The translations under genes and the position numbers were made by a program. This document shows, one piece after another, positions 1 through 52,620 of a stretch of 52,620 nucleotides of DNA (within the stretch, counting starts at the first letter, position 1; the number at the start of each line of letters is the position of its first letter). The notes beneath the pieces were generated by a model, which searched no databases, was not told where the DNA came from, and was given only the letters and a program-made list of their open reading frames with translations. The DNA is from Bacteroidales bacterium (GTDB taxonomy: Bacteria > Bacteroidota > Bacteroidia > Bacteroidales > UBA932): assembly GCA_017519865.1 (NCBI GenBank), contig JAFWRQ010000034.1, positions 1-52,620 of the forward strand, read 5' to 3'.

Positions 1-8
1 AAACGGAG

Positions 9-81
9 GACTCGTTAGCTCAGTTGGTAGAGCACAACACTTTTAATGTTGGGGTCTCGGGTTCGAGCCCCGAACGGGTCA
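9..81 (+). tRNA. tRNA-Lys (anticodon TTT)
   Basis: A complete cloverleaf can be folded by eye. The seven-pair acceptor stem joins 9-15 to 74-80 with one G-T wobble, and A81 is the discriminator. The D arm carries AGCTCAGTTGGTAGAGC, the anticodon stem CAACA/TGTTG encloses loop CTTTTAA, and the T arm carries GGTTCGAGCCC. The anticodon TTT reads lysine AAA/AAG. The 3' CCA is not encoded, so it would be added after transcription. Confidence 0.97.
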
Positions 82-115
82 CAAGAGGATTATACAGTTC
101 TTTCAAGATATACAA

Positions 116-188
116 GCTTCCTTAGCTCAGTTGGTAGAGCACCTGACTCTTAATCAGGGTGTCTAGGGTTCGAGCCCCTAAGGGAGCA
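116..188 (+). tRNA. tRNA-Lys (anticodon CTT)
   Basis: This is a second cloverleaf, 34 bases after the first. The acceptor stem pairs 116-122 with 181-187, with discriminator A188. The anticodon stem CCTGA/TCAGG encloses loop CTCTTAA, giving anticodon CTT, which reads lysine AAG. CCA is not encoded. The spacing and the single terminator downstream suggest co-transcription with the TTT isoacceptor, so this would be a lysine tRNA pair reading both codons. Confidence 0.96.
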
Positions 189-190
189 CA

Positions 191-224
191 GAGCGGCAGA
201 AATCATTTCTGCCGCTCTTTTTTT
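191..224 (+). terminator. Rho-independent terminator of the tRNA pair
   Basis: Arms GAGCGGCAGAAA and TTTCTGCCGCTC form a stem of about 12 pairs with a very small loop, followed by seven T residues at 218-224. It lies two bases after the second tRNA-Lys and is a textbook intrinsic terminator. Confidence 0.93.
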
Positions 225-239
225 ATCATCCCCATCTGC

Positions 240-269
240 TTGTGCTTAATCAATAATTGAGTATCTTTG
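240..269 (+). promoter_or_regulatory. Bacteroidota-type promoter of the TviB-like gene
   Basis: TATCTTTG at 262-269 matches the phylum -7 consensus TAnnTTTG, and TTG at 240-242 lies 19 bases upstream. The start codon is 28 bases after the -7 element, leaving a short leader. Confidence 0.8.
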
Positions 270-297
270 TGGGCTCGAACAGAGAGGATAACGAAAG

Positions 298-1566
298 ATG
301 AAAGACATCAGGATTTGCGTCATTGGGCTGGGCTATGTCGGCCTGCCGCTGGCAAGGCTTTTTTCCACGAAGTACCCCACGATAGGATTTGACCTGAACA
401 AGAAGCGCGTCGAAGCGCTGATGGCAGGGCATGACGCTACGCTGGAAGTTCCGGACGAACTGTTGCAGGACGCGATTGAGAACCACGGTTTCGTCTGTAC
501 GACGGACCTGGAGCGTATAAAGGATTGCAATTTCTATGTCGTTGCGGTGCCTACGCCGGTCGACGAAAACAACCGGCCGGACCTGAAGCCCCTGTGGGGC
601 GCCAGCGAAACCGTCGGCAAGGTTATAAGCAAAGGAGACATTGTCGTTTATGAGTCCACTGTCTACCCCGGCGTGACCGAGGAGGAGTGTCTGCCGGTGG
701 TGGAGAGAGTCTCAGGCCTCAAGTTCAACGAAGATTTCTTCGCAGGCTACAGCCCGGAGCGCATCAACCCCGGCGACAAACAGCATACGGTCGAGAAGAT
801 CCGCAAGGTCACTTCGGGCTCGACGCCCGAGATCGCGGACATCGTTGACGGAGTGTACAATTCCGTGCTCGTCAACGGCACGCACAAGGCACCGTCCATC
901 AAGGTTGCCGAAGCCTCGAAGATCATCGAGAATTCGCAGCGCGACGTGAACATCGCTTTCATGAATGAGCTTGCGAAGATATTCAATGCGATGGGCATCG
1001 ACACGCACGATGTCATCGAAGCGGCTTCCAGCAAGTGGAATTTCATCAAGATGAGCCCCGGACTTGTGGGTGGCCACTGCATCAGCGTGGACCCTTACTA
1101 CCTGATCCAGAAGGCTCAGGTATATGGAGTCCTGCCGCGCGTGATGTACAATGCGCGGCGTCTGAACGACGGCATGGGGGCCTATGTCGCCAATCAGGCC
1201 GTCAAGTGCATGAACAAGGCCGGAGTCATGGTCAAGGATGCCAGGATCCTGATCCTGGGCGTCACCTTCAAGGAAAACTGCCCCGATATCCGCAATACGA
1301 AGGTCGTGGACATCTACCATACTTTGGAGGAGTATACTCCGAACATTACTGTATATGACCCTTGGGCCGATGTGGAGATGGTCCGCCACGAGTATGGCAT
1401 CGAAGTCACCAACTCCCTCCCTGCAGGCTGCTTCGACGCAGTGATACTCGCCGTGGCGCACAAGGAGTTCCTGGATCTGGACGTGGCCGCGCTGGTCGCT
1501 CCCGGAGGCGTCGTGTACGACGTCAAGGGAGTGCTCCCGCGGGATATTGTCGACGCCAGGCTATAG
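298..1566 (+). CDS. tviB: UDP-N-acetyl-hexosamine 6-dehydrogenase (TviB/WbpO-like)
   Basis: This 422-residue cytosolic enzyme belongs to the UDP-glucose/GDP-mannose dehydrogenase family. It oxidises C6 of a UDP-N-acetylhexosamine to the uronate using two NAD+, supplying acidic sugars for surface polysaccharide. The N-terminal Rossmann motif GLGYVG is at 10-15. The catalytic cysteine lies in GGHCISVDPYY, with Cys261 as the nucleophile. The PTPVDENNRPDL segment near residue 85 and the C-terminal GVTFKENCPDIRNTK segment are characteristic of the TviB/WbpO branch rather than of UDP-glucose dehydrogenase. The exact substrate (GlcNAc, GalNAc or ManNAc) cannot be fixed by reading. The start is the ATG after a phylum-type promoter. 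The stop codon overlaps that of the convergent fucosidase in the palindrome CTATAG. Confidence 0.9.
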   Translation: MKDIRICVIGLGYVGLPLARLFSTKYPTIGFDLNKKRVEALMAGHDATLEVPDELLQDAIENHGFVCTTDLERIKDCNFYVVAVPTPVDENNRPDLKPLWGASETVGKVISKGDIVVYESTVYPGVTEEECLPVVERVSGLKFNEDFFAGYSPERINPGDKQHTVEKIRKVTSGSTPEIADIVDGVYNSVLVNGTHKAPSIKVAEASKIIENSQRDVNIAFMNELAKIFNAMGIDTHDVIEAASSKWNFIKMSPGLVGGHCISVDPYYLIQKAQVYGVLPRVMYNARRLNDGMGAYVANQAVKCMNKAGVMVKDARILILGVTFKENCPDIRNTKVVDIYHTLEEYTPNITVYDPWADVEMVRHEYGIEVTNSLPAGCFDAVILAVAHKEFLDLDVAALVAPGGVVYDVKGVLPRDIVDARL

Positions 1567-3051
1567 ACCGGCGTCCGCCAGGAAGGCCTGGACCGAGCTT
1601 ATGCACGGACACGCACGGGCATCCGTGATGCTTATGCGGAGCGCGGTGGCTTCGACGGGGTCGAAGCGGACTATGCGCTTGTAACCTATTGTCGTCATCT
1701 GTTCCTGCGTCGGGACAGGATGCCAGTCCGATCCGTCAGAATACTCTATGGTGAAACTTTTCACCCTTTGCCCTAGGGCGATGTTTTCCTGAAGAAGGAC
1801 CCTGTCAAGGGTCTTTTTCTTTTTCAATGTGAAGACGAGGGAGGCTTCGCGGGTGCTGTCTTTGGGGGCCCAGAAGGTGGCGGGGCGGGCGTCGGAGACC
1901 CGGCTTGCGCGGTAGCGCAGCCCCCGGGTCTCGCTGGCCCGCACGCGGGCTCCGGACAGCAGGTCGTTCCCGAGCTGCCCGGAGACGATCCTGTGCGCCT
2001 CGACGGCGTTTGCGGAGTCGATGGGGTGGACCAGGCCTTCCCGGTCAACGGGGAAGTTGATGAGCAGCTTGCCGTTGCGGCCGACGCTGCGGTAATAAAG
2101 CTCTGCCAACTGTTCCGGCGTCTTGACGGCGCCGTCCTCCCCGGGATGGTAGAACCATCCCTTCCGGATGGAGACGTCGCATTCGGCCGGGATCCATACG
2201 TCCCCGTCCTCGTGCCCCGGGCCGAGTTCACGTTCAAAGGGGTAGCCGGGATAGACCACGCCGTCCCGTAGGAAAGACCAGTTGGTCTCGGATGCCGCGC
2301 CGCGCTCATTGCCTACCCAGCGGCAGCCAGGACCTCCATCGGAAAAGATGAGTGCTCCCGGCTGGAGTTCATGTATGATGGCATGGATGGCGGGGAAGTG
2401 GTAGTAGGTGCGGCGGTCGATAGTGCGCGTCTCGCGCGCACCGCCGTACCATCCGTCCCCTCCGTTGGCCCCGTCCAGCCATACCTCGGAGATGGTTCCG
2501 TAATTGGTCAACAGTTCCCGCAGCTGGTTCTGGTAGTACCTTACGTAATCGGACGTACCGTAACTGGCCTGGTGGCGGTCCCAGGGGGACAGGTAAACGC
2601 CGAACTTGAGCCCGTGCTCCTTGCAGGCCCGGGCAAGTTCGCCGACAACGTCGCCGCCGCCGTCCCTGAAGGGCGAAGCGGCGACGCTGTAGTCCGTATA
2701 AGCCGACGGCCACAGGCAGAAGCCGTCGTGATGCTTTGCGGTCAGGATCACGCCCTTGATGCCTGCGGCCTTGAAGGTCCTGACCCACTGCCGGCAGTCC
2801 AGTGCCGTCGGGTTGAAGACCGCCGGATCGGCGTCCCCGTACCCCCATTCACTGTCGGTAAAAGTATTCGGCCCGAAGTGTACGAAAGCCCAGACCTCGT
2901 CCTCCTGCCACGCGATCTGCTCCGCCGTAGGCACCGGCCCGATCGCCTCCGGGGCGCTCTTCCGTCCCTCCGTCCAGCAGGCTGCGATTCCTGCTCCGAT
3001 CAACGCCCCGGCGACTGCGCCTATAACTGCCAAAACTGCTGCCCGTCTCAT
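1561..3051 (-). CDS. GH29 alpha-L-fucosidase lipoprotein with C-terminal discoidin-like domain
   Basis: This 496-residue exported glycosidase removes alpha-L-fucose from glycans. A lipoprotein signal runs from residue 1 and ends at lipobox GIAAC with Cys25, so surface or periplasmic anchoring is expected. The GH29 barrel includes WAFVHFGPNTF near 54-64, LTAKHHDGFCLWPS at 103-116 and SEVWLDGANGG, where Asp193 is the expected nucleophile. From about residue 355 to the end a beta-rich region with SFTIEYSDGSDW and RISITDA resembles an F5/8 type C (discoidin) carbohydrate-binding module. The gene stands alone on the minus strand between two nucleotide-sugar dehydrogenases. No TAnnTTTG element is seen upstream. 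A second, shorter GH29 enzyme lies near 37 kb. Confidence 0.92.
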   Translation of the reverse strand: MRRAAVLAVIGAVAGALIGAGIAACWTEGRKSAPEAIGPVPTAEQIAWQEDEVWAFVHFGPNTFTDSEWGYGDADPAVFNPTALDCRQWVRTFKAAGIKGVILTAKHHDGFCLWPSAYTDYSVAASPFRDGGGDVVGELARACKEHGLKFGVYLSPWDRHQASYGTSDYVRYYQNQLRELLTNYGTISEVWLDGANGGDGWYGGARETRTIDRRTYYHFPAIHAIIHELQPGALIFSDGGPGCRWVGNERGAASETNWSFLRDGVVYPGYPFERELGPGHEDGDVWIPAECDVSIRKGWFYHPGEDGAVKTPEQLAELYYRSVGRNGKLLINFPVDREGLVHPIDSANAVEAHRIVSGQLGNDLLSGARVRASETRGLRYRASRVSDARPATFWAPKDSTREASLVFTLKKKKTLDRVLLQENIALGQRVKSFTIEYSDGSDWHPVPTQEQMTTIGYKRIVRFDPVEATALRISITDARACPCISSVQAFLADAGL

Positions 3052-3137
3052 AATAGCTCGTTTATCCTCCGCAATTTACGAAAAAACCTCGTCATTCCCT
3101 CACATCCCTCGCCCTCTCGCCGAGAGATGATGCTTTT

Positions 3138-3186
3138 CCGAAGGTTAGCGGTGAAAGTGCCATAACCTTCGGGCATTTCCCGAAGG
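3138..3186. repeat. CCTTCGG-family palindromes, overlapping pair
   Basis: Two alternative hairpins share bases. CCGAAGGTTA (3138-3147) pairs with TAACCTTCGG (3163-3172), and CCTTCGGG (3166-3173) pairs with CCCGAAGG (3179-3186) across loop CATTT. The second has the same design as units near 14.2 and 35 kb. The pair sits in the gap between the divergent fucosidase and ugd genes, upstream of the ugd promoter. Confidence 0.75.
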
Positions 3187-3226
3187 AGTGTTGGGAGCAG
3201 AGAGGTGAGGGGTGAAGGTGAGGGGC

Positions 3227-3257
3227 TTGGATATTAGGGAGGTTATGAGTATTTTTG
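3227..3257 (+). promoter_or_regulatory. Bacteroidota-type promoter of ugd
   Basis: TATTTTTG at 3250-3257 fits TAnnTTTG, and TTG at 3227-3229 lies 20 bases upstream. It argues against translation starting at the upstream in-frame codon at 3212, because that codon would precede the transcription start. Confidence 0.75.
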
Positions 3258-3301
3258 TGAGTTGTCCGGAATTTGGACAGGACTGTTTAATAGTTAAGGA
3301 T

Positions 3302-4588
3302 ATGAAGATTGCAGTTGCAGGAACGGGATATGTGGGAATGAGCATAGCTACCCTGCTGGCGCAGCACAACGATGTGGTGGCCGTGGACGTGGTTCCCGAG
3401 AAAGTCGAGAAGGTCAACAACAGGATTTCCCCGATCCAGGACGACTATATTGAGAAATACCTTGCCGGTGAGGATGCGGCCGGGAGGCCGGTCGAGCTGA
3501 GCCTTCAGGCCACGCTCGACGGCCGCGCCGCATACCGCGGTGCCGATTTCGTCGTCATCGCCGCTCCGACCAACTACGATCCCAAGAAGAATTTCTTCGA
3601 CACCTCCCACGTGGAGGAGGTGATCGAAATGGTACTGGAGGTCAATCCCGACGCTGTGATGGTCATCAAATCGACCGTACCGGTGGGCTACACCAAGGGT
3701 GCTCGCGAGCGCTTCTCGTACCGCGAGCGTCTCGCCGACGGGACGATGCGCGTCGTGACCCCCAGAATCATCTTCGCACCCGAGTTCCTCCGCGAGAGCA
3801 AGGCGCTTTACGACAATCTCTACCCTTCGCGCATCATCGTCGGCTTCGACGAGCCCGCACTCGCGGAAGAGGCGCGGTGCTTCGCCGCCCTCCTGCAGGA
3901 GGGGGCGCTCCGCGCCGATGTCCCCGTCCTATTCATGGGCAGCACCGAGGCTGAAGCCGTCAAGTTGTTCGCCAATACCTACCTTGCCCTCCGCGTCAGC
4001 TATTTCAATGAGCTGGACACTTATGCTGAAATGAAAGGGCTTGATACACAGGCTATTATCGAAGGTGTATGCGGCGACCCCCGCATCGGTACCCATTACA
4101 ACAACCCCTCCTTCGGCTACGGCGGATACTGCCTTCCCAAGGACACCAAGCAGCTTCTGGCCAACTTCAACGACGTGCCGGAGAACCTCATCAAGGCCAT
4201 AGTCGAGAGCAACCGCACCCGCAAGGATTACATAGCCGACAGGGTACTTGACAAGGCAGGATACTACACCGCTTCGAGTGCCTACGACTCGGCGCGCGAG
4301 CGCGACGTGACCGTGGGCGTATACCGCCTGACCATGAAGGCCGGCTCTGACAATTTCCGGCAGAGCGCCATCCAGGGCATTATGAAACGCATCAAGGCCA
4401 AGGGCGCCAAGGTCGTGGTCTTCGAGCCTTCGTTGCCCGACGGCAGCACCTTCTTCGGCAGCCTGGTCGTCGGCGACCTGGGCCGCTTCAAGGCTATGAG
4501 CGATGCCATCATAGCCAACCGCTATGATCCGGTGCTGGACGATGTCGCGGACAAAGTCTACACCCGCGACATCTTCAAGCGCGATTAG
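3302..4588 (+). CDS. ugd: UDP-glucose 6-dehydrogenase
   Basis: This 428-residue cytosolic enzyme oxidises UDP-glucose to UDP-glucuronate, the precursor for the UDP-glucuronate 4-epimerase encoded at the right edge of the window. The Rossmann motif GTGYVG follows the start directly. [20 protein letters not shown] is the family signature, and the nucleophile is Cys277 in [11 protein letters not shown]. The C-terminal domain is of the short bacterial type, slightly longer than E. coli Ugd. The ATG at 3302 was chosen because the open frame back to 3212 covers the promoter and adds 30 residues ahead of the Rossmann strand. The EEP-family gene begins five bases downstream, so the two are probably one transcript. 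Confidence 0.93.
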
Positions 4589-4593
4589 CCTTT

Positions 4594-5289
4594 ATGCGCC
4601 GCATCCTCCTGTCAATCCTTATCCTTATGGCGATGATTCCTGTTTCCAACGCCCGGACCCTGCGGATATTGTCCTTCAATATCCGCGAGTGGACGCGTGA
4701 CCTTGACGCAAAGGGGGAGTACTACTGGCGCGACAGGATGGAGGCTATGACAAGGATGCTGGAGGATATGGACCCTGACGTGATCTGCCTCCAGGAGGTG
4801 CTGCCGCCTGCAGGACGCTACGTACCCGAGGGGTACCGCCGCGTCGGCATCGGCGTCAGCCACCCCATCTACGTACGGAAGTCCCTGAAGGCCGGCAAGC
4901 ATTCCTTCGCCATCTTCTACGAGGCCTGTACCGTCGAGGGTGTCCGTATCGTCAACGTGCATTCACGCTGGGAGCAATGGATCGTGGAAAGGACTGTACG
5001 TCAAGTCAATAAGCAACTGACCGGCTGTGACGTTGCCTGCGGCGACTGGAACACCGGCCTGAACGCCATCGTCAACGCCGGCCTGCAGATGCAGTCCGCA
5101 CGGACGATGCTCTCCGTCCCAGAAGACGACACGTTCGCCAACCTTACGAAAATGGAAAGCCACGGTGCGATCGACCATTTCTTCGTAAACGGCGTCACGC
5201 CCGTGGCTTATAGGATGGTCACTGAAGGTTACGGTGTGTCACGCATCAGCGACCACTGGCCCATAGTCCTGGACCTGGAAATCATTTGA
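4594..5289 (+). CDS. Exported endonuclease/exonuclease/phosphatase (EEP) family protein
   Basis: This 231-residue protein has a cleavable signal peptide (hydrophobic core ILLSILILMAMI, cleavage after SNA near residue 20), so it acts outside the cytoplasm. EEP-fold landmarks are in order: SFNIRE at 27-32, CLQEV with metal ligand Glu68, GDWN with Asp151 and Asn153, AIDHFF with Asp194, and SDHWPI with Asp220/His221. Members hydrolyse phosphodiester or phosphomonoester bonds in nucleic acids, phospholipids or inositol phosphates, and the substrate here is not predictable. It follows ugd by five bases and overlaps the convergent esterase by eight. Confidence 0.85.
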   Translation: MRRILLSILILMAMIPVSNARTLRILSFNIREWTRDLDAKGEYYWRDRMEAMTRMLEDMDPDVICLQEVLPPAGRYVPEGYRRVGIGVSHPIYVRKSLKAGKHSFAIFYEACTVEGVRIVNVHSRWEQWIVERTVRQVNKQLTGCDVACGDWNTGLNAIVNAGLQMQSARTMLSVPEDDTFANLTKMESHGAIDHFFVNGVTPVAYRMVTEGYGVSRISDHWPIVLDLEII

Positions 5290-6454
5290 ATATCATCTGC
5301 GCCATCTCCGTGAGATAGATGCGCCAGGGGCCCCAGGTGTGGCCTCCGGGGGTCTCGCGGAAGTGATACTTGAAGTCGATGTCATCGAGCTGCTTGTTGT
5401 AGGCCAGTACGCTGCGATAGAGGAAGTCTTCGGTACCGCAGCCGATATAATACAGCTTGACACCGTTCTTCTTCATATCCAGGAGCTTCTGCTTCTGGGC
5501 CGGGTCGCTGATGTTGCTGCCTGCGGCGGAGAAGAGACCGACATAATCGAAGGTGTTAGGATAATCCTTGGAAATGGTGAAGGTGTGGCCGCCGCCCATC
5601 GAGAAGCCGGCTATGGCGCGGCCTTCCTTCTTGGCGACAGTGCGGTAGTTGCTGTCGATGAACTTGATGATCTCGGGGAATGAATCCGTGAAGTTGGCCT
5701 TGCCGGGAAGGGTATTGCCGTTTGTGTAGGTGTCGCCGTAGTAGGCCGGGGCGGCCTGCTGGGCGGGATTGCCGTTGGTCATAACGAGGATCATCGGTTT
5801 GGCCTTGCCCTGGGCGATGAGGTTGTCGAGTACCTGGGCGGCGCGGCCGAGGTCAAGCCAGGAGTTCTCGTCGCATGCGTTGCCGTGGAGCAGATAGAAG
5901 ACAGGGTATTTCTGCTTGCTGTTGGCTTCGTACCCCGGAGGGGTGTAGATGTTGACGCGGCGGCGGTTGCCGAAGGTCGCGCTGTCATACCAGCGCGAGG
6001 CAACGGTGCCGTGGGGTACGTCGTTGACGCCGTATATGTCGCCCTTGTCGCCCTTTTCCTTGCTGATGATGAAGTAGTTCATCCAGCGGGGGATGTCCTT
6101 TACGACTGAATAATAGAGGTCGACGATGGGTGAACCGTCTACGGTAAGGCTGTAGAAGTACAGTTCGGGCTCAAGCGGCTTGGAGGTGTAGGTCCAGACG
6201 CCGTCACGCTCGGTGAGTTCGGCAGTGCCTTCCATGAACTCGCCGGATACCTCGACTTTCTTGGCCTTGGGGTTCTTGTAACGGAAAGTGACGCTGTAGT
6301 CGGGATTGATGACTACACCGGTGAAGACCTCCTGGGGCTGGGGGGCAGCGCCCATCCGCGGCCTTAGGGGCTCGCCTCCGGGTCCCACCTGAGGCTGCGC
6401 GAAAGCACCGCAGCACAGCAGAGCTAAGACTGAAACAAAGAGTGTTTTTCTCAT
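5282..6454 (-). CDS. Exported esterase, CE1/esterase D-like, with N-terminal beta-sandwich
   Basis: This 390-residue protein has a signal peptide ending near AFAQ at residue 20. Residues of about 45-115 form an early-set/CBM48-like sandwich (VTFRYKNPKAKKVEVSGEF). The alpha/beta hydrolase domain follows, with YLLHGNACDENSW at 187-199, nucleophile Ser285 in GFSMGG, probable acid Asp343 in CGTEDF and His372 in GGHTWGPW. This architecture is common among Bacteroidota feruloyl and acetyl-xylan esterases attached to plant-polysaccharide degradation, so release of ferulate or acetate from hemicellulose is a reasonable inference, not a demonstrated activity. It has its own minus-strand -7 element, divergent from that of the FAD/Fe-S oxidoreductase. 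Confidence 0.86.
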   Translation of the reverse strand: MRKTLFVSVLALLCCGAFAQPQVGPGGEPLRPRMGAAPQPQEVFTGVVINPDYSVTFRYKNPKAKKVEVSGEFMEGTAELTERDGVWTYTSKPLEPELYFYSLTVDGSPIVDLYYSVVKDIPRWMNYFIISKEKGDKGDIYGVNDVPHGTVASRWYDSATFGNRRRVNIYTPPGYEANSKQKYPVFYLLHGNACDENSWLDLGRAAQVLDNLIAQGKAKPMILVMTNGNPAQQAAPAYYGDTYTNGNTLPGKANFTDSFPEIIKFIDSNYRTVAKKEGRAIAGFSMGGGHTFTISKDYPNTFDYVGLFSAAGSNISDPAQKQKLLDMKKNGVKLYYIGCGTEDFLYRSVLAYNKQLDDIDFKYHFRETPGGHTWGPWRIYLTEMAQMIFK

Positions 6455-6493
6455 AATTCGGTTGTTTTAGTGTGTCCTTTACAGGTTCTCTTA

Positions 6494-6501
6494 CAAAGAT
6501 A
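6494..6501 (-). promoter_or_regulatory. -7 element of the esterase gene
   Basis: Read on the minus strand this is TATCTTTG, a full match to TAnnTTTG, 40 bases upstream of the esterase ATG. No clear TTG lies at the expected distance upstream. Confidence 0.6.
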
Positions 6502-6522
6502 GCCTTTTCCGAGGAAAAAAGG

Positions 6523-6530
6523 TATCTTTG
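6523..6530 (+). promoter_or_regulatory. -7 element of the FAD/Fe-S oxidoreductase gene
   Basis: TATCTTTG lies 20 bases before the ATG at 6551 and 21 bases from the divergent element of the esterase, so the two polymerase sites would overlap physically. Confidence 0.65.
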
Positions 6531-6550
6531 TAACAAATGTTGTCTCTTCC

Positions 6551-9460
6551 ATGAAGGTTTTTACCGATTCGATCCACAAGATTGCCTATTCGACAGACGC
6601 CAGCATTTACCGCGAGGTGCCTGCCGGGGTTGCGTATCCCGAGAGCATCGGGGAAATCCGCGAGCTCATCCTCTTGGCCCGGGAGAAGGGCACCTGCCTC
6701 ATCCCGCGCGCTGGCGGCACGTCCATAGCGGGGCAGGTGGTCGGTAACGGCATAGTGGTGGACATCAGCAGGCACTTCAACCATATATTGGAAATCAACG
6801 CTGAGGAGCGTTGGGCGAGGGTGGAGCCGGGCGTGGTCCGCGACGAGTTGAACCTGGCGCTTAAGCCTTACGGGCTGTTCTTCAGCCCGGAGACTTCTAC
6901 GAGCAACCGCTGCTGCATAGGCGGAATGGTGGGCAACAATTCGTGTGGAACACACTCGCTGGTGTATGGTTCCACCAGGCACCACGTGCTGCAGCTCAAG
7001 GGCTTGATGGCCGACGGGTCGGAGTTCGACACCGCGGAGCGGGGGAGCGGAGACCTCGAGCGCAGCATCTATGCGCAGCTCGAGGGCTGGCGCGACGACC
7101 CGGAGGCAGTGCGCCTCATAGAGGCGAACTACCCTGACCGGTCGCTTCGCCGCCGCAGTTGCGGCTACGCCATAGACGAGGCGCTGGGAGACGGCGGGGC
7201 CGTCGACCTCTGCAAACTCCTCTGCGGCAGCGAAGGAACGCTTGCCTTCATTACCGAGATAAAGGTATCCCTTGACCCTTTGCCCCCTGCTGAGGGGATG
7301 GTGCTTTGTGCCCATTGCCCCTCGCTCGAAGCGAGTTTCGAGGCCAATCTCGTGGCTTTGCGCCACGGGCCTGTCGCCGTCGAACTGATGGACGGGCGCA
7401 TCCTCGAACTCGGCAAGGATAACCTCGAGGCTCAGCGCAATCGCTTCTTCGTCGAAGGGGACCCTGCCGCGTTGCTGATTGCGGAGTTCCGCGGGCAGGA
7501 GATGGATGCGGCGGCCGACGCGCTGGAAGCGGAGCTTCGCGCTCTCGGCCTTGCGTATGCCTGCACGCGGGTTTACGGCTCTGAAGTGTCCCGCGTCTGG
7601 GCTCTGCGCAAGGCCGGTCTAGGCGTTCTGAGCGGTATGAAGGGCGACGCAAAGCCTGTCGGTGTCATCGAAGACACGGCCGTAGCGCCGGAGCGTCTGC
7701 CGGCGTATATGGCGGATTTCCGGGCAATGCTCGACCGTCTCGGCCTGGACTGCGTCTTTTACGGACATATAAGTACGGGTGAGCTTCACCTGCGTCCTAT
7801 ACTCAACCTTAAAACCGAGGAAGGGCGGCGGCTTTTCCGTGCCGTGGCCGAGGAGACTGCCCGGCTGGTGCGTAAGCACCGCGGCAGTCTCAGCGGCGAG
7901 CACGGCGACGGCCGTCTGCGCGGAGAGTTCATCCCCCTGATGTACGGTGAGGAGTGCTACCGCCTGATGCAGGAGGTGAAGCGCTGCTGGGATCCATACA
8001 ACGTCTTCAATATGAATAAGATAGTCGATGCTCCCGGCATGGATGAATGGCTTCGCTTCGAGCCTGGCCAGCCCTATGTCGTAGAGGATGCACGGACTGT
8101 CTTCAACTGGCGCGCAGCCTTCGACGAATGCAAGGTCGAAGGCGCGAGCGGTGTGCGCAGCCAGGCGCACGCCCTCATGTGCTCGATAGAGCAGTGCAAC
8201 GGCGCCGGCGACTGCCGCAAGTCCAACCTCATTGGCGGCACCATGTGCCCGGCTTTCAAGGCTACCCGCGACGAACTGAACACTACGCGTGCCCGCGCCA
8301 ATGTGCTCCGCGAATGCCTGACGCGGGGCGGTGGATTCACTTCTCCGGAGGTCAGGGAGATCCTCAACAGCTGCCTGGCATGCAAGGGCTGCCGTGCCGA
8401 GTGCCCCTCCAATGTCGATATGACCCGCATCCGCGCCGAAGTCCTGCAGCAGATCCACGAGCGCGAGGGAACTCCGCTGCGCTCGTTCGCGGTCGCACGG
8501 ATGGCCGCCGTCGAGCGGCTCGGCCATGTTGTGCGCCCGCTCTACAACTTCTTCGCGGGCTGGGGCCCGTCGGCGGCGCTGCTGAAGCGCATTCTGCGCT
8601 TCGCCGCCGAGCGGCAGATCCCCGCTCTCAGCCGCCGCACGCTCTGTCAGCTCCTCCGCCGCGACGGGCGCAGTCGCATCCTTCGGCAAAATGCCGAAGG
8701 ATATGCTCCCGCCCCTGGGCGGCGGGTGTACCTGTTCGCCGACGAGTTCACGAACTACCATGAGGCGGAGCTCGGGCTGACTTTCGCCCGGCTCCTGCGG
8801 CGGCTCGGTTACGACGTCGTCGTGCCCCGTCACGTCGAAAGCGGCCGCGCAGCCATCTCCAAGGGCTGTTTGAAATTGGCCCGCCGCTTCGCCGTGCGCA
8901 ATGTCAGGCTCCTGACCGACATTGTCACGGCAGACGCGCCGCTTGTCGGCATCGAGCCCTCGTGCATCCTCAGTTTCCGTGACGAGTATCCCGACCTCGT
9001 GCCCCCGGAAATGCGGCCCGCTGCCAAGGCACTTGCAGCGAACTGCCTGCTCTTTGACGAGTTCATAATGCGGGAGGTCGCCGCCGGACATATCGCCTCC
9101 GATGCGTTCCGTGACGCCCCTGTCGAGGTCTGGCTGCACGGGCACTGTCACCAGAAGGCCCTTGTAGGCGTCGAAAAGACGGCAGCGGCCCTGCGGTTGC
9201 TGCCCGGCGCCACCGTCCACGTAATTCCCAGCGGCTGCTGCGGCATGGCCGGCTCCTTCGGCTACGAAAAGGAGCATTACCGCCGCTCTCTCGAGATCGG
9301 CGAGATGGTCCTTTTCCCCGCCGTCCGCCGCGCCCTTGCCCCGTCCGGGACGCCTGCGGTCGTCGTCGCGCCGGGCACGTCCTGCCGCCAGCAGATACTC
9401 GACGGTACCGGCGCCCGCGCCGTCCATCCCGTCGAGCTCCTTTATCGCTGGCTCCGCTGA
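6551..9460 (+). CDS. FAD-linked oxidase / Fe-S oxidoreductase fusion (GlcD-GlcF or YdiJ-like)
   Basis: This 969-residue fusion protein probably oxidises a 2-hydroxyacid such as D-lactate or D-2-hydroxyglutarate and passes electrons through Fe-S clusters to the respiratory chain. Residues of about 20-230 hold the PCMH-type FAD-binding domain (PRAGGTSIAGQVVGNG, then CCIGGMVGNNSCGTHSLVYGST), and the FAD-oxidase C-terminal domain follows to about 500. Two cysteine clusters for 4Fe-4S centres follow (CNGAGDCRKSN...MCPAF and CLACKGCRAECP). The last 250 residues carry CCG-type motifs HGHCHQK and SGCCGMAGSFGYE. Residues 709-717 (RILRQNAEG) are encoded by a genomic palindromic repeat lying in frame in the linker before the CCG region. 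A hairpin over the stop codon separates the gene from rhomboid. Confidence 0.9.
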   Translation: MKVFTDSIHKIAYSTDASIYREVPAGVAYPESIGEIRELILLAREKGTCLIPRAGGTSIAGQVVGNGIVVDISRHFNHILEINAEERWARVEPGVVRDELNLALKPYGLFFSPETSTSNRCCIGGMVGNNSCGTHSLVYGSTRHHVLQLKGLMADGSEFDTAERGSGDLERSIYAQLEGWRDDPEAVRLIEANYPDRSLRRRSCGYAIDEALGDGGAVDLCKLLCGSEGTLAFITEIKVSLDPLPPAEGMVLCAHCPSLEASFEANLVALRHGPVAVELMDGRILELGKDNLEAQRNRFFVEGDPAALLIAEFRGQEMDAAADALEAELRALGLAYACTRVYGSEVSRVWALRKAGLGVLSGMKGDAKPVGVIEDTAVAPERLPAYMADFRAMLDRLGLDCVFYGHISTGELHLRPILNLKTEEGRRLFRAVAEETARLVRKHRGSLSGEHGDGRLRGEFIPLMYGEECYRLMQEVKRCWDPYNVFNMNKIVDAPGMDEWLRFEPGQPYVVEDARTVFNWRAAFDECKVEGASGVRSQAHALMCSIEQCNGAGDCRKSNLIGGTMCPAFKATRDELNTTRARANVLRECLTRGGGFTSPEVREILNSCLACKGCRAECPSNVDMTRIRAEVLQQIHEREGTPLRSFAVARMAAVERLGHVVRPLYNFFAGWGPSAALLKRILRFAAERQIPALSRRTLCQLLRRDGRSRILRQNAEGYAPAPGRRVYLFADEFTNYHEAELGLTFARLLRRLGYDVVVPRHVESGRAAISKGCLKLARRFAVRNVRLLTDIVTADAPLVGIEPSCILSFRDEYPDLVPPEMRPAAKALAANCLLFDEFIMREVAAGHIASDAFRDAPVEVWLHGHCHQKALVGVEKTAAALRLLPGATVHVIPSGCCGMAGSFGYEKEHYRRSLEIGEMVLFPAVRRALAPSGTPAVVVAPGTSCRQQILDGTGARAVHPVELLYRWLR
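8678..8702. repeat. CCTTCGG-family palindrome inside a coding gene
   Basis: Arms ATCCTTCGGCA and TGCCGAAGGAT enclose AAA. Including three flanking bases on the left, the element matches the first unit of the array at 14244 with one mismatch. It lies wholly within the FAD/Fe-S oxidoreductase gene, keeps the frame, and encodes ILRQNAEG between the second cluster domain and the CCG region. Confidence 0.9.
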
Positions 9461-9477
9461 CCGGAACGGTCAGCCTT
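9456..9477 (+). terminator. Hairpin over the oxidoreductase stop codon
   Basis: GCTGACCG (9456-9463) and CGGTCAGC (9467-9474) form an eight-pair stem with loop GAA, followed by a short T run. The TGA stop of the oxidoreductase lies in the left arm. It may work in both directions, since rhomboid ends at 9470, but the weak T tract makes this only a probable terminator. Confidence 0.5.
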
Positions 9478-10081
9478 TCAACTGGTCGAGGAAATACAGC
9501 AGCATATAGGGAGCGCAGAGCAGAGGGAATACCAGGCCGTAGAGCGCGCCCCAGAAATGGGCGGTGTGACCTATGTTGTCGATATTCCGCCTGGCCATAT
9601 ACCAACAGTACAGAAGATATAGCGGCGCGAAGATGTAGCCGGGCACCGGAATGGGTATCAGATAGATGTATATGCCCATCCTGGGCTCGAACAGGATGGA
9701 TGCGAACAGGATGGCCGATACGGCCCCGGAGGCTCCTACGGCATTGTAGCTCACGTCATTGCGATATTTGATCAGGTCGCCGACCGTGGAGATGGCGATG
9801 GCGCTCACGTAGAATACGACGTACAATACGATACCGAGTCTTTCACCGAAGACCATCGGGAAGTATTCTTCCACCACTCTGCCGAAGAAGAACAGGGTGA
9901 GCATGTTGAAGAACAGGTGTCCCCAGCTTCCGTGTACCAGGCCGTAGCTCAGCATCCTGTGCCACTCCTTCCGGTGCCATATATCATAGGCGTTGAAAAC
10001 GAGTCTGTTGCCGTTGAGTTTCCCGTAGAAGCAAAGGATGCTCACCAGGCAGATGAAAACTATTATGACGACGGTTACCAT
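9470..10081 (-). CDS. Rhomboid-family intramembrane serine protease
   Basis: This 203-residue polytopic membrane protein cleaves transmembrane segments of substrate proteins within the bilayer. The catalytic serine is Ser118 in GASGAV and the catalytic histidine is His175 in HTAHFWGALYG. The family HxxxN motif appears as His55 and Asn59 in WGHLFFNM. Six hydrophobic segments can be recognised, with a single N-terminal helix and no extra cytoplasmic domain, close to the minimal bacterial form. It is transcribed leftward, convergent with the oxidoreductase and downstream of the transposase. CCCTGCGGG palindromes fill the gap upstream, and no -7 element is apparent there. The substrate is unknown. 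Confidence 0.9.
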   Translation of the reverse strand: MVTVVIIVFICLVSILCFYGKLNGNRLVFNAYDIWHRKEWHRMLSYGLVHGSWGHLFFNMLTLFFFGRVVEEYFPMVFGERLGIVLYVVFYVSAIAISTVGDLIKYRNDVSYNAVGASGAVSAILFASILFEPRMGIYIYLIPIPVPGYIFAPLYLLYCWYMARRNIDNIGHTAHFWGALYGLVFPLLCAPYMLLYFLDQLKG

Positions 10082-10130
10082 TTTTTCTTTTTAATCCAAG
10101 AGCCGAATATAGGCTTTTTGTTTGACACTG

Positions 10131-10210
10131 CCCGCAGGGTAGTGCGTTTTTGTGGGTACCCTGCGGGAGTTTACCCGCAGGGTAGGCGGTTTGGTGGGTT
10201 ACCCTGCGGG
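10131..10210. repeat. ACCCTGCGGG-family palindromes, 3' of the transposase
   Basis: Half units are at 10131-10140 (CCCGCAGGGT) and 10201-10210 (ACCCTGCGGG). One complete hairpin has ACCCTGCGGG at 10158-10167 and CCCGCAGGGT at 10174-10183 around loop AGTTTA. The half unit at 10201 overlaps the end of the transposase gene, and the stop codon at 10199-10201 lies at the junction. Confidence 0.85.
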
Positions 10211-11911
10211 GGCGAGGAGGTCGAGGATGGCTTGCTGGAGGGGGGTGAGGGGTGCGAGGGCGCAGGTGCCGTCGCCGGCGTCGCGGCAGGCGACGTTGTG
10301 AAGTTCGTCGAGAGCCTCTGTGATGCTGTGGACGGCGGGGACGGGGGGCTGCAATGAGCCGGAAACGAGCCCGTTTGAAAGAGAGTGACGGAGGAAGGTG
10401 TTCAGAATGAGGCCGATGTATTGGAGGAGTTGGATGCCGTAGTGGAGCCTTTCCGGAAGGGGAGGGCGCTGGGGGAAGTCCAGCAATGAGCGGAAACCGC
10501 GGAGGAACTTCTCCTGGTCGTATTTGAGTCCGTAAATGGCTACGGCTTCGAGAGGAGTGGCGTCGAGGCCGGAGGTGATGTTGGCATAGAAACCGGAGGC
10601 GACTCGGGTGGAGAGGATGCGGGACTTGTCGGGGGCGAATGAAGTAACTGTCTTGCTGCCAGGGTCGTATGTGGTTTTGAAGAAGTATTGGTCGCGGCGC
10701 AGGGCACGCTGGTCGTCGATGGTGATGGCGTAGTCTGCGAGTTCGCGGAGAGCATTCTGCTGGGATGCGATCTCGGCGTCGATCTGGGCGAGTTCTGCGG
10801 CGCGGCGCTCGGGATTGAAGAAGAGGTTGAGGCGAAGATCCAAAGGAGTGGAAGAGCCGGCGGGAGCGGAGAGGGGGTACTGGCGGTACCAGCGGCGGGA
10901 CGCCGCGTCGTACCGCATCCCGGCCGGGTGTTCGCGGAAACGGCCGAAGGCCTTGATCCGCTCCAGCACGGCCGGCTGCTTGACGTCCACGCACATTACC
11001 ATCGGTCCGTCCTGGAAGTATTTATCCAGACCCTGAAGGGAGTCGTAGCCACGGTCTGTGACGACGGTGATGCCTTCCAGACCGGCCTTTTTCAGTTCGG
11101 CGCGAAAGACGCCCATGCCTCTGGCATCTGTAACCGCTTCAGGGAAAGAAGAATAGACCACCGGGATGTGTGAATCCAGGGAGTAAGCGACGGCTTCGAC
11201 GGTGGACTGGAAGTGGATGCGCCCGGTTTTCTGGCCCCATTTGCGGTCGGATACGGCGTAGCCCGAGGAGATGCGTACGACGGAGTCGACGGCTACAAGC
11301 CGTTCTCCGTCGTGCCGCTTGAGCCGCAGGTCCATGAAACGGTGGAACGCGCCGCGGCTGACAGCCGCAAGCGATTCGCCGACCAGGGCTTCCAGCGGCC
11401 GGTTGGACGGGACCTTGGTGGTTGACTGCCAGCGGGGGAAGCGGAGGAAAGAGGTCCCGGTCAGGACGGGATAATAGGCGAGGGTGAGGAGAGCGTCGGC
11501 GCGGGAGGCGTCGCCGAGGACCTCGCAGAGGTCTTCGCGGACGCCGAAACAGCCGACGATACGCTCCAGCAGCCACACGTCGCCGTACGCCTTGCCGGCG
11601 TCCGCGGCGGTGTAGGGGAGCGGGCGCGGCGGGGCCCAGGAGCCTCCGGCTCCCGCCCCTGGCGCGCCCGCCGCTGACAGGTCCCACCCTTCCGGGAACA
11701 CCAGTCTCTTCCTGACCTCTTCAGGGGCTTCCATCCAGCGTTTTCCCGGTATGAAGCGGAGGTCTTCCGTCACGGTCCCCCAGTGGAGGATGCTATATTT
11801 CCTTCTGCCGGATGCATCTATGGTGAACGGGTGCGTTGCGGCATAAGTGTATCCGCCGTTCCTGTGGATCGAAACCCTGTATATGCTGTCCGGATTGGTT
11901 GTCCTTGCCAT
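10199..11911 (-). CDS. DDE transposase, IS4/IS1634-like
   Basis: This 570-residue protein has an apparently intact DDE triad: Asp209 in VAVDSVV, Asp286 in VVTDRGYDS, and Glu467 in YGLKYDQEKFLRGF, which follows the Y-(2)-R/K-(3)-E layout of IS4-group enzymes. An insertion of about 100 residues between the second Asp and the Glu (residues 360-440) is typical of the group. No convincing terminal inverted repeats or target duplication were seen, and no passenger genes accompany it. It may be an IS with short unrecognised ends or a solitary relic. The last residues APAG and the stop come from an ACCCTGCGGG repeat, so the original C-terminus may have been altered. The ATG at 11909-11911 gives a plausible N-terminus. 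Confidence 0.78.
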   Translation of the reverse strand: MARTTNPDSIYRVSIHRNGGYTYAATHPFTIDASGRRKYSILHWGTVTEDLRFIPGKRWMEAPEEVRKRLVFPEGWDLSAAGAPGAGAGGSWAPPRPLPYTAADAGKAYGDVWLLERIVGCFGVREDLCEVLGDASRADALLTLAYYPVLTGTSFLRFPRWQSTTKVPSNRPLEALVGESLAAVSRGAFHRFMDLRLKRHDGERLVAVDSVVRISSGYAVSDRKWGQKTGRIHFQSTVEAVAYSLDSHIPVVYSSFPEAVTDARGMGVFRAELKKAGLEGITVVTDRGYDSLQGLDKYFQDGPMVMCVDVKQPAVLERIKAFGRFREHPAGMRYDAASRRWYRQYPLSAPAGSSTPLDLRLNLFFNPERRAAELAQIDAEIASQQNALRELADYAITIDDQRALRRDQYFFKTTYDPGSKTVTSFAPDKSRILSTRVASGFYANITSGLDATPLEAVAIYGLKYDQEKFLRGFRSLLDFPQRPPLPERLHYGIQLLQYIGLILNTFLRHSLSNGLVSGSLQPPVPAVHSITEALDELHNVACRDAGDGTCALAPLTPLQQAILDLLAPAG

Positions 11912-11915
11912 GATA

Positions 11916-12004
11916 AATTGTACAATTATATCCTGCTATCCTTTGATCGTAAAAAACAAAGGATTGATTTTTAGTCTGTTAAAGGTAGCAATTAATTGTA
12001 CAAT
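11916..12004. promoter_or_regulatory. Paired AATTGTACAATT palindromes and an inverted repeat in a divergent gap
   Basis: AATTGTACAATT at 11916-11927 and AATTGTACAAT at 11994-12004 are palindromes sharing the TGTACA core, 78 bases apart. Between them ATCCTTTG (11938-11945) and CAAAGGAT (11957-11964) form an eight-base inverted repeat. The three elements fill the gap between the transposase start and the TonB receptor promoter. They look like operator sites or a decayed element end, and neither reading can be proved here. Confidence 0.5.
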
Positions 12005-12049
12005 AATCAAATAATCCTTAAAAAAAGGGAATGATTCAGTACCCGGGAT

Positions 12050-12057
12050 TAACTTTG
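12050..12057 (+). promoter_or_regulatory. -7 element of the TonB-dependent receptor gene
   Basis: TAACTTTG matches TAnnTTTG and lies 23 bases before the ATG at 12081. No TTG is found at 19-21 bases upstream, so an activator may be needed. Confidence 0.6.
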
Positions 12058-12080
12058 TACAAATAATCATCCTATTGAGT

Positions 12081-13952
12081 ATGAAGATCTTTTTCAGACA
12101 TACGGCGCTTTCTTTCCTTGCCGCCGTTATAACCGCAACCTCCCTTTCGGCTGCCGGAGACAACCATCAGACTACAGATACACTCGCTACATCCGTCATC
12201 ACTGGTACGAGGATGTCCGTCCTTCGTGACGCCCTCCCGGCTCCCGTGTCGGTGGTCGGTCGCCTTGCCATCGCCGCCAGTGACGAAACGGCCGTGATGC
12301 CTGTCCTTATGGAACAGGTCCCCGGCCTCTTCGTAACTTCGCGCGGCGTCACCGGCTACGGCGTATCCAACGGCGCCGCCGGCGCCATCTCGCTGCGCGG
12401 ATTCGGCGCCGCCGCCGGCCGCGTCATCATCCTCATCGACGGCCATCCCCAGTTCGAGTCCATCTACGGCCATCCCGTTGCAGACGAGTATATGGCGGCC
12501 AATGCGCAGCGCGTGGAAGTCTCGCGCGGAGCCGCTTCCGTCCTCTACGGCTCCAACGCCATGGGCGGTGCCATCAACATCATCACCCGCCAGCCTCTCA
12601 CTGACGGCAATCACTTGGATTTCAAGGCTATGGGAGGTTCGTTCGGAACCTATCGCGCAAGTCTGTCGGACAATTACAAAAAGGGCCGTTTCACCTCTTC
12701 CGTCACTCTGGGACACGACCGTACGGATGGTCATCGCGAGAACTCAGCATACCACTCCACCAACGGAATGGTCAAGCTCGGCTACCAGCTCAGCGACGCC
12801 TGGAAAGCCGGCGCCAACGTCAGCCTCATGAGGGCCTACTCCGAGAACCCCGGTACGGTTGCACAGCCCATGTTCGACGGCTGGTCGGACATCGTCCGCA
12901 GCATGGCGGGCATCTCCTTCTCGAACAAGTATGATAATACCTCCGGCAACATCGACCTCTATTTCAACTACGGCGACCATACGATCAACGATGGATACAC
13001 CGAGGGAGGCAAGCCCCGCGAGTTCCTCTTCCACGGTACTGACTACACCGCCGGACTGTCCGCCTATCAGACCGTCCCCCTGTTCACCGGCAACACGCTG
13101 ACCCTCGGCACCGACCTGATCTATTACGGTGGAAACGCCTACCGCGATCCTGTCAATGAGATATATGCAGACCATAAGAAACTCAACGAGGAAGCCGTGT
13201 ATGTATTTGACCAGCAGGTCTTCGGCAAGTTCATGTTCAACGCCGGCATCCGTTTCGACTACCACAGCGCCTATGGCGCGGAGTGGATCCCGCAGGTCGG
13301 CATCTCGTATATGCCGGGTGCGAACACCACCATCAAGGCTTCTGCCTCTAAGGGCTTCCGCATGCCGAACATGCGTGAACTCTACATGTACGCTTCCGCC
13401 AATGCCGAACTCCTTCCCGAAGAGGCCTGGAGCTACGACCTTACCTTCGGCCACCATTTCCTCGACGGAGCCCTCAACACAGAACTGAGCGTGTTCTATA
13501 CCAAGGGTTCCAACATCATCGAAGTAGTCCGTGAGAACGGCAAGCCACAGAACCGCAACGTCGGCGCCTTCGCCAACAAGGGCGTCGAGTTCGCCGCCGA
13601 CTGGCGTGTTAGCCGCACTTTCAGTCTCAACGCCAACTACAGCTTCCTGCACATGGACACCATCTATACGGGAGCGCCCGTGCATAAGGCCTATGCCGGC
13701 GCGGACTGGAAGCCCGGACGCTTCAGCGCCAGCCTTGGCGCGATGTGCATCCGCGACCTCTATCTCAGTACGGGGGACGGTGCAGTCACCAGCGACTATG
13801 TCGACCTCAAGGCCCGTCTCGGCTATCAGGTCAACGACTGGCTCCAGGTCTTCGCCCGAGGCCTTAACCTCCTGAACCAGGACTATGCCACGATGCTCGG
13901 CTATCCCGAGCCCGGCATCACCGTCCTGGGTGGAATAGCCATTTCCCTATAG
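12081..13952 (+). CDS. TonB-dependent outer-membrane receptor (siderophore/cobalamin type)
   Basis: This 623-residue protein has a signal peptide cleaved after SLSAA, a plug domain and a C-terminal beta barrel ending in GGIAISL, the hydrophobic/aromatic-rich final strand expected for outer-membrane insertion. The plug has AISLRGFGAAAGRVIILIDG and VEVSRGAASVLYGSNAMGGAINIITR, hallmarks of BtuB/CirA/FepA receptors. It lacks the carboxypeptidase-like N-terminal domain of SusC proteins and has no SusD partner, so uptake of an iron chelate, haem or corrinoid is more likely than glycan import. The ATG at 12081 is preferred over an upstream TTG at 12075. It appears monocistronic and is followed by a block of palindromic repeats beginning nine bases after the stop. 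Confidence 0.9.
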   Translation: MKIFFRHTALSFLAAVITATSLSAAGDNHQTTDTLATSVITGTRMSVLRDALPAPVSVVGRLAIAASDETAVMPVLMEQVPGLFVTSRGVTGYGVSNGAAGAISLRGFGAAAGRVIILIDGHPQFESIYGHPVADEYMAANAQRVEVSRGAASVLYGSNAMGGAINIITRQPLTDGNHLDFKAMGGSFGTYRASLSDNYKKGRFTSSVTLGHDRTDGHRENSAYHSTNGMVKLGYQLSDAWKAGANVSLMRAYSENPGTVAQPMFDGWSDIVRSMAGISFSNKYDNTSGNIDLYFNYGDHTINDGYTEGGKPREFLFHGTDYTAGLSAYQTVPLFTGNTLTLGTDLIYYGGNAYRDPVNEIYADHKKLNEEAVYVFDQQVFGKFMFNAGIRFDYHSAYGAEWIPQVGISYMPGANTTIKASASKGFRMPNMRELYMYASANAELLPEEAWSYDLTFGHHFLDGALNTELSVFYTKGSNIIEVVRENGKPQNRNVGAFANKGVEFAADWRVSRTFSLNANYSFLHMDTIYTGAPVHKAYAGADWKPGRFSASLGAMCIRDLYLSTGDGAVTSDYVDLKARLGYQVNDWLQVFARGLNLLNQDYATMLGYPEPGITVLGGIAISL

Positions 13953-13961
13953 CATCAGCCC

Positions 13962-13986
13962 ACCCTGCGGGCAAACTCCCGCAGGG
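13962..13986. repeat. ACCCTGCGGG-family palindrome 3' of the TonB receptor
   Basis: ACCCTGCGGG (13962-13971) and CCCGCAGGG (13978-13986) enclose CAAACT. The hairpin begins nine bases after the receptor stop codon and could act as a transcript 3' end, although no T tract follows. Confidence 0.8.
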
Positions 13987-13993
13987 CCCTATT

Positions 13994-14122
13994 AACCCTC
14001 AACTTTCGGTCGAGGGTTACCCTGCTTTACCGCAAAACCCCTCACAACCCTCAACCTCCAGTCGAGGGTTACTCCTCTTTTCCGCAAAGCCCCTCGCAAC
14101 CCTCAACCTCCGGTCGAGGGTT
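13994..14122. repeat. AACCCTC-family palindromes, three units with a 52-bp period
   Basis: Three units, each AACCCTC, an 11-base loop and GAGGGTT, start at 13994, 14046 and 14098, exactly 52 bases apart. The loops differ slightly (AACTTTCGGTC, AACCTCCAGTC, AACCTCCGGTC), and an AC/GT pair extends the stem past one mismatch. The 27-base spacers are themselves similar (both contain CCGCAAA and CCCCTC). Confidence 0.85.
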
Positions 14123-14243
14123 CGGCCGTTTCTCTGCACGGGCAGGGCAGGGCGGGCGGCGAGCCCTCAAGGCCCGCCGCTCCGGCCAGCCGCCGAGTCT
14201 CGTATTGCGAGGCGGCGATGTCCTCTCCCCGTGCGCCGGCCGC

Positions 14244-14520
14244 ATCCTTCGGCAAAACGCCGAAGGATGTCGGGGAGAGTGTCATATCCTTCGGAGTTTT
14301 GCCGAAGGATGTCAAGGTAGGTGGCGTATCCTTCGGAGTTTTGCCGAAGGATGTCAGGGTAGGTGGCGTATCCTTCGGAGATTTGCCGAAGGATGTCAGG
14401 GTAGGTGGCGTATCCTTCGGAGATTTGCCGAAGGATGTCAGGGGAGGTGGCGTATCCTTCGGAGATTTGCCGAAGGATGTCGGGGAGAGTGTCATATCCT
14501 TCGGAGTTTTGCCGAAGGAT
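14244..14520. repeat. CCTTCGG-family tandem array, seven units with a 42-bp period
   Basis: Seven 25-base palindromes with arms ATCCTTCGG and CCGAAGGAT start at 14244, 14286, 14328, 14370, 14412, 14454 and 14496, exactly 42 bases apart. The central loop varies (GCAAAACG, AGTTTTG, AGATTTG). The 17-base spacers fall into two types, GTCAGGGTAGGTGGCGT and GTCGGGGAGAGTGTCAT, with one or two base variants. Because 42 is a multiple of three, several frames stay open on both strands, but no frame has a credible start or composition. A further half unit, CCGAAGGATGTCGGG, lies at 14750-14764 just before the polymerase promoter. Confidence 0.92.
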
Positions 14521-14581
14521 GTCGGGGGAGAGGGAAGGGGAATATCAATCAGGAGCAAAAACGCCCTTTGAGGGGCAAAAG

Positions 14582-14619
14582 TGCGCCTAAGGCGGGATTG
14601 TAATGTGGCATTAGGCGCA
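14582..14619. repeat. Inverted repeat in the polymerase upstream region
   Basis: TGCGCCTAA (14582-14590) and TTAGGCGCA (14611-14619) are perfect nine-base arms with a 20-base spacer. The rest of 14530-14770 holds no gene that can be supported, and from about 14680 to 14750 it is strongly purine-rich. Confidence 0.6.
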
Positions 14620-14771
14620 TTTACTGCCCTGAGAGGCCGATAATGTGCCCGAGTGAAATTGCAGAGACGGTAGGGGGCCATGGGGAGTGTGGTGAAGGGC
14701 TGGAGGAAGGAGAATGTGGGAAAGAGCAAAAGAGAGGGAGGGAAAACTACCGAAGGATGTCGGGTTTTTGC

Positions 14772-14779
14772 TAACTTTG
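14772..14779 (+). promoter_or_regulatory. -7 element very close to the Y-family polymerase start
   Basis: TAACTTTG ends only six bases before the ATG at 14786. With the usual distance from this element to the transcription start, the mRNA would begin at or next to the start codon, implying a leaderless or nearly leaderless transcript. Confidence 0.6.
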
Positions 14780-14785
14780 TGGGAG

Positions 14786-16162
14786 ATGAAATCCAGGACT
14801 TACATAGCCATAGACCTGAAGTCGTTCTATGCCTCGGTGGAGTGCGTGGAACGGGGCTTGGATCCGCTGACGACGAATCTCGTCGTCGCGGACGAGTCCC
14901 GTACCGACAAGACCATCTGCTTGGCGGTGTCGCCTTCGCTGAAGGCCTACGGCATCCCGGGGCGACCGCGGCTCTTCGAAGTGGTGCAGAAGGTCGCACA
15001 GATCAACAGGACGCAGCGGCCGCGGCTGGAGTATATCGTCGCCACTCCGCGGATGGCTCTCTACATGGAGGTCAGCAGCCGGATATATGGTGTCTATCTG
15101 AAATATGTGGCCCCGGAGGACGTGCATGTCTATTCGATCGACGAGGTGTTCATCGATGCCACGGACTACCTGGTCACCTATTCCTGCACTGCCCACGAAC
15201 TGGCTATGAGGATGATACGCGATGTCCTTGCTACCACCGGCATTACCGCCACGGCCGGCATAGGCACCAACCTGTATCTGGCTAAAGTCGCCATGGACAT
15301 CGTCGCGAAGCATACCGAAGCGGACAGGGACGGTGTGAGGATTGCGGAACTGGACGAGATGTCATACCGCCTCCTCCTCTGGGACCATAAGCCGCTCACT
15401 GACTTCTGGCGCGTGGGCAGGGGCATCGCCGCGAAACTGGAGGCGGCAGGCATCCACACGATGGGCGAGCTGGCCCGGCGTTCGCTCGACCCTGCCTGGG
15501 AGGCCTATCTGTACAAGCTTTTCGGCATCAATGCCGAACTCCTGATCGACCACGCATGGGGTTGGGAGCCATGCACGATGGAATTGATCAAGAATTACCG
15601 GCCTTCGGCAAACAGCATAGGCTCCGGGCAGGTGCTGATGGAACCTTACTCCTTCGAGAAGGCGCGGGTGGTGATGGGGGAGATGATAGACTCCCTGGTC
15701 ATGGACCTGGTTGAGAAGCGTCTGGTAACGGACCAGATTGTCATAGATGTCAATTACGAACGGATGGAATCCGGCAGGAACGACAGGGAGATGGCGAGGG
15801 ACTGGTACGGGAGGACGGTGCCGAAGCCGGCGCACGGTTCGGTGAACCTCGGGCGCCGGACTTCCTCCACGAGGCTCATCTCCGAGGCCGTCCTCGGCCT
15901 CTTCGACCGCATCGTGGACCCGGAACTGTACGTCCGCCGGCTCAATGTGACGGCGGCGAACGTTACACCAGAAGACAGGGCAGGAGAGCAGCTGGAACTG
16001 TTCGGGGAGCCTTTCGATACCGAGAAGGAGCGCCGCCAGCAGGAGGCCATCCTGGAGATCCGCCGCAAGTTCGGCAAGAATGCCATTCTCAAGGGTATGA
16101 ACTTCGAGGATGGGGCCACGGCCATGGAACGCAACAAACAGATAGGAGGGCACAAGGCATGA
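14786..16162 (+). CDS. Y-family DNA polymerase, UmuC/DinB-like
   Basis: This 458-residue translesion polymerase copies damaged DNA at low fidelity. The palm carries AIDLKSFYASVE near residues 6-17, with the first catalytic Asp and the steric-gate aromatic, and YSIDEVFIDAT near 113-123 with the catalytic Asp-Glu pair. Helix-hairpin-helix sequences (FWRVGRGIAAKLEAAGIHTMGEL) follow, then a little-finger domain. It differs from the shorter DinB downstream and resembles the UmuC-like group found beside a small accessory gene, as here. The frame is open back to 14714, but that part is repeat sequence (KLPKDVG is the palindrome read as protein) upstream of the promoter, so ATG 14786 is used. The next gene overlaps by four bases (ATGA). 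Confidence 0.9.
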   Translation: MKSRTYIAIDLKSFYASVECVERGLDPLTTNLVVADESRTDKTICLAVSPSLKAYGIPGRPRLFEVVQKVAQINRTQRPRLEYIVATPRMALYMEVSSRIYGVYLKYVAPEDVHVYSIDEVFIDATDYLVTYSCTAHELAMRMIRDVLATTGITATAGIGTNLYLAKVAMDIVAKHTEADRDGVRIAELDEMSYRLLLWDHKPLTDFWRVGRGIAAKLEAAGIHTMGELARRSLDPAWEAYLYKLFGINAELLIDHAWGWEPCTMELIKNYRPSANSIGSGQVLMEPYSFEKARVVMGEMIDSLVMDLVEKRLVTDQIVIDVNYERMESGRNDREMARDWYGRTVPKPAHGSVNLGRRTSSTRLISEAVLGLFDRIVDPELYVRRLNVTAANVTPEDRAGEQLELFGEPFDTEKERRQQEAILEIRRKFGKNAILKGMNFEDGATAMERNKQIGGHKA

Positions 16163-16368
16163 AAGGGAAGTATGACGACATAATCAACCTGCCGCATCCG
16201 ACCTCGAAGAGGTTCTCACGGATGCCTTTGGCGGAGCGGGCGGCCCAGTTCTCGCCCTTCGCCGCGCTCACCGGCTACGACGCCGTCATACGCGAGACCG
16301 CCCGCCTCACGGCGCTCAGTTACGAGCAGCCGGAAACGCCCGCCGAGCCTCTCCCCGACGACGACTAG
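16159..16368 (+). CDS. Small conserved partner of Y-family polymerases
   Basis: This 69-residue protein is translationally coupled to the polymerase by an ATGA overlap. The core segment MPLAERAAQFSPFAALTGYD, followed by ETARLT, is a motif I recognise from short proteins encoded beside UmuC/DinB-like polymerases in Firmicutes and Bacteroidota, some of them described as YolD-like. No enzymatic motif or signal peptide is present, and the tail is acidic (PLPDDD). A role as an accessory or regulatory subunit of the polymerase is inferred from the coupling and from this recurring association. Its stop codon shares the tetranucleotide CTAG with the stop of the convergent dinB gene. Confidence 0.8.
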   Translation: MKGKYDDIINLPHPTSKRFSRMPLAERAAQFSPFAALTGYDAVIRETARLTALSYEQPETPAEPLPDDD

Positions 16369-17546
16369 CCTTTGTGCTCATAGGCACGCAGGCGGGCGTC
16401 TTCGGGACGTGAGGCCTGCTCGTCGTAGGCGCGGTCCCATTCGCGGTAGTATTCCATCCGCGGATCTTCGAACAGGGACATCTGCACGTATGGATCGTGC
16501 GTGAGTTTCGAGACTCCGAGCCCGACCTGGCGTACCGGAGTCTCGCCGTTCCATATCTCTCCGAGCAGGCGCCGGGCCTCGTTGAGTATCAGTGCGGTGA
16601 CGTCGGTCGGCTCCGGCAGCGTGCACTGGCGCTGCATCACGGTGAAATCCTTGTATTTGATGAATACCGACACGCAGGAGGCACGGAAACCGTGCTTGCG
16701 GGCGCGGTGGGCGACAATGCCCGCGACCTTGAACAGCGCGCGGTCCAGGGCCTTGGGGTCGGCGATGTCTTGCGGGAAAGTGCGCTCCGCGCTGATGCTC
16801 TTGGCCTCGGGCACTTCCGTCGCGACGGGGGAGTCGTCCCTGCCGTTTGCGTTCTCGTGCAGTTGAAGGGCGAATTTCTGCCCGACGATCTGCGTGAGCG
16901 AGCCCATTCCCAGCGATGCGAGTTCGCCGATGGTCCTGATGCCGTTCTGCAGGAGTCTTTCCTCGGTTTTCTTCCCGACCCAGAGCAGGTCGCGTACGCC
17001 CAGCGGCCACATCTTTTCCGGAACTTCCTCGGTCCAGAGCGTGTGCACCTTGTCGGGCTTCTCAAAATCCGACGCCATCTTGGCCAGCAACTTGTTGGAG
17101 CCGACGCCCACGTTTACGGTAAACCCGAGGGCGTCGCGTATCTCGTCCTTCAAGGCCGTGGCGGTCTCGACCGGGTCGCGGCCCTCGAGGAAGGAGGTCA
17201 TGTCTATGAAACATTCATCTATCGAGAACTGCTGCAGGACGGGGGAGTAGCGATGGCAGATATCGATGAAACCGTCCGAACACTCCTTGTACCAATCCCA
17301 GTCGCCTCGGACGATTACGAGGTTCGGGCAGATGCGAAGGGCCATGGACACGGGTGCGGCCGTCTTGACGCCCAGCTTTTTGGCTGGAATGGAGGCGGCG
17401 GTGACGATGCTGCGGCGGTCCGACGGGTCGCCGGACACCACTGACGGTACGAGCCGCAGGTCCGGCTGACCCTCGCGCAGCATCTTGACCGCCGTCCAGC
17501 TGAGGAAGGCGGAGTTTACGTCGATATGGAAGATGGTCCTGCGCAA
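16365..17546 (-). CDS. dinB: DNA polymerase IV (DinB)
   Basis: This 393-residue Y-family translesion polymerase has catalytic carboxylates in FHIDVNSAFLSW at 6-17 and FSIDECFIDMTSF near 107-119. A helix-hairpin-helix region (LGVRDLLWVGKKTEERLLQNGIRTIGELA) precedes a little finger and a C-terminus with VSKLTHDPYVQMSLFEDP. QMSLF resembles the beta-clamp-binding peptide QxxLF of DinB proteins. It lies 12 bases downstream of a lipoprotein gene on the same strand and may be co-transcribed with it. It converges on the other Y-family polymerase operon with stop codons overlapping in CTAG. No LexA-type operator could be recognised. Confidence 0.92.
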   Translation of the reverse strand: MRRTIFHIDVNSAFLSWTAVKMLREGQPDLRLVPSVVSGDPSDRRSIVTAASIPAKKLGVKTAAPVSMALRICPNLVIVRGDWDWYKECSDGFIDICHRYSPVLQQFSIDECFIDMTSFLEGRDPVETATALKDEIRDALGFTVNVGVGSNKLLAKMASDFEKPDKVHTLWTEEVPEKMWPLGVRDLLWVGKKTEERLLQNGIRTIGELASLGMGSLTQIVGQKFALQLHENANGRDDSPVATEVPEAKSISAERTFPQDIADPKALDRALFKVAGIVAHRARKHGFRASCVSVFIKYKDFTVMQRQCTLPEPTDVTALILNEARRLLGEIWNGETPVRQVGLGVSKLTHDPYVQMSLFEDPRMEYYREWDRAYDEQASRPEDARLRAYEHKG

Positions 17547-17558
17547 GGCCGGGCCTTG

Positions 17559-18059
17559 TTACTGCTCTACTTCCTTCGGTTTCTCGGACTTCGGAGCGCG
17601 GTGGAAGAAGTAGGTGTTGCTCTCGCTGACGCCCAGCAGGCTGCTTTCCTGCCTCATGATCATCCTGTCACCGCTTAGTTCGACATCGTAGATGCCGAAA
17701 AGAACGATGGCCTTGGCGCCGCTACCTGCATGGAGATCTTCGCCTTTGACCGTAAAGCGTTTTGCCGCTTCGTCATAGGAGAAATCTTCCGTCCCGGCGT
17801 CGAGATTGTACCAGACGGATGCGACTTTAAGGTTTTTATCGACCACAAGCCTGCAATAATCCCTCGTGAAATCAGTCGAATTGAAACTGTTGTGGGTGTT
17901 GCCGTTTATAGTGATGGAAGCCTTGACCTGGAGACTGTCTACCACCCAGAATCCGTACGGGGTGCCGCTATACTCGTTATCAGGGCCGAGTTCCTCACAG
18001 GAGCAGAACGCCAATGCCGCAATTATCGCGGCCACTGAAGCAATGATAAGACGTTTCAT
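17559..18059 (-). CDS. Putative lipoprotein, lipocalin-like
   Basis: This 166-residue protein has a lipoprotein signal (hydrophobic stretch, then lipobox AFCSC), so it is anchored in the envelope. The mature part is rich in beta-strand patterns (YGFWVVDSLQVKASITING, KVASVWYNLDAG, DRMIMRQES) with a compact size resembling lipocalin-like proteins of Bacteroidota, but no specific family can be named. The ATG at 18059 is used, since two further codons upstream begin with TTG. The gene is 12 bases ahead of dinB and 55 bases after the preceding beta-barrel gene on the same strand, so it may belong to a longer leftward transcript. Function unknown. Confidence 0.75.
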   Translation of the reverse strand: MKRLIIASVAAIIAALAFCSCEELGPDNEYSGTPYGFWVVDSLQVKASITINGNTHNSFNSTDFTRDYCRLVVDKNLKVASVWYNLDAGTEDFSYDEAAKRFTVKGEDLHAGSGAKAIVLFGIYDVELSGDRMIMRQESSLLGVSESNTYFFHRAPKSEKPKEVEQ

Positions 18060-18114
18060 ATTCAAATTCTTTTTAGTTATAATAAAAATCCTTATTTCAA
18101 AAAGCGTGCGAAAA

Positions 18115-19416
18115 TTATCTCGACGAGAATATCGTGGGGGTGACGGTGAGCATCAGCCAGGCCCACCGGAGCTGGCGGTTGTCGGTGGACCGCTTGAGTA
18201 CGACCATCGTCTCGGTGCCGCGCATATAGGAGTAGCCTATGCTCATCTTGATGTTGCTGCGGAAGGAATAGGAGCCTGAGAATTCCAATTCGTGGCCAAG
18301 GGGCTTGTCGGCATTCTGCAGTTGGGTAGCCGTCGCAAGGAAGTGGTACGCAAGGTCCAAGGATGTCTTGTTGCCGGGTTTCCACGTGATGCCTCCGTAT
18401 GCGTTCTGAAGGCCGGGAGTGAACCCGCCGTAGTATGTGGTGACATAGAAGAAGTCCATTGCCCCGTAGAATTTATGGTGCGAGCCGTAGACCGAGGAGA
18501 ATCCCCTGGCCTTGTCGTGCTGGATCATCCCTATCTGCCCCATCGGGGGAGTGGCGTACTGGTCGTCTCCGCTCAGATGGTCGTAGCCGCCGTAGAGAGT
18601 TAGATGGGCGCTGGGACTGTATGAAAGCTTGCCGCTGGCCATCCATGCGTCGATGGGCAGCCCGTGCTCTTCCACTCCGCCCTGGCGGTAATAAGCCGCT
18701 TCCGCGGCCAGTCTCCCGGGTTTCCATGTCACGAACGTGCCGTAGACTTGCTGGCGGCGCACCCTTGGCAGGGTGTATTCGTCCGTCGAACCTTTCTCTC
18801 CGCTTTGCATGCCGATGTCGGCGAAGAGCAGCGAAAGCCCGAGGTTGGTGCGTGGGATGTCCCAGTGGTACCACGCCGCTTCGATGGTCTTGTAGGGCTG
18901 AAGACCGCCGGAATAGAATGTGCCTTCCGTTATGTTCTCGGGGTTCTGGTTGTAGCCCGCAAAGATATGCAATCTGTGCCCGTGGCCCTCGAAGCCGAGT
19001 TTGAGGACATCGTGCGTGATGCCGGTCATCGACCAGTCGTCCGATCCGAAGATGCGCTGGTCGTCATACGAAAGGTTCTGGCGTCCTATCTGGGCGAAGA
19101 AGCCTTTGTCCGAGACGAACTTCATCCAGGCCTCGTGGACATTGAAGTCGCCTCCTTCCTTGCTGCCCCAGGTGCCGCTGTGCTGGGCGGTCAGGCGGCC
19201 CTGGATGTTGTCTGCGGCATAGTCCAGGCTCAGTTTCGTGCGCTCCACGATGAAGTTGGCGTGGTCGAAACCATAATTCTTGTCCACATCTTCGCTGCTC
19301 TTCGAGATTCCGCCGCGACGCACCTCGCCGCGGGTGAAGTAGTCCGCATCGATGGTGACCTGTGCCCTGGCACCCAGTGGAAGAAGGAGCATGACAGATA
19401 TCAACAAGCGTTTCAT
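18115..19416 (-). CDS. Outer-membrane beta-barrel protein, alginate-export/porin-like
   Basis: This 433-residue protein has a signal peptide ending at GARAQ. The mature chain is a series of amphipathic strands with alternating hydrophobic and aromatic residues (RTKLSLDYAADNIQGRLTAQ, FFAQIGRQNLSYDDQRIFGSDDW, LTLYGGYDHLSGDDQ). The RQNLSYDDQRIFGSDDW segment resembles the alginate-export (AlgE-like) porin family. No final aromatic residue ends the chain (it ends IFSSR), which is slightly unusual for an outer-membrane barrel. It would conduct small anionic solutes or sugars across the outer membrane. The substrate is unknown and no transport partner is nearby. Confidence 0.75.
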   Translation of the reverse strand: MKRLLISVMLLLPLGARAQVTIDADYFTRGEVRRGGISKSSEDVDKNYGFDHANFIVERTKLSLDYAADNIQGRLTAQHSGTWGSKEGGDFNVHEAWMKFVSDKGFFAQIGRQNLSYDDQRIFGSDDWSMTGITHDVLKLGFEGHGHRLHIFAGYNQNPENITEGTFYSGGLQPYKTIEAAWYHWDIPRTNLGLSLLFADIGMQSGEKGSTDEYTLPRVRRQQVYGTFVTWKPGRLAAEAAYYRQGGVEEHGLPIDAWMASGKLSYSPSAHLTLYGGYDHLSGDDQYATPPMGQIGMIQHDKARGFSSVYGSHHKFYGAMDFFYVTTYYGGFTPGLQNAYGGITWKPGNKTSLDLAYHFLATATQLQNADKPLGHELEFSGSYSFRSNIKMSIGYSYMRGTETMVVLKRSTDNRQLRWAWLMLTVTPTIFSSR

Positions 19417-19441
19417 ACTTTCAAAAAAGGCCGGATTGTGT

Positions 19442-19449
19442 TATCTTTG
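19442..19449 (+). promoter_or_regulatory. -7 element of the DUF3298 lipoprotein gene
   Basis: TATCTTTG matches TAnnTTTG, 28 bases ahead of the ATG at 19478. It lies in the short divergent gap with the beta-barrel gene. Confidence 0.65.
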
Positions 19450-19477
19450 TGTCAAGGAACAAAATTAGTGTTTTTAA

Positions 19478-20365
19478 ATGAGAATCAAAACTTATGTCCT
19501 CGCGGCTGCAGCTATGACGATGCTGGCCGTGTCCTGCGACAGGAACGGAGAATTGATGGAAACGGAACTCTATCACAGGGCTGACTCCACGGCGTTCGCT
19601 TTTATGACGATGGATGCGGAACTGCCCTCCGGCAGCGGAAAGGTCGCTTCGGAAGTCCGCAGCGGGCTGTCCGAAGTGATAGACCGCGTGCTGGGCTATG
19701 TGACATCCTATGAGGACGAGCGTTTCTTCCCACCCTTTGATGGCGATGCCGATGATACCGGCGCCCTGCTGGACTACTACCGCGACGGCGCCTTCGGGAT
19801 CATCGCCCGGAAGGCGCAGGAAGACGCCGACGAGCGTGCGACCTATATCATCGAGGACAGCGACCTTACCGACGAGCAGAAGGAGCAGATCCTGGCCGAC
19901 TTCCCCAGATGGGAGTATGACTTCTCGATGAAGAAGATCGACGATAACGAGCGTTATGTCGTGTTCCAGTCGATGGACTATATCTATATGGGCGGCGCGC
20001 ACGGCGGCATCACCGGCGAAGGCTGCCTGACCTTCTCCAAGAAGGACGGCAGCCGCGTCACGGACTTCGTCGACGCTTCCCGCGCCGCTGAAATGCAGCC
20101 GCTATTGATAGCCGGCCTGCTGCGCTATTATTCAGAAAACGGCTATGACACCACTTGGGACGAATTGAAAGAGAGCCTGTTCATCGAAGACGGTTTCATC
20201 CCGCTTCCATCCTGGCCGCTGTATCCTTCGGATCAAGGCCTGAACTTCGTATACCACCAGTATGAGATAGCCAGTTACGCGGAGGGCATGCCCTCGTTCA
20301 CCGTACCTTACGCCGATATCGAACCTTTCCTGACCCCTGCTGCCAGGGAACTGCTCGGCCTTTGA
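19478..20365 (+). CDS. DUF3298 domain lipoprotein (RsiV C-terminal-like)
   Basis: This 295-residue envelope lipoprotein has lipobox LAVSC. The segment VVFQSMDYIYMGGAHGGITGEGCLTFSKKDGSRVTDFVD is characteristic of DUF3298, the domain that forms the lysozyme-binding part of the anti-sigma factor RsiV in Bacillus. This copy has no N-terminal membrane-spanning anti-sigma segment and no sigma-factor neighbour, so it is probably a freestanding lipoprotein. The mature N-terminal part (about residues 25-160) would correspond to the DUF4163-like region. Binding of a cell-wall-active protein is possible by analogy but is not shown. It has its own promoter and about 100 bases of AT-rich sequence downstream before the metalloprotease gene. 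Confidence 0.8.
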   Translation: MRIKTYVLAAAAMTMLAVSCDRNGELMETELYHRADSTAFAFMTMDAELPSGSGKVASEVRSGLSEVIDRVLGYVTSYEDERFFPPFDGDADDTGALLDYYRDGAFGIIARKAQEDADERATYIIEDSDLTDEQKEQILADFPRWEYDFSMKKIDDNERYVVFQSMDYIYMGGAHGGITGEGCLTFSKKDGSRVTDFVDASRAAEMQPLLIAGLLRYYSENGYDTTWDELKESLFIEDGFIPLPSWPLYPSDQGLNFVYHQYEIASYAEGMPSFTVPYADIEPFLTPAARELLGL

Positions 20366-20466
20366 TTTCTTTATTCCGAAAAAAAGTCTTAACTTCACAT
20401 CTTCAGCGCTTCTTTTATCTTATCCGGAATTAATTGTTAAACTTGAGATAAGCAAACTTAACAAAC

Positions 20467-22935
20467 ATGAAAAGAACATTTTATCTGATTGCGACCATGC
20501 TTCTGGCCATAAGCCTTACAGCTGGTGCGCAGGGCAGGGGCGCCGGCAGGCCGGCCTCCGGCCAGGGGGCCGCAGGCGCCCCGGGTGCCAACACTGAACA
20601 GGAGAAGGAAAAGGCTCCGGAGATGGAGTTCAAGTCCGGAATGTTCGGCGTGGCACAGAATGACAGGGACTGGTATTTCGAGATTCCGGACGACCTTCTC
20701 GGACGCCGCATCCTTGCCGTCACCCGTTTCGTAAGCAATACTCCGGGCGCCAGTGAATATGGCGGAGAGGAGGTCAACGAGGCCATGGTTTACTGGGAGA
20801 AGGCCCCCAACGGCAATCTCCTGCTCCGTGCCGACGTGCTCAGCATCGCCGCCGATGAGGACCAGGACATCTATAAGGCTGTCAAGGTGAGTTCCGAGAA
20901 TCCTATCGTCGCCTCCTTCAAGCCCGAGTCCTCCTCCAATGCGGGTACGACCCGCATCAAGGTGACCAGCCTCTTCGAGGGCGACACCCAGGTGTTCTCG
21001 CTCGACTCCCGCAGCAAGCGTTCCTACAACCTTGCCAACATCAAGTCCGACGCCAGCTTCATCAACAGCATCCGCACATATCCCATCAACACCGAGGTGA
21101 CGGTCACCAAGACCTATACCGCCAGCGCGCAGAGCGCCGCCCCGGCCGGTGGCAGCGCCCCGGCCTCCCGTCCCCTCCCGGCAGGATCCCAGGCTGGTGC
21201 AGTGACCCTGGTGCTCAACACCTCCATGGTGCTTCTGCCGGAGGTCCCGATGCAGCAGCGTCTGTTCGACCCCCGCGTCGGATACTTCGCCGACGGCTAC
21301 AGCAAGTTCACCGATGACCAGCAGGAGGTCGAGACAGTGCGCTTCATCACCCGCTGGCGTCTCGAGGCCCGTCCCGAGGACGTCGAGAAGCAGAAGAGGG
21401 GAGAGCTCGTGGAGCCTATAAAGCCCATCGTCTATTACATCGATCCCGCTACGCCCAAGCAGTGGCGCAAGTACCTCATCGCCGGCGTGAACGACTGGCA
21501 GGTCGCCTTCGAGCAGGCCGGCTGGAAGAACGCCATCCATGCCGAGGAATGGCCTGAGGACAATCCCGACATGAGTCTCGAGGATGCCCGTTTCTCGGTC
21601 ATCCGCTACCTCGCTTCGCCTACGGCCAATGCCTACGGCCCGAACGTCCACGACCCTCGTTCCGGCGAGATCATCGAGAGCCACATCGGCTGGTACCACA
21701 ACGTCATGACCCTGGTCCACGACTGGTATCAGGTACAGGCAGGTGCCGTCGACCCGCGCGCACGCAAGATCAAATACGACGATGAACTGATGGGAGACCT
21801 CATCCGCTTCGTCTCCTCGCATGAGGTGGGACATACCCTCGGCCTGCGTCACAACATGGGCTCCAGCAGCCAGACCCCCGTCGAGAAACTCCGCGACAAG
21901 GCTTGGGTGGAGGAGCACGGCCACACCGTCAGCATCATGGACTATGCCCGTTTCAACTATGTCGCCCAGCCCGAGGACAATATCACCAAGGCCGGTCTGT
22001 ACCCCCGCATCAATGACTACGACAAGTGGGCCATCGAGTACGGCTACAAGCCGACCGAGTTCAAGACCCCCAAGGAGGACCACCTCTACTGGAACAAGGT
22101 CATCATCGAGCGCCTCTCGGCCGACCCGCGCCTCTGGTTCGGCGGCGAGGGCAGCGACTCCGACCCGCGCGCCCAGCGTGAGGACCTCAGCGACGATGCC
22201 GTCGCTGCCAGCAACTACGGTATCCTGAACCTCAAGCGCACCATCGGCCAGATCCCTGCCTGGAACGTCGAGGAAGCCGACATGTACACCAATGTCAGCC
22301 GTATGTATGACGCTGTCGTCAGCCAGTTCAACCGCTACCTCGGCCATGTCTCCGCCAACATCGGCGGCCGTTACCTGACCAACCACAACATCGAGCAGCC
22401 CGACCTCGTCAAATATGCCCCCGTGCCCAAGGCCAAGCAGAAGGATGCCCTCAACTTCCTGAACCAGCATCTCTTCACCAAGCCTGCCTGGCTCATCGAC
22501 GTACCTTACATCTTCGAGCTCACCGACTCGCCGGAGAACGGCCTGTACACGCTCATCAACGGCGTCGTCAGCTCGTCCAACCTCCTCAGCGTCGCCAAGC
22601 TGAACCGCCTGGGACAGTTCGCCCAGAACGATCCTTCCAACTACAAGCCCGAGGAGTACCTGGCCGACCTGACCGGCATGATCTTCACCGAACTTGACAA
22701 GGGCCGCGCGGTCGACAGCTACCGCCGTTACCTGCAGCGCCGCTTCGTCACTTCCGCCATCGAGGTGATGAACAGCACCAACGCCGCTACTTCCGACGTC
22801 CGCCCCATGCTCATGGCCACCCTCATGGACATCGAGAAGAAGGCCTCCAAGGCCAAATCCTCCGACTCCCTGACCAAGGCTCACTGGCAGGCCATAGCCA
22901 TGCAGATCAGCGATGCCCTCAAGCTCAGCAAATAG
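20467..22935 (+). CDS. Exported zinc metalloprotease, DUF5117/DUF5118 type
   Basis: This 822-residue secreted protein has a signal peptide cleaved near AGAQG. The metzincin-like motif HEVGHTLGLRHN begins at residue 452, providing three zinc-ligand histidines (452, 456, 462) and the catalytic Glu453. The downstream SIMDY (residues of about 490-494) is the usual Met-turn. The upstream region with DWYFEIPDDLLGRRILAVTRFVSNT fits DUF5118, and the segment before the zinc site fits DUF5117. Total length is normal for this Bacteroidota family. The extended low-complexity stretch AASAPAGGSAPASRPLPAGSQ-like region near 220-240 is an internal linker or insertion. Substrates are not known. A weak promoter-like TAAACTTG lies at 20438-20445, and a strong terminator follows the gene. 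Confidence 0.87.
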   Translation: MKRTFYLIATMLLAISLTAGAQGRGAGRPASGQGAAGAPGANTEQEKEKAPEMEFKSGMFGVAQNDRDWYFEIPDDLLGRRILAVTRFVSNTPGASEYGGEEVNEAMVYWEKAPNGNLLLRADVLSIAADEDQDIYKAVKVSSENPIVASFKPESSSNAGTTRIKVTSLFEGDTQVFSLDSRSKRSYNLANIKSDASFINSIRTYPINTEVTVTKTYTASAQSAAPAGGSAPASRPLPAGSQAGAVTLVLNTSMVLLPEVPMQQRLFDPRVGYFADGYSKFTDDQQEVETVRFITRWRLEARPEDVEKQKRGELVEPIKPIVYYIDPATPKQWRKYLIAGVNDWQVAFEQAGWKNAIHAEEWPEDNPDMSLEDARFSVIRYLASPTANAYGPNVHDPRSGEIIESHIGWYHNVMTLVHDWYQVQAGAVDPRARKIKYDDELMGDLIRFVSSHEVGHTLGLRHNMGSSSQTPVEKLRDKAWVEEHGHTVSIMDYARFNYVAQPEDNITKAGLYPRINDYDKWAIEYGYKPTEFKTPKEDHLYWNKVIIERLSADPRLWFGGEGSDSDPRAQREDLSDDAVAASNYGILNLKRTIGQIPAWNVEEADMYTNVSRMYDAVVSQFNRYLGHVSANIGGRYLTNHNIEQPDLVKYAPVPKAKQKDALNFLNQHLFTKPAWLIDVPYIFELTDSPENGLYTLINGVVSSSNLLSVAKLNRLGQFAQNDPSNYKPEEYLADLTGMIFTELDKGRAVDSYRRYLQRRFVTSAIEVMNSTNAATSDVRPMLMATLMDIEKKASKAKSSDSLTKAHWQAIAMQISDALKLSK

Positions 22936-22957
22936 ACCCCGTTTGAAATAACAACAG

Positions 22958-22985
22958 GCCCCGCCGCATTGCAGCGGGGCTTTTT
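22958..22985 (+). terminator. Rho-independent terminator of the metalloprotease gene
   Basis: GCCCCGC (22958-22964) and GCGGGGC (22974-22980) form a GC-only stem, extendable by inner pairs, followed by five T residues at 22981-22985. It ends transcription 23 bases after the metalloprotease stop. Confidence 0.92.
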
Positions 22986-23001
22986 ATCGATTATTGGAAA
23001 A

Positions 23002-23631
23002 ATGAAGAAGACATTCATCGCGGTCCTCGCAGCAGGACTGCTCGCAGCCGCGGGCTGCGCCAACACTCCCGCCCAGGCACAGGCAGGGGACGGCAACGCC
23101 GTCATCGACGCCATCATGGCCCGGCGTTCCATCCGCCAGTACAAGGACACTCCCGTCGAGAGGGAGAAACTCCAGCTCATCGCCGAATGCGGCGTCAATG
23201 CCCCCAACGGCATGAATGCCCAGGCTTGGGAAGTCCGCATCGTTGACAGCCCGAAATTCATAGACGGGCTTACCGAGATATATAAGGCCGCCAATCCCCA
23301 GGCTGCTTCCCGTCCCGGATTCAAGAACATGTTCGTGAACGCCCCGGCAGTGATAGCCGTTGCCGCTCCCAACGACACCTACAACGGCGTGAACGCCGGC
23401 CTGCTCGGTGAAAACATCATGCTCGCCGCCCATTCGCTCGGCCTCGGAACCTGCTGCCTCGGCGGACCTCTCCGCTTCCTCCAGACCTCTCCCGAAGCCG
23501 CCCCGTACATCGAGAAACTCGGCTTCAATCCCGACTACGAGATCCTCTACCTGATCGCGGTCGGATATCCCGACGAGGATCCTGCCGCGAAGCCCCGCGA
23601 CCTGTCAAAAATAAGCTTCGTGGAGTATTAA
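23002..23631 (+). CDS. Exported nitroreductase-family lipoprotein
   Basis: This 209-residue FMN-dependent nitroreductase-fold protein has an N-terminal lipoprotein signal ending in AAAGC, with Cys19 as the lipid site. Family motifs are ARRSIRQYKDTPVE (FMN phosphate contacts), AECGVNAPNGMNAQAWEVRIV and LAAHSLGLGTCCLGG. Most nitroreductases are cytosolic, but lipoprotein versions occur in Bacteroidota. The start at 23002 is preferred because the open frame upstream to 22969 runs through the terminator hairpin. No -7 element fits between that terminator and the start, so it may depend on read-through or a non-standard promoter. The substrate (quinone, nitro compound or other) is unknown. Confidence 0.86.
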   Translation: MKKTFIAVLAAGLLAAAGCANTPAQAQAGDGNAVIDAIMARRSIRQYKDTPVEREKLQLIAECGVNAPNGMNAQAWEVRIVDSPKFIDGLTEIYKAANPQAASRPGFKNMFVNAPAVIAVAAPNDTYNGVNAGLLGENIMLAAHSLGLGTCCLGGPLRFLQTSPEAAPYIEKLGFNPDYEILYLIAVGYPDEDPAAKPRDLSKISFVEY

Positions 23632-23668
23632 CATTTTTGTTATAGAAATAAACAAATTTGTTTCTTTC
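23629..23668 (+). repeat. AT-rich double palindrome, copy 1
   Basis: TAACATTTTTGTTA at 23629-23642 overlaps the nitroreductase stop. It is followed by a 24-base near-palindrome at 23645-23668 (GAAATAAACAAA / TTTGTTTCTTTC). The same two palindromes in the same order occur on the minus strand at 41586-41621. It lies 11 bases before the DUF418 gene, where it could serve as an operator, a terminator or a mobile-element remnant. Confidence 0.75.
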
Positions 23669-23679
23669 GCTGCTTATCA

Positions 23680-24843
23680 ATGGTTCCCAAGAAGAGATAC
23701 CTGGTTTTGGATGCCTTGCGCGGATTTGCGCTGCTGGGCATAATCCTGGCCAATTTCCCGGAGTTTTCCCTCTGGACTTTCGCCGATCCTGCATCCCATA
23801 CTCCCCTTGACAGGGTAGTCCGGTCATTCCAGTATTTCTTCATTGACGGAAAATTCTATACCCTGTTCTCAATCCTGTTCGGCATCGGCTTCAGCATACA
23901 GCTGGCCAATGCCGGACAGAGGACGGGGAAGTTCTACCGCAGGATGACGGTCCTGTTCGTCATCGGCCTCCTTCATCTTCTCTTCCTATGGAGCGGTGAC
24001 ATCCTGATGCTCTATGCCGCGATGGGAATGCTGCTGCCGCTCTTCCGCCGCCTGCCCACGAAAGGGCTGCTGGCGGCCGCCGGAGCCTTCCTCGTCCTGC
24101 CCGTAATAAGCGACGCCCTGTTCCCGCACCTTGCCGATCCGCTTGAGGCCGGGTATATGGGCCTGTCCGACAGATACGGCATATCCGAGGTCGGTTTCGC
24201 CGCATGGCTGCGGGATATCGACGGATACGGCGGCTTGAACCGTTTCCTCCGCATGGGCGCCGTGGAGCGTATGTGGGAGTTCGTGAGCAGCCACCGCTAC
24301 TTCAAGGTCCTGGGGCTTTTCCTGATTGGCTTCGCCATCGGAAACGAGCGCATGTTCGCAGACCTGCCCGCTTTCAGAGGGCTCATGCGGAAGGTCATGG
24401 CCTGGGGATTGGCAGTAGGTTTGCCTGTTTCCCTGCTCTATACCTGGAGCAATATGGCGGGCGGTTCCACTGTACTCCGGGACGTTTTCTATCTTTTCAG
24501 CGTGTATCCGATGGGCCTGGCCTATGCTGCCGGCTTCTGCCTGCTCTTCGAGCGGCGCGCCGGTGCGCCGGCCTGGCGCCTGTTCGGCGCCACCGGCCGC
24601 ATGGCGTGCAGCAATTACTTGGGCCAATCCGTCTTCGGCATCCTTCTTTTCTACGGTATAGGCCTGGGGTGGGGCGCCGGCGTCGACCTTCTCACCACGG
24701 AACTGATCGCCCTTGGCGTCTATGTCTTTCAGATGATCTTCAGCCACTTTTGGCTGAAACGCTTCTATTTCGGGCCCGTGGAATGGGTCTGGCGCATGCT
24801 TACTTACAGGCAGCGGCTGCCGTTGCTGAGAGAACGCGACTGA
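23680..24843 (+). CDS. DUF418 family membrane protein (YeiB-like)
   Basis: This 387-residue polytopic inner-membrane protein has about nine hydrophobic segments. The N-terminal RYLVLDALRGFALLGIILANFPEF is the hallmark of the YeiB/DUF418 family within the acyltransferase-3-like membrane proteins, and the C-terminal DUF418 part contains MACSNYLGQSVFGILLFYGIGLGWG and ends in GPVEWVWRMLTYRQRLPL. The family is proposed to take part in transport or modification at the membrane, and no activity has been firmly assigned. The start ATG follows the AT-rich double palindrome, and no TAnnTTTG match was found. The rhamnose operon promoter begins immediately after this gene, so the gene is probably not part of that operon. 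Confidence 0.86.
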   Translation: MVPKKRYLVLDALRGFALLGIILANFPEFSLWTFADPASHTPLDRVVRSFQYFFIDGKFYTLFSILFGIGFSIQLANAGQRTGKFYRRMTVLFVIGLLHLLFLWSGDILMLYAAMGMLLPLFRRLPTKGLLAAAGAFLVLPVISDALFPHLADPLEAGYMGLSDRYGISEVGFAAWLRDIDGYGGLNRFLRMGAVERMWEFVSSHRYFKVLGLFLIGFAIGNERMFADLPAFRGLMRKVMAWGLAVGLPVSLLYTWSNMAGGSTVLRDVFYLFSVYPMGLAYAAGFCLLFERRAGAPAWRLFGATGRMACSNYLGQSVFGILLFYGIGLGWGAGVDLLTTELIALGVYVFQMIFSHFWLKRFYFGPVEWVWRMLTYRQRLPLLRERD

Positions 24844-24853
24844 TTCCCGGCCG

Positions 24854-24884
24854 TTGCGATTGTGGTTATTATTGTTTAAATTTG
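24854..24884 (+). promoter_or_regulatory. Promoter of the rhamnose operon
   Basis: TAAATTTG at 24877-24884 fits TAnnTTTG, and TTG at 24854-24856 lies 20 bases upstream. The start of rhaB is 38 bases downstream. No clear operator dyad for an AraC-type regulator was identified. Confidence 0.75.
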
Positions 24885-24921
24885 AGATGCTATTTTCTCG
24901 AGGATAAACAACTGACCGCAT

Positions 24922-26352
24922 ATGAAACAAACCTATCGTTTCCTTGCTTTCGACTGTGGCGCCACTTCGGGGCGTGGGGTACTGGCGGTTTTCGAGGACG
25001 GCGGCTTCCGGATTGAGGAGGTCTGCCGCTTCCCGAACCAGCTTCTGGAACTCGGCGGGAAGTTCCATTGGAATGTATATTCCATCTATGAGAATATCCT
25101 GAAATGCCTGTCCGACCTGGCAGCCAAGGGTACTGCGATAGACTCGATAGGCATCGATACCTGGGGGGTCGACTTCGGCTGCATCGCCTCCGACGGCAGC
25201 CTGCTGGGCCTGCCGCGGGCGTACCGTGACCCGTATACCGCCGGTGTGCCCGAAGAGGTTTTCAAGGTGCTGCCACGGGAGGAACTCTATGATGTGACGG
25301 GCATCCAGATAATGGATTTCAACACCATCTTCCAACTGTATGCACAGACGCGCGAGGGATTCGCTCCGCTCGAACACGCCCGGCACATCCTTTTCATGCC
25401 CGACCTGCTGTCCTGTCTGTTGACGGGAAACAGTGTCTGCGAGTACACTGATGCATCCACTTCCGGGATGATGGACCAGGCTAAGCGGGCATTTGCACCT
25501 GAGTTGCTGGAGCGGATCGGAGTCCGGAAGGATATCCTGCTCCCTATCGTGCAGCCCGGTACGGTGGTAGGTACGCTTCGGCGCAGCATAGCGGAGGCGA
25601 CCGGTATCGGCGAGGTCCCGGTGGTGGCGGTCGCAGGACACGATACGGCTTCGGCCATTGCCGCCGTACCGGCTGTGGATGAGAAATTTGCCTATCTGAG
25701 CAGCGGCACCTGGAGCCTTATGGGGATAGAGGTGCCGCAGCCTATTATAAACGCGGACTCGGCACGGCTGAACTTCACCAACGAAGGAGGCATCGAGGGA
25801 ACGACACGTTTCCTGAAGAACATCACCGGCATGTGGCTGCTGGAGCAGTGCCGCAAGGCCTGGAAGGTCGCAGGCCGGACGTATACGTACGCTGGGTTGG
25901 TCGATATGGCCAGGGCTTCGGAGTCCTATACTGGCCGCATCGACCCGGATGATCCGCGCTTTGCGAATCCTGCCGACATGGACAGTGAGATCCGCCGTGC
26001 CCTGGCGGACTCCGGCCACGCGGTACCGCAGAATGACGGAGAGATGGTCCGCTGCATCTATTACTCGCTCGCTTGCCGCTATAAGGAGGTGCTCGGGATG
26101 CTGCAGGGCTTTGCCCCTTTCCGTATCGGGAAACTGCACATCATCGGCGGAGGCTCAGCGAATGAGTACCTGAACCAACTTACTGCAGATGCATTGGGGA
26201 TCCCGGTGGTCGCCGGCCCCACCGAGGCTACCGCCATCGGGAACGTTATGGTGCAGGCGAAGGCTGCCGGCCTTGTCCACGACCGTTGGGAGATGCGTCG
26301 CCTGATTTCCTCGTCTTTCGCCGTAAAGACATTTTATCCAAGAAATAAATAA
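24922..26352 (+). CDS. rhaB: Rhamnulokinase
   Basis: This 476-residue cytosolic sugar kinase of the FGGY family phosphorylates L-rhamnulose to L-rhamnulose 1-phosphate with ATP. It opens with FDCGATSGRGVLAVF (phosphate-1 motif). It contains SIGIDTWGVDFG, then VAVAGHDTASAI with the catalytic-base Asp, SSGTWSLMGIE, and HIIGGGSANEYLNQLTADALGIPVVAGPTEATAIGN at the C-terminal adenosine-binding region. Length and motifs are those of RhaB. It is the first gene of rhaB-rhaA-rhaT-rhaD and has its own promoter. No rhamnose regulator gene lies nearby. Confidence 0.96.
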   Translation: MKQTYRFLAFDCGATSGRGVLAVFEDGGFRIEEVCRFPNQLLELGGKFHWNVYSIYENILKCLSDLAAKGTAIDSIGIDTWGVDFGCIASDGSLLGLPRAYRDPYTAGVPEEVFKVLPREELYDVTGIQIMDFNTIFQLYAQTREGFAPLEHARHILFMPDLLSCLLTGNSVCEYTDASTSGMMDQAKRAFAPELLERIGVRKDILLPIVQPGTVVGTLRRSIAEATGIGEVPVVAVAGHDTASAIAAVPAVDEKFAYLSSGTWSLMGIEVPQPIINADSARLNFTNEGGIEGTTRFLKNITGMWLLEQCRKAWKVAGRTYTYAGLVDMARASESYTGRIDPDDPRFANPADMDSEIRRALADSGHAVPQNDGEMVRCIYYSLACRYKEVLGMLQGFAPFRIGKLHIIGGGSANEYLNQLTADALGIPVVAGPTEATAIGNVMVQAKAAGLVHDRWEMRRLISSSFAVKTFYPRNK

Positions 26353-26369
26353 TTAAACTCCAAACAGAT

Positions 26370-27620
26370 ATGAAAGAATCGCAGATTTTGAAGGCTTATG
26401 AGATAGCGAAGGAACGGTATGCCGCCATCGGCGTCGATACCGACAAGGCCGTCGAAACCCTTGAGAAGACCCAGGTCTCGCTGCATTGCTGGCAGACCGA
26501 CGATGTGATCGGTTTCGAGAGCGCCGCCGGGCTTTCCGGCGGCATCCAGACGACCGGCAACTATCCTGGCCGTGCGCGCAACATCGACGAGGTGCGTAGC
26601 GACCTCGAGTTTGTCAAAACCCTTCTGGCAGGCAACCACCGTGTGAACCTGCACGAGATCTACGGGGATTTCGGCGGGAAGTTCGTAGACCGGGACCAGT
26701 GCGGCGTCGAGCATTTCCGGAGCTGGATCGAATGGGCGAAGGACAACGGCTTCAAACTGGATTTCAACTCTACCTCGTTCGGACATCCCAAGAGCGGGGA
26801 TCTGTCGTTGTCCAACCCCGACCCGGCCATCCGTGGATTCTGGATCGAGCATACCAAGCGCTGCCGCCGTATCGCCGATGCCATGGGCAAGGCCCAGGGC
26901 GATCCCTGTATAATGAACATCTGGGTGCACGACGGCTCCAAGGACCTTACGGTCAACCGCAAGTACTATCGCGAACTGCTCGCCGCGGCGCTTGATGAGA
27001 TCCTCGCGGAGGAACTTCCGGACATGAAGAGCTGCGTGGAGGCCAAGCTCTTCGGCATCGGCCTGGAGAGCTATACGGTGGGTTCCATGGACTTCTTCGA
27101 GGGCTATTGCGCCACCCGCAAGGTGATGTACACCCTCGATACCGGCCACTACGAGCAGACCGAGAACGTGGCGGACAAGATCGCATCCCTGCTGCTGTAC
27201 GTCCCCGAACTCATGCTGCACGTCAGCCGCCCCGTCCGCTGGGACTCCGACCACGTGACAATAATGAACGACCAGACCCTGGACCTTTTCAAGGAGTTGG
27301 TGAGGGCTGACGCACTGGACCGTGCGCACATCGGCCTGGACTATTTTGACGCCTCCATCAACCGCATAGGAGCCTACGTCATTGGCACCCGCGCCACCCA
27401 GAAGTGCGTGTTGAGCGCCCTGCTCGAGCCTCTGGCCAAGCTGCGCGAGTACGAGGCCGACGGCCGGGGCTTCCAGCGCCTGGCGCTGCTGGAGGAAGCG
27501 AAGACCCTGCCGTTCGGCGCAGTGTTCGATTATTTCAACTTCAAGAACGGCGTGCCTGTGGGTGAGGAATTCATCCCGGTCATAGAACGGTACGAGAAGG
27601 ATGTCACTTCCAAACGCTAG
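26370..27620 (+). CDS. rhaA: L-rhamnose isomerase
   Basis: This 416-residue cytosolic isomerase converts L-rhamnose to L-rhamnulose with a divalent metal. The sequence shows VSLHCWQTDDVIGFE near the N-terminus, DFNSTSFGHPKSGDLSLSNPD in the middle and WVHDGSKD with metal-ligand residues, followed by LMLHVSRPVRWDSDHV. The length matches E. coli RhaA closely. It follows rhaB after 17 bases and precedes rhaT by six, so it is central in the operon. Confidence 0.96.
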   Translation: MKESQILKAYEIAKERYAAIGVDTDKAVETLEKTQVSLHCWQTDDVIGFESAAGLSGGIQTTGNYPGRARNIDEVRSDLEFVKTLLAGNHRVNLHEIYGDFGGKFVDRDQCGVEHFRSWIEWAKDNGFKLDFNSTSFGHPKSGDLSLSNPDPAIRGFWIEHTKRCRRIADAMGKAQGDPCIMNIWVHDGSKDLTVNRKYYRELLAAALDEILAEELPDMKSCVEAKLFGIGLESYTVGSMDFFEGYCATRKVMYTLDTGHYEQTENVADKIASLLLYVPELMLHVSRPVRWDSDHVTIMNDQTLDLFKELVRADALDRAHIGLDYFDASINRIGAYVIGTRATQKCVLSALLEPLAKLREYEADGRGFQRLALLEEAKTLPFGAVFDYFNFKNGVPVGEEFIPVIERYEKDVTSKR

Positions 27621-27626
27621 CCTCCC

Positions 27627-28631
27627 ATGGAAATCTTTATCGGGCTTTTGATCATAGCGGTCGGCGCGTTCTGCCAGTCAAGCAGTTACGTGCCCATCAA
27701 CAAGATCCGCGACTGGAGCTGGGAGAGCTACTGGATCGTCCAGGGCGTCTTCGCGTGGCTCCTTTTCCCGCTGCTTGGCGCCCTTCTTGCCGTCCCGGCA
27801 GGGGAGTCGCTTTTCGGCATGTTCGCCGCCCACCCCAAGGAGAGCCTGCTGACCATGCTCTTCGGCGTCCTCTGGGGCGTCGGCGGACTGACTTTCGGCC
27901 TGAGCATGCGCTACCTGGGCGTGGCTCTGGGCCAGAGCATCGCACTTGGCACCTGTGCTGGCCTGGGTACACTTCTGACACCGATCTTTACCGGCAAGAC
28001 CGGTGACCTGACCGCCCCGGTGATCGTCGGCGTGGCAGTTACCCTGGCCGGTATCGCCATCATAGGCTGGGCGGGCGCCATGAAGACCCGCGAGGTCGGC
28101 GAGGGCGCCAAGGCGGCCGTAAAGGATTTCAATTTCGGCAAGGGCATCCTCGTGGCCCTGCTGGCCGGTTTCATGAGCGCCTGCTTCGCCATCGGCCTTG
28201 GCTTCGGCGAGCCGCTCTCCTGGGCTTCGACCCCTGACATCTTCAAGACCCTGCCGGCGACCTTCCTGGTTACACTGGGCGGTTTCCTGACCAATGCCTG
28301 CTATTGTTTCTACCAGAACAGCCGCAACAAGACCTGGGGCGATTACAGACGCAAAGACTTGTATGTCAACAATATTCTGTTCTGCTGCCTGGCGGGTCTG
28401 CTATGGTACAGCCAGTTCTTCGGACTGGCGCTCGGCAAGGGCTTCCTGACCGGCTCCGCCGTGCTCCTGGCATTCTCCTGGTGCATCCTGCAGTCGCTGA
28501 ACGTGACTTTCAGCAATGTCTGGGGCATCATCTTGAAAGAGTGGAAGGGCTGCTCCCGCAAGACCATCGCCGTGCTAGTGTGCGGCCTTGCCGTCCTGAT
28601 CGTTTCTTCATTCCTGCCGCAGCTGCTGTAA
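27627..28631 (+). CDS. rhaT: L-rhamnose/proton symporter
   Basis: This 334-residue inner-membrane protein has about ten transmembrane helices and is the family-specific permease that brings L-rhamnose into the cell with protons. The N-terminal IGLLIIAVGAFCQSSSYVPINKIRDWSWESYWIVQGVFAW segment, together with the repeated LAGFMSACFAIGLGFGEPL half, is diagnostic for RhaT. It is encoded between rhaA and rhaD with gaps of 6 and 11 bases. Presence of the permease means this operon takes up free rhamnose, presumably released by hydrolases that are encoded elsewhere. Confidence 0.95.
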   Translation: MEIFIGLLIIAVGAFCQSSSYVPINKIRDWSWESYWIVQGVFAWLLFPLLGALLAVPAGESLFGMFAAHPKESLLTMLFGVLWGVGGLTFGLSMRYLGVALGQSIALGTCAGLGTLLTPIFTGKTGDLTAPVIVGVAVTLAGIAIIGWAGAMKTREVGEGAKAAVKDFNFGKGILVALLAGFMSACFAIGLGFGEPLSWASTPDIFKTLPATFLVTLGGFLTNACYCFYQNSRNKTWGDYRRKDLYVNNILFCCLAGLLWYSQFFGLALGKGFLTGSAVLLAFSWCILQSLNVTFSNVWGIILKEWKGCSRKTIAVLVCGLAVLIVSSFLPQLL

Positions 28632-28642
28632 AATGACTGACA

Positions 28643-29455
28643 ATGAATAGTATCCTGGATAACAGACCGGCCTTGAAAGCCGGGATATGGAAAGTCGCGG
28701 AAGTGGCGGGCTACCTCTGGCAGAAGGGCTGGGCCGAACGCAATGGCGGCAACATCACCGTCAACATCACGGATTATGTGGACGACGCCTTGCGGGCGCT
28801 GCCGGCCCTGGAGGCCCCGAGGCCCATCGGGACCGTGCTGCCGCACCTGAAAGGTTGCTGGTTCTACTGCAAGGGCACCCAGAAGCGGATGCGTGACCTC
28901 GCCCGCGACCCGATGGGCAACGGCTCGGTCATCCGCATCCTTGACGACTGTGCCTCCTATGAGATAGTGGCGGATGCACCCGTAGCGCCGACCTCCGAAC
29001 TCCCGTCCCATCTGAGTGTACACAACTACTTGATAGCCACGGGTTCGCCGTACAAGGCTTCCCTTCATACCCATCCCATCGAACTGGTGGCGATGACCCA
29101 CGCGAAAAAGTTCCTGGAGAAGGACGTGGCAACCCGTCTGCTCTGGTCGATGATCCCTGAGACCAAGGCATTCTGCCCGCGCGGGCTGGGGATGGTCCCG
29201 TACATGCTGCCCTCCAGCGTGGAACTGGCGGATGCGACCATCCGCGCCATTGATGACGACTACGATGTCGTGATGTGGGAAAAGCACGGCGTCTTCGCGG
29301 TCGACGTGAGCATTATGGATGCATTCGACCAGGTGGACGTCCTGAACAAGGCGGCCCAGATCTACATATCCGCTCGGAACATGGGCTTCGAGCCCGCGGG
29401 TATGACGGAGGAACAGATGAAGGAACTGTCCGACGTGTTCGGGCTTCCGAAATAA
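28643..29455 (+). CDS. rhaD: Rhamnulose-1-phosphate aldolase
   Basis: This 270-residue class II aldolase cleaves L-rhamnulose 1-phosphate to dihydroxyacetone phosphate and L-lactaldehyde. Zinc ligands His142 and His144 lie in LHTHPIE, a third in EKHGVF (His215), and the active-site Glu119 is in PTSELPSHLSVH, each within three residues of the corresponding E. coli RhaD position. It is the last gene of the operon, 11 bases after rhaT, and is followed by a strong hairpin terminator. The lactaldehyde-processing enzyme is not in this window. Confidence 0.96.
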   Translation: MNSILDNRPALKAGIWKVAEVAGYLWQKGWAERNGGNITVNITDYVDDALRALPALEAPRPIGTVLPHLKGCWFYCKGTQKRMRDLARDPMGNGSVIRILDDCASYEIVADAPVAPTSELPSHLSVHNYLIATGSPYKASLHTHPIELVAMTHAKKFLEKDVATRLLWSMIPETKAFCPRGLGMVPYMLPSSVELADATIRAIDDDYDVVMWEKHGVFAVDVSIMDAFDQVDVLNKAAQIYISARNMGFEPAGMTEEQMKELSDVFGLPK

Positions 29456-29460
29456 AAAAC

Positions 29461-29486
29461 AAGCCCCGCGATACTGCGGGGCTTTT
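29461..29486. terminator. Bidirectional terminator between rhaD and the PatB-like gene
   Basis: AAGCCCCGC (29461-29469) pairs with GCGGGGCTT (29476-29484) around GATACT. T residues follow on the plus strand and a longer T-rich run follows on the minus strand, so it can end both convergent transcripts. Confidence 0.9.
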
Positions 29487-29488
29487 CA

Positions 29489-30658
29489 TTATCTTGCCGC
29501 CAATGCTGCGAGACCGCGGCTGACGCGGTCCAGCCCTTCGGCGAGCAACGACCTGGGAGTGGCCAGGTTGATACGGATGAAGCCTTCCGTGCCGTACATC
29601 GTACCGGCGTTCACCCAGACTTTCTCTTTCCTGAGCAACTCTTCCTCTATCTTTTCAGACGGTAGCCCGATGCTGCTGACATCCACCCAGGGAAGGTAGG
29701 TCCCCTCCAGTTTGCAAACCGGATAGTCCTTCATCTTCTCCTTGAGCAACAGATAGTTGACATAGATGTATTCATTGAGTTCTTCAAGCCACTTTCCTCC
29801 CTCCTCGGTGTAGGCGGCCTCGAGTGCGACGACGCCGAAGGGGTTGATATCGCAGATCTCATTGACATTGATGGCGCGGTCTATCAGGCGGCGCCATTCG
29901 GGATTGTCGGTGACGATATTGGCTGTCTGAAGGCCGGCGATGTTGAAACTCTTGCTGGGGGAGCAGAGGGTGATGCAGCACGCCTGGTCCTCAGGCGACA
30001 TCGAAGCGAAGGGGGTGTATCTGCATCCCGGCATCACTATCTCGCAGTGTATCTCATCGCTGACGACGGTGACGCCGTGCCGCCGGGCGATCTGCCCGAC
30101 CTTCGCGAGTTCCTCGCGGGTCCAGACGCGCCCGGCGGGGTTGTGGGGATTGCACAGCAGCATCACCTTCGCCAGGGGGTCGGCGCAAGCCCGCTCCAGC
30201 CCCTCGTAATCGAAACTGTAGGTGCTGTCGTGGTAGAGGAGGGGGACGTCGAGGATTACGCAGCCGTTGTTGCGTATGGACGAGAAAAAGCAGTTGTATA
30301 CCGGACTCTGCAGTATAACCTTCTCTCCGGGCCCGGAAAGGGCCTTTACGACGGCGGAGATGGCCGGAACGACGCCGATAGTGTAGATTATCCAGTCTTT
30401 TTCGATGTTCCAGCCGTGGCGGCGCGAGAACCAGCGCACGACGGTCTCGTAGTAGGAGTCGGGCACCCTGACGTATCCGAACACTCCGTGCTCAACCCTC
30501 TTGCGGAGGGCTTCGATGATGAAGGGCGTGGCCTTGAAGTCCATGTCGGCCACCCATAAGGGTATATAGTCGTCTGGGCAGTTCTCGAAAGGGGGACGTG
30601 CGTCCCACTTGATGCAGCCGGTACCGCGGCGGGGGATGATCTCGTCGAAATCGTACAT
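29489..30658 (-). CDS. patB: PatB/MalY-type aminotransferase (cystathionine beta-lyase)
   Basis: This 389-residue PLP enzyme of aminotransferase class I/II probably acts as a C-S beta-lyase on cystathionine or cysteine, giving homocysteine or pyruvate, ammonia and thiol. The N-terminus MYDFDEIIPRRGTGCIKWD is typical of the MalY/PatB group. LCNPHNPAGRVWTREEL and VVSDEIHCEIVMPG bind PLP, and the Schiff-base lysine lies in CSPSKSFNIAGLQ. The open frame extends 97 codons upstream, but that part is antisense-like sequence within DUF3737, so ATG 30658 is used. It starts one base after the DUF3737 stop, and MATE-DUF3737-patB form one leftward operon. Confidence 0.92.
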   Translation of the reverse strand: MYDFDEIIPRRGTGCIKWDARPPFENCPDDYIPLWVADMDFKATPFIIEALRKRVEHGVFGYVRVPDSYYETVVRWFSRRHGWNIEKDWIIYTIGVVPAISAVVKALSGPGEKVILQSPVYNCFFSSIRNNGCVILDVPLLYHDSTYSFDYEGLERACADPLAKVMLLCNPHNPAGRVWTREELAKVGQIARRHGVTVVSDEIHCEIVMPGCRYTPFASMSPEDQACCITLCSPSKSFNIAGLQTANIVTDNPEWRRLIDRAINVNEICDINPFGVVALEAAYTEEGGKWLEELNEYIYVNYLLLKEKMKDYPVCKLEGTYLPWVDVSSIGLPSEKIEEELLRKEKVWVNAGTMYGTEGFIRINLATPRSLLAEGLDRVSRGLAALAAR

Positions 30659-30659
30659 G

Positions 30660-31502
30660 TTATCCGATTTTAATGTCGCAGTCGCCGGGGGCCTTGATGT
30701 TGCCGTCGATGATGACCTCGCCGCAACTGTCAGCCTTGATGAAGCCGGTCTTCGGGTTCTTGATGGAAGGGATGTGGCCCTTGATGATGGCCCTGACGTC
30801 GCTGTACTCGAAGGCGAGGTCGGCGTCCGCGGCGAAGGTGCAGTCCTCCAGGACAAGGCCTTCGGCGTAGCACAGCGGCTGGCTGCCGCCGATGTGGCAG
30901 CGCACAAGGTGCAGGCCGCGGGAGTGCCAGCCGAGGAACTCCCCGTCAATTACGGAGTCGTAGACGGTGACGTTGTCGGTCTCCCAGAAGGCGTCCTTGG
31001 TGTTGAGGATGGAGTTGCGGATGACCACGTTCCTGGTCCACTGGAACGAGTAGTTGCCGTTCAGTTTGAAATTGTCGATCTCGATGCCGTCGCAGTGCAT
31101 GAAGATGTAGTCGGCCCTGTCGGCGCGTACGTCCTCTAGCTTGATGTCGCGGCAGGACCAGAGGGTCTCCGCCGCCGAGTCGATGATGACGCGGCGGAGC
31201 GTCAGGCGGTCCATCTCGCGGAACATCTTGGGGGCGTCGACGATGGTATCCTCCATCAGCAGGTCGCGCGAATACCACAGCGCGGCGCGGGCGCCGACGG
31301 TGAAGATGCAGTCCTTGACCGTGAAGCGGTCGGTGCACCAGAAGGGGTACTTGCCCTCGAAACGGCAACGTACCGCGGTGATGTCGGAAGTCTCCTTGAT
31401 GGCCGACTCGCCGGCGTGGATGACCACGTTCTCGAGGTACAGGTCGTGTTCGCAGTAGAGCGGCCTCTCGCCGCCGAATTCCTGGTTCTTGATAACTTTC
31501 AT
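30660..31502 (-). CDS. DUF3737 family protein (right-handed beta-helix-like)
   Basis: This 280-residue cytosolic protein has no signal peptide. It consists of repeated short beta-strand turns (LYLENVVIHAGESAIKE, FTVKDCIFTVGARAALWYSRDLLMEDTIV, LTLRRVIIDSAAETLWSCRDIKLEDV), the pattern of DUF3737 and of right-handed parallel beta-helices. No catalytic function is known for the family. It sits five bases after the MATE transporter and one base before patB, tightly coupled to both. The frame is open further upstream to 31721, but ATG 31502 (MKVIKNQEFGGERPLYCEHD) is the family-like start. Confidence 0.88.
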   Translation of the reverse strand: MKVIKNQEFGGERPLYCEHDLYLENVVIHAGESAIKETSDITAVRCRFEGKYPFWCTDRFTVKDCIFTVGARAALWYSRDLLMEDTIVDAPKMFREMDRLTLRRVIIDSAAETLWSCRDIKLEDVRADRADYIFMHCDGIEIDNFKLNGNYSFQWTRNVVIRNSILNTKDAFWETDNVTVYDSVIDGEFLGWHSRGLHLVRCHIGGSQPLCYAEGLVLEDCTFAADADLAFEYSDVRAIIKGHIPSIKNPKTGFIKADSCGEVIIDGNIKAPGDCDIKIG

Positions 31503-31507
31503 TTGGT

Positions 31508-32932
31508 TTATGTTGTTTGTATCATGTTTTTCATCCATTTCTGTCCGCTGATGCGCCAGATGAAGAGCAGGCCCCTGACATTCAGTTCCACGCACATGGC
31601 GATCCAGTACCCGACCAGCCCGTAGACGCGGGTCAGGAAGATGGCGGGGATAATGCGCACGAACCACATACTGCCGAGGTTGAGCATGCTCGGAACGGCG
31701 GTGTCGCCGGCGCCGACGCATGCGCCGTAGGCCACGATCGAGGCGGCGTAGCCGGCTTCGGCGAAGGCCTCGATGCGCAGCACGCGCGCGCCCAGGGCGA
31801 CCACTTCAGGGTCGACGCTCAGCAGCGACATTATCTGCGGGGCTATGAAGTACATCACTACCGCCAGCGCCGACATCATGCCGACGCCCAGTACGAGGGT
31901 GATGCGCGAGAAACTGCGCACCAGGTCGCGGCGCTTCGCTCCAAGGCTCTGCCCGACCAGCGTGGTGGCGGCGTCGCCCATACCGTACCCGGGCATATAG
32001 CAGAAGCTCTCGGCGGTGATGGCGAAGGAATTGGCGGCGATGGCTATAGGACCGAGCGGCGCGACTATGACCGTGCTGGCGATGTGCGCACCGCGCATTA
32101 TTACGTTCTGCACCCACATCGGCCCGGTGATGCCGAAGGCATTGCTGAGGCAGAGGGCGGTGGGCTTGAAAGAACCCCGCTCGCGGACTATGGCCAGCTC
32201 CTTCGAGCGAAATAGCAGGAAGTACAGGAGAGCGATGGCGGTGATGAGTTCGGCAAGGCCGGTTCCAAGTGCCGCTCCGCGTACTCCCATTCCCGCTCCG
32301 GGCATCGTGAACTCCGTCCCAAACAGGCTGATTTCCCGTGTCGGGAAGATGAGCAGGAAGTTGAAGACGATGTCCAGGACACACATCATAATATTCAGCA
32401 AACTAGGCGTTTTCGTGTCGCCGCTGCAGGACAGCATCGTGCTTCCGAAAAAGCTCAGTTGCATGGCGGGAAGGAACCTGACATAGGTCAGGAAATAGGC
32501 CGACGCATCGTCAGTGATGTCAGCGCTGCCGCCCAGCCAGCGGGGGAGCGGGTCGGCGATGGCCTGCCCTGCGAGCGACAGGAACAGGCTGAAGATTATC
32601 ACGCTGGTCAGGCCCTGCCGGAGAACCTTGCGGGCTCCTTCGAAATCGTTGGAGCCGATAAGGTGTGCCACCTGCACGGAGAATCCTTGCGAGGCGGCCA
32701 TCGCGAAGCCCATGAATATCCAGGTGGTGGTGGAGACGAGGCCGATAGATGCCGACGGCCCGGCCCCCAGGCTGCCGACCATCGACGCATCGATGAACTG
32801 CAGCAGGACCGAGGCGAGTTGCGCGAGGATGGCCGGGCCGCACAGCAGCAGCGTCAGCCTGACCTGCTGTCCAAGCAGGAGCGGCTGTCCGTTCCGTATC
32901 TTTTCCAGCAATATGTCCTTGCTCTCCGCCAT
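31508..32932 (-). CDS. MATE-family multidrug/metabolite efflux transporter
   Basis: This 474-residue inner-membrane protein has twelve predicted hydrophobic segments in two related halves. The first half opens LTLLLCGPAILAQLASVLLQFIDASMVGSLGAGPSASIGL and the second carries GDAATTLVGQSLGAKRRD, both typical of MATE antiporters driven by sodium or protons. It is the first gene of the operon with DUF3737 and patB. The -7 element lies just upstream of the start codon, suggesting a near-leaderless transcript. The exported compound is unknown, and the linkage to a C-S lyase hints at a sulfur compound or amino-acid derivative only as conjecture. Confidence 0.92.
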   Translation of the reverse strand: MAESKDILLEKIRNGQPLLLGQQVRLTLLLCGPAILAQLASVLLQFIDASMVGSLGAGPSASIGLVSTTTWIFMGFAMAASQGFSVQVAHLIGSNDFEGARKVLRQGLTSVIIFSLFLSLAGQAIADPLPRWLGGSADITDDASAYFLTYVRFLPAMQLSFFGSTMLSCSGDTKTPSLLNIMMCVLDIVFNFLLIFPTREISLFGTEFTMPGAGMGVRGAALGTGLAELITAIALLYFLLFRSKELAIVRERGSFKPTALCLSNAFGITGPMWVQNVIMRGAHIASTVIVAPLGPIAIAANSFAITAESFCYMPGYGMGDAATTLVGQSLGAKRRDLVRSFSRITLVLGVGMMSALAVVMYFIAPQIMSLLSVDPEVVALGARVLRIEAFAEAGYAASIVAYGACVGAGDTAVPSMLNLGSMWFVRIIPAIFLTRVYGLVGYWIAMCVELNVRGLLFIWRISGQKWMKNMIQTT

Positions 32933-32939
32933 AATTAGA

Positions 32940-32947
32940 CAAAGATA
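32940..32947 (-). promoter_or_regulatory. -7 element of the MATE-DUF3737-patB operon
   Basis: Read on the minus strand this is TATCTTTG, a full match to TAnnTTTG, with only seven bases between it and the MATE start codon. Transcription would start close to the ATG. Confidence 0.65.
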
Positions 32948-33016
32948 CGAAAAAGAACCGTGACGCGAAAACTGAATATCACGGATATGTGTTTCGATTG
33001 CCCTCGCTCCCCGAAC

Positions 33017-34903
33017 CTATCGCTGCGGACGCAGGAGGATACAGGCGCCGCCGCCGGGAGCGAGGCGTACGGAGAGCACGGCGGCTGAGGTTACGACTGT
33101 GTCGTATGAAGCGCAGGTCTCGCGGTTGGTGCGGTAGTCGGTATCCTCGGCGTCGGTGTTGACCGCTGCCGCCCAGGAGCCCTTCGGGAGGAAGGAGAGC
33201 GGGATGTCGAGCGTTCGGGCGTCCTCATCCGTGGCGGCTGCCACCAGGAAGTCGCCGTCGGCGTTCTGCCGCATCATCACTATGTATTCTCCTATCCTGC
33301 CGTCCAGGGTGATGCTCTCCTTCCAGGGCTGTTTCTCGGCCGAGAGGAACTCCAGCAGGCGGGGATATTTGCGATAATACTCGGGGATGTCCGGGATGAC
33401 CGTGGCGCCGGACCATGTGATGAGGGTGCGTGCAATCTCCGCCGTGGCCGTCGAGGGCACTTCCTGGTTATTGTCCTTGCGAGTGGTGCGCCCCTGATGC
33501 AGTTCCATGAAGCCGTTGTTCATGTCCACGGGTCCAGCAACCATGTTTACGAAAACGGAGGTCACGAAGGTCTTGGGATAGAAGATCTGGCGCCCGTCCA
33601 GTTGGGCCTTGCAATACTCGCGCGTCACGGCGTTTGGCCAGGTTCGCATCTGCCCGAAGGGATGGACGGGGTAGTCGTGGTAGTCCACCATAAGGTGGTG
33701 TTTCGCGCATAAAGCGGTGATATTCTGGGTCTTGCGGTTCTTCTCCTGCGGCGTGCCGTTCATGAAGCCGTATTTCACGCCTGAGGCGCCCCACTGCTCG
33801 TATTGGGCGAGGGTCTCCTCGATCGGATAGTTCGTGCCGGCGACGTCGTTGAGGTACAGCCATACGCCCACCCCCTTGTCGCGGCCGTAGCGGATTATGC
33901 GCTGGACGTCCCGTGCCTTGTCGCCCTTGGTGGGGTCGGAATCCTTGGCGAATTCGGGACCGTACCAGTTGGCGTCGAGCACGAGGTGGCTGAACCCCTG
34001 CTCCGCGGCGAAGTCGATCATGCGCGTCCAGGAGTCGTAGTTCATCCCATAGTGGTAGCCGTCCCATACGGCGCCGTCTATGCGCCAGTCCCACAGGGCG
34101 ACGCCCGGTTTCACCCAACCGAAGTCGCCTTCCGGTTCGGGATTGAGCAGTTCGAGAAGGTGTGAGTCCACCAGGCCGCCGGGGGTGTCGGAGCACATTA
34201 TTACCCGCCATGCTGATGTGTAAGTGCCTTGAGTCTCAATAGGTTCCGGAATGATGGACAGGGTTTTGGAACCCTTTTCGGAACTGAGCCGCATTGGCCA
34301 GCCGTCAGGGCTGAGAGCGGCCTCGTGTACGGCCAGGTACAGGCCGTCATTCACCTGCACAGTCATCAGGGGAAGACGCTCGCCGTCGGCATCGGACAGT
34401 TTCTCCGGGCCGATGTTGTGTCTCTCGCCATTGTAGTACCAGGCGGTGTAGTCACCCGCGAAAGCGAAGTCGGTGGTCTCGTAGAAAGTGCCCCGGGCCT
34501 GGCGCGAAGCGCGGAAGGCCACGCCCTCGTCATACACCCTGACTTCGATCGTGGCGGGGGAGTCCCCGTCCAGGCGGAACGTGCGGGCGTTGTAACGGTC
34601 CGGCACGACGGAGCGCTTGCCCCAGAGGGGGCGCCACTCCGTGCGGACCTTCTTCAGCCCGCCCGTCTTCTTCAGCGACGTGTAGGCCGGGGCGGCGCCG
34701 GGCTCGGCGGCGAAGCCCGTCACGGACGGGCCGACGACCGTCGTGCCGCCCGTCCTGACGGCGTAGACCGGTCTTCCCGAAGCGTCCAGCGACAGGGAGA
34801 AGACCGTTTTCCCGTCGGGGGATTTGACATCGTATCCGCGTGCCCCTGCCGCCAGGCAGAGGCCCAGCAACGCCGCCATGGCCGTTATCCTTCGTAGATT
34901 CAT
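33017..34903 (-). CDS. GH97 alpha-glycosidase (SusB-like)
   Basis: This 628-residue exported glycosidase has a signal peptide ending near GARG. The N-terminal super-beta-sandwich begins YDVKSPDGKTVFSLSLDASGRPVYAV, and the central barrel contains VLDANWYGPEF, GVWLYLNDVAG, VKYGFMNG and MVDYHDYPVHPFG, as in GH97 enzymes. It would hydrolyse alpha-glucosides or alpha-galactosides. GH97 contains both inverting (SusB) and retaining members, and which applies here was not resolved. The frame is open back to 35107, but that extension is palindromic repeat sequence read as protein, so ATG 34903 ahead of the signal peptide is chosen. It is flanked by repeats upstream and appears to be a single-gene transcript. 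Confidence 0.9.
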   Translation of the reverse strand: MNLRRITAMAALLGLCLAAGARGYDVKSPDGKTVFSLSLDASGRPVYAVRTGGTTVVGPSVTGFAAEPGAAPAYTSLKKTGGLKKVRTEWRPLWGKRSVVPDRYNARTFRLDGDSPATIEVRVYDEGVAFRASRQARGTFYETTDFAFAGDYTAWYYNGERHNIGPEKLSDADGERLPLMTVQVNDGLYLAVHEAALSPDGWPMRLSSEKGSKTLSIIPEPIETQGTYTSAWRVIMCSDTPGGLVDSHLLELLNPEPEGDFGWVKPGVALWDWRIDGAVWDGYHYGMNYDSWTRMIDFAAEQGFSHLVLDANWYGPEFAKDSDPTKGDKARDVQRIIRYGRDKGVGVWLYLNDVAGTNYPIEETLAQYEQWGASGVKYGFMNGTPQEKNRKTQNITALCAKHHLMVDYHDYPVHPFGQMRTWPNAVTREYCKAQLDGRQIFYPKTFVTSVFVNMVAGPVDMNNGFMELHQGRTTRKDNNQEVPSTATAEIARTLITWSGATVIPDIPEYYRKYPRLLEFLSAEKQPWKESITLDGRIGEYIVMMRQNADGDFLVAAATDEDARTLDIPLSFLPKGSWAAAVNTDAEDTDYRTNRETCASYDTVVTSAAVLSVRLAPGGGACILLRPQR

Positions 34904-34978
34904 CTTACTTCTGTTTTTTCCGTCCCAATTTACGGAAAAAATCCGAGCTTGCCCGAAGGTAGTGCCCGAAACCACGAC

Positions 34979-35001
34979 ATCCTTCGGGAAATGCCCGAAG
35001 G
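34979..35001. repeat. CCTTCGG-family palindrome, copy near hsp20
   Basis: CCTTCGGG (34981-34988) and CCCGAAGG (34994-35001) enclose AAATG. A further GCCCGAAGG half unit lies 5' at 34951-34959. It is directly followed by ACCCTGCGGG-family units, placing two families in one composite block. Confidence 0.8.
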
Positions 35002-35020
35002 CAGCGCCCGAAAACGCCCC

Positions 35021-35117
35021 ACCCTGCGGGCAAAAACCCGCAGGGTGCGGCAAAAAATGCGGTACCCTGCGGGTAAATGCCCGCAGGGTACCCTCAAAAA
35101 CGGCCAACCCTGCGGGT
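35021..35117. repeat. ACCCTGCGGG-family palindromes abutting the hsp20 stop
   Basis: Complete units lie at 35021-35046 (loop CAAAAA) and 35064-35089 (loop TAAATG), and a half unit ACCCTGCGGGT at 35107-35117 touches the hsp20 stop codon at 35118-35120. All are downstream of hsp20 on the minus strand and could form 3'-end hairpins of its transcript. Confidence 0.88.
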
Positions 35118-35549
35118 TTAGCCGATCTCGATCTGGCGGCTGGCCGGGGTCTTGACGGTCACTTCCTTCTTCGGGAGGGTGATCTTGAGGACTCCGTCGA
35201 CCATGGCGGCGCCGATGCCTTCGGCTTCGACCTCGTCAGGGATGATGAAGGCCTGCTTGAACGACGCGTAAGAAAACTCGCGGCGCAGGTAATTCTTCTT
35301 CTCGTGCTTGTCCTCGTTCTTCTTTTCTAAGGCGATGACGAGCTCGTTGTCATTTTCGAGGCGGACCTTGAAGTCTTCCTTGCTCATGCCGGGAGCGGCG
35401 ACCTCGATCTGGTAATCCTTTTCGTTCTCGATGATGTTGACGGCCGGTGAAGCGAACTGCTTCGCGGGCGTGTAGCCCATGAAATCGTCATCGAAAATGT
35501 CGTTGAAAATGCTGGGCAGCCAATACTGGTTTCTTCTTGCGGGTAACAT
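35118..35549 (-). CDS. hsp20: Small heat-shock protein, Hsp20/alpha-crystallin
   Basis: This 143-residue ATP-independent chaperone binds unfolding proteins. The alpha-crystallin domain begins near SPAVNIIENEKDYQIEVAAPGMSKEDFKVRLENDNELVIALEKK, followed by YLRREFSYASFKQAFIIPDEVEAEGIGAAMVDGVLKITLPKKE with the conserved GVLxITLPK end. A short C-terminal tail (ASRQIEIG) supplies the IxI-like oligomerisation motif. The promoter region is distinctive: a sigma-54-type site at 35624-35641 and three TGAC-N5-GTCA palindromes upstream. The stop codon abuts a palindromic repeat. Confidence 0.95.
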   Translation of the reverse strand: MLPARRNQYWLPSIFNDIFDDDFMGYTPAKQFASPAVNIIENEKDYQIEVAAPGMSKEDFKVRLENDNELVIALEKKNEDKHEKKNYLRREFSYASFKQAFIIPDEVEAEGIGAAMVDGVLKITLPKKEVTVKTPASRQIEIG

Positions 35550-35623
35550 AACTTAAATCTCCTATTTTTAATGTTTCACAATCTTTCTGTCTCCCGTCAT
35601 CATGGCGGGTTCGACTGGAAGGA

Positions 35624-35641
35624 TTGCAAACAGGGGACCAA
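35624..35641 (-). promoter_or_regulatory. Sigma-54-type promoter of hsp20
   Basis: Read on the minus strand the site is TTGGTCCCCTGTTTGCAA. It has the GG and GC dinucleotides separated by exactly 10 bases, as in the -24/-12 consensus (TGGCAC-N5-TTGC). The predicted start is near 35613, leaving a leader of about 65 bases before the ATG at 35549. No TAnnTTTG element was found in this gap. Confidence 0.65.
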
Positions 35642-35673
35642 TGCCGGAAAAGGCCAAATTGGCATGAAATAAC

Positions 35674-35728
35674 TGACAAATTGTCACTAATCACCTGACA
35701 ATCAGTCATTTATGCTGACAAAAAGTCA
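35674..35728. promoter_or_regulatory. Three TGAC-N5-GTCA palindromes upstream of hsp20
   Basis: TGACAAATTGTCA (35674-35686), TGACAATCAGTCA (35696-35708) and TGACAAAAAGTCA (35716-35728) have centres 22 and 20 bases apart, about two helical turns. They lie roughly 60-115 bases upstream of the predicted sigma-54 start, the usual place for an enhancer-binding activator. Confidence 0.75.
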
Positions 35729-35735
35729 GTCGCTC

Positions 35736-36395
35736 TCAATACTTGATGGACTCGAGGAAGAGGCGGCGGCGGAGTTCCGGGTCGATGTCGAGACTGATGA
35801 TGCGCTCGTCCTTGGGTATGCCGTCGTCCAGCCGGCAGATGTGCAGGGTGCTAATCTCCGAGAGGAACAGGGTATTATAGTGACGCTGGCATCCGCGCTG
35901 GAGCGAGCGCACGTAGCGCAGGGTCTTGAGGACGTCGAAGTCGCTGAGGTTATCCTTGCAGAAAACATAGAGGCCGAAGCGTTGGAAGTCGCCGTAGAAC
36001 CCTCCCGTGACCTTGGCGACCTTGCTTTTGAGTATGCGTTCCAATGGGAGGGCCATGGACCAGTATTCGTATTCCTTAACACCTATGTAATCGCCATTGT
36101 CCAAGCCATATCCGTAACCTGAGTTGATGATCTGCTCCAAGTCCTCGAGATTGTGGAGGTCCTCGCTGGTGGCGACGACGCCGGCCATCTCCTTGAGCAG
36201 ATGGCGGGCAGCGTCCTTGCTCTGCTCCATGGCGCGGGTGACCTCGATGCCGACCTCGTGGGTGTCGCCCGGGCTCTGAAGGTCCGGACGGTCGCTGTTG
36301 ACGAGCCCGGCGAAGCTGCCGCCCAGCAGCTCCGTGAGGCAGAGCTGGGCATAGCGTTCGAAGAAGCAGGTGTCGTATTTGCGGTAGGCGGCCAT
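35736..36395 (-). CDS. Hypothetical protein, possible nuclease-like fold
   Basis: This 219-residue protein has no signal peptide or membrane segment. I do not recognise a named family with certainty. Residues of about 30-55 (SDRPDLQSPGDTHEVGIEVTRAM) have the spacing of a PD-(D/E)XK-type active site, an acidic residue followed by a beta-strand ending in E-x-T, but a lysine in the expected place is not obvious, so this is speculative. The C-terminal third carries ISTLHICRLDDGIPKDERIISLDIDPELRRRLF. ATG 36395 is chosen over an upstream GTG at 36413 because the -7 element at 36413-36420 overlaps the GTG. It is divergent from the fRMsr gene and ends just before the hsp20 regulatory palindromes. Confidence 0.6.
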   Translation of the reverse strand: MAAYRKYDTCFFERYAQLCLTELLGGSFAGLVNSDRPDLQSPGDTHEVGIEVTRAMEQSKDAARHLLKEMAGVVATSEDLHNLEDLEQIINSGYGYGLDNGDYIGVKEYEYWSMALPLERILKSKVAKVTGGFYGDFQRFGLYVFCKDNLSDFDVLKTLRYVRSLQRGCQRHYNTLFLSEISTLHICRLDDGIPKDERIISLDIDPELRRRLFLESIKY

Positions 36396-36412
36396 GGCAC
36401 GTGTCACTGACA

Positions 36413-36420
36413 CAAATATA
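36413..36420 (-). promoter_or_regulatory. -7 element of the hypothetical gene at 35.7 kb
   Basis: Read on the minus strand this is TATATTTG, matching TAnnTTTG, 17 bases before the ATG at 36395. Confidence 0.6.
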
Positions 36421-36441
36421 ATTGTTTTTCAGCAGAAAGAT

Positions 36442-36909
36442 ATGTATTTTTACGATGTTATGATTGACAAGGAAGCTTTATACAAGGAGGTCCTTCCGCA
36501 GGCGGTATCCCTGCTGGAGGATGAGACTGACGAGGTGGCCTGCATGGCCAACCTCGCGGCGCTGCTGCACAGCGCCTTCGGTTTCTGGTGGACTGGGTTC
36601 TACCGGGTTGTCGGCGACGAACTGGTCCTGGGCCCCTTCCAGGGCCCCGTGGCCTGTATACACATCCCGTACGGCAGGGGAGTCTGCGGCACGGCCTGGC
36701 AGCGCGGAGCGACAGTGGTCGTGCCGGACGTCGAGCAGTTCCCTGGCCACATCGCCTGCAGTTCGGAGAGCCGCAGCGAGATCGTGGTCCCGGTATGGCG
36801 CGACGGGCGCGTCTGCGCCGTGCTGGACATCGACAGCCGCGAACTCGCGACCTTCGACGAAATAGACGGCAAGTACTTGGAAACCATCCTGGAGAAAGTC
36901 TTCAAATGA
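36442..36909 (+). CDS. msrC: Free methionine-(R)-sulfoxide reductase, GAF domain
   Basis: This 155-residue cytosolic single-GAF protein reduces free methionine-R-sulfoxide using thioredoxin. The three catalytic cysteines are present at 72 (VACIHIPYGRG), 82 (GVCGTAWQRG) and 106 (FPGHIACSSESRSEIVVP). Their spacing of 10 and 24 residues equals that of E. coli fRMsr (84, 94, 118). Start choice is uncertain: ATG 36442 (MYFYDVMIDK) or ATG 36460 (MIDKEALYK), while the longest frame begins at 36394 inside the divergent promoter. The stop overlaps the start of the fucosidase in ATGA, so translation of the two is coupled. Confidence 0.9.
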   Translation: MYFYDVMIDKEALYKEVLPQAVSLLEDETDEVACMANLAALLHSAFGFWWTGFYRVVGDELVLGPFQGPVACIHIPYGRGVCGTAWQRGATVVVPDVEQFPGHIACSSESRSEIVVPVWRDGRVCAVLDIDSRELATFDEIDGKYLETILEKVFK

Positions 36910-38234
36910 AAGCATATAAAATCCTCCTTATTACTGTATTGGCTGTGGTTTCAGTATCTTCAAAGGCACAGTCTTCGTATACCCCTTCTCCCGAAAACCT
37001 CGCCGCCCGCGAGGCTTTCTCTTCCGACCGTTTCGGCATCTTCATCCACTGGGGCATCTACTCGATGCTCGGACAGGGAGAATGGGCCATGCAGCTCCAG
37101 AATCTCAACTATAAGGAGTATGCCCGGCTTGCGGATGGCTTCTATCCGTCGCGCTTTGATGCCCGGGAATGGGTCCGCGCCATCAAGGCCTCCGGAGCAC
37201 GGTACATCACCATCACCTCGCGTCATCACGACGGCTTCTCTATGTTCCGCAGTGCGGCCAGCCCTTACAACGTCGTGGACGCGACCCCCTTCGGGCGTGA
37301 CGTCATCGGCGAGCTGGCCGAAGCCTGCCGCGAGGAGGGCATCCGCCTGCATTTCTACTATTCGCACCTTGACTGGGGCCGCACCGACTACTGGCCGCGC
37401 GGCCGCACGGGCCGCGGGACCGGCCGTCCCGACGGCACCGACGGCGACTGGCGGCACTATCTCGACTTCATAAACGCCCAGCTCACCGAACTCCTGACCC
37501 AGTACGGCCCGATTGGAGCCATCTGGTTCGACGGCCTCTGGGACATGGACGCCCGTCCGCGCGACGAGCAGCCCGCCATCTGGAACCTCGACGAGCAGTA
37601 TTCCCTCATCCACCGCCTGCAGCCCGGCTGCCTGGTAGGCAACAACCATCATATAGCCCCGTTCGCGGGCGAGGACATCCAGATCTTCGAGCGCGATCTT
37701 CCGGGCGAGAATGAAGCCGGCTATTCCGCCGGCCAGGAAGTCTCGCGCCTGCCTCTCGAGACCTGCCAGACAATGAACCGTTCATGGGGTTACGACATTA
37801 AGGACAAGGATTACAAGTCCGCCGAAGACCTGATCCGCTACCTGGTGCGGACCGCCGGCAAGGGAGCCAATCTCCTGCTCAACATAGGGCCGCGCCCCGA
37901 CGGCACGCTGCCGGAGGAGGCGCTCGAGCGCCTCGCCGCCATCGGCGCCTGGATGGACGTCTACGGCGAGACCATCTACGGCACCGAGGCCGGTTGCACC
38001 GGCGCCCGGGAGTGGGGCGTGAGCACGCAGAAAGGCGATGTGCTCTACCTCCACGTCCTGAATCCCGCGGATGTGCTGACCCTGGACCTGCCCCGGAAAA
38101 TAAAAAGCGCTGAGGCGTTCCCTTCCGGAAGCGCACTGCGCTTCGACCAGAAGAGGAACGCCCCAGCCTACATCTACCTGCCTCAGGCCCCCGAGGGGAC
38201 CGTCGACCAGGTCGTCAAGGTCACGCTCAAATAG
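36906..38234 (+). CDS. GH29 alpha-L-fucosidase, exported
   Basis: This 442-residue exported fucosidase has a signal peptide ending near SSKAQ at residue 21. GH29 landmarks are RFGIFIHWGIYSMLGQGEWAM at 42-62, ITSRHHDGFSMF at 103-114, and GAIWFDGLWDMD with expected nucleophile Asp209. It lacks the discoidin-like C-terminus of the first GH29 enzyme and has only a short beta domain after about residue 350. Translation is coupled to the free methionine sulfoxide reductase gene by an ATGA overlap, an unusual pairing of an oxidative-stress repair enzyme and a glycosidase. The longer open frame from 36588 is out-of-frame overlap with the reductase gene and was not used. Confidence 0.93.
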   Translation: MKAYKILLITVLAVVSVSSKAQSSYTPSPENLAAREAFSSDRFGIFIHWGIYSMLGQGEWAMQLQNLNYKEYARLADGFYPSRFDAREWVRAIKASGARYITITSRHHDGFSMFRSAASPYNVVDATPFGRDVIGELAEACREEGIRLHFYYSHLDWGRTDYWPRGRTGRGTGRPDGTDGDWRHYLDFINAQLTELLTQYGPIGAIWFDGLWDMDARPRDEQPAIWNLDEQYSLIHRLQPGCLVGNNHHIAPFAGEDIQIFERDLPGENEAGYSAGQEVSRLPLETCQTMNRSWGYDIKDKDYKSAEDLIRYLVRTAGKGANLLLNIGPRPDGTLPEEALERLAAIGAWMDVYGETIYGTEAGCTGAREWGVSTQKGDVLYLHVLNPADVLTLDLPRKIKSAEAFPSGSALRFDQKRNAPAYIYLPQAPEGTVDQVVKVTLK

Positions 38235-38249
38235 TTCAGCCTTCAGGGA

Positions 38250-38699
38250 TCAGCCGAGGAGGGAACGGACCACGGCGGAGATAGCCTTGCCGTCCGCGAG
38301 GCCGGCGAGGCGTTTGGTCGCGACCCCCATAACCTTACCCATATCCGAGGGAGCGGAAGCGCCGACCTCGGCGATGATCTCGCGGAGCTTCGCTTCGAGC
38401 TCCGCGGGGGAAAGCTGCTTCGGCAGGTATGCCGCGAGCACGTCCGCCTCGGCGAGCTCGTTGTCGGCGAGCTCCTGGCGGCCAGCGGCGACGTACTGCT
38501 CGGCAGCTTCCTTGCGCTGCTTGGCGAGTTTTTGGATGAGCTTCACGATGTCGCCGTCGGTGAGTTCGCCGCTGGCGCCTTCGGCTGTCTTGGCGAGGAG
38601 GATGGCGGACTTGACGGAGCGTACGGCGTTGAGCCGGACCTGGTCCTTGGCCTTCATTGCCTCCATGATATCCTTTTGGATCTGTTGTTCAAGTGTCAT
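38250..38699 (-). CDS. yqeY: GatB/YqeY domain protein
   Basis: This 149-residue cytosolic helical protein has the YqeY fold, related to the C-terminal domain of the amidotransferase subunit GatB. The whole-length pattern MTLEQQIQKDIMEAMKAKDQVRLNAVRSVKSAILLAK ... VLAAYLPKQLSPAELEAKLREII ... DMGKVMGVATKRLAGLADGKAIS matches the family, with typical length. Association with tRNA or tRNA-processing enzymes is suspected but not established. The ATG at 38699 gives the canonical N-terminus. It lies 22 bases after the GH8 gene and is probably the last gene of a pta-GH8-yqeY transcript. Confidence 0.93.
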   Translation of the reverse strand: MTLEQQIQKDIMEAMKAKDQVRLNAVRSVKSAILLAKTAEGASGELTDGDIVKLIQKLAKQRKEAAEQYVAAGRQELADNELAEADVLAAYLPKQLSPAELEAKLREIIAEVGASAPSDMGKVMGVATKRLAGLADGKAISAVVRSLLG

Positions 38700-38721
38700 G
38701 GCGTAACAGCTTTTGAAATAA

Positions 38722-40008
38722 TTACTTGGCCGGTTCGATAACGCGGTAGTGGCCACTCAGGTGCATGAATGCGAAGAGCCTGAGAAGCCCGTCGTAATAG
38801 GCATCGAAGTAGCCGTCCTCGTAGGGCTTGTTCTCGCTGTCCCAGAGGCGCTGCACGAACTCGCGGGAAATCCCGTTGTCGGCCGCGAGCGTGGCCGCGG
38901 CAGTGGTGGCCACGAGGCCCACCGAGTGGCGGGTGCCGCGGCCCTGCAGCGGGCCCATTCCGGCCGACATCGCGAAAGCGACGTCGGTGCCGTCGACATT
39001 GTACTGGTCGACGAAGTCGTCGATGCCCTTGGAGTAGAAGAAGGACTGGACGGTGTTGGCATAGTTGGTCTGCCACTCACGGTCGGCGCAGCACCAGGAG
39101 TAGTCGAGGGCTATGTTCATGGGCACGCGCCAGGAGTCGAAGCGGAATGCAGGCTTGTTGACCCTGCCGCCCCAGGAAGGGGTCTGGATGTAAGAGCCGT
39201 CGAAATTGTTGGTGTCGGGGTTGAGACCGGTCTCGGGGTCGATGCTCTTGTGCAGGTACTCGCGGCTGGCCTTGGCGCATTCGCGCCAGAAGTCGGCGCG
39301 GCCGTCGTCGGCCCAGCGTGCCCAGACCTCGTAGAAGGCCGGGATGTGGTACGACGGGTCGGTGTAGGTCGTGCCCCTGCCGTCGGGAGTGAAGCAGATC
39401 AGGTGGTTCTCCTTGTTGATGAAGGGCATGATGCCGCCTTCGGAGCCGTCTTTCTCCCACGAACAGTTCAGAATGTTCTGGGCCTCAGCGAGATAGTTGA
39501 ACTCGCCGTCATTGCCCCAGCGGTTGGAGGCGAAGATGAGGGCGGTCACGAAATACAGCTCTCCGTCGGAGGCGGGACCCGCGCCGCGGATGGTGCCGTC
39601 CGTGGTCAGGCTCCAGGCGAAATAACCCTTCATAGGACCTTCCTGGTACTGCATATACTTCTTTGCCCACCTGAACAGACGGTCGAAAACGTCCTTCTTG
39701 TCCAGCTGCACCGCCACCATCATTCCGTAGGACATACCCTCGGTACGGACGTCGTAATTCTTGACGTCGGACATGTATCCCATATCGTCCCCGACCTCGA
39801 AGTATACCTTGTCCGGGCCGTAGAACACTTCCTGGAAGATCTTCTCGAGCCTGGCGTCGATGTCTTTCTTGGAATATCCCATCTCCGCGAAGACATTACG
39901 GTACTTGTGGGTCTCGAAACCGCCTTTCTTCCAGGGTTTCAACTGCTTGTCGCCGCAGGCGCACAGGCACAGCGCGGCGGCGAGGAGGATTGTCAATGCT
40001 CTTTTCAT
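38722..40008 (-). CDS. GH8 exo-oligoxylanase-like lipoprotein
   Basis: This 428-residue envelope lipoprotein has lipobox LCAC with Cys18. It belongs to glycoside hydrolase family 8, (alpha/alpha)6 barrel. VRTEGMSYGMMVAVQLD contains the expected general acid Glu90. The regions AWSLTTDGTIRGAGPASDGELYFVTALIFAS and WRVPMNIALDYSWCCADREW match reducing-end xylose-releasing exo-oligoxylanases more closely than cellulases, so trimming of xylo-oligosaccharides is the favoured role. It lies 24 bases after pta and 22 before yqeY. No xylanase or SusC/D pair is present here. Confidence 0.9.
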   Translation of the reverse strand: MKRALTILLAAALCLCACGDKQLKPWKKGGFETHKYRNVFAEMGYSKKDIDARLEKIFQEVFYGPDKVYFEVGDDMGYMSDVKNYDVRTEGMSYGMMVAVQLDKKDVFDRLFRWAKKYMQYQEGPMKGYFAWSLTTDGTIRGAGPASDGELYFVTALIFASNRWGNDGEFNYLAEAQNILNCSWEKDGSEGGIMPFINKENHLICFTPDGRGTTYTDPSYHIPAFYEVWARWADDGRADFWRECAKASREYLHKSIDPETGLNPDTNNFDGSYIQTPSWGGRVNKPAFRFDSWRVPMNIALDYSWCCADREWQTNYANTVQSFFYSKGIDDFVDQYNVDGTDVAFAMSAGMGPLQGRGTRHSVGLVATTAAATLAADNGISREFVQRLWDSENKPYEDGYFDAYYDGLLRLFAFMHLSGHYRVIEPAK

Positions 40009-40032
40009 GATTTGTGGATTATGTTTATGCTA

Positions 40033-41040
40033 TTACTTGGCGTCCATTGCCTGGCAGGCGGTGATGGCGACCATCTTGTAGATGTCGTCGACGGAGCATC
40101 CGCGGCTGAGGTCGTTGACCGGGCGGGCGATGCCCTGGAGGATAGGGCCGATGGCGTCGGCCTCGCCGAGCCTCTGGACGAGCTTGTAGCCGATGTTGCC
40201 TACCTCGAGGTTGGGGAAGACCAGAACGTTGGCCTTGCCTGCAATCTCGCTGCCGGGGGCTTTCTTGGAGCCCACGGACGGCACGAGCGCGGCGTCGGCC
40301 TGCAGCTCGCCGTCGATCTTGAGGTCCGGATCGAGTTCCCTGGCCTTGCCGAGGGCCTCGAGGACCTTGTCCACGACCTCGTGCTTGGCGCTGCCCTTGG
40401 TGGAGAAGGAGAGCATCGCTACGCGCGGCTCCTCGAAGCCGGCGACGCTCTTTGCCGTCCTGGCGGTGCAGACGGCGATCTGCGCCAGCTGGTCGGCGTC
40501 GGGCATGGGCGTGACGGCCACGTCGCCGATCACGAGCACGCCGTTCTCGCCGTACTGAGGGGTCTTGGTGATCATCAGCATGGCACCGCTGACGCAGGTG
40601 ATGCCGGGGGCGCATTTGATGATCTGGAGGGCCGGGCGGAGGGTCTCGCCGGTGGTGGAGAGGGCGCCGCTGATCTGTCCGTCGGCGTCGCCGCTCTTGA
40701 TGATGAGGCAGCCGAAATAGAGCGGGTCGAGGACCTGCACGCGGGCTTTCTCGAGCGTCATGCCTTTCTTCTCGCGGAGCTTGAACAGCAGCTGGGCGTA
40801 CTCCTCGGTCTTCTCGCTGGTGGCGGGGTCGATGATGGTGGCCTCGGCTATGTGCTTGAGCCCCAGTTTGTCGGCGTAGGCGAGGATCTCGTCGCGGTTG
40901 CCGATGAGGATGATATCGGCGAGGCCATCAGCGATGGCCATGTCGGCGGCTTTGATGGTGCGCTCTTCGAGCGATTCAGGGAGGACGATGCGCTGCTTGT
41001 TAGATTGTGCGCGCGCGATGATTCTGTCAATTAATGCCAT
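40033..41040 (-). CDS. pta: Phosphate acetyltransferase
   Basis: This 335-residue cytosolic enzyme interconverts acetyl-CoA and acetyl phosphate, the first step of acetate formation in fermentation. It corresponds to the compact Pta type without the N-terminal regulatory domains. Family signatures are RIVLPESLEERTIKAADMA near the N-terminus, GCLIIKSGDADGQISGAL, VAMLSFSTKGSAKHEVVDKV and NVLVFPNLEVGNIGYKLVQRLG. An acetate kinase gene, its usual partner, is absent from this window; instead a GH8 gene follows by 24 bases. A TATATTTG element lies upstream. Confidence 0.95.
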   Translation of the reverse strand: MALIDRIIARAQSNKQRIVLPESLEERTIKAADMAIADGLADIILIGNRDEILAYADKLGLKHIAEATIIDPATSEKTEEYAQLLFKLREKKGMTLEKARVQVLDPLYFGCLIIKSGDADGQISGALSTTGETLRPALQIIKCAPGITCVSGAMLMITKTPQYGENGVLVIGDVAVTPMPDADQLAQIAVCTARTAKSVAGFEEPRVAMLSFSTKGSAKHEVVDKVLEALGKARELDPDLKIDGELQADAALVPSVGSKKAPGSEIAGKANVLVFPNLEVGNIGYKLVQRLGEADAIGPILQGIARPVNDLSRGCSVDDIYKMVAITACQAMDAK

Positions 41041-41076
41041 AGTAGTATGAATGTGTTATTATATGTCGCATTTCCA

Positions 41077-41084
41077 CAAATATA
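41077..41084 (-). promoter_or_regulatory. -7 element of pta
   Basis: Read on the minus strand this is TATATTTG, 36 bases before the pta ATG. It is divergent from the mgtC promoter. Confidence 0.65.
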
Positions 41085-41118
41085 CGGCTTATTTGAGAAG
41101 AATCCGCGGGAAAATGGG

Positions 41119-41126
41119 TATATTTG
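41119..41126 (+). promoter_or_regulatory. -7 element of the mgtC-like gene
   Basis: TATATTTG at this site has TTTG at 41092-41095 upstream (spacer 23, somewhat long). It lies 23 bases before the ATG at 41150. Confidence 0.6.
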
Positions 41127-41149
41127 TCAACAAAGAAATCAACGTATCT

Positions 41150-41587
41150 ATGGAGATCACAGAAACCCTGGCACTCGCCCGGATAGGCGTCAGCCTCCTC
41201 CTCGGAGGAGCCATCGGCCTCGAGCGCATGGTCCACAAGCATCCCGCCGGGATGCGCACCTTCATGCTCATCTGCATCGGCTCAACCCTCGCCACCCTGG
41301 CTTCCATCTACATCTGCCAGTCCAATATCGACCTTCACAACGGTGACCCGGGGCGCATCGCCGCCCAGATACTCACCGGCATCGGTTTCATAGGCGCGGG
41401 ACTGATCATCAAGACCGCCGACGGCGTCTCAGGCATAACGACGGCCGCCTGCATCTTCGTGACGGCCGTCATCGGCATCGCCGTAGGGGTGGGGATGATG
41501 CTCACTGCCGCCATCGTGACGGTCATAGTACTAATTATCCTGTCTTCTGGGTATTACGCCCGTAAAAGACAGGATAATAAAGGATGA
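41150..41587 (+). CDS. MgtC/SapB family membrane protein
   Basis: This 145-residue inner-membrane protein has four hydrophobic segments. The conserved stretch RIGVSLLLGGAIGLERMVHKHPAGMRTFMLICIGSTLATLAS, then QILTGIGFIGAGLIIKTADGVSGITTAACIFVTAVIGIAVG, defines MgtC/SapB. It lacks the C-terminal soluble domain of MgtC from Salmonella, as do most family members. A role in magnesium homeostasis or ATP-synthase regulation is suggested by characterised members. The frame extends upstream to 41051 but crosses the promoter, so ATG 41150 was chosen. The 3' end contains a 13-bp inverted repeat and the stop overlaps an AT-rich palindrome. Confidence 0.92.
   Translation: MEITETLALARIGVSLLLGGAIGLERMVHKHPAGMRTFMLICIGSTLATLASIYICQSNIDLHNGDPGRIAAQILTGIGFIGAGLIIKTADGVSGITTAACIFVTAVIGIAVGVGMMLTAAIVTVIVLIILSSGYYARKRQDNKG
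41534..41578. repeat. 13-bp inverted repeat at the 3' end of mgtC
   Basis: ATTATCCTGTCTT (41534-41546) and AAGACAGGATAAT (41566-41578) are perfect arms with a 19-base loop inside the last codons of mgtC. No T tract follows, so it is not a classical terminator. Confidence 0.7.
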
Positions 41588-41621
41588 AACAAAAAAGTTT
41601 GTTTCTATAACATTTTTGTTA
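41586..41621 (-). repeat. AT-rich double palindrome, copy 2
   Basis: Read on the minus strand the order is TAACAAAAATGTTA, then TA, then GAAACAAAC and GTTTGTTTC-like arms around a T/A core. This is the same arrangement and nearly the same sequence as at 23629-23668. It starts six bases after the deoD stop on the minus strand and reaches the mgtC stop on the plus strand, so it occupies the whole convergent gap. Confidence 0.75.
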
Positions 41622-41627
41622 AGCCTC

Positions 41628-42335
41628 CTATATAAGCGATAACGCGACCTCCATCATTCCGGTGAAGGTCTTTTCGCGCTGCTCGGGAGTCGTGTCCTCT
41701 CCGAGGATTACGTGGTCGGAGATGGTGCAGATGGTCAGGGCCCTCTTGCCGGCACGGGCGGCGTTCATATAGAGCGCCGCAGCCTCCATCTCGACGGCCT
41801 GGACGCCCATCTTGATCCAACTCTCGACATTGGGCGTGTCCCTGTAGAAAACATCCGAAGAGAGTATGTTTCCGACCTTGTACCGGATGCCCAGTTTCTC
41901 GCAGGCCTCCGCCGCGCCGCGCAGCAACTTGAAGTCGGCTATGGGCGCGAACGTGCCCGGCAGGGCGTATTGCGCACCATAGTTTGAGTCGGTGCAGGCG
42001 CCCATGGCCAGGATCAGGTCTCCGATGTGGAGGTCGCGGCTGTAAGCGCCGGCCGAGCCTATGCGGATGATGGTCTCCACATCGTAGAAATTGAACAGTT
42101 CATAGGAATAGATGCCGATGGAGGGGATGCCCATTCCGTGGCCCATCACGCTGACGCGTTTGCCCTTGTAGGTGCCGGTGAAGCCCAGCATGCCGCGGAT
42201 GTTGTTGAACTGGACGGGATCGTCGAGGAAGGTCTCGGCCATGAACTTGGCGCGCAGGGGGTCGCCTGCCATGAGTACGGTCCTGGCTATCTCGCCGGGC
42301 TGTGCTCCGATGTGGGGGGTGGGTGTATTGGCCAT
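41628..42335 (-). CDS. deoD: Purine-nucleoside phosphorylase, DeoD type
   Basis: This 235-residue cytosolic enzyme cleaves purine nucleosides with phosphate to base and (deoxy)ribose 1-phosphate in purine salvage. It starts [31 protein letters not shown] with the phosphate-binding GDPLRAK segment. [18 protein letters not shown] and [17 protein letters not shown] follow, then [10 protein letters not shown] with nucleoside-binding residues and TISDH with the catalytic Asp. Length equals the hexameric E. coli DeoD closely. It is the fourth gene of a transcript starting with an ECF sigma factor, only two bases after the DUF4252 gene, which is an unexpected place for a housekeeping enzyme. Confidence 0.96.
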
Positions 42336-42337
42336 GG

Positions 42338-42826
42338 CTACCTCCTGGACCTTGCTATCATCTGTTCAAGCGCCTCGCGGTTGATGAGGCCGTCCATGCT
42401 GAGGAAAGTGGCTTCGGAACCGCTCAAGGCCATCATCACGAGGGAACGGATGATGTTGTCGTCGCCGTCGGTGTAGATCCTGATGGTCTCGCCGTCGTTC
42501 TTGGCCTCCATCATGAGCTCGAAAGAGCCTTTGTCCAGTAGACCCTTGACGTCATTGTTGAGGCGTCGGACAATACCGTCATCGGAGGAATTGAGGAGAT
42601 AGAACCCTTTAAGGGTGTTGACGATGGGGGTGATGTCGACTTTTTCGCCATTGTCCCCGATCTCGATCTCGGGGAGCTTTCCGATCATCTTGAACATCGA
42701 AGGGGAGATGTACACGGCACTGACACCTTTCTCGTCTGAGAATTTGTTGTAGATGGTCTTGCTGTCCTGGGCGTGTGCAAGGGTGCCGAGCAGCAGTACG
42801 GCTGCAATGGTGAACAGTTTCTTCAT
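42338..42826 (-). CDS. DUF4252 family exported protein
   Basis: This 162-residue protein has a cleavable signal peptide ([19 protein letters not shown]). The mature part ([28 protein letters not shown], then [46 protein letters not shown]) matches DUF4252, a Bacteroidota family frequently encoded next to ECF sigma factors. It probably resides in the periplasm or outer membrane. It lies six bases after the membrane anti-sigma-like gene and two before deoD, so it is likely to be a target or component of the same envelope-signalling unit. Molecular function is unknown. Confidence 0.87.
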
Positions 42827-42832
42827 ATCGGG

Positions 42833-43225
42833 TCAATTTTTAATATTCATGAGTTCATTGGTCTTGGTAAGTACGGCGCCGGTCTCCTGGGTGAAGGAGT
42901 CCATGCTTTCATCCATCTTGTCGCTGATGAAGGAGAGGGAAGCGGCCACCATGGCGTAGGCCTGGTGAGGGTCGCTGAACGTGTCCTTGGGCTGGTTGCG
43001 GAAACTGTTGATGCCGAGCCCTATGCCCACGAGGAGGGCGAGGGAAGCGGCTACGCCGGCGATGCGGAGCATCCTGCGCGGCCTGGCCGCCTGTTCTCCG
43101 GCGAGGAAGGCGAGGGTGTCGAGTTCCGTGCGGATGTCGTCCCTGAGCTTTTCCGGGACGTGGATGGAGCCGTCCAGGGCGATGGCCTCGAGCTCCGTCA
43201 TGCTCATTTTATCCGTCTCTTTCAT
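42833..43225 (-). CDS. Single-pass membrane protein, probable anti-sigma factor
   Basis: This 130-residue protein has a cytoplasmic helical N-terminal half (residues 1-50), one transmembrane helix (about 52-72, MLRIAGVAASLALLVGIGLGI) and a periplasmic helical tail. The arrangement, position one base after the ECF sigma gene and size fit a regulatory partner that holds the sigma factor at the membrane. It does not carry a recognisable zinc-binding anti-sigma (ZAS) motif, so the assignment rests on context and topology. Its tail (DPHQAYAMVAASLSFISDKMDESMDSF) resembles proteins found between ECF sigma and DUF4252 genes in related bacteria. Confidence 0.7.
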   Translation of the reverse strand: MKETDKMSMTELEAIALDGSIHVPEKLRDDIRTELDTLAFLAGEQAARPRRMLRIAGVAASLALLVGIGLGINSFRNQPKDTFSDPHQAYAMVAASLSFISDKMDESMDSFTQETGAVLTKTNELMNIKN

Positions 43226-43226
43226 A

Positions 43227-43721
43227 TTACAACTCGCTTTTTATCCTGTTTCTCAATGTCTTTCGGGCGAGGCTCAGCTGCACCCTTGTGTTGATCTCCG
43301 ACATGCCCAGCTTTTCGGCTATCTCGTCGTATTCGAGCTCCTCGAATATGCGCATCCGGACGATCTCGCGTTGTTTGGGCGGCAGGTCTTCGATGTGCCG
43401 GAGTACTCTCCGGAGCGTCTCCCTGTCCGCCAGGGCCTTGTCGGGAGGGTCTTCCCCGGACTTCTCCGGAAGGTCTCCCATCGCGACCGTGCGTCCTTCT
43501 TTCCTGAGCCGGTCGATGCAGAGGTTCTTCAGCAGCGTATAGGCATACGCCTTGGGGTTCACCACGCCTTCGAGCCGGTCCCGGGAGTTCCAAAGCTTGA
43601 TGAAAAGGTCCTGCACCGTATCCCTGGCATCGGAACCGTCTTCAAGATAGTGGAAGGCTATCCTGTAGAGACCGTCGCTGAGGGGAAGGTATAGCGCTTT
43701 GAACTCTTCGTGGGTCATCAT
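43227..43721 (-). CDS. ECF-type RNA polymerase sigma factor
   Basis: This 164-residue sigma-70 family ECF factor directs RNA polymerase to stress or envelope promoters. Region 2 is recognised in LYRIAFHYLEDGSDARDTVQDLFIKLWNSRDRL, with the DA(E/R)D-like helix, and region 4 in LPPKQREIVRMRIFEELEYDEIAEKLGMSEINTRVQLSLARKTLRNRI with a helix-turn-helix. The first codons offer TTG 43730 and ATGs at 43721 and 43718; ATG 43721 is annotated. It leads a tight operon of sigma, membrane partner, DUF4252 and deoD, with gaps of one to six bases, so the downstream genes are presumably under its own control. Confidence 0.93.
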   Translation of the reverse strand: MMTHEEFKALYLPLSDGLYRIAFHYLEDGSDARDTVQDLFIKLWNSRDRLEGVVNPKAYAYTLLKNLCIDRLRKEGRTVAMGDLPEKSGEDPPDKALADRETLRRVLRHIEDLPPKQREIVRMRIFEELEYDEIAEKLGMSEINTRVQLSLARKTLRNRIKSEL

Positions 43722-43780
43722 CGTTTTCAAACACTTAATAGACGGAATGCCGGTCGCTTTGTTAATGGATTTTTGTAAAA

Positions 43781-44599
43781 TTATTCAGCAAAATCATGTT
43801 GCAGCAGCAATGCCCTGAGAGCGTCGTTGAAGCCCCGCATCGCGTCGTGGTTGTAGTCCTCCACCAGCGACGCGCTGCGCGCCATCCCTCCCATGAAAGT
43901 GGAGCTCAGGGCTATGCCTCCGCCGAGGATTCCGGTGATCCAATTGCCTGATATGCACTGCCATACGGTCCATCCCGCAGCGGCGGCGTTAAGCCCCGTC
44001 GACACGAGGCCTTCCGAAAGATGGCCGGTGTAGAGGTGGCCCAGGGGAGGGAGGAATGAACGGAATACAGCCTGCTTCTCGGTCTTGAGTTTCGGGACGC
44101 GTGCGAACAGCGCGTCCAGCTCTCGCCTGGCTCCTTCCAGTTCATCTCCGCCATAGAGCGTCCCGAGCAGGGTTTCCGCCCGGGACCGGGACTCGTCCCA
44201 GCGGGCGCATTCGCCCAGGACGAGGGCGTCGAGCAGCAGCCTGCGAGGGGCGGCTGCATCGCCGGCTTCCTCCATATAGGAGGCCGCGCCGGCGAAATCG
44301 CCCGCCAGGTAGCTGCACAGTTCCTTCTCGTAGAGTACGTCGTCCCGGCGCTCGGGCGTCAGCATGTACATGCTCACGCGCCCGAGAGTGGCAGCGGCGT
44401 CGCCGAAACGGCGGAGCTGCTTATAGCACTCCGCCTTGGCGACCAGCGCCTCGGCCGCGTCGTGCGGGTCCTCGGCGTCGAAGGCCGCGCGTTCGTACTG
44501 CACAGCCTTCAGAGCCCAGTCCGTACGCTCCTGCGCCTCACTGGAAAACGCTGCGCAGAGGAATATGGATGTGATAAAGGATAGCAGTGTCCTGTACAT
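43781..44599 (-). CDS. Exported helical-repeat protein with C-terminal membrane segment
   Basis: This 272-residue protein has a signal peptide ending near SSEAQ. Residues 25-165 are alpha-helical repeats of TPR-like spacing (AAEALVAKAECYKQLRRFGDAAATLGRVS, YEKELCSYLAGDFAGAASYMEEAGD). From about 180 the segment FLPPLGHLYTGHLSEGLVSTGLNAAAAGW, followed by a second hydrophobic stretch at about 220-240, forms a membrane-hairpin-like domain. The preceding gene product shares this two-part design and motif P-x-G-(K/H)-x-Y-x-G-x-L-x-E-G. The first 62 bases overlap the end of that gene. It is the last gene of the TM2-LolA-YidD operon. Function unknown. Confidence 0.75.
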   Translation of the reverse strand: MYRTLLSFITSIFLCAAFSSEAQERTDWALKAVQYERAAFDAEDPHDAAEALVAKAECYKQLRRFGDAAATLGRVSMYMLTPERRDDVLYEKELCSYLAGDFAGAASYMEEAGDAAAPRRLLLDALVLGECARWDESRSRAETLLGTLYGGDELEGARRELDALFARVPKLKTEKQAVFRSFLPPLGHLYTGHLSEGLVSTGLNAAAAGWTVWQCISGNWITGILGGGIALSSTFMGGMARSASLVEDYNHDAMRGFNDALRALLLQHDFAE

Positions 44600-45380
44600 T
44601 TCTCAATTCGTCGTTGTGTATGCTGACGGAGACGTAACTCCCGTAAATGTTTCCTATGTAGAATACGGTGCCAATTGCGCCGAACAGTATTGTCTTCCAG
44701 TTCTTTATGCCGTATTTCGCCCAGTTTTCCGCCGTTATCGCGGCAAGCGACCCGACGGTCAGGAAGGATGCCACTCCCTCGCCTAGTTCCCCGGCATAGA
44801 CCTTGCCGAGGCCGGGGACCACCGCTGATGCGGCGGCGGCCAGGACGGGACTCTTGGACCGTCCGTAGTATCTCTCGTTATAGATGCCCTGCAGCGCCCT
44901 TTCGCTCTCCGTGAGGGCGTATTGCGAGAACGTGAAGCCGTCTGCGGCAGTGATGAAGTCGGCTGCCCGCCCCTCAAGGAGCGCGATGCCGGCCTGCTCG
45001 AGGCTCTTCAGTTCGGCATAAGGCCCGCTGTAACTGTCCAGGAGTTCGGAACTCCTGGCATAGTTGCCCAGATGGGCATTGGATATGACGTTGAAAAAGA
45101 GCGACTTGTCGTGGAAAGGGGAGTCCTGGGGCACCTTGTCGAAGGCCGCCGAGGCTTCCTCCAGATACTTGGCGCTGTAGTTGGCCCACCCTCTCAGGTA
45201 GTTGAGGGTATCCGACGCATAGTAGCGGCTGCGTGTGAGCAGGGTCACGGCGTCGTCCTCCATGTTGTTGCCGATGAGATAGTCCACGAACGCCGCGTCC
45301 TTGGAGGCGTAGCTGCGCTGCGCGGAGGCCGCGGCCGCCGCAAGCAGCAAGGTCAGGATAATCGTGAACGCCCGTCTCAT
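44538..45380 (-). CDS. Exported helical-repeat protein, paralogue with PGLGKVYAGELGEG motif
   Basis: This 280-residue protein has a signal peptide (cleavage near AASAQ). Residues 25-170 have TPR-like helical repeats (DAVTLLTRSRYYASDTLNYLRGWANYSAKYLEEASAAFDKV). VVPGLGKVYAGELGEGVASFLTVGSLAAIT at 187-215 and a following hydrophobic hairpin end the protein, and the same motif occurs at 183-197 of the next gene. The pairing suggests duplication or a heteromeric pair. It overlaps the YidD-like gene by four bases and the next gene by 62, tight even for this operon. The C-terminal 25 residues after NVQDT look unlike a conserved domain. Function unknown; envelope association is inferred from the signal peptides and membrane hairpin. 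Confidence 0.75.
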   Translation of the reverse strand: MRRAFTIILTLLLAAAAASAQRSYASKDAAFVDYLIGNNMEDDAVTLLTRSRYYASDTLNYLRGWANYSAKYLEEASAAFDKVPQDSPFHDKSLFFNVISNAHLGNYARSSELLDSYSGPYAELKSLEQAGIALLEGRAADFITAADGFTFSQYALTESERALQGIYNERYYGRSKSPVLAAAASAVVPGLGKVYAGELGEGVASFLTVGSLAAITAENWAKYGIKNWKTILFGAIGTVFYIGNIYGSYVSVSIHNDELRNVQDTAILYHIHIPLRSVFQ

Positions 45381-45754
45381 CTGTCTTTCTTTTTTCTTGG
45401 GAGGTAGGCCTCCACGCCTTCGTGGATGAGTCCGTCCTCGGAGAAATGGTGGTGCTGTGCGGTGCCTACGCGGCCGCTGCGGGTCATCCTGTCGACGGTG
45501 AACAGGACGGCGGGGAAGAAGCCCGCCTTATGGGATGCCTCCTTGAAGAAGGCCGTGTTGTCGGGGTCGAAGGGGCAGGTGCCGGCAAGTTGCCGGCCTA
45601 TGGCGGCGGCTGCGCGCTGCGGCCAGCCGAGGCTGTCGGACGCAGGCGCGGGCGCGTCGAACGACGCCCGGCGCAGCAGCGCGGCGTCCGGCGTCTGCGC
45701 CGCTGCAGCCGCGCAGGCCATGATGGCGGCGGTCAGTATGATCGCCCGTTTCAT
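45377..45754 (-). CDS. Exported YidD-like protein, degenerate cysteine pattern
   Basis: This 125-residue protein has a signal peptide (MKRAIILTAAIMACAAAAAQ). Residues of about 57-115 (GTCPFDPDNTAFFKEASHKAGFFPAVLFTVDRMTRSGRVG) align by eye with YidD, whose core is CPF-x-PSCSEYA-x-EA, a hydrophobic RL-x-RC segment and a proline-rich end. Here one cysteine is kept, while the PSCS site reads PDNT and the second cysteine reads RSG. YidD normally helps membrane-protein insertion from the cytosolic side. A signal peptide puts this version outside the cytoplasm, so its role is probably different. It overlaps both neighbours by four bases in ATGA-type junctions. Confidence 0.65.
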   Translation of the reverse strand: MKRAIILTAAIMACAAAAAQTPDAALLRRASFDAPAPASDSLGWPQRAAAAIGRQLAGTCPFDPDNTAFFKEASHKAGFFPAVLFTVDRMTRSGRVGTAQHHHFSEDGLIHEGVEAYLPRKKKDR

Positions 45755-46467
45755 CTGCCCGGAATTTTGGCTGTGCCGACGACCTTGGCATTGGACGGGA
45801 CCTGGAAGTCGAATAGCGGGTCGTCCCCGTCCACCTTGATGTCGGAATAGATGGTGCGCATCACCGAAGAGTCCTTAGGAGAGGTATAGGTGATGCTGGT
45901 GGTCCTGGTCGGAAGCATCATCCTCCCGGCCGGGACGTAATTGGAGTAGTATGTCTTCGTGACGGTCTTGCCGGAGGCGTCGATGTAGCCGCAGTATATC
46001 GGGAGGAAGTTTTCGAACACTATCTCGACTTTCGGTATGTCTCCGGACTTGTCGGTCACGTATGTCTTCTTGACGAGCCCGTCCTCCCGGGTGCTGCCCT
46101 GGAGGCGGTAGCCGTACATGCCGAGCCCGAGGTCCTCGGCCCGGCCGCTCATGAACACGGAGACCAGTTCGTCCTGCGATGTCAGGCTGGCGGAATTGTC
46201 GATGATGACTTCGTTGGAGGAGGGGATGTACATCCGGGTCTCGCCCTTGACGTTTGTAACCAGGATGTACTCCTGAGGCTTCAGGAAATGGATCACGGCG
46301 CGTCCGTCGCTGGAGCAATGGACGCGCTTGGTGATCGTGGCTACCTTGCCGCCTGCCGCCTGCTTGACCTCGACGTCGGCGCTGATCCGCCTCTGGGCGG
46401 ACGCGCCGGCCGGGACAAGCAGGCTCGCGGCGGCCAAGATTATCAGTATGTTACGGCGCCGGCTCAA
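45751..46467 (-). CDS. LolA-like exported protein
   Basis: This is a protein of about 238 residues beginning at a TTG (46467) or, with a ten-base overlap, a GTG (46479). The first is used because it leaves a normal signal peptide (SRRRNILIILAAASLLVPAGASAQ). The mature chain is built of beta strands with a LolA/LolB-like layout (ISADVEVKQAAGGKVATITKRVHCSSDGRAVIHFLKPQEYILVTNVKGETRMYIPSSNEVII). LolA carries lipoproteins across the periplasm to the outer membrane, and this could be a paralogue for a subset of cargo. The frame extends upstream to 46608 without a plausible N-terminus. It lies between the TM2 and YidD-like genes. Confidence 0.75.
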   Translation of the reverse strand: MSRRRNILIILAAASLLVPAGASAQRRISADVEVKQAAGGKVATITKRVHCSSDGRAVIHFLKPQEYILVTNVKGETRMYIPSSNEVIIDNSASLTSQDELVSVFMSGRAEDLGLGMYGYRLQGSTREDGLVKKTYVTDKSGDIPKVEIVFENFLPIYCGYIDASGKTVTKTYYSNYVPAGRMMLPTRTTSITYTSPKDSSVMRTIYSDIKVDGDDPLFDFQVPSNAKVVGTAKIPGR

Positions 46468-46469
46468 GG

Positions 46470-46877
46470 CTACGCCCACATTATGAAGCGGGTGTTGTTG
46501 CAGTACTGGCTGATGTCGTCGTCGATAAGGCCTATCAGCAGCATGATCCAGTCGACGAACGGCACTATGCCGAAGATACCGAAGCCCGTGAACGTGTAGA
46601 TGGCCCACATCCAGGGACGGGTGCCCATGTAGTGGCGATGGACGCCGAAGCCGCCCAGGAAGGTGCAGAGGAGGAACGAGGCCACAGGCTCGGCGCTGCC
46701 CGAAGAGAGGGAGGCGGCTGCCGGGACGGCGGCTGCGGGCAGAAGGTCCAAGGGAGAAACCTCTGCCGAGGATTCGATGAGTGCATCGATGGCGTCGTCG
46801 TCCACCTTGTAGTTGGCGGCGTTTGCCGACAGGGCTACTGCAAGGACGGCGATGAGTGAGAAAATGAATTTCTTCAT
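46470..46877 (-). CDS. TM2 domain protein with signal peptide
   Basis: This 135-residue protein has an N-terminal signal peptide (KKFIFSLIAVLAVALSANAA), a short low-complexity linker and a TM2 domain (ASFLLCTFLGGFGVHRHYMGTRPWMWAIYTFTGFGIFGIVPFVDWIMLLIGLIDDD), two helices linked by a short turn. The GGFGVHRHYMG segment is the family signature. It is the first gene of a leftward operon with LolA-like, YidD-like and two helical-repeat proteins, driven by a divergent promoter pair. TM2 proteins have no established bacterial function. Confidence 0.88.
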   Translation of the reverse strand: MKKFIFSLIAVLAVALSANAANYKVDDDAIDALIESSAEVSPLDLLPAAAVPAAASLSSGSAEPVASFLLCTFLGGFGVHRHYMGTRPWMWAIYTFTGFGIFGIVPFVDWIMLLIGLIDDDISQYCNNTRFIMWA

Positions 46878-46908
46878 GATAATGAATGATTTGTAAGATT
46901 TAGTTGTT

Positions 46909-46939
46909 CAAAGTTACCGAATAGCCTCCGAGTTAACAA
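46909..46939 (-). promoter_or_regulatory. Promoter of the TM2-LolA-YidD operon
   Basis: On the minus strand TAACTTTG (46909-46916) is preceded by TTG (46937-46939) at a 20-base distance. It is a full match to both elements of the phylum consensus. Confidence 0.8.
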
Positions 46940-46955
46940 ACTTTTTCCACATTTT

Positions 46956-46985
46956 TTGATAATAGCGCCTGAATGTGTACCTTTG
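46956..46985 (+). promoter_or_regulatory. Promoter of the polysaccharide-export operon
   Basis: TACCTTTG (46978-46985) with TTG (46956-46958) 19 bases upstream. The ATG of the Wza-like gene is 38 bases downstream. It is divergent from the TM2-operon promoter, with only 16 bases between the two TTG elements. Confidence 0.8.
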
Positions 46986-47023
46986 TAAAATATTGTGGAA
47001 TCTATAGATTATTAGAAGCATAA

Positions 47024-47845
47024 ATGAACCTGAAAACTTTATTCGCAGTCGCTATGGCTGCGGCACTCGCGGCCTCCTGCGCCGCTCCGACGACGATCTC
47101 CTATTTCCAGGATGCCGACCAGTACGGGCTTTCCATTCCCGTCCACGAGAATCACATCCGTCTCCGCCCGGAGGACAAGATATCCATCATTGTCAATACC
47201 ACCAATGACGAACTGACCAACCTCTACAACCTCCCATACATCAGCCAGCGTCTCGGTGCCATCTCCCAAAGCGTCAACTACAATGCCTCCCAGGCCGTTT
47301 CCGGCTACACCGTGGACGAGAGCGGAGACATCGACTTCCCGGTGCTGGGCAAGATCCACATCGCAGGTATGACCCGTCCCGAAGTCGCCGCCTATATCAA
47401 GAACGAACTGATCTCCCGCAGCCTGGCCAAGGATCTCGTGGTCACGGTCGAGTTCATGAACCTCTCCATCGCAGTTATGGGAGAGGTCACCCGCCCCGGC
47501 CGCTACGCCATTGAAAAGGACAAGATCACCCTCCTGGACGCCCTCAGCATGGCCGGAGACCTCACCATCTACGGCAACCGCGAGAATGTCAAGGTCCTTC
47601 GCATCGTCGACGGCAACCAGACTTCCTTCAAGGTCGACCTCTGCTCCGCGCAGAGCGTCATGACCTCCCCCGTGTACTACCTCCAGCAGGACGACCTCAT
47701 CTACGTCGAGCCCAACGACATGCGCGCCCGCCAGTCCACCGTCAACGGCAACAACGTCCGTAGTACCTCGTTCTGGGTCTCCATCGCTTCGCTCGCCGCC
47801 AGCGTCGGTACCCTCCTCATCAGGGCCATGCCCGCCAATAAATAA
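47024..47845 (+). CDS. Polysaccharide export outer-membrane lipoprotein (Wza-like)
   Basis: This 273-residue outer-membrane protein forms the exit channel for capsule or exopolysaccharide. The lipoprotein signal ends in AASC. The Poly_export region follows (IRLRPEDKISIIVNTTNDELTN), then TVDESGDIDFPVLGKIHIAGMTRPEVAAYI, then an SLBB-type segment (LSIAVMGEVTRPGRYAIEKDKITLLDALSMAGDLTIYG). A C-terminal hydrophobic helix (FWVSIASLAASVGTLLIRAM) could span the outer membrane as in Wza. It is coupled to the Wzc-like kinase gene nine bases downstream. Confidence 0.94.
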   Translation: MNLKTLFAVAMAAALAASCAAPTTISYFQDADQYGLSIPVHENHIRLRPEDKISIIVNTTNDELTNLYNLPYISQRLGAISQSVNYNASQAVSGYTVDESGDIDFPVLGKIHIAGMTRPEVAAYIKNELISRSLAKDLVVTVEFMNLSIAVMGEVTRPGRYAIEKDKITLLDALSMAGDLTIYGNRENVKVLRIVDGNQTSFKVDLCSAQSVMTSPVYYLQQDDLIYVEPNDMRARQSTVNGNNVRSTSFWVSIASLAASVGTLLIRAMPANK

Positions 47846-47854
47846 AAGCAGAAC

Positions 47855-50302
47855 ATGGACAACAACAACGTCAATAATCAGAATCAGCAGCAGGAAGAGT
47901 CCATCCAGCTGATGGACCTCCTGTACAAATGCATGTCCAAGTGGTACTGGTTCGTCATTTCGGCCGTACTGTGCCTGGGCATCGCGATTTTCTATGTGTT
48001 GAAGACACCTCCGGTGTACACGCGCTCGGCCGAGATCCAGATCAAGACCAATTCCCGCGGGCAGTCCATCTCCAGCGAGGGTGACGCCTTCTCGCAGCTG
48101 GGCCTCTTCAACACCAATACCAACGTCTACAACGAGATCAAGGCTTTCGCAGCCAAGTCCAGCATGCTCGAGGTGGTCAAGCGCCTCAACCTCGACATGA
48201 ACTATACCACTGACGGCCGTTTCCACGACAACGTCCTCTACGGCAAGTCTCTCCCGTTCACCGCGACGATAGTCGACGTCCCTGACCAGGCCGTTATGTC
48301 CTTCGATCTCGATGTCGACGCCGAAGGCGGGGTAACGATGCGCGACTTCACCCTCAACAAGGAGCCTGTGGAGCGCGGCACCAAGGTCACCGGCGCCTTC
48401 GCCGATACCCTTGATACACCGATCGGAAAGGTTGTCGTAATACCTACCGTTAACTACGTCGCCGAGGAGTATCCCACCGTCCACGTCAAGCGTTCCTCCT
48501 ACCGCAGCGCCACCACGCACTACTCCAATGAGCTTTCGGTCAACCTCAGCGACAAGATGTCGCAGGTTATCCAACTGACTCTCAACGACATCTCCATCGA
48601 GCGCGCCGAAGACGTACTCGACATGGTGGTGTCCGTCTACAACGAGAACTGGGTGGCCGACAAGAACCAGATCGCCGTCAGCACCTCTATGTTCATCAAC
48701 GAGCGTCTCGGCGTCATCGAGCAGGAGCTCAGCAACGTCGACAGCGACATCTCCACCTTCAAGAGCGAGAACCTCATCCCCGACGTCCAGGCCGCGTCCA
48801 GCATGTACATGACGCAGAGCAACGCCATCAACGAGCAGATCCAGGGGCTGAACAACGAACTCTACATGACCCGCTACATCCGCGAGTCACTCTCCAACGA
48901 GGCCAACCGCAACAAGGTCCTCCCGGCCAACTCCGGCATCAGCAGCGCCAACATCGAGAGCCAGATCAACGACTACAACGAAAAGCTCCTCCGCAGGAAC
49001 GACCTCGTTGCCAACAGTTCCGAGACCAACCCCCTGGTCGTCGAACTTGACAACTCCCTGAACAGCCTGCGCCAGGCCATCATCACATCGGTCGACAACC
49101 AGGAACTCGCCCTCAGCAACCAGATCAGCTCCCTCAGCCGCACCGAGCGCCAGGCCACGGCCCGCATCGCCGCCAATCCTACCCAGGCCAAGTACCTCCT
49201 GTCGGTCGAGCGTCAGCAGAGCGTCAAGGAGGCCCTGTACCTCTACCTCCTCGAGAAACGCGAGGAGAACGAGCTTTCGCAGGCCTTCACCGCATACAAC
49301 ACCCGCATTATCGACCCTCCTACCGGCAGCATGCTGCCCACGGCACCGCGCAAGAGCATGATCTACCTGCTCGCGCTCATGCTCGGTCTCTGCATCCCCC
49401 TGGCGGTCATCTACCTCAGGGAAGTGCTCAATACCAGGGTCCGCGGCAAGAAAGACATCAAGGACGTCGTCCTCCCGTTCGCCGGCGAGATCCCTCTCAC
49501 CGAGGAGAGCGCCAAGGGCAACAGGCGCTATCTGCGCTCCCTCAAGATGCAGAAGCAGGTCGAGAACAAGCGCGAGATACTCGTCAAGAGCGGCAGCCGC
49601 GACACCATCAACGAAGCTTTCCGCGTGCTGCGTACCAATGTCGAGTTCATGATGAAGAACAAGGACGCCAATGTCGCCGCCTTCACTTCGTTCAATCCCG
49701 GCTCCGGCAAGTCCTTCATATCGATGAACCTCGCCGTGGCGCTCGCCATCAAGGGCCGCAAGGTCCTGGTGATCGACTGCGACCTCCGTCACGCGTCCCT
49801 GTCCACCTATGTAGGCTCGCCCCACAGGGGCATCTCCAACTACCTGAGCGGCCAGACCGATGACTTCAAGTCGCTGGTCTGCGAGCTCCCCGACCATCCT
49901 ACGCTCTTCGTCCTTCCGGTCGGTACCATCCCTCCGAACCCGACGGAGCTCGTGGCTGACGAGCGCTTCAAGCAAATGGTCGCCAAGGTCAAGGAAGAGT
50001 ACGACTACGTATTCCTCGACTGTCCTCCCATCGAGATCGTCGCCGATACCCAGATCATCGACCAGTGTGCGGACAGGACCATGTTCATCATCCGCGCCGG
50101 CCTCTGCGAGCGCAGCATGCTGAACGAGCTCAACAAGCTCTACGAGGAGAACAAGTACAACAACCTCGCCCTCATCCTCAACGGTACCGAGGTCTCCAAG
50201 TCCGGCTACTTCGGCAACAAGTACGGCTACCACTACGGCCATTACGGCCACTACGGATACGGCTATTCTTCCTATGCCAATGACGATAAGAAAGATAGTT
50301 GA
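47855..50302 (+). CDS. Wzc-like polysaccharide co-polymerase / tyrosine autokinase
   Basis: This 815-residue inner-membrane protein combines a Wzz chain-length domain and a BY-kinase domain. Helices lie near residues 32-50 and 500-520. A long coiled-coil periplasmic region sits between them (rich in E, Q, N from about 250 to 480). The cytosolic kinase has Walker A FNPGSGKSFISMNLA starting near 614, Walker A' VLVIDCDLRH and Walker B YVFLDCPPIEIVAD. The C-terminal tail holds nine tyrosines in about 24 residues (GYFGNKYGYHYGHYGHYGYGY), the autophosphorylation cluster that controls polymerisation and export. The last 23 bases overlap the nif3-like gene. It pairs with the Wza-like channel upstream. 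Confidence 0.94.
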   Translation: MDNNNVNNQNQQQEESIQLMDLLYKCMSKWYWFVISAVLCLGIAIFYVLKTPPVYTRSAEIQIKTNSRGQSISSEGDAFSQLGLFNTNTNVYNEIKAFAAKSSMLEVVKRLNLDMNYTTDGRFHDNVLYGKSLPFTATIVDVPDQAVMSFDLDVDAEGGVTMRDFTLNKEPVERGTKVTGAFADTLDTPIGKVVVIPTVNYVAEEYPTVHVKRSSYRSATTHYSNELSVNLSDKMSQVIQLTLNDISIERAEDVLDMVVSVYNENWVADKNQIAVSTSMFINERLGVIEQELSNVDSDISTFKSENLIPDVQAASSMYMTQSNAINEQIQGLNNELYMTRYIRESLSNEANRNKVLPANSGISSANIESQINDYNEKLLRRNDLVANSSETNPLVVELDNSLNSLRQAIITSVDNQELALSNQISSLSRTERQATARIAANPTQAKYLLSVERQQSVKEALYLYLLEKREENELSQAFTAYNTRIIDPPTGSMLPTAPRKSMIYLLALMLGLCIPLAVIYLREVLNTRVRGKKDIKDVVLPFAGEIPLTEESAKGNRRYLRSLKMQKQVENKREILVKSGSRDTINEAFRVLRTNVEFMMKNKDANVAAFTSFNPGSGKSFISMNLAVALAIKGRKVLVIDCDLRHASLSTYVGSPHRGISNYLSGQTDDFKSLVCELPDHPTLFVLPVGTIPPNPTELVADERFKQMVAKVKEEYDYVFLDCPPIEIVADTQIIDQCADRTMFIIRAGLCERSMLNELNKLYEENKYNNLALILNGTEVSKSGYFGNKYGYHYGHYGHYGYGYSSYANDDKKDS

Positions 50303-51059
50303 TGCACTGGAGACGCTGGCTCCGCTGGCATTCCAGGAAGATTACGACAATGCAGGACTCCAGGTCGGTCTCATCGACGATGAGGTGACGGGCGTCCTGC
50401 TCTGTCTTGATATCACCGAGGACATCATCGACGAGGCGGTCCGCAAGGGCTGCAACCTCGTCGTCTCCCATCACCCCCTGATCTTCAGGCCCCTCAGGCA
50501 CGTCACCGGCTCCACCTACCAGGAGCGCTGCGTGATGAAGGCCGTCCGTAACGGCATAGCCCTCTATTCCGCCCATACCAACCTGGATAATGCAGCGGAC
50601 GGGGTGAACTACCGTATAGCCTCACTGATCGGCCTGGAGGACCTCCAGTGGCTCGAGGAGAAGGCTGGCGCCGAAGGCTGCGGCTCCGGTGTCGTCGGCA
50701 ACCTCCCGGCGCCGGAGCCTGCGGCGGACTTCCTGGCCCGCCTGAAGCGCGTGTTCGGCATCAAGTGCCTCCAGCACACCGAACCCGCCGGCGCGGTCGT
50801 GCGCCGCGTGGCGCTCTGCGGCGGCGCCGGCTCGTTCCTCATGGACGCCGCCCGCGCCAAGGGCGCCGACTGCTTCATCACCGGAGAGATATCATACCAC
50901 CACTTTTTCGACGCGGACGGACTGCTGCTGGTCGCAATGGGACACTACCAGAGCGAACAGTTCACCAAGGACCTCCTGCGTGATTTCCTGGCAGCCCGTT
51001 TCCCCGGACTCCGCCTGGAGATGACAGAGACCGACACTAACCCTATTCACTATTCCTGA
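50280..51059 (+). CDS. Nif3-like dinuclear metal centre protein
   Basis: This 259-residue protein of the Nif3/YbgI (GTP cyclohydrolase I type 2-like) family is a hexameric, dinuclear-metal-binding protein. The N-terminus matches the family (TIRKIVDALETLAPLAFQEDYDNAGLQVG), with metal-binding histidines in LVVSHHPLIF and AHTNLDN, then GEISYHHF near the C-terminus (about 204-211). The in-frame ATG at 50274 would add two residues; 50280 gives the usual N-terminus. The start lies within the last codons of the wzc-like gene, so translation is coupled, yet the protein's function seems unrelated to capsule. A role as a hydrolase or metallochaperone is suspected for the family but unproven. Confidence 0.92.
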   Translation: MTIRKIVDALETLAPLAFQEDYDNAGLQVGLIDDEVTGVLLCLDITEDIIDEAVRKGCNLVVSHHPLIFRPLRHVTGSTYQERCVMKAVRNGIALYSAHTNLDNAADGVNYRIASLIGLEDLQWLEEKAGAEGCGSGVVGNLPAPEPAADFLARLKRVFGIKCLQHTEPAGAVVRRVALCGGAGSFLMDAARAKGADCFITGEISYHHFFDADGLLLVAMGHYQSEQFTKDLLRDFLAARFPGLRLEMTETDTNPIHYS

Positions 51060-51066
51060 TAACTTT

Positions 51067-52107
51067 ATGGACAGACATGTCGTCATCATGGCCGGCGGCA
51101 TCGGCAGCCGTTTCTGGCCGATGAGCACGCCGGAGTACCCCAAGCAGTTCATCGACGTGCTGGGCTGCGGCCGCACGCTGATACAGATGACCGCGGACCG
51201 TCTCCTGCCTCTTTGCCCCTACGAGAACATGTGGGTGGTCACCTCCCGCAACTACGTGGGCATAGTCCGCGAACAGCTTCCGGGCATCCCCGAGGCCAAC
51301 ATTCTCGCTGAGCCCGCCGCCCGCAACACCGCCCCCTGCATCGCCTACGCCTGCTGGAAGATCAAGGCCCGCCATCCGCAGGCCAACATCGTTGTCACCC
51401 CCTCCGACGCCCTCGTCGTCGACGGTGACGAATACCGCCGCCTCATCTCTCTGGCCATGGACTTCACCGTCACCGACGGTACCATAGTCACCGTCGGCAT
51501 CAAGCCCTCCCGTCCCGAGACCGGCTACGGCTACATCCTCGCTGGAGACCAGGCTGCGCCGGAAATCCTCCGCGTCCGTGCCTTCAAGGAGAAGCCGGAC
51601 CTGGAGACGGCCAAGGCCTATCTCGCCGACGGCAACTATTTCTGGAACGCCGGCATCTTCGTGTGGAACGTCTCCACCATCACCTCTGCCATCCGCACCT
51701 ATGCTCCCGGCATAGCCGAGATAATGGACCACATGGCGCCGTCCTTCTACACCGCCGACGAGGCGGAGACAGTAGCCAGGCTCTTCCCGATGTGCGAGAA
51801 GATCAGCATCGACTACGCCGTGATGGAGAAGGCCTCCGGCATCCACACCATCCCCGGCTCGTTCGGCTGGAGCGACCTCGGAAGCTGGGGCTCGCTGCGC
51901 CTCAATTCCTCGACCGACGAGAGCGGCAACGCCACCGCCGGCACCGACATCCACATGTTCGAGTGCGAGGGCTGCGTCGTCCGCACCTCCTCGCTCAAGA
52001 AAGTCGTGCTCCAGGGCCTCTCCGATTACATCGTCGCCGAAAAGGACGGCTCGCTGCTGGTCTGCCGCCTGTCCGAGGAGCAGCGCATCAAGGAGTTCTC
52101 AAAATAA
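51067..52107 (+). CDS. manC: Mannose-1-phosphate guanylyltransferase
   Basis: This 346-residue cytosolic enzyme makes GDP-mannose from mannose 1-phosphate and GTP. The nucleotidyltransferase signature VVIMAGGIGSRFWPMSTPEYPKQF is at the N-terminus. NILAEPAARNTAPCIAYA, GIKPSRPETGYGYI, FKEKPDLETAKAYLADGNYFWNAGIFVW and SFGWSDLGSWGSLRL follow in the order of ManC. It lacks the C-terminal phosphomannose isomerase domain of the bifunctional type. Placement seven bases after nif3 and next to an epimerase gene puts it in the polysaccharide operon, where GDP-mannose would feed GDP-fucose or mannosyl units. Confidence 0.94.
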   Translation: MDRHVVIMAGGIGSRFWPMSTPEYPKQFIDVLGCGRTLIQMTADRLLPLCPYENMWVVTSRNYVGIVREQLPGIPEANILAEPAARNTAPCIAYACWKIKARHPQANIVVTPSDALVVDGDEYRRLISLAMDFTVTDGTIVTVGIKPSRPETGYGYILAGDQAAPEILRVRAFKEKPDLETAKAYLADGNYFWNAGIFVWNVSTITSAIRTYAPGIAEIMDHMAPSFYTADEAETVARLFPMCEKISIDYAVMEKASGIHTIPGSFGWSDLGSWGSLRLNSSTDESGNATAGTDIHMFECEGCVVRTSSLKKVVLQGLSDYIVAEKDGSLLVCRLSEEQRIKEFSK

Positions 52108-52117
52108 GCGTTTGAAA

Positions 52118-52620
52118 ATGAAGGTATTGGTAACGGGAGCCGCAGGATTCATCGGCTCGAAACTGATGTATATGCTCGCCGACCGCGGCGACGAGGTAGT
52201 CGGCATCGACAACCTCAACGACTACTATGACGTCAGGCTCAAGCACGGACGCATAGCCGAGTTCTGCACCGGCGAGCGCAAGCGCTTCATCGAGATGGAC
52301 ATCGCCGACAAGGAGTCCCTCGACGCCCTCTTCGCGGCCGAGGGCTTCGACGCAGTCGTCAACCTCGCCGCACAGGCCGGCGTCCGCTACTCCATCACCA
52401 ACCCTTATGCCTACCTCCAGAGCAACCTCGTCGGCTTCCTCAATATCCTCGAGGCCTGCCGGCACAACCCCGTGAAGCATCTCGTCTACGCCTCTTCCAG
52501 TTCGGTCTACGGCCTCAATGCCAAGGTGCCTTATTCCGAGTCCGACCAGGTCGACAACCCCGTGAGCCTCTATGCCGCCAGCAAGAAATCCAACGAGTTG
52601 ATGGCCCATGCCTACTCCAA
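52118..52620 (+). CDS. UDP-glucuronate 4-epimerase, partial (5' end only)
   Basis: The first 167 codons of an SDR-family NAD-dependent epimerase run off the right edge of the window. VLVTGAAGFIGSKLMYMLADRGDEVVGIDNLNDYYDVRLK is the glycine-rich NAD site. LAAQAGVRYSITNPYAYLQSNLVGFLNILEACRHNPVKHLVYASSSSVYGLNAKVPYSESDQVDNPVSLYAASKKSNELMAHAYS matches UDP-glucuronate 4-epimerase (Cap1J/LspL type), with the catalytic YxxxK tyrosine and lysine in YAASKKS. It would turn UDP-GlcA, the product of Ugd, into UDP-galacturonate for the polysaccharide. Confidence 0.93.
   Translation, partial: MKVLVTGAAGFIGSKLMYMLADRGDEVVGIDNLNDYYDVRLKHGRIAEFCTGERKRFIEMDIADKESLDALFAAEGFDAVVNLAAQAGVRYSITNPYAYLQSNLVGFLNILEACRHNPVKHLVYASSSSVYGLNAKVPYSESDQVDNPVSLYAASKKSNELMAHAYS

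Follow-up and report, generated by a model that had tools for sequence, protein, structure and literature searches.

A dispersed, RAYT-flanking palindrome carried in frame in an oxidoreductase gene of a Bacteroidales genome

The window, which is the whole stretch of DNA that was analysed, comprises 52,620 nucleotides from a genome of an uncultured Bacteroidales genus. On its plus strand, an open reading frame at 6551-9460 encodes a protein of 969 amino acids that was assigned with Pfam and NCBIfam as an FAD-linked oxidase/4Fe-4S oxidoreductase similar to D-2-hydroxyglutarate dehydrogenase (YdiJ). The Pfam families PF02913, PF01565, PF13534 and PF13183 (FAD-oxidase and 4Fe-4S) matched above their cut-offs, and the best NCBIfam model was YdiJ (NF049975) with 591 bits, which is under its curated cut-off of 1350. 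Among named relatives, the gene is matched best by Bacteroidales MAGs, many of which come from ruminant and horse gut. Within the gene, a palindrome of 25 bp is located at 8678-8702. It has the structure ATCCTTCGGCA-AAA-TGCCGAAGGAT with 11-bp arms around 3 central bases, and the reading frame continues across it without interruption. The first codon of the palindrome is codon 710 of the gene, and the residues 710-717 read ILRQNAEG. The RNA of this 25-mer was predicted to form a hairpin of -17 kcal/mol (z -6.9).

The first-pass annotation had proposed that the palindrome is a genomic repeat inserted in frame into a coding gene, and that it belongs with an intergenic array in the same window. 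The array, at 14244-14520, consists of seven units of the same family spaced by exactly 42 bp, each unit being the 25-bp palindrome and a 17-bp spacer. The observation was confirmed, and its interpretation was supported. The first unit (14244-14268) differs from the in-gene copy in one base, the flanking CGC is common to both, and one reading of the array also encodes RILRQNAEG. When the window was searched with the pattern TCCTTCGG-N(0-16)-CCGAAGGA, eight matches were obtained, the in-gene copy and the seven units of the array, whereas 0.01 were expected from 100 shuffles. In addition, two single diverged copies were found. The copy at 3164-3188 lies outside any open reading frame of at least 120 amino acids. 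The copy at 34979-35003 lies in a long reading frame on the minus strand and was set aside as an intragenic candidate because it is upstream of the likely, signal-peptide-like start, as judged by eye. Other palindromes were observed next to the array and next to one of the diverged copies. A second repeat resembling AACCCTCAACCTCCGGTCGAGGGTT directly precedes the array (window 14000-14125), and similar sequences occur by other clusters of the family (L016, L017). A row of palindromes of the CCCTGCGGG..CCCGCAGGG type (window 35010-35120, minus strand) adjoins the diverged copy at 34979, and the two are perhaps a mixed array of two families.

The genome of the window (G000) has 2.1 Mb in 37 contigs and is 75% complete. 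It contains 29 exact copies of the palindrome and 58 loose copies with up to three mismatches, compared to a single match for the reversed control pattern. The 25-mer at G000:C1:11089 is identical to the in-gene palindrome. Exact copies were present in 4 of 300 genomes of the genus, including this one. The family is real and limited to few lineages. The location was determined for 54 of the 58 loose copies, which fall into 20 clusters, and the clusters were called as gene or non-gene by eye from the reading frames, the G+C content by codon position and signal peptides. Most of them (17 clusters with 50 units) lie outside confident genes, either in intergenic regions or ahead of likely starts; the copies in other long reading frames were set aside by eye as intragenic candidates since they are ahead of likely starts. 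Three clusters with four units are inside confident genes, namely the oxidoreductase, a ComF-like gene and TilS. In its arrays the family is repeated in tandem at 42 bp, sometimes 41 bp. Since a single unit is a near-perfect palindrome, the orientation of the units, and whether they form inverted REPIN pairs, is hard to define.

Matches to the oxidoreductase were obtained in 17 of the 300 genomes of the genus (E below 1e-150, own genome included), and none of the 17 has an internal stop. The three nearest species, G169, G081 and G190, are 90-92% identical to the protein over the matched part. In each of them the match stops at residues 707-709, where the insertion is located, and the frame remains open. 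In G169 the linker contains four 51-bp units of the palindrome TGAACAAA-N9-TTTGTTCA, in G081 a GCGCACRAA-N9-TTYGTGCGC palindrome in five units of 51 bp, and in G190 a serine/alanine-rich stretch with a GTCATTC-type element (GTCATTCCGAGCG, GTCATTCCGAGCGCAGCGAAGG). G169 and G081 are 95% identical before the linker and 93% after it, but the families in the linker differ. Each of the three linker repeats is dispersed in its own genome. Among 18 genomes, the TGAACAAA palindrome was found only in G081 (19 copies) and G169 (17), and the GCGCAC palindrome only in G081 (14) and G169 (2). The GTCATTC pattern was found in 11 of the 18, most often in G027 (28) and G190 (26), and with 0 copies in the genome of the window. 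Repeats of the GTCATTC..GCGAAG type, which are read as HSERSEES or HSELVSES, are common in Bacteroidetes; our own counts cover the 18 genomes only. Their sequence is unrelated to the TCCTTCGG family, and they occupy the same linker not only in G190 but also, as another GTCATTC element, in G027. Outside these genomes, L198 and L228 have palindromes at the oxidoreductase linker with arms of 11 and 9 bp, respectively, and the linker of L228 holds a peptide of HSERSEES/HSELVSES appearance. It seems that one flexible stretch of the protein has been colonised repeatedly by small mobile DNA.

The length of the linker was compared in 93 unique orthologues, which correspond to 97 loci (17 of the genus and 80 of named genomes) less four duplicates. 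The linker has 31 residues here, whereas the median is 22 and the congener G003 has 19. It exceeds 30 residues in 11 of the 93 orthologues, and in at least four of these 11 long linkers no palindrome of 8 bp or more was detected. A motif search of the 97 loci, by which the first-pass annotation could be checked, found residues resembling ILRQNAEG in the window's own copy only. In an AlphaFold model of the protein that was built from 33 sequences, the mean pLDDT was 86, and the residues 713-720 were below 50; they lie between a helix whose last residue is 704 and a strand that begins with residue 724. According to this model, the palindrome sits in a predicted disordered linker.

The inserted segment may be longer than the palindrome. 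A putative whole unit of 42 bp at 8678-8719 (plus strand) would encode 14 codons, ILRQNAEGYAPAPG (residues 710-723), in the linker before VYLFADEF. Of the 42 bases of this segment, 34 agree with the unit at G000:C1:11047, including 11 of 17 in the spacer part. Since the same spacer match was also reached by 108 of 2000 shuffles when compared with the 34 array spacers of the genome, an insert of one 42-bp unit, or 14 codons, is only suggested. No close empty site was found. In the clade of 90-92% identity the linker is occupied in all four members, which counts against the insertion that we favour below, and the nearest empty linkers are those of relatives at 74-76% identity.

In-frame copies of the palindrome were also present in two other coding genes of the same genome, for which the first-pass annotation had advised a search. 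The comparison with orthologues and this search, both of which it had suggested, agree with its interpretation. TilS, identified by TIGR02432 above the cut-off, has two in-frame units 42 bp apart. TilS was searched in 18 genomes and matched in 17. The linker has 14-24 residues in ten of them and 51-65 in the other seven, including the genome of the window. The own linker is 51 residues long, and when the 28 residues of two units are subtracted, 23 residues are left, inside the range of the short linkers. In the ComF-like gene, where TIGR00201 scored below the cut-off, a single in-frame copy is located between NVRGAF and HVLLVDDTF. Sixteen other genomes gave a match; when counted on the alignment, ten of them have a shorter linker than this one, with 9-17 residues, and six have a longer one. 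Subtraction of 14 residues leaves only 5, which is under the 9-17 of the ten shorter orthologues, and a clean 42-bp insertion is therefore unsupported in this gene. Its spacer was matched as well by 559 of 2000 shuffles. In the ComF-like genes of two other genomes (L128 of G064 and L129 of G003), we observed long in-frame inserts reading VIPGLTRNL or VIPGLTRSL and RHSRPDRES, which we take to be translated REP-type repeats.

Other, longer hairpins were found in the TilS linkers of G190, G081, G023, G047, G194 and G111 (L131-L148), and their stems are species-specific. When the G111 hairpin was aligned with those of G023 and G194, the reversed orientation scored 67 and 66 and the same orientation 14 and 22, with largest shuffle scores of 18.5 and 19. 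The G081 hairpin scored 87 against that of G190 in the opposite orientation and 47 in the same. The hairpin element in the TilS linker can be read through in both orientations.

The genome contains one match to PF01797 (Y1_Tnp), the protein P0002 at C9:38308-38523 with 32.9 bits (cut-off 23). For the model of REP-associated tyrosine transposases, NF047646, P0002 stayed below the cut-off (35.9 bits versus 80), and a search of the PDB sequences with P0002 gave no match. The palindrome flanks the P0002 reading frame on both sides, with one copy beginning 199 bp upstream and two copies downstream, at 15 and 57 bp. The upstream copy is the one inside comF, and the ComF insertion and the flanking of the RAYT are therefore not independent findings. 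Among eight genomes of the genus, including this one, matching palindromes on both sides were found for 10 of 14 RAYT genes and for 1 of 185 control genes; they were absent in four RAYTs. The 14 RAYTs derive from 24 matches at 15 loci, of which one, truncated at the edge of its contig, was left out. Two of them score below the Pfam cut-off, and the set includes two pairs of close orthologues from G023 and G047. The flanking palindromes differ from RAYT to RAYT, except in the pairs of close orthologues. The single control gene with matching flanks was rejected as a RAYT, as its sequence reads as a membrane transporter, located between TGAACAAA units. In G081 and G169 four RAYT loci were found, none of which is flanked by TGAACAAA or GCGCAC palindromes, and a RAYT of either family was therefore rejected for these loci.

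The foot of the hairpins was inspected in 53 copies. GT[AG]G was found at the 5' foot in none of them on either strand and at the 3' foot in 12. A canonical GTAG REP was ruled out because the 5' foot is absent in the copies inspected. However, since the RAYT gene is flanked on both sides by the palindrome, the elements are REP-like although they lack the canonical foot. The first-pass annotation had likened the palindrome to the Rickettsia palindromic elements (RPEs). The likeness stands for the behaviour of the element. In anatomy the RAYT-associated REP elements are closer relatives, because the RAYT gene found in the genome is flanked by the same palindrome.

The repeat that occupies the linker of G169 showed a difference in spacing. 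In G169 and G081, the TGAACAAA units outside genes have a spacing of 50 bp throughout (21 of 21 gaps in 16 clusters). Inside genes, the spacing is 51 bp throughout (8 of 8 gaps) in 3 clusters, which are those of the G169 oxidoreductase and of HemW in G169 and G081. With Fisher's test, p was 2e-7 when gaps were counted and 0.001 when clusters were counted; several clusters are orthologous between G081 and G169, which reduces the effective number. Six of the 16 outside clusters lie in reading frames of at least 150 amino acids that were called non-coding from base composition only. The name HemW is based on TIGR00539, with a score just under the cut-off. The GCGCAC family showed no such contrast, as its spacing is 51 bp in the gene and mostly 51 bp outside. 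A spacing of 51 bp keeps all units in one frame, and the gain or loss of a unit does not shift it. Since translation would demand a spacing that is a multiple of three, whereas splicing or bypassing would not, the spacing favours translation of the inserts. At the second site in HemW, G081, G169 and G023 have a long version, and the eight other genomes that were compared over the full site have a short one. At about residues 72-131 (GNRGTGNVLRTPPKQALVPPSYVAEGG; L160 1511-3037 in G081 and L156 1222-2949 in G169), HemW has a segment that matches many places, with many matches in G000, G190, G081 and G169 and few elsewhere. By its matches, the segment reads as another dispersed repeat carried in frame.

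Taken together, our results show a dispersed family that flanks a RAYT gene, in-frame copies in three genes, different occupants of the same linkers and, for one family, a spacing inside genes that is divisible by three. The in-gene palindrome is very probably a copy of a lineage-specific, RAYT-associated REP-like family that was inserted in the oxidoreductase gene and is tolerated by the linker. The repeat unit would have been copied into the genome, probably by a RAYT, either the present or a former one. A copy would then have entered the oxidoreductase gene, probably as one unit of 42 bp or 14 codons, and the protein would have gained about 9 to 14 residues in its disordered linker. The insert would be translated in the cell and neutral, and the protein presumably still works. 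Selection would remove most insertions elsewhere in genes, whereas insertions into a disordered linker would persist if their length can be divided by three. The linker appears to act as a permissive site for landing, where inserts expand by whole codons and are replaced as the repeat families turn over.

A palindrome that arose by chance or by codon usage in a G+C-rich gene would have no relation to the array. The 8-base half site TCCTTCGG alone is indeed expected 2.7 times in the window, but the whole pattern only 0.01 times. The genome also has an identical 25-mer at G000:C1:11089, and none of the other orthologous loci gave such residues in the motif search. This origin was rejected by the counts, which leave it practically no probability. 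Another explanation is that the insert is removed before or during translation, by RNA excision or by ribosomal bypassing of the hairpin, and that the protein is made without it. The hairpins are strong enough to invite this idea, from -17 kcal/mol for the 25-mer up to -104 to -110 for the whole TilS linker in G190, G081, G194 and G111. However, all 17 oxidoreductase matches are free of stops, and in all 8 in-gene gaps the spacing is divisible by three although the same TGAACAAA family is spaced by 50 bp outside genes. Since a removed segment need not keep the frame, this spacing disfavours removal, and we consider it highly improbable.

The inserts could also be selected for a function, such as linker length, mRNA structure or translational pausing, and not merely be tolerated. 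The same linkers are occupied recurrently in the FAD oxidoreductase, TilS, ComF-like and HemW genes, as a function would suggest. However, the sequence, the length and the family of the inserts all vary between close species, and 82 of the 93 orthologues keep an oxidoreductase linker of 30 residues or fewer. Selection for a function is therefore unlikely, and tolerated insertion of a REP-like element is the explanation that we prefer. A wider reading of it, which we find conceivable but put forward tentatively, is that in this Bacteroidales lineage a few linkers of core enzymes (the oxidoreductase, TilS, the ComF-like protein and HemW) serve as lasting landing sites. REP and hairpin families would colonise them, adjust to the frame, with 50-bp units becoming 51 bp, and replace one another from species to species.

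If this landing-site reading is true, the turnover of REPs would continually supply conserved proteins with new coding sequence. The linkers offer a natural, countable record of the insertion of mobile repeats into conserved genes. Sister species whose inserts differ can be compared at the same position of a protein, and the difference between 50 and 51 bp tells the copies that are read by ribosomes from those that are not. This makes it testable how transposon-derived repeats supply protein segments and which linkers tolerate them.

Insertion of palindromes in frame into conserved protein genes is shared with the RPEs. These are elements of 105-146 bp in Rickettsia, and an RPE-carrying guanylate kinase is translated and active with an altered substrate affinity, as described in a review (PMC2229807). 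Compared by description, our element differs from them, being a 25-bp palindrome in a 42-bp unit of a Bacteroidales genome with a RAYT and not of Rickettsiales. With the REP and REPIN elements of RAYTs it has in common that a short dispersed palindrome flanks a RAYT and is mostly intergenic and sometimes in conserved genes. It is unlike the known REPs in lacking the 5' GT[AG]G foot, in its tandem 42-bp units and in its occurrence in an uncultured Bacteroidales genus, and the locus is unlike theirs in having four dispersed families at one linker in four close species and a spacing of 50 bp outside and 51 bp inside genes. Intragenic REPs in conserved genes, with the proposal that linkers tolerate them, have been published already, and two Xanthomonas species are reported to carry different REPs at nearly the same position of recB (Di Nocera et al. 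2013, PMC3733652). That account also names Bacteroidetes among the hosts of CGTC repeats and treats shorter RPE families as CGTC-type REPs. In the open-licence literature, supplementary gene lists excluded, we found no report of in-frame REPs at shared linkers in Bacteroidales, and no paper on HSERSEES was found there. New are the RAYT-linked case in Bacteroidales, the occupation of shared linkers by unrelated families in closely related species, and the change of register from 50 to 51 bp. In the classification of PMC6006769, Bacteroidetes RAYTs with atypical hairpins form subclass 2.6. When compared on two of the three motifs described there (the third is WQ), P0002 has NHFH and YIYNNP in common with subclass 2.4, whose tnpA-REP genes carry in-frame REPs themselves (PMC6006769).
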